NCBI GenBank assembly: GCA_001770815.1
Contig: MESD01000078.1
Location: 1 to 40,068, forward strand
Direction of reading: 5' to 3'
Source of the DNA: Burkholderiales bacterium RIFCSPHIGHO2_12_FULL_69_20
GTDB taxonomy: Bacteria; Pseudomonadota; Gammaproteobacteria; Burkholderiales; Burkholderiaceae_C
Length of the DNA stretch: 40,068 bases
The notes under the pieces are model-generated. The model was not told where the DNA came from. It saw only the letters and a list, made by a program, of their open reading frames with translations, and did no database searches. The translations under genes and the position numbers were made by a program. This document shows positions 1-40,068 of this stretch, one piece after another (position 1 is the first letter of the stretch; every line of letters begins with the position of its first letter).

Positions 1-1
1 G

Positions 2-427
2 CCCGGCTGGGGCATGTCCAAGGAAGAGTGGAAGGGCATGGCCGAGACCAACAAGATCCTCGGCCAGGGTGAGGGTGTCGGCTCGGCAGCGGTGCCGGTC
101 GACGGTTTCTGCGTGCGCGTGGGCGCGATGCGCTGCCACAGCCAGGCGCTGACCTTCAAGCTCAAGAAGGACGTGCCGGTGGCCGATGTGGAGGCCATGA
201 TCGCCGCCGACAACGCCTGGGTCAGCGTGGTGCCCAACACCCGCGAGGCCACCATGCGTGACCTGACGCCGGTGGCGGTGACCGGCACGATGACCATCCC
301 CGTCGGCCGCATCCGCAAGCTGGCGATGGGCCCCGAGTACCTGGGCGCTTTCACCATCGGCGACCAGTTGCTGTGGGGCGCGGCCGAGCCGCTGCGCCGC
401 ATGCTGCGCATCCTGATCGAGGCTTGA
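2..427 (+). CDS. asd: Aspartate-semialdehyde dehydrogenase, C-terminal part (cut by window start)
   Basis: This is the end of the enzyme that reduces aspartyl phosphate to aspartate semialdehyde, the branch point to lysine, threonine and methionine. The reading frame is open from base 2, so the N-terminal NADP-binding part and the catalytic cysteine lie outside the window. The visible 141 residues align with the C-terminal third of the E. coli enzyme: the EEWKG and AETNKIL stretch, then the conserved [11 protein letters not shown] segment with the substrate-binding Arg and catalytic His. It ends with [17 protein letters not shown], the usual terminus of this family. It lies upstream of fimV, as in pseudomonads and other betaproteobacteria. 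The internal ATG at 14 is not the start, because homologous sequence continues upstream of it. Confidence 0.96.
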
Positions 428-559
428 CCTTGCCTGCCATCGAGGCCGCCTTCGCCACTGCGCGCCAATGCAGGGTGGCCCCGTTGTCGCGTGGCAACAT
501 CAGGCAACCGCTGGAAACCAGATGCCGGGCACCCCTGAAATGTCAGGCAACACATGAGC

Positions 560-588
560 TTGTCAGCCTATCTGCTTGATGTTATTGT
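560..588 (+). promoter_or_regulatory. Candidate sigma-70 promoter for fimV
   Basis: TTGTCA at 560-565 and TATTGT at 583-588 are separated by exactly 17 bases in the 296-base gap between asd and fimV. They match the -35 and -10 consensus at 5 of 6 and 4 of 6 positions. The region around it is more AT-rich than its surroundings. Transcription would start near 595, leaving a leader of about 130 bases that contains the hairpin at 680-704. This is a sequence match only. Nothing else recognisable was seen in the gap. Confidence 0.4.
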
Positions 589-679
589 GGTTTCTGGCAT
601 TTCACGTGAGACCATCGCGTTGAGACTGCGTTTGGCTTCGTATCCGGGCGCCTTGCCGGGACCTGAGAATCGCCCCTGG

Positions 680-704
680 CAGCGGGCCCGTTGCGGGCCC
701 GCTG
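680..704 (+). promoter_or_regulatory. Perfect GC-rich hairpin in the fimV leader
   Basis: Positions 680-690 and 694-704 form a perfect 11-base-pair inverted repeat, almost all G and C, around a 3-base loop (TTG). It ends 19 bases before the proposed TTG start of fimV and just before the GGAG ribosome site. There is no T run after it, so it is a poor intrinsic terminator. A structure this close to the ribosome site could limit fimV translation or stabilise the mRNA. The loop holds the only upstream in-frame TTG (691), which argues against starting the protein there. Confidence 0.5.
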
Positions 705-723
705 GTGCTGTTGTGGAGACGCC

Positions 724-3381
724 TTGAAAAACCGCCCCTACCTTGCTGGCCGCACCGCGCTGGCGTTGGCCGCGCTCGCGGCGCTCGGCGCTGTGCCGTT
801 CCATGCCCAGGCGCTGGGTCTGGGCCGGTTGAATGTGCAATCTGCGCTCGGCGAGGGCATGCGCGCCGAGATCGACATCACCAGCCTGTCGCCGGAAGAA
901 GCGGCTTCGCTGCAGGTGCGCATCGCACCGCCCGAGGCCTACCGTGCTGCGGGGGTCGATTACAACGCCGTGCTGTCGGCGGCGCAGGCCACGCTGGCGC
1001 GCCGCGCCGATGGTCGCCCTTACCTTCGGGTGACCAGCGATCGTGCGGTGCAGGAGCCGTTCATCGAGGTCATCGTCGAGGTCAATTCGTCCTCGGGCCG
1101 TTTGGTGCGTGAGTTCACGCTGTTGTTCGATCCGCCGGGCAGCCGCATGGCACCGCCGGTGCAGGCCGCCGCACCCGTGGCGCCGGTGATCGGGGCCGCG
1201 CCCAGCGCCGCACCGTCTTCGCTGGCCCCGGCGACTGCGCCAGTACCGGCGCCCGCGGCGCAGGCCCGCCCGGCGCCAGCGCCGGCACCTCGGCAGGCGC
1301 CCGCAGCCACACCCGCACCGACGGCTGTCACCCAGGCCGCCGCAGCGGCGCCGTCGCCCACCCCGGCCCGCGCCATTGCCCCACCGAAGCCGGCTGCCGT
1401 GCCGAGACCCGCCGCCGCACCCGCGCCGGCATCGCCCGCCGCGGCGTCGGCCAACGGCAACAAATACCAGGTTCGGCCCGGCGACACGCTCTACCGCGTG
1501 GCCGGGCGCCATCAGCCGCAAGGTGTCTCGCTCGACCAGATGCTGGTGGGCCTGTACCGCGCCAACCCCGACGCCTTCATCGAGCGCAATGTCAACCGGC
1601 TGCGTGCGGGTGCGGTGCTGTCGGTGCCGTCGGGCGACGAGGTGCGTGATGTCACCGCCGCCGATGCGCGGCGCCTGCTCACCGCCCAGAGTGCCGATTT
1701 CAGCGCCTACCGCGCGCGCCTGGCGCAAGGAGTGCCGCAGGCCGTGGCGCCCGACGCCGGCCGCGCTGCGCAGGGCAGGGTGCAGGCCTCGGTGGACGAC
1801 CGCAAGCAGTCGGCTGCGCCGTCGCCCGACAAGCTCAAGCTCAGCGGCGCCGCCATCAAGGCCTCGTCGCCTGAAGCGACGGCTGCACAAGGCAAGGACA
1901 ACGCCACCCGCGTGGCCGAGCTGACCCGCAACGTCGAAGAGCTGAAGAAGCTGCAGCAAGGCGCCGCTGCGGCCCAGGCGCCCGCCGCTGCCCCGGCAAC
2001 CGCAGCAACCCCTGCGCCGGCAGCAGCGCCAGCGCCAGCGCCAGCGCCAACGGCAGCGCCGGTGGCTGCCGCGCCCGCCCCCACCCCTGCGGCCCCGACC
2101 GCGTCGCCCACCGCAGCCGCCGGGCAGGGCACCGGCATGTCCGCAACCCCGTCCCCGGCCCCGGTGCTGCCCGCCCCGCCCGTGGCCGCGCCGACCACGC
2201 CCGAGCCCGGTCTCATCGACAGCCTGACCGGCAACCCCTGGCTGCTACCCGGCGCGGGCCTGCTGGCGGTGCTGCTGGCCGGCTTCGGCGCCTGGCGCCT
2301 GCGGGGGCGCATGCGCAAGACGGCCAGCGAGACCTCGTTCCTCGAGAGCCGCATGCAACCCGACTCGTTCTTCGGTGCCAGCGGCGGCCAGCGGGTGGAC
2401 ACGCGCGACAGCGGCAGCAGCAACGCCAGTTCGATGGGCTATTCGCTCAGCCAGCTCGACGCGATCGGTGACGTCGATCCGGTGGCCGAGGCCGATGTCT
2501 ACCTGGCCTACGGCCGCGATCTGCAGGCCGAGGAAATCCTCAAGGAAGCCATGCGCGCCACGCCCGACCGGCTGGCGGTGCGCACCAAGCTGCTGGAGGT
2601 GTATGCCAAGCGTCGCGACACCAAGGGCTTCGAGTTGCTGGCCACGCAGCTGTATGCGCTGACCAAGGGCGTGGGCGCCGACTGGGGCCAGGCCCAGGCG
2701 CTGGGCTTGCAGATCGACCCTGACAACCAGCTCTACCAGCCGGGCGGCCATCCCGAGGAGATCATCCTCGACGGCGAGCGGGTGGTGGTCGAGCCGCTGG
2801 GGGCCACCACCCAGCCCCATTCGATCCTGTCGCCGGCCACCCAGCCGATGGTCGACTCCGAACTGCCGCAGCTCACCGAGCTCGACCTGGACCTCAGCCT
2901 CGACGAGCCCGACGCCGATGCGGCCGCCCGTGCGATGGAAGCCACCCGGCCGTTGGCCTCGGGCCTGCAGCGGTCGTCTGACCTGGGCCTGGACTTCGAC
3001 TTTCAGGAGCGCACCATGCCGGCGCCGCGTGCGCAGCGGCCGGTCGAGCCCGACCTCGACCTCGATTCGATGGCGATGGATCTGGACGACGACATCACCC
3101 AGCCCGTCACGGTGCAGCCCGAGGGCGGCGACACCACCATCGATCTGGGTGACTTCGGCGAGACGCAGCCGGGGCCCATCGGCAGCGGCCAGGGCGACAC
3201 CGTTTCGTCCGGTCTGGGTGATCTGTCGGGTGATCCGCTGGCGCGCAAGCTGGAGCTGGCCGAAGAGTTCCGCCAGATCGGTGACATGGAAGGGGCCCGC
3301 GATCTGCTCGAAGAGGTGGTGGCCAAGGCCAGCGGACCCCTGCGCACCCGCGCCCAGGCCATGCTGGACGCCCTGAGCTGA
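724..3381 (+). CDS. fimV: FimV-like polar peptidoglycan-binding (LysM) protein
   Basis: This is an inner-membrane hub protein of the FimV/HubP type, which in relatives organises cell poles, type IV pili and secretion. The 885 residues hold a signal peptide (about 1-29, cleaved near AQA), the FimV N-terminal region (GLGRLNVQSALGE), a long Pro/Ala-rich linker, and a LysM domain at about 246-301 (KYQVRPGDTLYRVA). A second Pro/Ala linker follows, then a single membrane segment at about 505-526 (LLPGAGLLAVLLAG). The cytoplasmic part has TPR-like helices, an acidic stretch, and the conserved C-terminal FimV motif (DPLARKLELAEEFRQIGD). I chose the TTG at 724 because GGAG lies 7 bases upstream and the signal peptide then begins with KNR. 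A TTG start further upstream (691) falls inside a hairpin loop. The asd-fimV-truA order is conserved. Confidence 0.9.
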   Translation: MKNRPYLAGRTALALAALAALGAVPFHAQALGLGRLNVQSALGEGMRAEIDITSLSPEEAASLQVRIAPPEAYRAAGVDYNAVLSAAQATLARRADGRPYLRVTSDRAVQEPFIEVIVEVNSSSGRLVREFTLLFDPPGSRMAPPVQAAAPVAPVIGAAPSAAPSSLAPATAPVPAPAAQARPAPAPAPRQAPAATPAPTAVTQAAAAAPSPTPARAIAPPKPAAVPRPAAAPAPASPAAASANGNKYQVRPGDTLYRVAGRHQPQGVSLDQMLVGLYRANPDAFIERNVNRLRAGAVLSVPSGDEVRDVTAADARRLLTAQSADFSAYRARLAQGVPQAVAPDAGRAAQGRVQASVDDRKQSAAPSPDKLKLSGAAIKASSPEATAAQGKDNATRVAELTRNVEELKKLQQGAAAAQAPAAAPATAATPAPAAAPAPAPAPTAAPVAAAPAPTPAAPTASPTAAAGQGTGMSATPSPAPVLPAPPVAAPTTPEPGLIDSLTGNPWLLPGAGLLAVLLAGFGAWRLRGRMRKTASETSFLESRMQPDSFFGASGGQRVDTRDSGSSNASSMGYSLSQLDAIGDVDPVAEADVYLAYGRDLQAEEILKEAMRATPDRLAVRTKLLEVYAKRRDTKGFELLATQLYALTKGVGADWGQAQALGLQIDPDNQLYQPGGHPEEIILDGERVVVEPLGATTQPHSILSPATQPMVDSELPQLTELDLDLSLDEPDADAAARAMEATRPLASGLQRSSDLGLDFDFQERTMPAPRAQRPVEPDLDLDSMAMDLDDDITQPVTVQPEGGDTTIDLGDFGETQPGPIGSGQGDTVSSGLGDLSGDPLARKLELAEEFRQIGDMEGARDLLEEVVAKASGPLRTRAQAMLDALS
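2025..2048 (+). repeat. Four tandem AGCGCC hexamers in the fimV linker
   Basis: AGCGCC is repeated four times without a mismatch, encoding alternating Ala-Pro in the second low-complexity linker of FimV. A change in copy number would keep the reading frame and only alter linker length, so strain-to-strain length variation is expected here. Confidence 0.8.
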
Positions 3382-3454
3382 CGGCTGCCGGCCTGGCGCC
3401 CGTCCCGGACAGTGGCCGCGGCGGCCGGCACCGCCGGCGGCGCACCGTCTGATC

Positions 3455-4240
3455 ATGCAACGACTCGCCCTCGGCATCAGCTACCGTGGCACGGCCTACC
3501 TCGGCTGGCAGCGCCAGCCCGGTGGCGACACCGTGCAAGACCACCTCGAGCGCGCGCTGTCCACCTTCGCCGATGCGCCGCTGGTCACCGTGTGCGCGGG
3601 CCGCACCGACGCCGGCGTGCATGCCTTCAACCAGGTGGTGCACCTGGACAGCCCCGTCGAGCGCACGCCGTTCTCGTGGGTGCGCGGCACCAACCGTTAC
3701 CTGCCGCACGACATCGCGGTGCAGTGGTGCCAGCCGGTGCCCGGGCGGTTTCACGCCCGCTTCGACGCGCGCGGCCGGCGCTACCGCTACCTGCTGCTCG
3801 AATCGCCCGTGCGCCCGGCGCTCGAACACGGCAGCGCCGGCTGGGTGTTCCGCGCGCTCGACATGGCGCCCATGCAGGCCGCCGCCGCGCTGCTGATCGG
3901 CGAGCATGATTTCAGCTCGTTCCGCTCGTCCGAATGCCAGGCCCGCAGCCCGGTGAAGACCATGCGCGCGATCACCATCACCCGGCACGGCGCCTACTGG
4001 CGCTTCGACTTCGACGGCTCGGCCTTCCTGCACCACATGGTGCGCAACCTGATGGGTTGCCTGCTGGCCGTGGGCACCGCCCGCCAGGCCCCCGGCTGGC
4101 TGGGTGAGGTGCTGGCCGCACGTTGCCGCGACGTGGCCGCGCCCACCTTTCCCGCCGATGGGCTGTACTTCGCCGGGCCGTACTACGATGCGGACCTGGG
4201 CCTGCCGACACACGTGCCGGCAATGGACTGGCTGCCCTGA
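3455..4240 (+). CDS. truA: tRNA pseudouridine(38-40) synthase TruA
   Basis: TruA converts uridines 38, 39 and 40 in the anticodon stem-loop of tRNAs to pseudouridine. The 261-residue protein is of normal length. It starts with the family pattern LGISYRGTAYLGWQRQP. The catalytic Asp is D52 in CAGRTDAGVHA, equivalent to D60 of E. coli. Further conserved parts are HARFDARGRRYRYLL and FLHHMVRNLMGCL. The gene starts 73 bases after fimV and ends 4 bases before trpF, so it is probably transcribed with both. The same fimV-truA-trpF order occurs in pseudomonads. Confidence 0.97.
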   Translation: MQRLALGISYRGTAYLGWQRQPGGDTVQDHLERALSTFADAPLVTVCAGRTDAGVHAFNQVVHLDSPVERTPFSWVRGTNRYLPHDIAVQWCQPVPGRFHARFDARGRRYRYLLLESPVRPALEHGSAGWVFRALDMAPMQAAAALLIGEHDFSSFRSSECQARSPVKTMRAITITRHGAYWRFDFDGSAFLHHMVRNLMGCLLAVGTARQAPGWLGEVLAARCRDVAAPTFPADGLYFAGPYYDADLGLPTHVPAMDWLP

Positions 4241-4244
4241 ACCC

Positions 4245-4910
4245 ATGACCACGAATCAACGCACCCGCATCAAGATCTGCGGCCTCACCCGCGAGGCCGA
4301 TGTCGACGCCGCGGTCGACGCCGGCGCCGACGCGATCGGCTTCGTGCTGTATGCCAGGAGCCCGCGCGCGGTCAGCGTGGCGCGCGCCGCTGAACTGGCG
4401 CGGCGCCTGCCACCGTTCGTGATGCCGGTGTGCCTGTTCGTCAATGCCGATGCGGCGCTGCGCGACGCCACGCTGCAGGCGCTGCCGCAGGCGCTGCTGC
4501 AATTCCACGGCGACGAGACGCCGGCGCAGTGCGAGGCCATCCACCGCGCCACGCAACGGCCCTATCTGCGGGCCGCCCGCATGGCGCCGGGCTTCGATTT
4601 GCTAGACTTTGCGGTTGCGCATGCAAGCGCTGCCGGCATCCTGCTCGACGCCCATGTCGAGGGCTACGGTGGCGGTGGAAAGGCGTTCGATTGGTCTCTC
4701 ATTCCTGCCAACGTGCCCCGTCCGGTCGTTTTGTCTGGTGGGTTACATCCTGCAAACGTGATCGATGGAATCACGCACGTGCGGCCCTGGGCCGTTGACG
4801 TGAGCTCGGGCGTCGAAACCGCCAAGGGCTTGAAGGATGCGGCGCTGATGCGCCAGTTCTGCGAAGCGGTGCGCGAGGCCGATGCCCGCATCGCAGACGC
4901 CGACACCTGA
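4245..4910 (+). CDS. trpF: Phosphoribosylanthranilate isomerase
   Basis: TrpF catalyses the Amadori rearrangement of N-(5-phosphoribosyl)anthranilate, the third step of tryptophan synthesis. The protein is a 221-residue single-domain TIM barrel. The general base is C12 in the motif KICGLT and the general acid is D135 in LLDAHVEG, followed by the GGGGKAFDW phosphate-binding loop. The ATG at 4245 is preferred because it lies 4 bases after truA and places KICGLT at the usual distance from the N-terminus; the frame stays open upstream but overlaps truA. Codon use in the second half (about 4597-4780) is looser than in its neighbours, with several TTG, CTA, TTA, TCT and CCT codons. Confidence 0.96.
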
Positions 4911-4978
4911 CCCCACCCGCCACGCGGCGCCCGATCCTCCGGTTCGGCCCGCGCGGCCCGAACACAGGATTCATCACC

Positions 4979-6280
4979 ATGCTGGACTACCACCAACCCG
5001 ACGCCCGCGGGCATTTCGGGCCTGTCAATGGCACCAACTATGGCGGCACCTTCGTCGCCGAGACATTGGTGCATGCGCTCGACGAACTGCGCGACGCCTA
5101 CGAGCACTACCGCCAGGACGAGGCCTTCATGGCCGAGTACCGCCACGAGCTGGCGCACTTCGTCGGCCGGCCCAGCCCGGTCTACCACGCCGACCGGCTG
5201 AGCCGCGAGATCGGCGGCGCGCAGATCCACCTCAAGCGCGAAGACCTCAACCACACCGGCGCGCACAAGATCAACAACACCATCGGCCAGGCGCTGCTGG
5301 CCAAGCGCATGGGCAAGCCGCGGGTGATCGCCGAGACCGGCGCCGGCCAGCATGGCGTGGCCACGGCCACCATCTGCGCGCGCTATGGGCTCGAATGCGT
5401 GGTTTACATGGGTTCAGAGGACGTCAAGCGCCAGAGCCCCAACGTCTACCGCATGCACCTGCTGGGCGCGCGCGTGGTGCCGGTCGAGAGCGGCAGCAAG
5501 ACGCTGAAGGACGCGCTGAACGAGGCGCTGCGCGACTGGGTGACCAACGTCGAGAACACCTTCTACATCATCGGCACGGTGGCCGGGCCGCACCCCTACC
5601 CGACGATGGTGCGCGATTTCCAGCGCGTGATCGGTGATGAGTGCCTGGTGCAGATGCCCGATCAAATCGGCCGCTTGAATGGCCGCAAGGACGCGCAACC
5701 CGACGCGGTGATCGCCTGCGTGGGCGGCGGCAGCAACGCGATGGGCATCTTCTACCCCTACATCCCGCACGAGCACGTGCGCCTGATCGGCGTCGAGGCG
5801 GCCGGCCTGGGGCTCGACAGTGGCAAGCATTCAGCCAGTCTGATCGCCGGCTCGCCCGGCGTGCTGCACGGCAACCGCACCTATCTGCTGCAGGACGACA
5901 ACGGCCAGATCACCGAAACGCACTCGATCTCGGCCGGTCTCGACTACCCCGGCGTCGGCCCCGAGCATGCGTTCCTGAAGGACATCGGCCGCGCCGAATA
6001 CGTGGGCATCACCGACGCCGAGGCGCTCGCCGCCTTCCACCGGCTGTGCCGCACCGAGGGCATCATCCCGGCGCTGGAATCCAGCCACGCGGTGGCCTAT
6101 GCGATGAAGCTGGCCGCCACGATGGCGCCGAGCCAGCACCTGCTGGTCAATCTCAGCGGGCGCGGCGACAAGGACATCGGCACCGTGGCCGACTTGTCGG
6201 GCGCCGAGTTCTACTGCCGCCCGTCGTGCAAGGGGCAGTCGGTCAAGGGTGGTGTGCAGGTGGTCGAGGTGACGAAATGA
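4979..6280 (+). CDS. trpB: Tryptophan synthase beta subunit
   Basis: TrpB condenses indole with serine to make tryptophan, using PLP, in the alpha2-beta2 complex with TrpA. The 433-residue protein has the PLP lysine K97 in HTGAHKINN (K87 in Salmonella numbering). The catalytic Glu is E119 in AETGAGQHG, and the phosphate-binding glycine loop is [10 protein letters not shown]. It starts with the usual [18 protein letters not shown] after a short head. The start follows trpF by 68 bases without an obvious promoter. The stop codon overlaps the trpA start by 4 bases (ATGA), typical of translational coupling of the two subunits. Confidence 0.98.
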
Positions 6281-7089
6281 GCCGCATCGCTGGCACGCTG
6301 GCCGCGCTGAAGGCCCAGGGCCGCAAGGCGCTGATCCCCTACATCGCCGCCGGCGATCCGTTCCCCGAGGCCACCGTCGAGATCATGCTGGCGCTGGCCG
6401 AGGGTGGCGCCGACATCATTGAGCTGGGCGTGCCGTTCTCCGACCCGATGGCCGACGGCCCGGTGATCGCCCAGGCCGCCGAGCGGGCGCTGGCACGGGG
6501 CATCGGCATGCTGCAGGTGCTCGACTTCGTGCGCGGCTTCCGCAAGACCAACACCACCACGCCGATCGTGCTGATGGGCTACGCCAACCCGGTGGAGCGC
6601 TACGACCAGAAGCACGGCGCCGGCGCCTTCATCCGCGATGCGGCCGAAGCGGGTGTCGACGGCCTGCTGATCGTCGACTACCCACCCGAGGAATGCGAGC
6701 AGTTCTCGGCCGATCTGGCTGCGGCCGGGCTGGACCTGATCTTCCTGCTGGCACCCACCAGCACCGCGCAGCGCATGGCGCAGGTGGGCCGCATCGCCAC
6801 CGGCTATGTTTACTACGTGTCGCTCAAGGGCGTGACCGGCGCCGGCCACCTCGACACCGCTGCGGTGGCCGAGGCCGTGCCACGCATCCGTGCGCATGTC
6901 AAGGTGCCGGTTGGGGTAGGCTTCGGCATTCGTGATGCCGTCACGGCGCAGGCCGTGGCCAAGGTGTCGGATGCGGTGGTGATCGGTTCGCGGCTGGTGC
7001 AGATCCTGCACGCCGAGGGCCGCGAGACCGCCGCCGCGGCGGGCAAGGCCTTCATGGCCGAGATCCGCAGCGCCATCGACACGCTGTAA
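6277..7089 (+). CDS. trpA: Tryptophan synthase alpha subunit
   Basis: TrpA cleaves indole-3-glycerol phosphate to indole, which is channelled to TrpB. The 270-residue protein is full length. The catalytic residues fall at exactly the Salmonella positions, E49 ([11 protein letters not shown]) and D60 (MADGPVIQ-type segment, here MADGPVIAQ). The phosphate loop (VGVGFGIRD) and the VSLKGVTG segment are intact. The start ATG overlaps the trpB stop. The gene ends 18 bases before accD, so trpF-trpB-trpA-accD is likely one unit, as in other betaproteobacteria. Confidence 0.98.
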
Positions 7090-7107
7090 CCGCCAGGAGA
7101 GCACCCG

Positions 7108-7980
<873 letters not shown>

Positions 7981-8001
7981 CCGGGCAAGCCCGCCTGCCA
8001 T

Positions 8002-8032
8002 CCGGGCCCCTAAGCGGGCCCGGTTTTGTTTT
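8002..8032 (+). terminator. Rho-independent terminator after accD
   Basis: CCGGGCCC at 8002-8009 pairs perfectly with GGGCCCGG at 8016-8023 around a 6-base loop, followed by TTTTGTTTT at 8024-8032. It has all the parts of an intrinsic terminator for accD. It ends only 10 bases before the folC start codon, so folC either depends on read-through or on a promoter within accD. Confidence 0.88.
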
Positions 8033-8042
8033 CACCGCCGAG

Positions 8043-9338
8043 ATGACCCTGCCCACCACGCTGGACCAATGGCTCGCCCACTGCGAGCAATTGCATCCCA
8101 AGACCATCGACATGACGCTCGACCGCGTGGCCGCGCTGTGCGACCGGCTGGGCCTGCGCTTTGACGTGCCGGTGGTGGCGGTGGCGGGCACCAACGGCAA
8201 GGGCTCGTCCTGCGCCATGCTCGAGGCCATCGCGTTGGCCGCCGGTTACCGGGTGGGGCTGTACATCAAGCCGCATCTGGTGCACTTCGAGGAGCGCTGC
8301 CGCATCAACGGCCAGATGGCCAGCGCCGAGTCGCTGCTGCCCCACTTCCAGGCGGTGGAGGCGGCGCGCCAGGGCATCACGCTGACCTGGTTCGAATACA
8401 CCACGCTGGTGATCATGCGCGTGCTGGCCCAGGCCGACGTCGATCTGGTGATCCTCGAGGTGGGCATGGGCGGGCGGCTCGACGCCGTCAACGCGGTGGA
8501 TGCCGATTGCGCACTGATCACCAGCATCGCGCTCGACCACACCGAGTTCCTCGGCAACGACCGCGAGGCCATAGCCCGCGAGAAGGCCGGCATCATGCGA
8601 CGGGCCAAGCCGGTGGTGGTCAGCGATCCGCAGCCGCCGGCCTGCCTGAAGGCGCGCGCCGACGAACTGGGTGCCGATCTGCGCCAGCTGGGTATCGACT
8701 TCAACGTGCAAGGTGACAAGCAGCAATGGGCCTGGCGCGGCCGCAACCAGCGCTTCAACGGCCTGGCCTACCCGGCACTGCGCGGCGCCAACCAGCTGCT
8801 GAACGCCGCCGGTGTGCTGGCGGTGTTCGAGGCGCTGCGCGAGCGGCTGCCGATCAACGCCCAGGCGGTGCGCAACGGGCTGGCGATGGTGGAGCTGCCG
8901 GGCCGCTTCCAGATCGTGCCCGGCCAGCCCACGCTGGTGCTGGACGTGGCGCACAACCCGCAATCGGTGGCGGCGCTGGCGCTCAACCTCGACCAGATGG
9001 GCTACTTTCCGCAGACCCATGCGGTGTTCGGCGCCATGCGCGACAAAGATCTGGCCCACCTGCTGCCGTACCTGGCGCCGCTGGTCGACCACTGGCACCT
9101 CACCGACCTGCCCACGCCGCGGGCGGCGCGCGCCGATGAACTGGCCGAGCTGGTGCGGGCGGCCAGTGGCGGCCGGCCGATCAGGATCAGCACCCATGCC
9201 AACCCTGCGGCGGCGCTGCAGGCGGCCGCGGCCGGTGCAGACCCGGCTGATAGAATCGTGGTCTTCGGTTCATTCTTCACCGTGGGCGGTGTGCTGAAAG
9301 ACGGCTTGCCCCGCCTGGCGGCCCGGCATCTGGGCTGA
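8043..9338 (+). CDS. folC: Bifunctional dihydrofolate synthase / folylpolyglutamate synthase
   Basis: FolC adds glutamate to dihydropteroate and then further gamma-glutamates to folate, using ATP. The 431 residues show the Mur-ligase-like ATP loop GTNGKGS at 49-55, the LEVGMGGRLDAVNA and TSIALDHTEFLG segments of the central domain, and the C-terminal domain beginning at about 286 (LPGRFQIV, LDVAHNP). Length is normal. The ATG at 8043 has only a weak ribosome site (GCCGAG) and stands 10 bases behind the accD terminator. The accD-folC order is conserved in pseudomonads and betaproteobacteria. Confidence 0.96.
   Translation: MTLPTTLDQWLAHCEQLHPKTIDMTLDRVAALCDRLGLRFDVPVVAVAGTNGKGSSCAMLEAIALAAGYRVGLYIKPHLVHFEERCRINGQMASAESLLPHFQAVEAARQGITLTWFEYTTLVIMRVLAQADVDLVILEVGMGGRLDAVNAVDADCALITSIALDHTEFLGNDREAIAREKAGIMRRAKPVVVSDPQPPACLKARADELGADLRQLGIDFNVQGDKQQWAWRGRNQRFNGLAYPALRGANQLLNAAGVLAVFEALRERLPINAQAVRNGLAMVELPGRFQIVPGQPTLVLDVAHNPQSVAALALNLDQMGYFPQTHAVFGAMRDKDLAHLLPYLAPLVDHWHLTDLPTPRAARADELAELVRAASGGRPIRISTHANPAAALQAAAAGADPADRIVVFGSFFTVGGVLKDGLPRLAARHLG
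9248..9256 (+). promoter_or_regulatory. Candidate extended -10 promoter inside folC, driving the SPOR-cvpA-purF run
   Basis: TG-A-TAGAAT at 9248-9256 is an extended -10 element (TG one base before a hexamer matching TATAAT at 5 of 6). It stands out in GC-rich coding sequence near the folC 3' end. No good -35 is visible, which extended -10 promoters can tolerate. Transcription would start near 9263, about 150 bases before the SPOR gene. This is inferred from sequence alone. Confidence 0.35.
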
Positions 9339-9412
9339 CAGGGCCCACGACGCCGGCCCCGGCGACCGCCGATCCCTCTTTCATCACCACTCGGCCGCGG
9401 CCCCCCGCCTGC

Positions 9413-10219
9413 ATGGGTCTGCTGTCCTACTTCAAACGCATCACCGATACCGCCACCGAGGCGAGCGCCCCCGCGGCGCCCGATGCCGTGGCGGCGGCCC
9501 GCATGCGCGCGCGCCGCCGGCTGATCGGCGCGGCCGTGCTGCTGGGGGTGGGGGTGATCGGCTTCCCGCTGCTGTTCGAGACGCAGCCGCGGCCCATCCC
9601 CGTCAATATTCCGATCGAGATTCCGCGCAAGGACGGCGCGCCACCGCTGGTGCTGCCGCATGCCACGCCGGCGCTGTCACCCGCCTCGGCGGCGGTGGTG
9701 ATGGCCGATGCCGCAGCACCCGCACCACCCACACCAGCACCCGCCGAGATCACCGAGCGTGCCGGCGAACAAGGCCGCGAAAGGCCACCGGTGGCCGCCG
9801 CGCCGGCCGCGCCGAGGGCCGTTCCGGTGCGCCCAGCCGCATCTGCGGTGTTGGCAGCCAAGCCGCCGGCTGCTGCGCCCAAACCAGCTGCCGCGGCATC
9901 CCGGTCCGTGGCACCCAAGGCCGACGATGGCGCCCGCGCGCGCGCGTTGCTCGATGGCCGGGCCGCAGCCCAACCCGCCAGCGCTGCGGGCGCGCGGATG
10001 GTGGTGCAGGTGGGCGCCTACACCGAGCCGGCCAAGCTGCAGGAGGCGCGGCGCAAGGTCGAGGCCATGGGCTTCAAGACCTACACGCAGGTGGTCGAGG
10101 TCGACGGCGCCAAACGCACCCGCGTGCGCGTGGGCCCGTTCGCCAACCGCGGCGAGGCCGACAAGGCCGCTGCCCGCATCAAGGCCGGTGGGTTGCCGGC
10201 GGCCATCCTCACGCTGTGA
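9413..10219 (+). CDS. SPOR-domain membrane protein (DedD-like)
   Basis: This is a division-associated protein that binds denuded septal peptidoglycan through a C-terminal SPOR domain. The 268 residues comprise a short cytoplasmic head, one membrane segment at about 38-55 (LIGAAVLLGVGVIGFPLLF), a long Pro/Ala-rich periplasmic linker, and the SPOR domain at about 193-268. The SPOR domain starts MVVQVGAYTEPAKLQEARR and ends with RVRVGPFANRGEADKAAARI. This bitopic layout is that of DedD. The position between folC and cvpA is the same as in pseudomonads. The stop overlaps the cvpA start by 4 bases. Confidence 0.9.
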   Translation: MGLLSYFKRITDTATEASAPAAPDAVAAARMRARRRLIGAAVLLGVGVIGFPLLFETQPRPIPVNIPIEIPRKDGAPPLVLPHATPALSPASAAVVMADAAAPAPPTPAPAEITERAGEQGRERPPVAAAPAAPRAVPVRPAASAVLAAKPPAAAPKPAAAASRSVAPKADDGARARALLDGRAAAQPASAAGARMVVQVGAYTEPAKLQEARRKVEAMGFKTYTQVVEVDGAKRTRVRVGPFANRGEADKAAARIKAGGLPAAILTL

Positions 10220-10725
10220 ACACGCTGCCTGCCATGCCCGCGCTGGGCTGGGTCGACTGGACACTGCTGGCGGTGCTGGCGCTGTCGGTGGTGGTGGGGC
10301 TGTGGCGTGGGCTGGTGTTCGAACTGATGTCGCTGGTGGGCTGGGTGGTGGCCTACGTGGCCGCACAGCTGTATTCACCCATCGTCGCCGCCTGGGTGCC
10401 GGTGGGCGCACCCGGCTCGGCACTCAACCAGGGTGCCGGTTTTGTGCTCACGTTTCTGGCAGTGTTGATCGTCTGGACGCTGGCCGCGCGATTGCTGCGG
10501 CTGGTGATCCACGCCACGCCACTGACGCTGGTCGACCGCAGCCTGGGTGCCGCCTTCGGCCTGCTGCGCGGCGCGGTGCTGCTGCTGGCGCTGGCCACCG
10601 TGGTGGCCTACACGCCGGCAGCTCGCGCCCAAGCCTGGCAGGATTCACACGGCGCCGCCTGGCTGCGGCTGGCGCTGCAAGGCCTCAAGCCCGTGCTGCC
10701 GGCCGAGGTGGCGCGGTATCTATGA
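10216..10725 (+). CDS. cvpA: CvpA family inner-membrane protein
   Basis: CvpA is a small membrane protein first linked to colicin V export in E. coli. Its molecular role is not settled, and it is often found before purF. The 169 residues contain four hydrophobic segments, with the family features WVDWTLLAVLALSVVVGLWRG near the start and DRSLGAAFGLLRG before the last membrane helix. The GTG at 10216 overlaps the preceding stop (GTGA), which fits the coupling seen elsewhere in this block. An ATG six codons later (10234) is an alternative. A palindromic repeat element starts directly after the stop codon. Confidence 0.9.
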   Translation: MNTLPAMPALGWVDWTLLAVLALSVVVGLWRGLVFELMSLVGWVVAYVAAQLYSPIVAAWVPVGAPGSALNQGAGFVLTFLAVLIVWTLAARLLRLVIHATPLTLVDRSLGAAFGLLRGAVLLLALATVVAYTPAARAQAWQDSHGAAWLRLALQGLKPVLPAEVARYL

Positions 10726-10799
10726 CCCACCCCCTACGCGCTGCGCGCGCCCCCTCGAGGGGGCCGAGCCCGGTGCCGCGGCGTTGGCTTGGCAAATCT
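10726..10799 (+). repeat. Dispersed palindromic intergenic element, copy A
   Basis: This element starts at the base after the cvpA stop. It holds a perfect 16-base palindrome, GCCCCCTCGAGGGGGC, at 10749-10764, preceded by CCCACCCC and a GCGCTGCG-like stretch, and ends with CTTGGCAAATCT. The same order of parts appears in the element at 33153-33252. It resembles the REP-like boundary elements that are common between genes in Burkholderiales. The core hairpin may act as a weak terminator or mRNA-stabilising structure between cvpA and purF. Confidence 0.65.
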
Positions 10800-10824
10800 C
10801 TCTCAGCCCTCTAGGACTTCCACC

Positions 10825-12363
10825 ATGTGCGGCATCGTTGGCGTGATCTCCAAAGCGCCGGTCAACCAGCTCATCTACGACGCGCTGCTGCTGCTGCAGC
10901 ACCGCGGCCAGGACGCCGCCGGCATCGTCACCATGCAGGGCACGCAGTGCTTCATGCACAAGGCCCGCGGCATGGTCAAGGACGTGTTCCGCACCCGCAA
11001 CATGCGCGCGCTGCCTGGCGCGGTGGGGCTGGGCCAGGTGCGCTACCCCACGGCCGGCAACGCCTTCAACGAGGAAGAGGCTCAGCCCTTCTACGTCAAC
11101 GCGCCCTACGGCATCGTGCTGGTGCACAACGGCAACCTGACCAACGCGCATGCGCTGAAGCAGGAGCTGTTCGACGTCGACCGGCGCCACATCAACACCG
11201 GCAGCGACACCGAGGTGCTGATCAACGTGCTGGCCCACGAGATGGAGCTGGCCGGCCGTGGTGTGCTGCTGACGCCCGAATTGGTGTTCCGCGCGGTGCG
11301 CGAGGTGCACAAGCGCATCCGCGGCTCGTATGCGGTGATCGCGCTGATCGCGGGTTATGGGCTGCTGGCCTTCCGCGACCCGTACGGCATCCGTCCGCTG
11401 GTCTACGGCGTCAGCGACCTGCCAGCCTCGGAGGGCGGTGGCCAGGAGGTGATGCTGGCCAGCGAGACTGTGGCGCTGGAAGGCACCGGCCACACCACCG
11501 TGCGCGACGTGGCGCCGGGCGAGGCGCTGTTCATCGACCTGGCCGGCCAGGTGCACAGCCAGCAGTGCGCCGACAACCCCACGCTGCACCCCTGCATGTT
11601 CGAGTACGTGTACCTGGCGCGGCCCGATTCGGTGATCGACGGCATCTCGGTCTACCAGGCCCGACTGAACCTGGGCGAGACGCTGGCGCAGCGGGTGATC
11701 AGCACCATGCCGCCTTCAGACATCGACGTGGTGATCCCGATCCCCGAGTCGAGCCGGCCCTCGGCGATGCAGCTGGCGCAGAAGATCGGCAAGCCCTACC
11801 GCGAGGGCTTCGTCAAGAACCGCTACGTCGGCCGCACCTTCATCATGCCGGGCCAGCAGGCGCGCAAGAAAAGCGTGCGCCAGAAGCTCAACGCGATCAC
11901 GCAGGAGTTCAAGGGCCGCAACGTGCTGCTGGTCGACGATTCGATCGTGCGCGGCACCACCAGCAAGGAGATCGTGCAGATGGCGCGCGAGGCCGGGGCG
12001 CGCCGCGTCTACATGGCTTCGGCCGCACCGCCGGTGCGTTATCCCAACGTGTACGGCATCGACATGCCCACGCGCGAAGAGCTGGTGGCGCACGGCCGCA
12101 CGCAGGAGCAGATCCGCGAGTTCATCGGTGCCGACGCGCTGATCTACCAGGACGTCGACGCGATGAAGCGGGTGGTGGGGGCGCTGAACCCGGCCATCGT
12201 CGGCTTCGAGGCCAGCTGCTTCGACGGCCAGTACATCACCGGCGACATCAGCCTGGCCGATTTCGAAGCCATCGAGCACCAGCGCACCGAAGCCCGCAAG
12301 GACGACGAGGACAGCGGCGACCGCACCCGCCTGACGCTGCAAAGCCGGGCCGAACCGAGCTGA
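10825..12363 (+). CDS. purF: Amidophosphoribosyltransferase
   Basis: PurF makes phosphoribosylamine from PRPP and glutamine, the first committed step of purine synthesis. The 512-residue protein starts MCGIVGV, so C2 becomes the N-terminal nucleophile of the glutaminase domain after Met removal. This fixes the start at 10825. The glutaminase domain carries the VRYPTAG and HNGNLTNA segments. The phosphoribosyltransferase domain has the PRPP motif VLLVDDSIVRGTTS at about 367-380. Length is normal. It lies 4 bases before metZ, as in pseudomonads. Confidence 0.98.
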   Translation: MCGIVGVISKAPVNQLIYDALLLLQHRGQDAAGIVTMQGTQCFMHKARGMVKDVFRTRNMRALPGAVGLGQVRYPTAGNAFNEEEAQPFYVNAPYGIVLVHNGNLTNAHALKQELFDVDRRHINTGSDTEVLINVLAHEMELAGRGVLLTPELVFRAVREVHKRIRGSYAVIALIAGYGLLAFRDPYGIRPLVYGVSDLPASEGGGQEVMLASETVALEGTGHTTVRDVAPGEALFIDLAGQVHSQQCADNPTLHPCMFEYVYLARPDSVIDGISVYQARLNLGETLAQRVISTMPPSDIDVVIPIPESSRPSAMQLAQKIGKPYREGFVKNRYVGRTFIMPGQQARKKSVRQKLNAITQEFKGRNVLLVDDSIVRGTTSKEIVQMAREAGARRVYMASAAPPVRYPNVYGIDMPTREELVAHGRTQEQIREFIGADALIYQDVDAMKRVVGALNPAIVGFEASCFDGQYITGDISLADFEAIEHQRTEARKDDEDSGDRTRLTLQSRAEPS

Positions 12364-12367
12364 CACC

Positions 12368-13609
12368 ATGACCGACCCCCGTACCAAGAAACGACTGCCG
12401 CGCAAGGCCTTGCCCGCCGGCCTGCGCCGCGACACCCTGGCCGTGCGCGAAGGCCTGCCCGCCAGCCAGTGGGGCGAGAACAGCGAGGCGTTGTTCCTCA
12501 CCAGCAGCTACGTGCAGCCCGACGCGGCCACCGCCGCGCGCCGTTTTGCCGAGGAGGAGGAGGCCTTCACCTACAGCCGCTTCGGCAACCCCACGGTGAT
12601 GATGATGGAGCGCCGCCTGGCCGCGCTGGAAGGCACTAGCGGCTGCATCGGCACTGGCAGCGGCATGTCGGCCATCCTGCTGCTGCTGATGGGGCTGCTG
12701 AAGGCCGGCGACCACGTGGTCTGCTCGCGCAGCGTGTTCGGCTCGACCATCCGGCTGCTGCAGGGCGAGATGGGCAAGTTCGGCGTGGAATCCAGCTTCG
12801 TCTCGCAGACCGACGTGGACGAGTGGCGTGCCGCGATGCGGCCCAACACCAAGCTGCTGATGGCCGAATCGCCCACCAACCCGCTGACCGACGTGTGCGA
12901 CATCGCCGCGCTGGCCGACATCGCCCACCGTGGCGGCGCGGTGCTGGCGGTGGACAACTGCTTCTGCTCGCCGGCGCTGCAGAACCCGGTGTTGTTCGGC
13001 GCCGATTTCATCATCCACTCGGGCACCAAGTACCTCGACGGCCAGGGCCGCGTGATCGCCGGTGCGCTGTGCGGGCCCGAGGACCTGCTGCAGAGCAAGA
13101 TGCTGCCGATCATGAAATCGGGCGGGCTCACGCTGTCACCCTTCAACGCCTGGGTGGTGCTCAAGGGCCTGGAGACGCTGTCGGTGCGCATGCAGGCGCA
13201 CAGCGCACGCGCGCTGCAGATCGCCCAATGGCTGGCCGAACAGCCGCAAGTGGCGCGGGTGCACTACCCCGGCCTGCCCAGCCACCCCCAGCATGCGTTG
13301 GCGATGGCGCAGCAGAACGGCAGCGGCGGCGCGGTGGTCAGCTTCGACGTGAAGGGGCAGGGCGCCGATGACCTGCGCGCGCGCGCCTTCCAGGTGGTCG
13401 ATGCGGCGTTGGTGGCGTCCATCACCACCAACCTGGGCGACGTGAAGACCACCATCTGCCACCCCGCTTCCACCTCGCATGGCCGGCTGAGCGAAGCGCA
13501 ACGCCAGGCCGCCGGCATCGGTCAAGGCCTGGTGCGGTATGCGGTGGGCCTGGAAGACATCGACGACCTGAAGGCCGACCTGCAACGCGGGCTGGAGGCC
13601 CTGTCATGA
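12368..13609 (+). CDS. metZ: O-succinylhomoserine sulfhydrylase
   Basis: MetZ uses PLP to make homocysteine directly from O-succinylhomoserine and sulfide, bypassing cystathionine. The 413-residue protein belongs to the Cys/Met-metabolism PLP family. The PLP lysine is K221 in [12 protein letters not shown]. The phosphate-binding YSRFGNPT and SGMSAI segments and the late substrate-binding [12 protein letters not shown]-like stretch (here [11 protein letters not shown]) are present. The assignment to metZ rather than metB or metY rests on the purF-metZ neighbourhood, the [13 protein letters not shown] motif and the length. Its stop overlaps the gltX start by 4 bases. Confidence 0.92.
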
Positions 13610-15012
13610 ACTCGAAGAAGATCCGCACCCGCATCGCGCCATCGCCCACCGGCTTCCTGCACCTGGGCACGGCGCGCACCGCGCTGTATTCCTGGGCCTA
13701 CGCCCGGCATTTCGGTGGCGAGTTCGTGCTGCGCATCGAAGACACCGACGTGGCGCGCAGCACGCAGGATTCGGTCGACCAGATCCTGGCGTCCATGCAC
13801 TGGCTGGGGCTGGATTACGACGAAGGCCCGGTCTACCAGATGCAGCGTCTGGCGCGCTACCACGCGGTGGTCGAGCAGATGATCGCCGCCGGCACCGCCT
13901 ACCGCTGCTGGTGCTCGCCCGAAGAGCTGGACGCGATGCGCGAGGCCCAGCGCGCGCGCGGCGAAAAAACCCGTTACGACGGCCGCTGGCGCCCGGCACC
14001 GGGCAAGGCCCTGCCGCCGATCCCTGTGGATGTGAAGCCGGTGGTGCGCTTCGCCAACCCGACCGACGGTGTGGTGAGCTGGAACGACCTGGTCAAGGGC
14101 CCGATCAGCATCGCCAACCACGAGATCGACGACCTGATCATCCTGCGGCCCGACGGTGTGCCGACCTACAACTTCGCCGTCGTGGTCGACGATTGGGACA
14201 TGGCCATCAGCCATGTCTTCCGCGGCGACGAGCACATCAACAACACGCCCTGGCAGATCAACATGTTCAACGCGCTGGGCGCGCCGCTGCCGGCGTTCGG
14301 CCACTGCCCGGTGATCCTGGGCGAGGACGGGCAGAAGCTGTCCAAGCGCCGCGGCGCGGTCAGCGTCACCGCCTACCAGGAGGCCGGCTACCTGCCCGAG
14401 GCGATGCTGAACTACCTGGCCCGGCTGGGCTGGAGCCACGGCGACGAAGAGCTGTTCAGCATCGAGCAGATGGTGGCCTGGTTCGACGGCAGCCACCTCA
14501 GCAAGAGCCCCGCGCAATGGGACGCTGCCAAGCTGACCTGGGTGAATGCGCATTACATCAAGCAGGCCGACGATGCGCGGCTGGCATCCTTGGTGGCCGC
14601 CCAGCTGGCCAGCCGCGGCGTGGAGGTGGCAGCCGACCTGCGCCTGGCGGCGATGTGTGCGCTGTACAAGGATCGCTGCAGCACCACGGTGGAACTGGCC
14701 GACTGGCTGGCGATGTACTTCGTGCCGGTGGCCGCGCCTGCCGACGAACTGGCCGCACAGCTTACCGACGCGGTGCGCCCGGCGCTGGCCGGGCTGCGCA
14801 CCCGCCTGGCCGACCTTCCCGAGGCAGCCTGGGACAAGGCCGGCATCGCCCAGGCACTCAAGGCCACGCTGGCCGAGCACCAGCTGAAGATGCCGCAGCT
14901 GGCGATTCCGCTGCGACTGCTGCTGTGCGGCCGGGCGCAGACGCCGTCGGTCGATGCGGTGGTGGCGCTGTTCGATCGCGACACCGTGCTCAGCCGCTTG
15001 CAGCACGCTTAA
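13606..15012 (+). CDS. gltX: Glutamyl-tRNA synthetase
   Basis: GltX charges tRNA-Glu with glutamate. The 468-residue class I synthetase has the HIGH-type signature as HLGT at 19-22 in [13 protein letters not shown] and the KMSKS-type signature as KLSKR at 244-248. The zinc-site region keeps the first Cys pair (CWC) but has YDGRWR where E. coli has YDGRCRH, so the second half of the zinc site is missing; from memory this is usual in Burkholderiales. It is directly followed by tRNA-Ala and tRNA-Glu genes, an arrangement also seen in pseudomonads. The promoter of those tRNAs overlaps the last codons. Confidence 0.97.
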
Positions 15013-15027
15013 GGCCTGTGCTATAGT
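14998..15027 (+). promoter_or_regulatory. Promoter of the tRNA-Ala/tRNA-Glu operon
   Basis: TTGCAG at 14998-15003 and TATAGT at 15022-15027 are 18 bases apart, and the -10 is extended by TG at 15019-15020. The match is strong for a tRNA promoter. It overlaps the 3' end of gltX, and transcription would start near 15034, about 50 bases before tRNA-Ala. Confidence 0.6.
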
Positions 15028-15057
15028 CATGGACTCGCTTGAACAGCAACGGGGAAG

Positions 15058-15082
15058 CCTGGGGAAACCCAGGAAAATACCT

Positions 15083-15085
<3 letters not shown>
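15058..15085 (+). promoter_or_regulatory. Mutually exclusive hairpins in the tRNA leader
   Basis: CCTGGG (58-63), CCCAGG (68-73) and CCTGGG (80-85) lie in a row. The middle segment can pair with the first across a GAAA tetraloop, or with the last across AAAATA. The last segment includes the first three bases of tRNA-Ala, so the second pairing would hide the 5' end that RNase P must process. A role in processing is inference. Confidence 0.5.
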
Positions 15086-15158
<73 letters not shown>

Positions 15159-15203
15159 ATCTTCTGCTTGGTGGCGCTGTTCAAGTCGGTGAACGTGAAT
15201 TCA

Positions 15204-15279
15204 GTCCCCTTCGTCTAGAGGCCTAGGACACCACCCTTTCACGGTGATTACAGGGGTTCGAATCCCCTAGGGGACGCCA
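15204..15279 (+). tRNA. tRNA-Glu (anticodon TTC)
   Basis: The 76-base cloverleaf has acceptor stem GTCCCCT/AGGGGAC, D arm GTCT/GGAC, anticodon loop CTTTCAC with anticodon TTC, T stem AGGGG/CCCCT around TTCGAAT, and an encoded CCA end. The anticodon stem CCACC/GGTGA has a C-A mismatch at positions 27-43. It follows its own synthetase gene gltX and tRNA-Ala by a 45-base spacer and is closed by a terminator 40 bases later. Confidence 0.97.
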
Positions 15280-15319
15280 GATTCACTGGCCATCGCTGAT
15301 GGCGGGGCTGGTGGCAAGC

Positions 15320-15347
15320 AAGAGCACTTCGGTGCTCTTTTTTGTTT
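15320..15347 (+). terminator. Rho-independent terminator of the tRNA operon
   Basis: AAGAGCAC (15320-15327) pairs with GTGCTCTT (15332-15339) around a TTCG tetraloop and runs into TTTTTT-G-TTT. This is a textbook intrinsic terminator and marks the end of the housekeeping block. Confidence 0.93.
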
Positions 15348-15456
15348 CCGGGTCCCGCGCAGGTGCGCTGCGTGCAGGCCGCTGTCGCGTACGGGCTATC
15401 GCCCAATCGCCAGGCTTGCATGATGGCCAGGTGTTCCACCCACCGGCCCTCCTGCG

Positions 15457-16248
15457 ATGAGCACCTCCGCCTCTCCGAACGTCCCGCTCGACCTCGCGGC
15501 ACTGGTCGACGACCTGTTCCGCCTGCTGCGGCTGAAGACCGCGCCCATTGCCATGCAACTGTTCGAGACGGTGGCGGCGATGGAGGCGGTGCCCCGCATC
15601 CGCCGCCCCAAGGGCAGCATCCACACCACCGACCAGATCGTCGGCCAGGCCGCGCGGCTGGGCTTCACGGTGGGCATCACGATGGACGACCTGGTGGGCC
15701 CGCAGTGCGGCGCGGTGCTGGGCCTGGCGCCGCAGGATGAAACCTGGCAGGCCGGCAAGCCGTTTGCCGGCGTGTGGTTTGCCACTGAGGCCGATGCGGC
15801 CGCGCATCAGAAGGCCATGCACTGTGTGCCCCACGGGCGCTTCAAGGCGATGGCGGTGTCACCGCTGGCCGCCGGCCGGCTGCCCGCGCCCGACATCGCG
15901 CTGGTCTACGCCAACCCGGCGCAGATGATCCTGCTGGTCAATGGCCTGCAATGGGCCGGCTACAAGAAGCTGGAATGGGGCGCGGTGGGTGAATCGGCCT
16001 GCGCCGACAGCTGGGGCCGGGCGCTGGTCACCGGCGAGCCCAGCCTGTCGTTGCCGTGTTTTCCCGAGCGGCGCTACGGCGGCGTGCCCGACGACGAGCT
16101 GCTGATGGCGCTCAAGCCCGCGCAACTGGCCAAGGCAGTCGATGGCTTGAAGCACCTGTCGGCCAACGGCCTGCGCTACCCCATCCCGCCCTATGGCGTG
16201 CAGATCGACGTGCGCGCCGGCATGGCGGCGAGCTACGGTTCGAAATGA
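15457..16248 (+). CDS. DUF169 domain protein, function unknown
   Basis: This is a 263-residue soluble protein of the DUF169 family, whose biochemical function I do not know. Family-like features are a short helical start (LDLAALVDDLFRLLRLKTAPIAMQLF), a conserved-looking Cys in GPQCGAVLGL, a second in AMHCVPHGRFKAM, and a VYANPAQMILLVNGLQW strand-turn. Several later cysteines follow (ESACADSWG, SLPCFPERR). The repeated conserved cysteines suggest a metal or cofactor site, but that is inference. No signal peptide or membrane segment is seen. The start ATG follows CCTCCTGCG, without a good ribosome site. The gene ends 15 bases from the convergent amidohydrolase, so a functional link to the catabolic genes is possible but not shown. 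Confidence 0.8.
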   Translation: MSTSASPNVPLDLAALVDDLFRLLRLKTAPIAMQLFETVAAMEAVPRIRRPKGSIHTTDQIVGQAARLGFTVGITMDDLVGPQCGAVLGLAPQDETWQAGKPFAGVWFATEADAAAHQKAMHCVPHGRFKAMAVSPLAAGRLPAPDIALVYANPAQMILLVNGLQWAGYKKLEWGAVGESACADSWGRALVTGEPSLSLPCFPERRYGGVPDDELLMALKPAQLAKAVDGLKHLSANGLRYPIPPYGVQIDVRAGMAASYGSK

Positions 16249-16263
16249 CCCGCCGCCAAGAGA

Positions 16264-17127
16264 TCAGACGAAGCCGAGCAGGCGCTTCGCGTTTTCCTTC
16301 AGGATCAGCGGCTTGACCTTGTCCTTGAAGCCGGCCTCTTCGAAATCCTTCATCCAGCGCTCGGGTGTGATCAACGGGTAGTCGCTGCCGAACAGCATGC
16401 GGTCCTTCAGCAGCGTGTTGGCGTACTGCACCAGCTGGGCCGGAAAGTACTTCGGGCTCCAGCCGCTGAGGTCGATCCACACGTTGGGCTTGTGCAGCGC
16501 CAGGCTCAGTGCTTCGTCCTGCCAGGGCCAGCTGGGGTGGGCGACGACGATCTGCATGTCGGGGAAGTCGATGGCCACGTCTTCCAGCAGCATCGGGTTG
16601 CTGTTCTGCAGCCGCAGGCCGCCGCCGCAGCGCATGCCGCTGCCGATGCCCGAATGGCCGCTGTGGAAGATCGCCGGCAGCTTGTACTCGGCGATCACCT
16701 CGTAGATCGGCCAGGCCATGCGGTCGTAGGGCAGGAAGCCCTGCACCGTCGGGTGGAACTTGAATCCCTTGACGCCGTGCTCCTCGATCAGCCGCCGCGC
16801 CTCGCGCGCGCCCATCATCCCCTTGTGCGGGTCGATGCTGGCAAACGCCACCATCATGTCGCTGTTCTTGGCGGCGGCCTCGCAGATCTCCTCGTTGGGG
16901 ATGCGGCGGCGGCCCAGTTGCGACTCGCTGTCGACGGTGAACATCACCAGACCGATCTTCATCTCGCGGTAGTGCGCGATGGTCTCCTCGATCGTCGGCC
17001 GCTTGCTGAAGCCGAAGTACTTGTCGGCGGCGCGGTCGTACTCCTCGCCGTAGTTGTCGAACGGGTTCCAGCACGACACCTCGGCATGGGTGTGGGTGTC
17101 GATGGCGATCAGGTCGGCATGGTTCAT
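16264..17127 (-). CDS. Amidohydrolase-2 family metal hydrolase (CouO-like)
   Basis: This is a TIM-barrel amidohydrolase of the aminocarboxymuconate-semialdehyde decarboxylase-like group, 287 residues. The start at 17127 puts the metal motif IDTHTHAE at residues 9-16, as usual. Further conserved points are GFKFHPTVQGF, FHSGHSG, VVAHPSWPW (His before the barrel end) and the late Asp in LFGSDYPL. The frame is open upstream, but the sequence there looks like a promoter region. It is divergent from the crotonase/ligase operon. In Rhodopseudomonas palustris a related amidohydrolase (CouO) acts on a hydroxyphenyl-beta-ketoacyl-CoA in p-coumarate breakdown. A similar role here is inference from the neighbourhood, and a decarboxylase role is also possible. 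Confidence 0.82.
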   Translation of the reverse strand: MNHADLIAIDTHTHAEVSCWNPFDNYGEEYDRAADKYFGFSKRPTIEETIAHYREMKIGLVMFTVDSESQLGRRRIPNEEICEAAAKNSDMMVAFASIDPHKGMMGAREARRLIEEHGVKGFKFHPTVQGFLPYDRMAWPIYEVIAEYKLPAIFHSGHSGIGSGMRCGGGLRLQNSNPMLLEDVAIDFPDMQIVVAHPSWPWQDEALSLALHKPNVWIDLSGWSPKYFPAQLVQYANTLLKDRMLFGSDYPLITPERWMKDFEEAGFKDKVKPLILKENAKRLLGFV

Positions 17128-17282
17128 GGTGGGCTCGATGTTTAATGAATCGAAGTAAACGGCGTGGCTGAATTCGGGTTTCGATGAATTCTGCGCCAGA
17201 GCAGGGGTGTGGTGATTCGGGTTTGCCCTAATTTTTAACTTCAATCTCTGAACTATCTTTGCGGCTCTCCACAGGGGCCCCC
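17128..17282. promoter_or_regulatory. Divergent control region of the hydroxycinnamate-type genes
   Basis: This 155-base gap separates the amidohydrolase (-) from the crotonase operon (+) and is far richer in A and T than its surroundings. ATTCGGGTTT occurs twice in the same direction, at 17172-17181 and 17215-17224, 43 bases apart (about four helical turns). TTCA-N5-TGAA at about 17240-17252 is a weak inverted repeat. These are candidate operators for the MarR regulator encoded at the operon end. I could not fix the -10/-35 boxes with confidence. Confidence 0.45.
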
Positions 17283-18095
17283 ATGACCAGTTCCGACTTC
17301 ACACCCATTCCCGGCCTGCTCGCCTCGCTGGACCTGCTGCAGATCACGCAGTGTGATGCCGTGGCTCATGTGCGGTTGAACCGCCCGGCCAAGCGCAATG
17401 CCATCAGCGACGGCCTGATCCAGCAGATCCACAGTGCCTTCCTGAACCTGCCCGACACGGTGAAGGCCGTGGTGGTCAGCGGCGCGGGTGATCACTTCTG
17501 TGCCGGGCTCGATTTGTCGGAACTGGTGCAGCGCGACATCCAGGCGGCGATCCTGCATTCGCGCATGTGGCATGCGGCCTTCGATGCGATCCAGTTCGGC
17601 CGGGTGCCGGTGGTGGCGGTGCTGCACGGCGCGGTGGTCGGTGGTGGTCTGGAACTGGCCGCGTCGTGCCAGATCCGCGTGGCCGAGGATTCAGCCTACT
17701 TCGGCCTGCCCGAAGGCCAGCGCGGCATCTTTGTCGGCGGTGGCGGCTCGGTGCGCATCCCGCGGTTGATGGGCACCGCCCGCATGACCGACCTGATGCT
17801 GACCGGCCGCGTCTACGACGCCGACGAGGGCGACCGCTACGGCCTGGTGCAGTACCGCGTGCCCACCGGCGAAGGCCTGGCCAAGGGCATCGCACTGGCG
17901 CGCAAGATGGCCGGCAACGCGCCGATGAGCGCTTTTGCGGTGATGCATGCGCTGCCGCGCATCGTCGAGCAAAGCCCCGGCGAAGGCCTGTTCACCGAGG
18001 CACTGATGGCCGCCGCCGCCAGCAACACGCCCGAGGCACAAGACCGGTTGCGTGCCTTCCTGGACGGGCGCGCCGGCAAGGTGGTGAAGTCATGA
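17283..18095 (+). CDS. Enoyl-CoA hydratase/isomerase (crotonase) family, CouA-like
   Basis: This 270-residue crotonase probably hydrates an unsaturated acyl-CoA such as a hydroxycinnamoyl-CoA. The oxyanion-hole segments are HFCAGLDLSE and GAVVGGGLELAAS. Both catalytic glutamates of classical hydratases are present, E124 (GGGLELA) and E144 (FGLPEGQRG). The hydroxycinnamoyl-CoA hydratase-lyases of vanillin-forming pathways have Ser instead of the first Glu, so this is more likely a hydratase than a vanillin-forming lyase. The ATG at 17283 was chosen over the in-frame TTG at 17259 as the stronger start. The stop overlaps the ligase start by 4 bases, suggesting tight coupling of activation and hydration. 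Confidence 0.85.
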   Translation: MTSSDFTPIPGLLASLDLLQITQCDAVAHVRLNRPAKRNAISDGLIQQIHSAFLNLPDTVKAVVVSGAGDHFCAGLDLSELVQRDIQAAILHSRMWHAAFDAIQFGRVPVVAVLHGAVVGGGLELAASCQIRVAEDSAYFGLPEGQRGIFVGGGGSVRIPRLMGTARMTDLMLTGRVYDADEGDRYGLVQYRVPTGEGLAKGIALARKMAGNAPMSAFAVMHALPRIVEQSPGEGLFTEALMAAAASNTPEAQDRLRAFLDGRAGKVVKS

Positions 18096-19978
18096 GCGAG
18101 ACCAAGTACCGCGACGCCAGCGTTGGCGGCTGCGTCAGCGCCACCGCCGAGCCGCAGGCCGATGGTGGCCTGCTGCTGCGCTCCACCGAGCCGCTGCGCT
18201 GGTTTCCCGATCGGCTGACCGACTGCCTGGTGCAGTGGGCCGAAGAAGCCCCCGACCGCACCTTCGTGGCCCGCCGCGGGCCCGATGGCGAGTGGATCCG
18301 CATCACCTACGCGCAGATGCTGCACCGCGTGCAGGCGGCGGCGCAGGCGCTGGTCGACCGCGGCCTGTCGGTGGATCGGCCGCTGGCCATCCTGTCGGAG
18401 AACGACCTCGAGCACCTCACGCTGGCGCTGGCAGCGATGTGGGCCGGCGTGCCGTTTGCGCCGGTGTCGTCGGCTTACTCGCTGATCTCGCAGGATTTCG
18501 GCAAGCTGCGCCACATCCTGGGCATCCTGACACCCGGCCTGGTGTTCGCTGCCAATGCCAGTTATGCCAAGGCCATCGCCACGGTGCTGCCGGCCGACGT
18601 GCCGGTGGTGCTGACCGACGGCGCGGCCGAGGTCACCGCCGCGGGTGCGCCGCTGGCTGGTCGCACGGTGATCGGCTTCAATGCGCTGCTGGCCGCCGAG
18701 CCCGGCCCCACGCTGGCGGCCGCGCATGCCGCCGTGGGCCCCGACACCATCGCCAAGTTCCTGTTCACCTCGGGCAGCACCAAGGCGCCCAAGGGCGTGA
18801 TCAACACCCACCGCATGCTCTGCGCCAACCAGCAGATGCTGCGCCAGTGCATGGGCTTCCTGGCCGACGAGCCGCCGGTGCTGGTCGACTGGCTGCCGTG
18901 GAACCACACCTTCGGCGGCAACCACAACATCGGCCTCACGCTCTACAACGGCGGCACGCTCTACATCGACGACGGCAAGCCCACGCCCAAGGGCATCGCC
19001 CAGACGCTGCGCAACCTGCGCGAGATCTCGCCCACGGTGTACTTCAACGTGCCCAAGGGCTTCGAGGAGATCGCCTTCGCGATGGACGCCGACACGGCAC
19101 TGCGCGACCGCCTGTTCGCGCGCTGCAAGGCCTTCATGTTCGCCGGCGCGGGCTTGAGCCAGGCGGTGTGGGACAAGCTCGACGCGCATGCTGAAGCCGC
19201 GGTGGGCGAGCGTGTGCGCATCATCACCGGCCTGGGCATGACCGAGACCGCGCCGGCCTGCACCTTCGCGGTGGGCACCGACGTGCGCTCGGGCCACATC
19301 GGCCTGCCGGTGCCGGGGGTCGAGGTCAAGCTGGTGCACGACGCCGCCAGCGGCAAGCTGGAGATCCGCTTCAAGGGCCCCAACGTGATGCCGGGCTACT
19401 GGCGCTCGCCCGAGCAGACGCGCGAGGCCTTCGACGAGGAGGGCTTCTACCGCACCGGCGACGCGGCCCGGCTGATCGACCCGGCCGACATCAACCGCGG
19501 GCTGTACTTCGATGGCCGCACCGCCGAGGACTTCAAACTCTCGACAGGCACCTTCGTCAGCGTCGGCCCGCTGCGCGCCAAGATCATCCTGGCCGGCGAC
19601 CCGCTGGTGCAGGACGCGGTGATCACCGGCCTGAACCGCGACGACGTCGGCGCGATGCTGTTCCCGCGGCCCGATGAGTGCCGCAAGCTGGCCGGCCTGG
19701 GCGACAGCGTGCCGCTGCCCGAGGTGCTGCACCACCCGGTGGTGCGCGCCTTCTTCCAGACGCTGGCCGACCGGCTGTGGCGCGAGGCCACCGGCAGCGC
19801 CAGCCGCGTGGCGCGGCTGCACGTGCTGGCCGAGCCGCCGTCGATCGACAGGGGCGAGGTCACCGACAAGGGCTCGATCAACCAGCACGCGGTGCTGAGC
19901 CACCGCGACGCGCTGGTGCAGGCGCTGTACGAGGGCGCACAGTCCGACCCCTTCCTGATCCTGCCCAAGAAGGCCTGA
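18092..19978 (+). CDS. fcs: Feruloyl-CoA synthase-type acyl-CoA ligase
   Basis: This is an ATP- and CoA-dependent ligase of the ANL superfamily, 628 residues, the longer form typical of feruloyl-CoA synthases. The nucleotide loop is FTSGSTKAPKG at 225-235, followed by VINTHRMLCANQQM as in known enzymes of this type. GMTETAP lies at 382-388. The C-terminal part has YRTGDAARLIDP, the feruloyl-CoA-synthase-like GRTAEDFKLSTGTFVSVGPL, and the late DKGSINQ with the probable catalytic Lys. It would activate ferulate, p-coumarate or a similar phenylpropanoid acid. The real substrate cannot be read from sequence. It is coupled to the crotonase and followed after 7 bases by a thioesterase relic. Confidence 0.85.
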   Translation: MSETKYRDASVGGCVSATAEPQADGGLLLRSTEPLRWFPDRLTDCLVQWAEEAPDRTFVARRGPDGEWIRITYAQMLHRVQAAAQALVDRGLSVDRPLAILSENDLEHLTLALAAMWAGVPFAPVSSAYSLISQDFGKLRHILGILTPGLVFAANASYAKAIATVLPADVPVVLTDGAAEVTAAGAPLAGRTVIGFNALLAAEPGPTLAAAHAAVGPDTIAKFLFTSGSTKAPKGVINTHRMLCANQQMLRQCMGFLADEPPVLVDWLPWNHTFGGNHNIGLTLYNGGTLYIDDGKPTPKGIAQTLRNLREISPTVYFNVPKGFEEIAFAMDADTALRDRLFARCKAFMFAGAGLSQAVWDKLDAHAEAAVGERVRIITGLGMTETAPACTFAVGTDVRSGHIGLPVPGVEVKLVHDAASGKLEIRFKGPNVMPGYWRSPEQTREAFDEEGFYRTGDAARLIDPADINRGLYFDGRTAEDFKLSTGTFVSVGPLRAKIILAGDPLVQDAVITGLNRDDVGAMLFPRPDECRKLAGLGDSVPLPEVLHHPVVRAFFQTLADRLWREATGSASRVARLHVLAEPPSIDRGEVTDKGSINQHAVLSHRDALVQALYEGAQSDPFLILPKKA

Positions 19979-19985
19979 GCCGCGC

Positions 19986-20102
19986 ATGGCCCGCACCCAC
20001 ATCCACCGCGTCGAGATCTGCTTCGGCGATTGCGACCTGGCCAACCCCACACGCATCCGCGCCATACCGATCCCCGAAGACATCAAGGCGCTGTGCCTGT
20101 GA
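19986..20102 (+). pseudogene. Relic of a 4-hydroxybenzoyl-CoA-type thioesterase with an in-frame internal deletion
   Basis: This 38-codon frame has ATG and stop but looks like the two ends of a hotdog-fold thioesterase joined together. Residues 1-19 read like the family's start (HRVEICFGDCDLA; known enzymes have R/QxIEFGDCDPAG, with the catalytic Asp in DCD). Residues 20-38 read like its end (TRIRAIPIPEDIKALC; the Pseudomonas 4-hydroxybenzoyl-CoA thioesterase ends RLRAIEVPADYIELC). About 100 middle residues are missing, yet the frame is kept. Thioesterases of this family are natural partners of aromatic acyl-CoA pathways, and the position between ligase and transporter fits. A functional 38-residue peptide cannot be excluded. 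Confidence 0.7.
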
Positions 20103-20134
20103 TGACCATCCCTGCCCCCTAGGAGACAACGACC

Positions 20135-21280
20135 ATGAAGCTGATCCAAAAGACCCTGGTGGCTGCGGCCACCACCCTGGTCATGCTGGCCGCCACGCCG
20201 GCACTGGCCGACGTGACCATCGGCGTCAGCCTCGCGCTGACCGGGCCGGGCTCGGGCCTGGGCATTCCGATGAACAACCAGTTCAAGCTGTTTCCCAAGA
20301 CCATCGCCGGCGAGAAGATCAACCTGATCATCCTCGACGACGCCACCGATCCCGGCAAGGGCGTGAACAACGCGCGTCGCTTCGTCACCGAGGACAAGGT
20401 CGACCTGATCATCGGCTCGTGCATCACCACCACCTCGGCCGCGATGGCCCCGGTGACGCTGGAGGCCAAGACGGTGCAGCTGTCGGCCGCCCCGGTGGGC
20501 GTGCCGCCGGGGCAGGACGCCTGGTTGTTCCGCCTGCCGCAGGGTTTTGCGGTGATGGCGCATCCGATCGTCGAGCACATGAAGAAGTCGGGCGTCAAGA
20601 CGATCGGCTTCCTCGGCTACACCGATGCCTACGGCGAGCTGTGGCTCAAGGAGATCATCAAGCAGGGCGAAGCTGCCGGCATCAAGGTGGTGGCCACCGA
20701 GCGCTTTGCCCGGCCCGACACCAGCGTCACGCCACAGGCCCTCAAGCTGAGCGCGGCCAACCCCGACGCGATCCTGGTGGTGGCCTCGGGCTCGGGCGCG
20801 GCGATGCCGCACAAGGCGATCGTCGAACGTGGCTACAAGGGCAAGATCTACCAGACGCACGCCGCGGCCACGCCCGATCTGGTGCGCATCGGCGGCAAGG
20901 ATGTCGAGGGCTCGTACGTGGTGTCTGGCCCGGCGGTGATCGCCGAGCAGTTGCCCGACAACCACCCTTCCAAGGCGCTGGCGGTCGACTTCGTCGCCGG
21001 CTACGAGAAGTTGATGGGCCCGAACACGCGCAACCAGTTTGCCGGCCACTCGTACGACGCGGCCATCGTGCTGGAGAAGGTGCTGCCGGTGGCGCTGAAG
21101 AAGGCGAGGCCGGGCACGCCCGAGTTCCGCGCCGCGCTGCGTGATGCCATCGAAGGCATGGGCCGCACGGTGTTCTCGCACGGCGTGATGAACTGGACCA
21201 AGGACGACCACTGGGGCTACACCAACGAGACCGGCGTGCTGCTGAAGGTGGCCGGCGGCAAGTTCGTCGTCGAGAAGTAA
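20135..21280 (+). CDS. ABC transporter periplasmic substrate-binding protein (LivJ-type)
   Basis: This is the soluble receptor of a branched-chain-amino-acid-type importer, 381 residues. A signal peptide with cleavage after A25 (TPALA/DV) is clear. The mature part opens with VTIGVSLALTGPGSGLG, followed by the usual DDATDPGKGVNNARR and GSCITTTSAAMAP segments that line the ligand cleft. GFLGYTDAYGE marks the second lobe. AGGAGA lies 8-13 bases before the ATG. Members of this group near aromatic catabolic genes bind aromatic acids rather than amino acids, for example the hydroxycinnamate receptor of R. palustris. An aromatic ligand is inferred from context. Confidence 0.9.
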   Translation: MKLIQKTLVAAATTLVMLAATPALADVTIGVSLALTGPGSGLGIPMNNQFKLFPKTIAGEKINLIILDDATDPGKGVNNARRFVTEDKVDLIIGSCITTTSAAMAPVTLEAKTVQLSAAPVGVPPGQDAWLFRLPQGFAVMAHPIVEHMKKSGVKTIGFLGYTDAYGELWLKEIIKQGEAAGIKVVATERFARPDTSVTPQALKLSAANPDAILVVASGSGAAMPHKAIVERGYKGKIYQTHAAATPDLVRIGGKDVEGSYVVSGPAVIAEQLPDNHPSKALAVDFVAGYEKLMGPNTRNQFAGHSYDAAIVLEKVLPVALKKARPGTPEFRAALRDAIEGMGRTVFSHGVMNWTKDDHWGYTNETGVLLKVAGGKFVVEK

Positions 21281-21340
21281 GCCGACGCCCGACCCCACAC
21301 CCACGCACCCGCCACCGCGCACGTCGATCGGCAGCACACG

Positions 21341-22378
21341 ATGGATTTCAGCATTGCCGCCATCCTGGCACTGGACGGCCTGACCAACGGCGCGGTGTAT
21401 GCGCTGCTGGCGCTGGCCACGGTGCTGGTGTTCGCCGTCACGCGGGTGATCTTCATCCCGCAGGGCGAGTTCGTCGCGTTCGGCGCGCTCACGCTGGCCA
21501 TGCTGCAGCAGGGCAAGGTGCCGGGCACGGTGTGGTTTCTGCTGGTGATGGCGCTGGGCTGTTCGGTGGCGGATGTGGTCGATGGACTGCGCCACCACCA
21601 CGGCCCGGCGCGCATCGCGCGCCGGCTGCTGGGCACGCTGGCCTATCCGCTGGCGATCTCGGCCTTCACCCTCTGGGCGGCGCCGCAGAACTTCTCGCTG
21701 GGCGTGCAGGCGCTGCTCACGCTGGCGCTGGTCACGCCCTTCGGCAACCTGCTGTACCGGCTGGCCTATGAATCGCTGGCCGATGCCTCGGTGCTGGTGC
21801 TGCTGATCGTCTCGGTGGGCGTGCACTTCGCGCTCACCGGGCTGGGTCTGTTCTTCTTCGGTGCCGAGGGTTTTCGCAACCCCAGCTTCTGGGATGCACG
21901 CTTCACGCTGGGGCCGCTCGCGCTCAGCGGGCAGACGGTGATCATCTTCGGTGCCTCGCTGGCGCTGATCGTGGCGCTGTGGCTGTTCTTCGAGCGCTCG
22001 CTGTGGGGCAAGGCGCTGCGTGCCACCGCGGTCAACCGGCTGGGGGCGCGGCTGATGGGCATTTCGTCGGATGGCGCCGGGCGCCTCACCTTCACGCTGG
22101 CGGCCTTCATCGGCGCGTTGTCAGGGCTGCTGATCGGCCCCACCACCACGGTGTTCTACGACTCGGGTTTCCTGATCGGCCTGAAGGGCTTCGTGGCCGC
22201 GGTGTTCGCTGGCCTGGCTAGTTATCCTCAGGCGCTGCTGGGTGCGCTGGCCGTGGGCCTGCTCGAGAGCTTCGGCTCGTTCTGGGCCAGTGCCTACAAG
22301 GAAGTGATCGTCTTCGGCTCGATCCTGCCGATGCTGCTGTGGCGCTCGCTGCGCGATCCGCACAGCGAGGAGCATTGA
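21341..22378 (+). CDS. ABC transporter permease, LivH-type
   Basis: This is the first membrane subunit of the importer, 345 residues, with about eight to nine hydrophobic segments. It starts with the LivH-like [34 protein letters not shown]. The cytoplasmic loop that meets the ATPase is [16 protein letters not shown], and [21 protein letters not shown] near the end is typical. It is somewhat longer than E. coli LivH because of an insertion at about 75-105 ([17 protein letters not shown]). It lies 60 bases after the binding protein and 1 base before the fused permease-ATPase gene. Confidence 0.9.
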
Positions 22379-22379
22379 G

Positions 22380-24883
<2,504 letters not shown>

Positions 24884-24905
24884 CACCCCCAAGCGAGCCC
24901 TTTAG

Positions 24906-26708
24906 ATGTGGACCTACGAGGCCCCGGTGGCCGACATGCTGCACGTACTGACCCGCGTGCTGGCCGCGCCCGCCAGCTGGGCCGAACAGCCGGCTTTTGC
25001 CGAGCTGGATGCCGACACCGCCGCCGAGGTGCTGGCCCAGGCTGGCCGCTTCGCCAGCGAGGTGCTGGCGCCCACCAACGCGCCGGGCGACCTGCATGGC
25101 TGCACCTGGACGCCCGCGGGCGTGACCACGCCACCGGGCTACCGCGCCGCCTACCGCGCCTTCGTCGATGGCGGCTGGCCGGCGCTGGCCTGCACCCCCG
25201 AGGCCGGCGGCCAGGGCCTGCCGCAGCTGTTGAACATGGCGCTGTTCGAGATGCTGGCCGCCGCCAACCACGGCTGGACCATGTACCCCGGCCTGCTGCA
25301 CGGCGCCTACGAGGTGGTGCTGCACCATGCCGTGCCCGAACTGCGCGCGCGCTACCTCGCCCAGCTCGTCAGCGGTGAGTGGCTGGGCACCATGTGCCTG
25401 ACCGAGCCGCAGGCCGGCAGCGACCTGGGGCAGGTGCGCACCAAGGCCGAGTTGATCGCCGGTGCCGCGGCCAACGGCGCGCCGGTGGCCATCACCGGCA
25501 GCAAGATCTTCATCAGCGGCGGCGACAGCGACCTGACCGACAACCTGGTGCACCTGGTGTTGTGCCGGCTGGTCGACGCCCCTGCCGGCACCAAGGGCCT
25601 GTCGCTGGCGCTGGTGCCCAAGGTCTTGCCCGACGGCTCACGCAATGCAGTCTTCTGCGACGGCATCGAGCACAAGATGGGCATTCACGGCAGCGCCACC
25701 TGCCAGATGCGCTTCGACCGCGCCCAGGGCTGGTTGATCGGTGAGCCGAACCGCGGCCTGGCGGCGATGTTCCTGATGATGAACGCCGCGCGGCTGCACG
25801 TGGCGATGCAGGGCGTGGGCCACCTCGAAGCCGCCACCCAGAACGCCTGGCGCTACGCCGCCGAGCGGCTGCAGATGCGTGCACCCCAACGCCCGATCGA
25901 CGCGGCCAGGAACGTGGCCACGGGTGCCGGCCCCGACCCGATCGCCTGGCATCCGGCGATGCGCCGCACGCTGCTGACGCTGCGTGCGCGCACCGATGCC
26001 TGCCGCACCATCGCCTACTGGTGCGCGCTGCTGCTCGACGAGGCCGACCACCACCCCGATGCGGCCCGCCGCGCTGCCGCGGCCGACCATGTCGCGATCC
26101 TCACGCCGGTGGCCAAGTCGCTGTTCACCGAGCTGGGCCACCGCAGTGCCGACGAGGCGCTGCAGGTGTGGGGCGGCTATGGTTACGTGCACGACTACGG
26201 CATCGAGCAGACGGTGCGCGACAGCCGCATCGCGATGATCTACGAGGGCACCAACGAGATCCAGGCCATCGACCTGGTGCAGCGCAAGCTGCTCGACGAC
26301 GGCGGCGCGCGTGCCGGCGCGCTGATCGATGAACTCGCGCAGGAAGTGGCGCGCTGTGCCGCCCAGCCGGCGCTGCAGGCCTTTGCCGAGACGCTGGCCG
26401 ATCAGCTGGTGCGCTGGCGCGAGACCCTGGCCGCACTGCAGGCCGGACGGGCCGACGACGGCGAATACCCGCTGCGCGTGGCCGACGACGTGCTGGCCGG
26501 CGTGGGCCATGCGCTGATGTGCTGGGCCTGGGCACGCATCGCCCGCACGGCGCTGGACCCGGCGCACACGCCGGCGGCCGGTGGCCGCAGTGCCGAGGCT
26601 TGGCAGCAATCGGCCACCTTCGGCCTGCAGTGGCTGATGCCGCAGGCGCAGGTGCACTGGCGCCGGGCGCTGCAGGCTGACGCGGCACTGCCCTTTCTGG
26701 TCGCATGA
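24906..26708 (+). CDS. Acyl-CoA dehydrogenase, long (about 600-residue) type
   Basis: This is an FAD-dependent acyl-CoA dehydrogenase of the larger DmdC/FadE5-like group. The 600 residues show the flavin/substrate segment MCLTEPQAGSDLG, an ITGSKIFISGGD strand, EHKMGIHGSATCQM, and QVWGGYGYVHDYGIEQTVRDSRI. YEGTNEIQAIDLV follows with the probable catalytic base E447. A C-terminal helical extension of about 130 residues distinguishes it from 380-residue short-chain enzymes. In this operon it may desaturate a phenylpropanoyl-CoA to the cinnamoyl-CoA that the crotonase then hydrates. That role is inference. The stop overlaps the regulator gene by 4 bases. Confidence 0.9.
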   Translation: MWTYEAPVADMLHVLTRVLAAPASWAEQPAFAELDADTAAEVLAQAGRFASEVLAPTNAPGDLHGCTWTPAGVTTPPGYRAAYRAFVDGGWPALACTPEAGGQGLPQLLNMALFEMLAAANHGWTMYPGLLHGAYEVVLHHAVPELRARYLAQLVSGEWLGTMCLTEPQAGSDLGQVRTKAELIAGAAANGAPVAITGSKIFISGGDSDLTDNLVHLVLCRLVDAPAGTKGLSLALVPKVLPDGSRNAVFCDGIEHKMGIHGSATCQMRFDRAQGWLIGEPNRGLAAMFLMMNAARLHVAMQGVGHLEAATQNAWRYAAERLQMRAPQRPIDAARNVATGAGPDPIAWHPAMRRTLLTLRARTDACRTIAYWCALLLDEADHHPDAARRAAAADHVAILTPVAKSLFTELGHRSADEALQVWGGYGYVHDYGIEQTVRDSRIAMIYEGTNEIQAIDLVQRKLLDDGGARAGALIDELAQEVARCAAQPALQAFAETLADQLVRWRETLAALQAGRADDGEYPLRVADDVLAGVGHALMCWAWARIARTALDPAHTPAAGGRSAEAWQQSATFGLQWLMPQAQVHWRRALQADAALPFLVA

Positions 26709-27256
26709 CGGCAGAGTCCACGCCCGCGCCGCGGCCCGCATCACGTCGCCCGCGCATCGTGCGCTGCCCGCCGGTGGCCGCCGGCGCGGTGACCGAGGGC
26801 CAGGGACCCGGCCGCGGCGTGCAGGAGCGGTTGTCGCTGGGGGTGCTGAGCGATGTGCTGGGTTACCACATCGCCCAGGCCCGGGTGACCACCATGGACA
26901 GCTTCGTGCGCCACATCGGCCAGCCGTTCGGCCTGCGCACGGTGGAGTACTCGCTGCTGTTGCTGCTGCTGGCCAATGGCCCGCAAGCGCCCAAGCGCCT
27001 GGGCCAGGCGCTGGCCCTGTCGGCGCCCAACCTGACGCTGCTGCTCGACCGCCTGCAGGAGCGCGGCCTGATCCGCCGCGAACGCAGCCCCACCGACGGC
27101 CGCAGCCACAACATCGTGCTGACCGATGCCGGCCGGCGCATGGCCGACGACGGCGCCGCCGCCGCCGCGCCGATGGAGCGTGAACTGGATGACCGGCTCA
27201 GCCGCGCCGAGCGGCTGATGCTGATCGAGCTGCTGCGCAAGGTCGCCGGCAGATAG
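26705..27256 (+). CDS. MarR family regulator, CouR-like by position
   Basis: This 183-residue winged-helix regulator has a Pro/Arg-rich head of about 40 residues and a MarR core. The recognition region is LGQALALSAPNLTLLLDRLQERGLIRRERSPTDGRS, with the wing motif and LTDAGRRM. It is the last gene of the operon and starts inside the dehydrogenase stop (ATGA). MarR proteins in hydroxycinnamate loci (for example CouR) repress until they bind the aromatic acyl-CoA. By analogy this one probably binds the AT-rich divergent region at 17128-17282. The head could be untranslated if the GTG at 26818-26820 or a later Met (26893) is the real start. Confidence 0.85.
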   Translation: MTAESTPAPRPASRRPRIVRCPPVAAGAVTEGQGPGRGVQERLSLGVLSDVLGYHIAQARVTTMDSFVRHIGQPFGLRTVEYSLLLLLLANGPQAPKRLGQALALSAPNLTLLLDRLQERGLIRRERSPTDGRSHNIVLTDAGRRMADDGAAAAAPMERELDDRLSRAERLMLIELLRKVAGR

Positions 27257-27327
27257 CGATCGACGGGGAGCGGGGCCAGCGCGCGGCCGGTCCACGGCCT
27301 CGCAGCGCTCGGCCGCTTCGCCAGGCA

Positions 27328-27350
27328 CAAACCGTCCTCAGGACGGTTTG
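27328..27350. terminator. Convergent-region hairpin 1
   Basis: CAAACCGTCCT (27328-27338) and AGGACGGTTTG (27340-27350) are a perfect 11-base inverted repeat around one base. It lies between the ends of the MarR gene (+) and the Rieske gene (-). In the folded form its 3' side ends in GGTTTG on both strands, so it may serve as a two-way terminator, although no long T run follows. Confidence 0.5.
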
Positions 27351-27394
27351 AGTCCGGGCTCAGCCCAAGCGGCCCCGCCACCCACTCGGGGGGT

Positions 27395-27416
27395 GGGCTG
27401 CGGTATTCCGCAGCCC
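27395..27416. terminator. Convergent-region hairpin 2
   Basis: GGGCTGCGG (27395-27403) and CCGCAGCCC (27408-27416) pair perfectly around TATT. It stands 10 bases beyond the stop of the Rieske gene on the - strand. No T run follows on either strand. It may be the mRNA 3' end structure of the Rieske transcript or part of a two-way terminator with hairpin 1. The rest of the 170-base gap shows nothing else. Confidence 0.45.
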
Positions 27417-27426
27417 GGGGGTCAAG

Positions 27427-28596
27427 TCACCAGGGGTCTCTGCCGATGCCCATCACGCGCCGGTACCACTCGTGGAAGTGCTGCATGCCGTCTTCCATCG
27501 GGCTTTGGTAGGGGCCGGCCTCGTCGTCGCCGCGCTCCATCAGGGCACGGCGGCCGGCGTCCATGCGCAGCGCGATCTCGTCGTCCTCGATGCAGGTCTC
27601 CATGTAGGCGGCCTGCTCCGATTCGATGAACTCACGCTCGAAGGCGGCGATCTCTTCGGGGTAGTAGAACTCCACCATGTTGATGGTCTTCTGCGGCCCC
27701 TTGGGATAAAGCGTGCTGACCACCAGCACATGCGGGTACCACTCGACCATGATGTTCGGGTAGTAGGTCAGCCAGATCGCACCCTGCTTGGGCGGCTGGC
27801 CGTTGCCCAGCGCCAGCACCGCCTCGTGCCAGCGCTTGTAGGCCGGCGAGCCGGCCTGGCGCAGCGAGTCGTTGATGCCCACCGTCTGCACCGAGTGGTG
27901 CGGGCTGAACTCCCACTTCAGGTCGTCGCAGGTGACGAAGCGGCCCAGCCCGGGGTGGAACGGGCCGACGTGGTAGTCCTCGAGGTAGACCTCGATGAAG
28001 GTCTTCCAGTTGTAGTCGCATTCGTGCAGGTGCACCTTGTCGAGCACGAAGCCGGTGAAGTCGAGATCGGCACGCGGGCCCACCTGGCCCAGTTCGGCGG
28101 CGATGTCGCGGCCGTTGTCCTCGAACACCATGCCGTTCCAGGTGCGGGTGCGGTAGCGGTTGAGGTTCAGGCAGGGGTCTTGCTGGAACAGCGGGGCGCC
28201 CAGCAGTTCGCCACCCATGCTGTAGGTCCAGCGGTGCAGCGGGCAGACGATGTTGCCGCCACTGTGGCCCGGCGCGGTGTGGCCGGTGTTGCCGCGCCCG
28301 CGCAGCATCAGCGCCTGGCGGTGGCGGCACACGTTGGACAGCAGCTCCACCCCGTTGGCGGTGCGCACCAGCGCGCGGCCTTCGCCTTCTTGCGGCAGGG
28401 CGTAATAGTCACCCACTTCGGGCACGGCCAGCTCGTGCCCCAGGTAGCGGGGCCCGTGCTGGAAGATCAGTTCCATCTCGCGACGGAACAGCTCGTCCGA
28501 AAAATAGGTGGTGACAGACAGTTGCGAACGCTCGGACCGCTCATCGAGACGGTGCTTGCGCGCAAGAGCTTCGAGTCTGGTGCTCAGGTCCGACAT
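27427..28596 (-). CDS. Rieske non-heme iron oxygenase, alpha subunit
   Basis: This is a 389-residue oxygenase component of the aromatic-ring-hydroxylating/choline-monooxygenase-like family. The Rieske [2Fe-2S] ligands are C90, H92, C118 and H121 (CRH and CPLH). The loop between the pairs is 25 residues rather than the usual 15-17, with a Gly/His-rich insertion. The catalytic iron site is visible as NWKTFIEVYLEDYH with H209 and H214. The ATG at 28596 starts MSDLSTRLEALARKH; the open frame upstream has no family sequence. No ferredoxin, reductase or beta subunit lies nearby. It is divergent from xseB, a pairing I recall in other Burkholderiales. The substrate is unknown. Confidence 0.88.
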   Translation of the reverse strand: MSDLSTRLEALARKHRLDERSERSQLSVTTYFSDELFRREMELIFQHGPRYLGHELAVPEVGDYYALPQEGEGRALVRTANGVELLSNVCRHRQALMLRGRGNTGHTAPGHSGGNIVCPLHRWTYSMGGELLGAPLFQQDPCLNLNRYRTRTWNGMVFEDNGRDIAAELGQVGPRADLDFTGFVLDKVHLHECDYNWKTFIEVYLEDYHVGPFHPGLGRFVTCDDLKWEFSPHHSVQTVGINDSLRQAGSPAYKRWHEAVLALGNGQPPKQGAIWLTYYPNIMVEWYPHVLVVSTLYPKGPQKTINMVEFYYPEEIAAFEREFIESEQAAYMETCIEDDEIALRMDAGRRALMERGDDEAGPYQSPMEDGMQHFHEWYRRVMGIGRDPW

Positions 28597-28750
28597 GATC
28601 CCCGGGATCTCCAGCGTGGATGTCAAAAACCCCCCACCCGGTGGCCCCGCGGATGGGCATGATCGATGGTGATGAAAACGGCCACCCACAGGGGCGGCCG
28701 TCTTCGCGATTGTAGCCGGCGGCTGTGGCCGCATAACGACAAGGCGCGTC

Positions 28751-28756
28751 TAAAAT
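28751..28756 (+). promoter_or_regulatory. Candidate -10 box of the xseB-ispA-dxs transcript
   Basis: TAAAAT at 28751-28756 stands out in the 205-base divergent gap between the Rieske gene and xseB and lies about 45 bases before the xseB ATG. No convincing -35 was found at 16-19 bases upstream. The rest of the gap holds GC-rich sequence with no other clear signal. Confidence 0.35.
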
Positions 28757-28801
28757 CCGCCACCCGCTTTGACGCGCGCCCCAAGCCCGGGCGCCTTGTC
28801 C

Positions 28802-29053
28802 ATGACACCCACCGCGCCACCCGTTGACCACCCCGCCGAGGACAGCGCCACCCTGCGCTACGAGGATGCGCTGGCCGAACTGGAGCGCCTGGTGGCTGCG
28901 ATGGAGGGCAGCCAGATGCCGCTGGACGGCCTGCTCGACAGCTACCGCCGTGGCGCGCAGTTGCTCGAGGTCTGCCGCAACCGGCTGCAGGCGGTCGAGC
29001 AACAGGTGAAGGTGCTCGAAGGCGGCCAGCTCAAGGATTGGGCCGATTCATGA
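28802..29053 (+). CDS. xseB: Exodeoxyribonuclease VII small subunit
   Basis: XseB is the small subunit that, in several copies, binds XseA to form the single-strand-specific exonuclease VII. The 83-residue, mostly helical protein has the family core [32 protein letters not shown] and ends with a coiled-coil stretch ([12 protein letters not shown]). The ATG at 28802 gives the usual length; a TTG 33 bases earlier is less likely. The stop overlaps the ispA start by 4 bases (ATGA). The xseB-ispA-dxs order is widespread in proteobacteria. Confidence 0.95.
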
Positions 29054-29949
29054 TCACCCCCGCTTTCGACGCCTGGGTGCGCGACGAACTGGTGCGCGTC
29101 GAGCAGGCGCTGTCACGCTGGGTGCCAGCCGAGGCACCGGCCGGGCTGGGCGAGGCCATGCGCTATGGCGTGCTCGACGGCGGCAAGCGGCTGCGTCCGC
29201 TGCTGGTGCGCGCGGCCTGCGAGGCGGTGGCCGGTGACCTGGCCGCGGCACTGCGCGCGGCGGTGGCGGTCGAGCTGATCCACGCCTATTCGCTGGTGCA
29301 CGACGACATGCCCTGCATGGACAACGACGTGCTGCGCCGCGGCAAGCCCACGGTGCATGTGCAGTTCGGCGAGGCCGGCGCGATGCTGGCCGGCGACGCG
29401 ATGCAGGCGCTGGCCTTCGAGGTGCTGACGCCCGAAGACCTGCCCGACGAGGTGATGGCGCCGCAACTGCAGGCGCGGCTGTGCGGCCTGCTGGCGCGCG
29501 CCGCGGGCCATGCCGGCATGGCCGGTGGCCAGGCCATCGACCTGGCGGCCACCGGCAAGCCGCTGGACGAAGCCTGCCTGCGCGACATGCACCGCCGCAA
29601 GACCGGCGCGCTGCTGCAGGCCAGCGTGCTGATGGGCGCGGCCACCGGGCCCTGCGATCCCGCGTGCTGGTCGGCGCTCAGCGATTTTGGTGCGGCGCTG
29701 GGCCTGGCCTTCCAGATCGTCGACGACATCCTCGACGTGACCCAGGCTTCCGACAAGCTGGGCAAGACCGCCGGCAAGGACCTGCACGCCAACAAGCCCA
29801 CCTATGTCACCGTGCTGGGCCTGCCCGAGGCCCGCCGCCAGGCCACGGCGCTGCACCAGCAGGCCTTGCAGGCCCTGGCCCGCGGCCAGCTGGCCGACGC
29901 CGGCCATCTGCGCCTGCTGGCCGACATGGTGGTCGACCGAGACAGCTGA
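29050..29949 (+). CDS. ispA: Farnesyl diphosphate synthase (polyprenyl synthetase)
   Basis: IspA condenses IPP with DMAPP and GPP to farnesyl diphosphate. The 299-residue all-alpha protein has the two Asp-rich magnesium motifs, DDMPCMD at 85-91 and DDILD at 225-229. GGKRLRP near residue 45 binds IPP, and HRRKTGALL is the conserved mid segment. The ATG at 29050 lies in the xseB stop. The 2-residue insert between the aspartates of the first motif is the normal form for bacterial FPP synthases. It is followed by dxs after 10 bases. Confidence 0.95.
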
Positions 29950-29959
29950 AAGCCCCCGA

Positions 29960-31873
29960 ATGCCCCAATCCCTGCTGAACACCCTGAACGAGCCGGCCGA
30001 TCTGCGCCGGCTGTCGCGCGGCGAGCTGGGCCGCCTGGCCAACGAGCTGCGCGATTTCGTGATCAACAGCGTCAGCAAGACCGGTGGCCACCTGTCGTCC
30101 AACCTGGGCACGGTCGAGTTGACGATCGCGCTGCATTACGTCTTCAACACGCCCTACGACCGCATCGTCTGGGACGTGGGCCACCAGACCTACCCGCACA
30201 AGATCCTCACCGGCCGGCGCGACCAGATGGGCACGCTCAAGCAACTGGGCGGCATCAGCGGCTTTCCGCGCCGCGCCGAGAGCGAGTACGACACCTTCGG
30301 CACCGGGCATTCGTCGACCTCGATCTCGGCGGCGCTGGGCATGGCCCATGCCGCGCGCCTCAAGGGCGAGCACCGGCGTGCGGTGGCGGTGATCGGCGAC
30401 GGCGCGCTCACCGGTGGCATGGCCTTCGAGGCGCTGAACCACGGCGGCGCGGCCAATGGCGCCGGCCCGGCCGACGTGCTGGTGATCCTCAACGACAACG
30501 ACATGTCGATCAGCCCGCCGGTGGGCGCGCTCAACAAGCACCTGGCGCGGCTGATGAGCGGCAATTTCTACTCGGCCGCGCGTGAGGGCGCCAAGAGCGT
30601 GCTGAAGAACACGCCGCTCTATGAGTTCGCCCGCCGCTTCGAGGAGCACACCAAGGGCATGGTCGTGCCCGGCACCATCTTCGAGGAGCTGGGCTTCACC
30701 TACGTCGGCCCGATCGACGGCCACGACCTCGACGCGCTGATCCCCACGTTGGAGAACCTGCGCGACAAGAAGGGCCCGCAGTTTCTGCACGTGGTCACCA
30801 AGAAGGGCTATGGCTACAAGCTGGCCGAGAACGACCCGATCGGCTACCACGGCCCGGCCAAGTTCGACCCCAGCGTGGGGCTCACCAAACCCTCGGCGGT
30901 GCCCAAGATCACCTTCACACAGGTGTTCGGCCAGTGGCTGTGCGACATGGCCGCCGCCGATGAGCGCCTGGTGGGCATCACCCCGGCGATGCGCGAGGGC
31001 TCGGGCATGGTCGAGTTCGAGCAGCGCTTTCCGCGCCGTTACCACGACGTGGGCATTGCCGAGCAGCATGCGGTCACCTTCGCCGCCGGCCTGGCCTGCG
31101 AGGGGCTCAAGCCGGTGGTGGCGATCTACTCCACCTTCCTGCAGCGTGGTTACGACCAGTTGATCCACGATGTGGCGCTGCAGAACCTGCCAGTGGTGTT
31201 TGCGCTCGACCGCGCCGGCATCGTGGGGGCTGACGGCGCCACCCATGCCGGCGCCTACGACATCGCCTACCTGCGCTGCATTCCCAACCTGGGCGTGATC
31301 ACGCCGTCCGACGAGGACGAATGCCGCAAGGCGCTGACCACCGCGTTCCGGCGCGACCACCCGGTGGCCGTGCGCTACCCGCGCGGCGCCGGCATCGGCA
31401 AGGCCACCGACCCGGCGCTGACCACCTTGCCCTGGGGCCAGGGCGAGATCCGCCGCCAGGCGTCGGTGGTGCCGGGTGCCGGCCGGCGCATCGCGATCCT
31501 GGCCTTCGGCACCGTGCTGCACCCGGCGCTGGCCGCCGCCGAGGCGCTGGACGCCACGGTGGCCAACATGCGCTTTGCCAAGCCGATCGACGCGGCGCTG
31601 GTGATCGAGCTGGCACGTTGCCACGACGCGCTGGTCACGATCGAGGAAGGTTGCGTGGCGGGCGGCGCGGGCAGCGCGGTGGGCGAATGCCTGGCCGCCG
31701 CGGGGCTGAGCCTGCCGCTGCTGCAGCTGGGCCTGCCCGACGAGTTCATCGAACACGGCGATCCGGTCAAGCTGCTGGCCATGCTGGGGCTGGACGCGGC
31801 GGGCATCGAGGCGGCGATCCGCAAACGCTTTCCCGCGCCGCTGTCGCTGGTCAAGCCCGCGATCAACGATTGA
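29960..31873 (+). CDS. dxs: 1-deoxy-D-xylulose-5-phosphate synthase
   Basis: Dxs joins pyruvate and glyceraldehyde 3-phosphate with thiamine diphosphate, the first step of the MEP isoprenoid pathway. The 637-residue protein is full length. The thiamine diphosphate motif begins at GDG 146-148 ([15 protein letters not shown]) and ends with LNDNDMSIS. The catalytic Glu is E368 in VGIAEQHAV. The [14 protein letters not shown] and [14 protein letters not shown] segments are intact. The ATG at 29960 gives [15 protein letters not shown], the usual start. With ispA it supplies precursors for quinones, carotenoids and other isoprenoids. Confidence 0.97.
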
Positions 31874-31909
31874 CCGGTCTGTGCGCCAGTCGCCGGGGCC
31901 CCTGACACC

Positions 31910-33151
31910 ATGAGCCTGGCCCCCGGTCTGATCGACGTGCAGGTGCACGATGCGTTGGCCATGCGCAACGCGGGGGCCGACCTGCTGCAACTGGCGCTGA
32001 TGGACGCGCGCAACCGCACGCTGGGCTGGCTGTCGGCCTTCGACGATCTGCAGTTTTCCAGCAGCTTCGACGGCTTCGATCCACCGTGGTGGCTGGCGGG
32101 GCGGGCGGCCTGGTTTCAGGAGTTCTGGGTGGCGCGCCATGTGCAGCGTGGCCGCGGCGAGTTGGCCGATCCCACCGGGCTGCGGCTGGCGTCGGTGCAT
32201 CCCCGTGCCGATGCCTGGTTCGATCCGCAGGCCAGCACCCGGGCCCAGCGCTGGCAGCGCCGCACGCCCAATGCCCAGGTGCTGCGCCAGTACCTGGCCG
32301 ATACGCTGGACACCACGCTCGAGCTGCTCGACAAGGCCGAATCCGACGATGCCGCGCTGCACGTCTACCGCCTGGCGCTGTACCACGAAGACCGGCTGGG
32401 CGAGGCGCTGGCGGTGCTGGTGCAGGCGCTCGACCTGGCACCCGAGCGGCAGCAGGCGCTGATCGAGCGCGGCCTGTGGCCGGCGCTGCCCGGCCGGGGC
32501 CGGCGCGAGGCGATGGTGCTGGGCGGCCAGCGGCTGATCCTGGGCTCGCCACGCGGTGGCTTCGTGCCCGAGGCCGAGCGCTGGGCGCACGAGGTGGCCG
32601 TGGCCGAATTCGAGATCGACGCGCAGCCGGTGTGCTGGGCGCAGTTTGCCGAGTTTGTCGAGGACGGCGGCTACGACGAGCGCCGCTGGTGGACCGAGGC
32701 CGGCTGGGAGATGCTGGACGCCACCGCCCGCCGCGCGCCGCGCTACGTGGAGCAGGTGTCGGGGGGCGTGCTGGCACGCCGACAGGGCCGGCTGCAGCGG
32801 CTGCCGGGGCAGCAGGCGGTGCTGCATGTCAGCGCCCACGAGGCCGAGGCCTGGTGCTGCTGGGCCGGCCGGCGGCTGCCCGCCGAGGCCGAGTGGGAGC
32901 TGGCTGCCACGCAGGCGGCCTCGCGCGGTTTTGCCTGGGGCGAGGTGGCCGAGTGGGTGGCGGGCCGGGCGCGGCCTTATCCGGGCGGGTCGGCGGTGCC
33001 GGCCCTGGCCACCGCCGAAGAACCGGCCCAGCGTGTGCTGCGCGGGGCCTCAGCCTGGGGCAGTGCGCGCCTGCGGCATGCGCGCGCAAGGCAGTTCGTC
33101 GCCGCGGGGCGGGACGATCGGTTCGTCGGCTTTCGCAGCTGCCTCATTTAG
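31910..33151 (+). CDS. EgtB/SUMF1-like protein with a degraded iron site
   Basis: This 413-residue protein has the two-part layout of the ergothioneine-type sulfoxide synthases: an N-terminal DinB-like helical domain (about 1-180) and a C-terminal formylglycine-generating-enzyme-like domain (about 200-413). The C-terminal domain shows VCWAQFAEFVEDGGYDERRWW, AWCCWAGRRLPAEAEWELAA and FVGFRSCL. In EgtB-like enzymes three His hold the iron, one in a W..GH..WF segment and two in HxxxH. Here the first is R65 (AGRAAWFQEFW) and the HxxxH is H159-EDR-L163, so only one ligand remains. Catalysis as in EgtB is therefore doubtful. No EgtD methyltransferase is nearby. It may be co-transcribed with dxs. Confidence 0.78.
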   Translation: MSLAPGLIDVQVHDALAMRNAGADLLQLALMDARNRTLGWLSAFDDLQFSSSFDGFDPPWWLAGRAAWFQEFWVARHVQRGRGELADPTGLRLASVHPRADAWFDPQASTRAQRWQRRTPNAQVLRQYLADTLDTTLELLDKAESDDAALHVYRLALYHEDRLGEALAVLVQALDLAPERQQALIERGLWPALPGRGRREAMVLGGQRLILGSPRGGFVPEAERWAHEVAVAEFEIDAQPVCWAQFAEFVEDGGYDERRWWTEAGWEMLDATARRAPRYVEQVSGGVLARRQGRLQRLPGQQAVLHVSAHEAEAWCCWAGRRLPAEAEWELAATQAASRGFAWGEVAEWVAGRARPYPGGSAVPALATAEEPAQRVLRGASAWGSARLRHARARQFVAAGRDDRFVGFRSCLI

Positions 33152-33152
33152 G

Positions 33153-33252
33153 CCCACCCCCGAAGCGCCTGCGGCGCTCCCCCTCAAGGGGGCGACGCCA
33201 GTGGCCCGGCGGAGCCGGTTCCACGGCGTCCACTTGGTCAAGTCTGATCTGG
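33153..33252 (+). repeat. Dispersed palindromic intergenic element, copy B
   Basis: This starts 1 base after the stop of the EgtB-like gene. It has the same layout as copy A at 10726: CCCACCCC, a GCGCCTGCGGCGC-type inverted stretch, the hairpin CCCCCT-CA-AGGGGG (33179-33192), then a GC-rich tail ending CTTGGTCAAGTCT, comparable to CTTGGCAAATCT in copy A. It fills most of the gap between the convergent EgtB-like and response-regulator genes and could act as a terminator. Confidence 0.65.
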
Positions 33253-33290
33253 CCACGGGCGTATGGCGCGCGGCCACGTCGGTAGACCGC

Positions 33291-33923
33291 CTACTTTTCG
33301 ACCAGGCCTTCGCGCACGGCCAGCCGCACCAGCGAGGTGACGCCGCTGACGCCCAGCTTGGCCATCACCCGGCTGCGGTAGGTGTCCACCGTCTTGGGCG
33401 ACAGGTGCAGCTGGCCGCCGATGGCGGCACTGCTCAGGCCGTTGACGACCATCGTGACGATCTGGCGCTCACGCGGCGACAGCAGCGAAAACGGATCGGC
33501 TGGCGTGTCGTGGGTCAGCGCCTGCAGGGCCAGGTCGGCCACTTGCGGGCCGAAGAATCGGCGGCCGTTGGCCACGGTCTCGATGGCCAGCAGCAACTCG
33601 GCCGCACCGGCGTCCTTCAGCACATAACCCGAGGCCCCGAGGCGCACCGCCTCGGCCACGTCGCGTGGCTGGGCCGACATCGTCAGCACCACCGCCTTGA
33701 CCGATGAACCGCGGCGCTTCAACTCATGCAGCACCTCGAAACCCGAGCGCTCGCCCAGCCCCAGGTCGAGCAGCATCACCTGGGCCTGCAGTTGTTGTGC
33801 CTCCACAACGGCCTGGGTCGGATCGCCGCTGGCGCCGACCACCTGATGCCCGGCTGTTTCCAGCAGGGCGTGCAGGCCGTCACGCAGGATGAGTTGATCG
33901 TCGACCAAATAAACCCGCGTCAT
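33291..33923 (-). CDS. NarL/FixJ-type response regulator
   Basis: This is a two-domain DNA-binding response regulator of 210 residues. The receiver has the acidic pair D8-D9, the phosphoacceptor D53 (MLLDLGLGE), the Thr in VVLTMSA and the Lys in LKDAG. The output domain is LuxR-like, with LSPRERQIVTMVVNGLSSAAIGGQLHLSPKTVDTYRSRVMAKLGV. The ATG at 33923 begins MTRVYLVDDQ. No sensor kinase is in the window. It is divergent from the PqqU-like receptor operon. NarL-type regulators such as ExaE and AgmR control PQQ alcohol dehydrogenases in pseudomonads, so control of the adjacent quinoprotein genes is a reasonable inference. Confidence 0.92.
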   Translation of the reverse strand: MTRVYLVDDQLILRDGLHALLETAGHQVVGASGDPTQAVVEAQQLQAQVMLLDLGLGERSGFEVLHELKRRGSSVKAVVLTMSAQPRDVAEAVRLGASGYVLKDAGAAELLLAIETVANGRRFFGPQVADLALQALTHDTPADPFSLLSPRERQIVTMVVNGLSSAAIGGQLHLSPKTVDTYRSRVMAKLGVSGVTSLVRLAVREGLVEK

Positions 33924-34197
33924 GCAGGGGGTGCTTTCGCTGGTTGGCGCGTGTGGGGCGTCTGGGTTGGATGGGTCATGGAACTCCCTGAAGATTCTGC
34001 GGCTTGTGGCGCCACTTGACGCGACGATAACAAATGACATCGGGCGTCTGATCCGATTTGCAGCAGTGGCCGGGAAAACGCGGGCTTGGTGACCGCCCGG
34101 CCAGACGGTCTGATGCAGCATCTTGGGGTGGTGCGGGTCGACACGTTGGTCGCGCCCGGCACTGCTCCCCCCTGTTGCCTGACCTCCGAGACCCCTG
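33924..34197. promoter_or_regulatory. Divergent control region between response regulator and PqqU-like receptor
   Basis: This 274-base gap must hold the promoters of both divergent genes. A perfect 10-base palindrome GTGGCGCCAC lies at 34006-34015 and is followed at once by TTGACG (34016-34021), a possible -35 on the + strand, in an AT-richer stretch (GATAACAAATGACAT). No convincing -10 at the right distance was found. The palindrome is a candidate binding site for the adjacent regulator. Nothing else was recognised. Confidence 0.4.
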
Positions 34198-36303
34198 ATG
34201 AGTTCAATGTTGCTGACGCGATCGACCCTGTCCCTGGCCTGCATCACGCTGCTGTCGTCGGCGGCCTGGGCCCAGGCCGCCGACGTGGTGATCACCGGAT
34301 CGGCCCGCGCCCAGCGCGTGCTGGATGCACCGTTTGCCATCACCGCGATCGATGCCACGGCCCTGCGCGACGCCGGGCCGATGGTCAACCTGTCGGAGGT
34401 GATGGCCCAGGTACCCGGCGTGGTGGTGAACAACCGCAACAACTATGCGCAAGATCTGCAGATCAGCTCGCGCGGCTTCGGCGCGCGAGCGGCCTTCGGC
34501 GTGCGGGGGCTGCGGCTGTATGCCGACGGCATCCCCGCCACCATGCCCGACGGGCAGGGCCAGGTGGCCCACTTCGACCTGGCGGGTGCGCAGCGCATCG
34601 AGGTGCTGCGCGGGCCGTTCTCGGTGCTGTACGGATCCAACTCGGGCGGCGTGATCGCCTTGTTCACCGCGCCGGTGAAAGCGGGCGTGGCCGAGGTCGG
34701 GCTGGACGTCGGCAGCTTCGGCCTGCGCCAGGGCCGCATCAGCGTGGCCGCGCCGCTGGGCCAGGTGGCCGGCGGTGCGCTGGACCTGCGCGCCAGCCTG
34801 GGCAGGATGGACCTCGACGGTTTCCGGCCGCAGAGTGCCGCCGATCGCCAACTGGGCCATGTGCGGCTGGGCTGGCAAGGTGGGCGCGACGCGCTGACGG
34901 TGCAGTTGTCCGACCATGAGCAGTCGGCGCAGGATCCGCTGGGGCTCACGGCCGCGCAGTTTGCCGCCGACCCCCGGCAGACCACGCCGCAGGCGCTGCA
35001 GTACAACACCCGCAAGACCATTGCCCAGACCCAGGGCGGCGTGAACTGGCGCCACCAGTTTGCCGGCGAGGGCGCGTTGCGCGAGTCGTCGGTGACGCTC
35101 TACCAGGGCACGCGCGCGGTGACGCAGTGGCAGTCGATTCCGAGCTTTGTGCAGGTTGACGAACGCCGTCCGGGCGGCGTGGTCGACTTCGATCGGGATT
35201 ACGGCGGTGTCGAGGGCAAGCTGTCGCTGCTGCTGGGTGCCACCGATCTGGCCGTGGGGCTGAGCGTCGAGACCCAGCAGGATGACCGCCGCGGTTTCGA
35301 GAACTTTCTGCCCGGCCCGCCGGCGGTGCTGGGCGTGACCGGCCGCCAGCGCCGTGACGAAACCAATCGCGCCACCACGACCGAGGGTTTTGTACAGGCG
35401 CAGATGCCGGTGGCCGAGCGCCTGACCGTCACCGGCGGGCTGCGTGGCGGGCGCGTCGAGATGAGCACCCATGACCGCTACATCGTTGGACTCAACGGCG
35501 ACGACTCGGGTGAGCTGTCGTATTCGTTTGTCAATCCGGTGCTGGGCCTGCGCTGGGCGGTGTCGCCGGGCTGGGTGGTGCATGCCAGCGCCGCGCGCGG
35601 CTTCGAGTCGCCGACGCTGGGTGAACTGGCCTACCGAGCCGATGGCGCCGGTGGCTTCAACGTCGATCTGCAGCCCCAGAAGAGCCGGCAGATCGAGCTG
35701 GGCAGCAAGTGGCGCGGCGGCGGGCTGTCGGTCGACGCGGCGGTGTTCGCCGTCAACACCGACAACGAGATCGGCGTGCTGTCCAACATCGACGGTCGGT
35801 CGGTCTTCCAGAGCGTGGGCCGCACCCAGCGCCGGGGTGCCGAACTGGCGCTGGGCTGGGCGATCAACAGCCGGCTGCGCCTGCAGGCCGCCGCCGCCTG
35901 GCTGGACGCCGAGTACCGCGACGCCTTCGGTCCGACCACCGCCCGGGTGCAGCCCGGCAACCAGTTGCCGGGCACCCAGCGCAGCAGCGCCTGGGCACAG
36001 GCCGCGTGGCAGCCCGGCGTGGTGCCCGGTGAGTTTGCGCTGGAGTGGCGTGCCGTGGCCAGCACCGCCGCCAACGATGTCAACACCGCGTCAGCGCCCG
36101 GCTACGCGCTGGCGCACCTGCGCTGGCGTGCCCAGTTCAAGCTGGGCCCGACCGATGCCCTGGAGGTGTTGGCCCGGGTGGACAACCTGTTCGATCGGGT
36201 GCACGCTGGCAGCGTGATCGTCAACGACGGCAACCAGCGTTTCTTCGAGCCGGGCGCACCGCGCAACGGCCTGCTGTCGGTGCGCTGGCAGCACCGCTGG
36301 TAA
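34198..36303 (+). CDS. pqqU: TonB-dependent outer-membrane receptor, PqqU (YncD)-like
   Basis: This is a 701-residue outer-membrane receptor, probably importing pyrroloquinoline quinone. A signal peptide ends near AWAQA, followed by the TonB box DVVITGS at 29-35, the plug domain, and a beta-barrel ending in Trp. It shares long stretches with what I recall of E. coli YncD/PqqU: NNYAQDLQIS, the segment DGIPATMPDGQGQ, RIEVLRGPFSVLYGSNSGGV, NTRKTIAQTQGGV, GDDSGELSY, ARGFESPTLGELAYRADG, RRGAELA and VDNLFDRVHAGSVIVND. E. coli PqqU is a TonB-driven PQQ importer. The link is strengthened by the quinoprotein dehydrogenase two genes further on. It lies 21 bases before the SoxYZ-like gene. TonB/ExbBD are not in the window. 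Confidence 0.82.
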   Translation: MSSMLLTRSTLSLACITLLSSAAWAQAADVVITGSARAQRVLDAPFAITAIDATALRDAGPMVNLSEVMAQVPGVVVNNRNNYAQDLQISSRGFGARAAFGVRGLRLYADGIPATMPDGQGQVAHFDLAGAQRIEVLRGPFSVLYGSNSGGVIALFTAPVKAGVAEVGLDVGSFGLRQGRISVAAPLGQVAGGALDLRASLGRMDLDGFRPQSAADRQLGHVRLGWQGGRDALTVQLSDHEQSAQDPLGLTAAQFAADPRQTTPQALQYNTRKTIAQTQGGVNWRHQFAGEGALRESSVTLYQGTRAVTQWQSIPSFVQVDERRPGGVVDFDRDYGGVEGKLSLLLGATDLAVGLSVETQQDDRRGFENFLPGPPAVLGVTGRQRRDETNRATTTEGFVQAQMPVAERLTVTGGLRGGRVEMSTHDRYIVGLNGDDSGELSYSFVNPVLGLRWAVSPGWVVHASAARGFESPTLGELAYRADGAGGFNVDLQPQKSRQIELGSKWRGGGLSVDAAVFAVNTDNEIGVLSNIDGRSVFQSVGRTQRRGAELALGWAINSRLRLQAAAAWLDAEYRDAFGPTTARVQPGNQLPGTQRSSAWAQAAWQPGVVPGEFALEWRAVASTAANDVNTASAPGYALAHLRWRAQFKLGPTDALEVLARVDNLFDRVHAGSVIVNDGNQRFFEPGAPRNGLLSVRWQHRW

Positions 36304-36324
36304 GACCTGCTGCGCCCACCTCCC

Positions 36325-37128
36325 ATGCAACGTCGCTTCATCCTGCTGGCCGCCCTGTGCGGGGGACTTGTCACCCCGGCGCGGGCGGCCGCGCCCGACC
36401 CCGACCCCTTCGACGGTGATCCCTTCAAGTCCTACCAATGGGTCGACCTGAAGAAGGCGTTTCTCGGCGCCCAGGCGCGGGTGCAGTTCGACCCCCGCGT
36501 GAAGGTGCAAGGCCCGGCTTTTGCCGAAGACCCGATGAACGTGCCCATCACCGTGTCGGCCGATCTGGCGGGCGTGCAGCGGCTGATCGTGCTGGTCGAT
36601 CGCAACCCGATCCGCAAGGTGCTGGAGCTGCAGCCGCTGGCGGCGCAGCCGGGGGTGAGCTTTCGCTTCAAGCTGGAGCAGGCCTCGCCGGTGCGCGCGC
36701 TGGCCCAGACGGCCGATGGCGTGTGGCATGTGGGCGGCACCTGGGTGGATTCGTCGGGCGGCGGCTGCACGGTGGCCGGCGCCACCCGCGCCGACGGCAG
36801 CTGGACGCAGACGCTGGGGCAGGTCAGCGGCCGGGTCTTTGCCTCCGGCCTGCCGACATCCGCCAACGCAGGTGACAGCGCCGCGCGGCTGCGGGTGCGG
36901 ATCATGCATCCCATGGACACCGGGCTGGTCAACGGCATCCCGGCGTTCTTCGTCAGCAAGCTCAGCGTGCGCGATGGCGCCGACCGCGAGTTGCTGCGCA
37001 TCCAGACCTTCGAGCCGGTCAGCGAGAACCCGGTGTTCAGCTTCGACTTTGCCAAGGCGCCCCCCGGGCCGCTGCGCATCGTGGGCGTGGACAACAACGG
37101 CAACCGCATCCTGAGCACCATCGAATGA
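36325..37128 (+). CDS. Quinoprotein dehydrogenase-associated SoxYZ-like carrier protein
   Basis: This 267-residue exported protein fuses SoxY-like and SoxZ-like domains. It has a signal peptide (about 1-22, cleaved near ARA). The SoxY-like half (about 35-155) ends in SSGGGCTVAG. C148 is the only Cys of the mature protein and sits where SoxY carries its substrate-bearing cysteine arm, although here the arm is internal. The SoxZ-like half (about 160-267) has RVRIMHPMDTGLVNG, the family's HPMxTG motif. Such fusions are known next to PQQ dehydrogenases and are named as carriers by analogy; the actual cargo is unknown. It shares 4 bases with the next gene and is probably in the PqqU-like operon. 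Confidence 0.85.
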   Translation: MQRRFILLAALCGGLVTPARAAAPDPDPFDGDPFKSYQWVDLKKAFLGAQARVQFDPRVKVQGPAFAEDPMNVPITVSADLAGVQRLIVLVDRNPIRKVLELQPLAAQPGVSFRFKLEQASPVRALAQTADGVWHVGGTWVDSSGGGCTVAGATRADGSWTQTLGQVSGRVFASGLPTSANAGDSAARLRVRIMHPMDTGLVNGIPAFFVSKLSVRDGADRELLRIQTFEPVSENPVFSFDFAKAPPGPLRIVGVDNNGNRILSTIE

Positions 37129-38120
37129 AGCACATCGCCCCCCTGTCCGGTGCGCTGGCCCTGATCGGCGGTTTGCTGTTCGCACCAGCGTCGCCGCCGG
37201 TGTCAGCACAGGGCCAGGCTGTGGCGCCGGTGGTCAACGTCACGCGGCTCGACTACGGCCTGAGGGCGCGTGCCTTGGCCGATGGGGTCTACGTGGTAGC
37301 AGGCGCCAACGCCGACTTCTCGGTGGCCAACGGCTGCAACATCATCAACACCGGCTTCATCACCACCGGCGCCGGGGTGCTGGTGATCAACACCGGCACC
37401 AGCCGGCTGTATGGCGAGCAGTTGCGCGCGCTGATCGCCCGCACCACCCACGAGCCGGTGGTGCAGGTGCTGCACCTGAACCTGCACCCCGATTACTTCC
37501 TCGGCAACCAGGCCTTTGCCGACGTGCCCATCGTCGCCACGGCGGCCACCCGCGCCGGCATGCAGCGCGAGGCCAAGAGCTACGAGGACAACCTCTACCG
37601 CCTCTGCGGCGACTGGATGAAGGGCACCGAGGCCCGCTTGCCCACGCAGACCATCGGCGCCGGCCCGCTGCGCATCGGCCAGCGTGAATTCGAACTGCGC
37701 GAGTACAACGGCCACACCGCCAGTGACCTGGTGCTGATCGACAAGGCCAGCGGCGTGGCCTTCGTCGGTGGCCTGGTCTTTGCCGACCGTGTGCCCACCA
37801 CGCCGCATGCCGACCCCAGCGCCTGGCTGCGCACGCTGGATGCGCTGGCCGGCCTGAAACTGGGCACGGTGGTGCCCAGCCACGGCCCGGTGCACGAGGG
37901 CCAGCGCGGCCTGCAGCAGACGCGTGACTTCCTGCAGTGGCTGGACGGCAGCTTCACGCGCTGGGCCGCCCAGGGCTGGGAGATGAACGAGGTGCTGCGC
38001 GCCAAGCCGCCCGAGCCCTTTGCGCGCTGGGCCGCCTGGCCGGCCGAATACACCCGCAATGTGGCCCACCTCTATGCGCGTTATGAGCGCGCTGCGCTGC
38101 AGCGCGGCAAACCGCCCTGA
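37125..38120 (+). CDS. Metallo-beta-lactamase-fold protein, quinoprotein relay (SoxH-related) type, with altered metal site
   Basis: This 331-residue exported hydrolase-fold protein belongs to the SoxH-related group found with PQQ dehydrogenases. A signal peptide ends near VSA. The first metal motif, normally HxHxDH, reads N119-L-H121-P-D123-Y124 (LNLHPDYFLGNQAF), so two His are replaced. H197 (NGHTASDL) and H253 (SHGPV) keep two later ligand positions, while the bridging Asp of GD(L/V)F is Gly216 (VGGLVFADR). At most part of a zinc site remains. Whether this is the norm for the subfamily I cannot tell. It starts in the stop of the SoxYZ-like gene, which suggests the two act together. Confidence 0.82.
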   Translation: MKHIAPLSGALALIGGLLFAPASPPVSAQGQAVAPVVNVTRLDYGLRARALADGVYVVAGANADFSVANGCNIINTGFITTGAGVLVINTGTSRLYGEQLRALIARTTHEPVVQVLHLNLHPDYFLGNQAFADVPIVATAATRAGMQREAKSYEDNLYRLCGDWMKGTEARLPTQTIGAGPLRIGQREFELREYNGHTASDLVLIDKASGVAFVGGLVFADRVPTTPHADPSAWLRTLDALAGLKLGTVVPSHGPVHEGQRGLQQTRDFLQWLDGSFTRWAAQGWEMNEVLRAKPPEPFARWAAWPAEYTRNVAHLYARYERAALQRGKPP

Positions 38121-38238
38121 CGCGCCATGCAGCGCCATGAAGCGCCGTTGCGTCACCCGGCCTTGCCCGCTGTGCAAAGCTGGAACACCCGGGCCCGGGC
38201 TTACCCTGGAATCGAAGCCCTTGTCGTCGCCATGGACG

Positions 38239-38257
38239 ATGGCACGCTTCGTGCCAT
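38239..38257 (+). promoter_or_regulatory. Inverted repeat containing a sigma-54-like -24/-12 site before the PQQ dehydrogenase
   Basis: ATGGCACG (38239-38246) and CGTGCCAT (38250-38257) form a perfect 8-base inverted repeat around CTT. The same bases give TGGCACG-N4-GTGCC: the -24 element is perfect, and the GG (38241-42) and GC (38253-54) are separated by exactly 10 bases, as sigma-54 promoters require. The -12 element is weaker (GTGCC for TTGCA/T). Transcription would start near 38266, about 60 bases before the ATG. It could instead be a regulator-binding palindrome. The rest of the 206-base gap has a 12-base CCCGGGCCCGGG palindrome (38188-38199) and little else. Confidence 0.45.
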
Positions 38258-38326
38258 GAATTATTCCTGAAGCAGCGGTCCTTGTATCCCGTTGTGACAA
38301 CCCCATCCCCTGGAGGAGACATCACC

Positions 38327-40068
38327 ATGAAACTGAAGCTTCTGAGCTTGCTCGTCACCGTCAGCCTGGCGTCGTTGGGCGCCCAGGCGGCCACCCCGGT
38401 CACCGATCAGATGATCGAGAACGACGCCAAATCCACCGGCGATGTGCTGAGCTGGGGCATTGGCCAGCAAGGCCAGCGCTACTCGCCGCTCAAGGCCATC
38501 AACACCGGCAACGTGGCCAAGCTGCTGCCGGTGTGGGCGTTCTCGTTCGGCGGCGAAAAGCAGCGCGGCCAGGAAACCCAGCCGCTGCTGCACAACGGCA
38601 AGATGTTCGTCACCGCGTCGTACTCACGCATCTTCGCGCTCGACGCCAAGACCGGCACCAAACTGTGGAAGTACGAGCACCGGCTGCCCGACGGCATCAT
38701 GCCCTGCTGCGACGTGATCAACCGCGGCGCGGCGCTGTACGGCAACCTGGTGATCTTCGCCACGCTCGACGCCCAGCTCGTGGCGCTGAACCAGGATACC
38801 GGTGAGGTCGAGTGGAAGGAAAAGATCGACGACTACGCCGCCGGCTATTCGGCCACGGCCGCGCCGCTGATCGCCGGCGGCCTGCTGATCACCGGCGTGT
38901 CGGGCGGTGAGTTCGGCGTGGTCGGCCGCGTCGAGGCGCGTGACCCCATGACCGGCCGGATGGTCTGGAGCCGCCCGGTGGTCGAAGGCCACATGGGCAA
39001 GAAGTTCGACAAGGACGGCAACGCCAGCGACAACGGCGTCTCGGGCACGGCCGGCAAGACCTGGCCCGGCGACCTGTGGAAATCGGGCGGCGCAGCCACC
39101 TGGCTGGGCGGCACCTACAACGCCAAGACCGGCCTGGCCTACTTCGGCACCGGCAATCCGGCGCCGTGGAACAGCCACCTGCGCAAGGGCGACAACCTGT
39201 TCTCCACCTCCACCGTGGCGATCGACATCAAGACCGGCCAGATCGTCTGGCACTACCAGAACACGCCCAACGACGGCTGGGACTACGACGGCGTCAACGA
39301 GTTCGTCACCTACGACGAAGGTGGCCAGGTGCTGGGCGGCAAGGCCGACCGCAACGGCTTCTTCTACGTCAACGATGCCAAGACCGGCAAGCTGGTCAAC
39401 GCCTTCCCGTTCGTCAAGAAGATCACCTGGGCCACCGGCATCGACCTGAAGACCGGCCGGCCGAACTTCGTGCCCGAAGGTCGCCCGGGCGATCCCACCG
39501 CCGGCGCCGATGGCAAGAAGGGCAACGTGGTGTTCGCCGCGCCCTCGTTCCTGGGTGGCAAGAACCAGATGCCGATGGCCTATTCGCCGGAGACCAAGCT
39601 GTTCTACGTGCCGGCCAACGAATGGGGCATGGAGATCTGGAACGAGCCGGTCACCTACAAGAAGGGCGCGGCCTACATGGGCGCCGGCTTCACGATCAAG
39701 ACGCTGACCGACGGCCCCATCGGTGCGCTGCGCGCGGTCGATCCCAAGACCGGCCAGATCGTCTGGGAAGTGACCAACAACGCGCCGCTGTGGGGCGGTG
39801 TGCTGACCACCGGCGGCAACCTGGTGTTCTGGGGCACGCCGGAAGGCTTCCTGCAGGCGGCCGATGCCAAGACCGGCAAGGTGTTGTGGAAGTTCCAGAC
39901 CGGCTCGGGCGTGGTGGCTCCGCCGGTGACCTGGACCGAGGGCGGCGAGCAGTACGTGGCCGTGGCCTCGGGCTGGGGCGGCGCCGTGCCGTTGTGGGGC
40001 GGCGAGGTGGCCAAGAAGGTCAATTTCCTCGAACAGGGCGGCTCGATCTGGGTCTTCAAGATCCCCAA
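38327..40068 (+). CDS. PQQ-dependent alcohol dehydrogenase, lanthanide (XoxF/ExaF/PedH) type, 3' end cut off
   Basis: This periplasmic quinoprotein oxidises alcohols using PQQ. The visible 580 residues have a signal peptide (ends GAQA/AT) and an eight-bladed propeller with tryptophan-docking repeats ([46 protein letters not shown]). The vicinal disulfide is C127-C128. Metal and catalytic residues are E195 (GGEFG), N277 (GTGNPAPWN) and D319 in [10 protein letters not shown]321, two after the catalytic Asp, is Ala or Ser in calcium enzymes such as MxaF and is Asp in lanthanide enzymes. AGGAG lies 8-12 bases before the ATG. The window ends before the stop, so a C-terminal heme domain cannot be excluded. 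Substrate unknown. Confidence 0.93.

Follow-up and report, generated by a model that had tools for sequence, protein, structure and literature searches.

Scavenging of PQQ by the TonB-dependent receptor PqqU (YncD) of E. coli is already known; its published signature consists of an aromatic residue at E. coli position 99 together with R304 and R365, and K274 and R536 also matter in the E. coli protein, with lower conservation (PMC12124388). Genes for SoxYZ-like and SoxH-like proteins have likewise been described beside pedH in P. putida, where, in the available parts of the source, transposon data showed minimal effects when lanthanide was absent (PMC12997753). For the corresponding pair in Hyphomicrobium denitrificans, the authors judge, in the excerpts at hand, that there is no relation to sulfur oxidation (PMC11582611).

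Here, we analyzed a locus that joins a PqqU-like receptor to such a pair at the end of the window, i.e., the whole 40,068-nt stretch of DNA under study. PQQ scavenging is, in our judgment, probably the best explanation of this locus as a whole. The pqqU-soxYZ junction was not found in the literature searched, and it often occurs with no dehydrogenase gene right behind it. A recently proven PQQ importer is now tied to two conserved, probably periplasmic proteins.

Gene organization of the locus

The original prediction placed a TonB receptor, a SoxYZ-like carrier, a metallo-beta-lactamase-fold protein and a PQQ dehydrogenase in this order, and all four genes were indeed found on the plus strand, head to tail at the contig end (pqqU-soxYZ-soxH-dehydrogenase). 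They encode a pqqU-like TonB-dependent receptor of 701 aa with a signal peptide recognized by eye (34198..36303), a quinoprotein-associated fused SoxYZ-like carrier of 267 aa with a twin-Arg-like leader, also recognized by eye (36325..37128), a SoxH-like metallo-beta-lactamase-fold protein of 331 aa, named quinoprotein relay system zinc metallohydrolase 1 (37125..38120), and a predicted PedH-type PQQ-dependent alcohol dehydrogenase, of which 580 codons are seen (38327..40068). The gap between pqqU and soxYZ is 21 nts, soxYZ and soxH overlap by 4 nts, and 206 nts separate soxH from the dehydrogenase gene. For the latter, the ATG at 38327, which is preceded by a GGAGGAG stretch, was preferred over the TTG at 38282. 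Because the contig ends at 40068, the 3' end of this gene is cut before a stop codon and the sequence beyond is not visible.

Divergent from pqqU lies a gene on the minus strand (33291..33920) for a LuxR/NarL-type response regulator with Response_reg and GerE domains (209 aa from the likely ATG). Its best NCBIfam likeness is UvrY/GacA (141 bits, under the cut-off of 280), and members of its cluster (no. 17) are also divergent ahead of pqqU in two loci of the same genus (L049 and L054). It is a possible candidate regulator of the locus.

The receptor as a PqqU homolog

The receptor scored 584 bits with the NCBIfam PqqU model NF041535, compared with 190 bits for the next TonB model. The second-best place in the same genome reached just 51.6 bits, so the PqqU likeness of the receptor greatly exceeds what TonB receptors show in general. 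Alignment with E. coli PqqU/YncD gave 266 identical residues among 690 aligned (38.6%), which confirms the proposed likeness to this protein. Nine of the 11 PQQ-site residues are identical to those of E. coli (Q84, Q121, K274, R304, Q308, Q310, R365, Y481 and R536, E. coli numbering); the other two are changed from Y99 to the accepted Phe and from N477 to Gly. Position 447, which appears once in PMC12124388, is Trp in E. coli and was taken as a slip for N477. The published signature is thus present in the window protein as F100, R306 and R364, and the two further residues as K273 and R534. The equivalog cut-off of NF041535 (1200 bits) is not reached by the receptor, nor by any of the 299 family genomes (best 960 bits), while E. 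coli does reach it; this cut-off was probably set for close E. coli orthologues. On its signature residues, and not on the NF041535 model, the receptor is therefore classed as PqqU, an assignment made at the level of sequence.

In a tree of 88 rows built by a quick method, E. coli PqqU falls inside the group, and the nine non-PqqU receptors all lie on one side of a branch marked 99*. Clustering of the receptor with siderophore receptors, the outcome that would have spoken against the original prediction, was not seen. The best PDB match of its AlphaFold2 model is 9c4o, the PqqU-PQQ structure (TMt 0.93, E 7.5e-70), followed by 6v81; pLDDT is below 50 at residues 98-102 and 119-121 of the model, stretches that cover the contact residue F100 and adjoin Q122. 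Taken together, sequence, binding site, tree and predicted fold support a PqqU-like receptor.

A receptor next to a lanthanide-type dehydrogenase might instead import a lanthanide chelate, as a relative in function of LutH or of lanthanophore receptors. LutH of M. extorquens is a known TonB receptor that serves lanthanide enzymes, according to the available part of PMC7391723; the lanthanide-type Asp of the neighboring enzyme (see below) fits such a role, and one SoxYZ locus of the class-wide set (L220) adjoins a TonB receptor that is not PqqU-like. Against these points, Q84, F99, Q121, K274, R304, R365, Y481 and R536 are invariant in the 36 SoxYZ-adjacent receptors (Q308 is kept in 35; Q310 and N477 vary), and PqqU ranks first by both sequence and fold. 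Arg at position 365 was found in none of the nine other receptors, and hence none of them carries the PqqU signature. It has been proposed that Glu at position 274 lets metal enter with PQQ (PMC12124388). All 79 PqqU rows of the tree have Lys at this position, which argues against metal entry with PQQ; co-import via K274E is not supported here. The PQQ-site residues and the fold ranking led us to reject the lanthanide chelate as the main reading, and we consider it highly improbable.

The dehydrogenase and the supply of PQQ

The dehydrogenase scored 733.9 bits with TIGR03075 (cut-off 480). Its best solved relatives are 6zcv/6zcw (799 bits; listed as quinoprotein ethanol dehydrogenase), which we take to be PedH, then 1flg (651 bits), presumably ExaA, and XoxF (344 bits). 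In lanthanide-type PQQ alcohol dehydrogenases (PedH/ExaF), the catalytic Asp is followed two positions later by another Asp. In the window protein, the D319-Y320-D321 motif (39281..39289, plus strand) aligns with DFD of 6zcv and DFS of 1flg, and Asp occupies the PedH position in 45 of 46 dehydrogenases more than 70% identical, the remaining one giving no pattern match. This Asp supports the predicted lanthanide type of the enzyme, and by its sequence a PedH-type dehydrogenase is supported.

The absence of PQQ synthesis genes, first noted for the window, was extended to the genome for pqqB, pqqC and pqqE. No pqqC was found in the genome, and neither pqqB (135 bits, cut-off 245) nor pqqE (best 44 bits, cut-off 381) exceeded the cut-off; for pqqE, no control genome did so either. 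As positive controls, the searches detected pqqC in 71 of 299 family genomes, and 11 of 14 genomes exceeded the cut-off for pqqB. PqqD domains were rejected as a sign of PQQ synthesis, since the three frames with PqqD-domain hits also contain Peptidase_M50 (two) or HlyD (one) domains. Besides the enzyme in the window, another PQQ dehydrogenase is encoded elsewhere in the genome. Thus, the cell appears to be a PQQ auxotroph, although a compact pqq operon might lie in a gap of the assembly. PqqU possession alone does not mean auxotrophy, since pqqC is present as well in 56 of 172 genomes with PqqU.

It could also be that the cell makes its own PQQ and that the pqq genes are missing solely through incomplete assembly. 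The assembly (219 contigs, 96.7% complete) leaves room for this, and three of the four other genomes of the same genus (G143, G227 and G296) have pqqB and pqqC. However, none of the three genes pqqB, pqqC and pqqE was found over cut-off, and the fourth genome (G011, 99% complete), which has the same four-gene locus, is also without pqqB and pqqC over cut-off. We therefore regard own synthesis as quite improbable. There is good support for an import of PQQ that serves the dehydrogenases of the cell itself: the idea that PQQ is taken from outside, as originally put forward, stands as an interpretation of the PqqU-like receptor, the two PQQ dehydrogenases and the lack of pqqB, pqqC and pqqE over cut-off.

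The SoxYZ-like and SoxH-like proteins and their gene neighborhood

The carrier belongs to family TIGR04557 (219.7 bits, cut-off 140) and scores below the cut-offs of the models for true thiosulfate-oxidation SoxY/SoxZ (TIGR04488, 61.2 bits, cut-off 125; TIGR04490, 35.3 bits, cut-off 76). GGGC(T) is invariant across the 17 aligned sequences, including C148 (17/17; codon at 36766..36768, plus strand) in the GGGC loop between the SoxY and SoxZ parts. The SoxH-like protein belongs to TIGR04558 (394.9 bits, cut-off 300), and the best PDB match of its model (pLDDT 92.5) is 8d2z, a protein of the MBL superfamily. Comparison with solved relatives and folds did not single out a function for either protein. 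The canonical motif of dinuclear-zinc metallo-beta-lactamase-fold hydrolases is HxHxDH; the window protein reads N-L-H-P-D-Y here. H121, D123, H197 and H253 are conserved in 75 of 75 sequences and Y124 in 74.

Among 73 scored SoxYZ loci, 36 have pqqU directly upstream of soxYZ. SoxH follows SoxYZ in all 62 loci with both flanks, and pqqU precedes in 29 of these; 19 of the 29 have no dehydrogenase within 2.2 kb behind. A PQQ dehydrogenase over cut-off was present in each of the 50 tested SoxYZ genomes. The adjacency occurs on three PqqU lineages of the tree, and a single clade was rejected (p-AU 7.7e-6). Among the 150 PqqU matches listed, 11 have a SoxYZ match 129-266 nts downstream on the same strand, measured between model matches. 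Class-wide, PqqU was found in 0 of 57 SoxYZ loci within fetched flanks of up to 5 kb, in a set where most carriers are distant from that of the window (11 of 57 with a SoxYZ match of at least 38% identity). We therefore rejected the view that PqqU generally belongs to the SoxYZ module.

These counts bear on whether pqqU is a chance or historic neighbor, regulated and used alone, the true unit being soxYZ-soxH(-pedH) as a helper set for PQQ dehydrogenases. The constant SoxH, the less frequent pqqU, the empty class-wide flanks and the 139 of the 150 listed PqqU matches that are not directly beside SoxYZ all favor such a view. What speaks against it is that the 11 nearest pairs listed share strand, order and close spacing, that the juxtaposition recurs on three lineages (repeated loss from one origin would also explain this), and that pqqU and soxYZ are kept together in the 19 loci without a dehydrogenase close behind. 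On balance, a chance or historic neighborhood seems rather doubtful.

We also compared PQQ synthesis with this adjacency in genomes of which many are MAGs by title. pqqC was absent from 14 of 29 genomes with pqqU-soxYZ and from 3 of 21 without (Fisher p 0.016, kinship ignored). The raw counts favor adjacency as a predictor of the loss of PQQ synthesis, but with kinship taken into account the independent pairs are too few to establish this candidate relation. In the 21 tested genomes whose SoxYZ has no neighboring pqqU (scored beside SoxYZ only), pqqC is present in 18. Given this and the class-wide result, the SoxYZ-SoxH pair is not import-specific. That the two proteins might handle PQQ is a suggestion favored by the many loci where they stand behind pqqU, also without a dehydrogenase gene next to them and on three lineages; the counts above speak against a role confined to import.

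Proposed mechanism

The first step is strongly supported by sequence and structural modeling: the PqqU-type receptor would bind metal-free PQQ at the cell surface and pass it to the periplasm in a TonB-driven transfer. Judging from the gene content, with pqqB, pqqC and pqqE apparently lacking, the PQQ that fills both the adjacent periplasmic PedH-type enzyme and the PQQ dehydrogenase encoded elsewhere would be the imported one; the lanthanide or calcium ion for the dehydrogenase would enter by another way.

For the SoxYZ-SoxH pair, adduct removal or maturation is the favored role, and its detailed form is tentative. The two proteins may act as a periplasmic maturation or repair pair for PQQ or the dehydrogenase, in which an adduct of sulfur or another nucleophile on PQQ, or on the enzyme's Cys-Cys ring, would pass to the swinging cysteine of SoxYZ, from which SoxH would then cleave it. 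PQQ collected outside may bring more adducts, a possible reason for the recurrence of the pair behind pqqU in several lineages. The many SoxYZ-SoxH loci without PqqU and the minimal P. putida transposon effects mentioned above argue against this step.

Alternatively, the pair may act on the product, with the SoxYZ cysteine trapping the reactive aldehyde of the dehydrogenase as a thio-adduct that SoxH hydrolyses in a glyoxalase-II-like manner. The predicted MBL fold of SoxH is compatible with this, as are the apparent aldehyde dehydrogenase genes (ald20; assigned by eye) that several loci have near SoxYZ and an aldehyde:ferredoxin oxidoreductase cluster behind the pqqU-soxYZ-soxH unit of one locus (L050). 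Such a role is unlikely: it leaves unexplained the frequent occurrence of the pair downstream of pqqU in loci where no dehydrogenase gene comes next, and the metal-site motif of SoxH is not canonical. A bolder form of the favored adduct-removal reading, to which we give equally little weight, is that pqqU-soxYZ-soxH is a dedicated PQQ-salvage unit, in which the SoxYZ-like protein, as periplasmic PQQ carrier or cleaner, would receive imported PQQ, strip covalent (thiol, sulfite or amino-acid) adducts with SoxH-like help and pass the clean cofactor to apo-dehydrogenases wherever they are encoded. If true, a free redox cofactor would be salvaged by a route in the periplasm, and the conserved gene pair would have an explanation.

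The locus makes both the cofactor supply of a lanthanide-type dehydrogenase in a non-producer and the job of SoxYZ/SoxH testable, and it bears on PQQ as a shared good among bacteria. The host bacteria, some of which are in culture, vary naturally in carriage of PQQ synthesis genes.

Comparison with known systems

Both middle proteins pass the cut-offs of the NCBIfam relay families TIGR04557 and TIGR04558, whose names imply an unproven relay, and SoxH departs from the canonical metal motif (N-x-H-x-D-Y, not H-x-H-x-D-H). The main text of a paper on PQQ-binding proteins (PMC13088180) does not contain SoxYZ, PP_2677 or PP_2678. LutH is similar as a TonB receptor serving a lanthanide-dependent PQQ enzyme and is set apart, by its description in the available part of PMC7391723, by its lanthanide substrate and a lut cluster with an ABC transporter. 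In H. denitrificans, a Sox(YZ) fusion and SoxH adjoin a PQQ-dependent enzyme as they do here, whereas no PQQ receptor is mentioned in the excerpts of PMC11582611. The P. putida ped cluster has the same three families in the same order (PP_2677, SoxYZ-like; PP_2678, SoxH-like; pedH), and P. putida carries PQQ biosynthesis genes according to the available part of PMC12997753, the main text of which contains neither 'PqqU' nor 'YncD' and a single 'TonB', on LutH; in the present case, the row begins with pqqU, and no PQQ synthesis genes were found. E. coli PqqU (PDB 9c4o and 6v81; PMC12124388) is alike in fold and PQQ-site residues, and E. coli is a user and not a maker of PQQ, as this cell appears to be. 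The receptor differs from it in having 38.6% identity, Gly in place of N477 and a score below the NCBIfam PqqU cut-off. Moreover, pqqU of E. coli K-12 sits between mcbR and yncE, whereas here it heads an operon-like row with SoxYZ-SoxH and the dehydrogenase.

Organization of the locus and its receptor

The window is a complete contig of 40,068 bases, and four genes lie on the + strand in its last 5.9 kb. The first encodes a TonB receptor, the second a fused SoxYZ-like carrier and the third a SoxH-like protein of metallo-beta-lactamase (MBL) fold; the fourth, for a PQQ dehydrogenase, is truncated at its 3' end where the contig stops. With a 21 nt gap and a 4 nt overlap among them, the first three genes (pqqU, soxYZ and soxH) are packed like an operon, and 206 nt lie between soxH and the dehydrogenase gene. 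By eye, all four proteins start with a signal-peptide-like leader. A LuxR-type response regulator gene (33291-33920) is divergent from pqqU, as is also seen at two loci of the same genus. The protein encoded at 31910-33151, two genes ahead of pqqU, is close to SenA, the selenoneine synthase, with 335 bits against a cut-off of 420.

The receptor obtained 584 bits with the NCBIfam PqqU model and 190 with the general siderophore model, and the runner-up place for the PqqU model in the same genome reached 51.6 bits. Its score lies below the PqqU cut-off of 1200, as do those of all 299 genomes of the family (best 960). In the alignment to E. coli PqqU, 266 of 690 residues are identical; Q84, Q121, K274, R304, Q308, Q310, R365, Y481 and R536 are retained, with Y99 replaced by F and N477 by G. 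According to excerpts of PMC12124388, the PqqU signature consists of Y/F/W99, R304 and R365. The PqqU affinity claimed in the original prediction was borne out by a tree of 88 receptors built by a quick method, in which PqqU-like rows, E. coli PqqU among them, separated from nine other (non-PqqU) receptors, all of which lack Arg at position 365. The predicted structure (mean pLDDT 84.8; below 50 at residues 98-102 and 119-121, near two contacts) has 9c4o, PqqU with PQQ, as its top structural match (E 7.5e-70, TM 0.93 by target length), followed by 6v81 and then by FecA at E 2.8e-39. All 79 PqqU rows, made up of E. coli and of 36 adjacent, 30 family, 8 loose and 4 other receptors, have Lys at position 274. 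Since Glu at this position has been proposed to permit metal co-import (excerpts of PMC12124388), these receptors should, judging from sequence, import PQQ without metal.

PQQ synthesis genes and dehydrogenases

The lack of PQQ synthesis genes noted for the window extended, for pqqB, pqqC and pqqE, to its genome (96.7% complete), in which no pqqC was found and neither pqqE (best 44 bits versus 381) nor pqqB (best 135 bits versus 245) exceeded its cut-off. As search controls, pqqC was found in 71 of the 299 family genomes and pqqB exceeded its cut-off in 11 of 14 genomes, while no control genome did so for pqqE. Three PqqD-domain matches were discarded, their frames also carrying M50-peptidase or HlyD domains. 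Among five genomes of the genus, pqqB and pqqC are present in G143, G227 and G296, and neither is present in G011 or the window's genome (G000).

Two PQQ dehydrogenases of the window enzyme's family are encoded in this genome, the second being 41% identical to the first and also containing the Cys-Cys pair and Asp-Tyr-Asp. Against solved proteins, the window enzyme scored 799 bits with 6zcv/6zcw (which we take to be PedH of P. putida), 651 with 1flg (presumably ExaA) and 344-347 with XoxF-type entries. A second Asp two residues past the catalytic Asp marks lanthanide-type enzymes. Because D319-Y320-D321 matches Asp-Phe-Asp of 6zcv and not Asp-Phe-Ser of 1flg, the dehydrogenase is predicted to be of the lanthanide type, as originally claimed; Asp occupies this position in 45 of 46 dehydrogenases of >70% identity in SoxYZ loci, the remaining one having no pattern match. 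Uptake of PQQ to supply the cell's own dehydrogenases is the function with the strongest support.

Distribution of the pqqU-soxYZ junction

In the family survey (PqqU counted at E up to 1e-80), PqqU was present in 172 of the 299 genomes. Of the 299, 56 had both PqqU and pqqC, 116 PqqU only, 15 pqqC only and 112 neither. Fused SoxYZ over the cut-off and free of internal stops was found in 62 genomes (63 with one stop-bearing copy), 55 of which also contain PqqU. Among the 150 PqqU matches listed, 11 are followed on the same strand by a SoxYZ match at 129-266 nt (distance between model matches), and for eight more the SoxYZ match is no further than 8 kb away, also on the same strand. SoxH and a dehydrogenase come next in seven of these 11 neighbourhoods, including the window; in the other four, SoxH is present and a dehydrogenase absent from the fetched stretch. 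In two same-genus loci (L069 and L071), PqqU adjoins a different dehydrogenase, with no SoxYZ in the fetched stretch. One genus offers a natural mix as a ready comparison set: pqqU without pqqC (G076), both genes (G259), and pqqC plus SoxYZ-SoxH with no pqqU match (G181).

A scan with a SoxYZ alignment, of which the best 80 of 282 loci were kept, covered loci titled for the most part as Burkholderiales genera or unresolved betaproteobacterial MAGs and overlaps the family survey in some genomes (e.g. L081 and G011). Of the loci with 2.2 kb or more of upstream sequence, 36 of 73 have PqqU directly before SoxYZ (same strand, <700 nt). The 62 loci with both flanks comprise 10 with PqqU and a dehydrogenase (same strand, within 2.2 kb), 19 with PqqU only, 25 with a dehydrogenase only and 8 with neither, some of the last having a dehydrogenase further away; SoxH follows SoxYZ in all 62, and 13 of the 19 loci with PqqU only contain a LysR/PBP-type regulator gene. 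The search for pqqC covered 50 of the 62 genomes, namely all 29 whose locus has PqqU and, chosen by eye, 21 of the 33 whose locus does not; the gene was absent from 14/29 with pqqU-adjacent SoxYZ versus 3/21 without (Fisher p 0.016). As few pairs on the SoxYZ tree differ in adjacency (three on starred branches, five on all), this excess is not established. Among the four-gene loci, ten in all, pqqC is missing from four genomes, those of L081 (an isolate, Rubrivivax pictus) and of the MAGs L082, L084 and L109, and present in the other six.

Across the class, fused SoxYZ (E up to 1e-44) was found in 42 of 369 genomes. PqqU was seen within the fetched flanks (up to 5 kb) of none of 57 loci (all matches listed except the window and three with an internal stop; several end at contig ends), so the junction is, in these samples, confined to the window's wider kin. 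Most class-wide carriers are distantly related to that of the window; a SoxYZ match of at least 38% identity was seen in 11 of 57 loci. In one locus, L220, a TonB receptor that is not PqqU-like (5877-8156) stands directly before the SoxYZ-like gene; it scored 150 bits with the siderophore model and 104 with the PqqU model, neither reaching its cut-off, and is perhaps a lanthanide-chelate receptor.

SoxYZ-adjacent receptors fall at three places on the PqqU tree. The window's belongs to a large group whose members are mostly titled Sphaerotilaceae; L146/L159 occupy the second place and L156 (Hydrogenophaga palleronii) the third. A single clade was rejected (p-AU 7.7e-6, quick tree, two same-genus rows having been added once the first tree had been seen). 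Repeated meeting, repeated in-place receptor replacement, or an old adjacency with losses would all explain three lineages; the first two speak for a working link.

A LysR-type HTH and PBP_like regulator (cluster 8) often adjoins pqqU-soxYZ-soxH (L048, L050, L052, L053, L055-L057 and L074). In L050 (9474-16030), the regulator's neighbours are an aldehyde:ferredoxin oxidoreductase, a ferredoxin-type protein and a protein resembling the tungstate-binding TupA, which scored under the cut-off of that model; this arrangement hints that a tungsten enzyme adjoins the PQQ unit. Cluster 23 (L058, 2154-3467; also L059, L066 and L067) lies in a wider PQQ dehydrogenase/SoxYZ/pqqU cluster and places another sulfur-type protein close to a quinoprotein; a domain scan, run on the L058 copy, identified it as the gene of a flavocytochrome c sulfide dehydrogenase flavoprotein.

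The SoxYZ and SoxH proteins

Both proteins exceed the cut-offs of their quinoprotein-associated families. The GGGC loop of the carrier is invariant (17/17 sequences). SoxH has a clear MBL fold in its predicted structure (pLDDT 92.5) and a metal motif N-x-H-x-D-Y instead of HxHxDH; H121, D123, H197 and H253 are retained in 75/75 sequences, and C71 and C161 are nearly invariant (74/75). Because of this departure, the TIGR04558 name 'zinc metallohydrolase' seems less safe than it sounds, and the metal content and activity of the family look unusual.

Two bounds apply to SoxYZ-SoxH: the pair is found with PQQ dehydrogenases (over cut-off in all 50 tested SoxYZ genomes), and it is not tied to import. 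The pair may keep PQQ or the enzyme active site free of adducts; a fair rival is that it carries a product instead. Adduct removal fits both bounds and the literature guesses: excerpts of a 2026 review (PMC12997753) discuss, without proof, maturation, disulfide formation or shielding of PQQ from sulfur nucleophiles, and report minimal effects for SoxYZ/SoxH in P. putida transposon data obtained without lanthanide.

In open-licence PubMed Central full text (main texts), no description of pqqU beside SoxYZ-like genes was found; 'SoxYZ' is absent from the main text of the PqqU paper (PMC12124388), and 'PqqU'/'YncD' from that of the ped review (PMC12997753). In the P. putida ped cluster, the same SoxYZ/SoxH pair as in the window precedes pedH (excerpts of PMC12997753).
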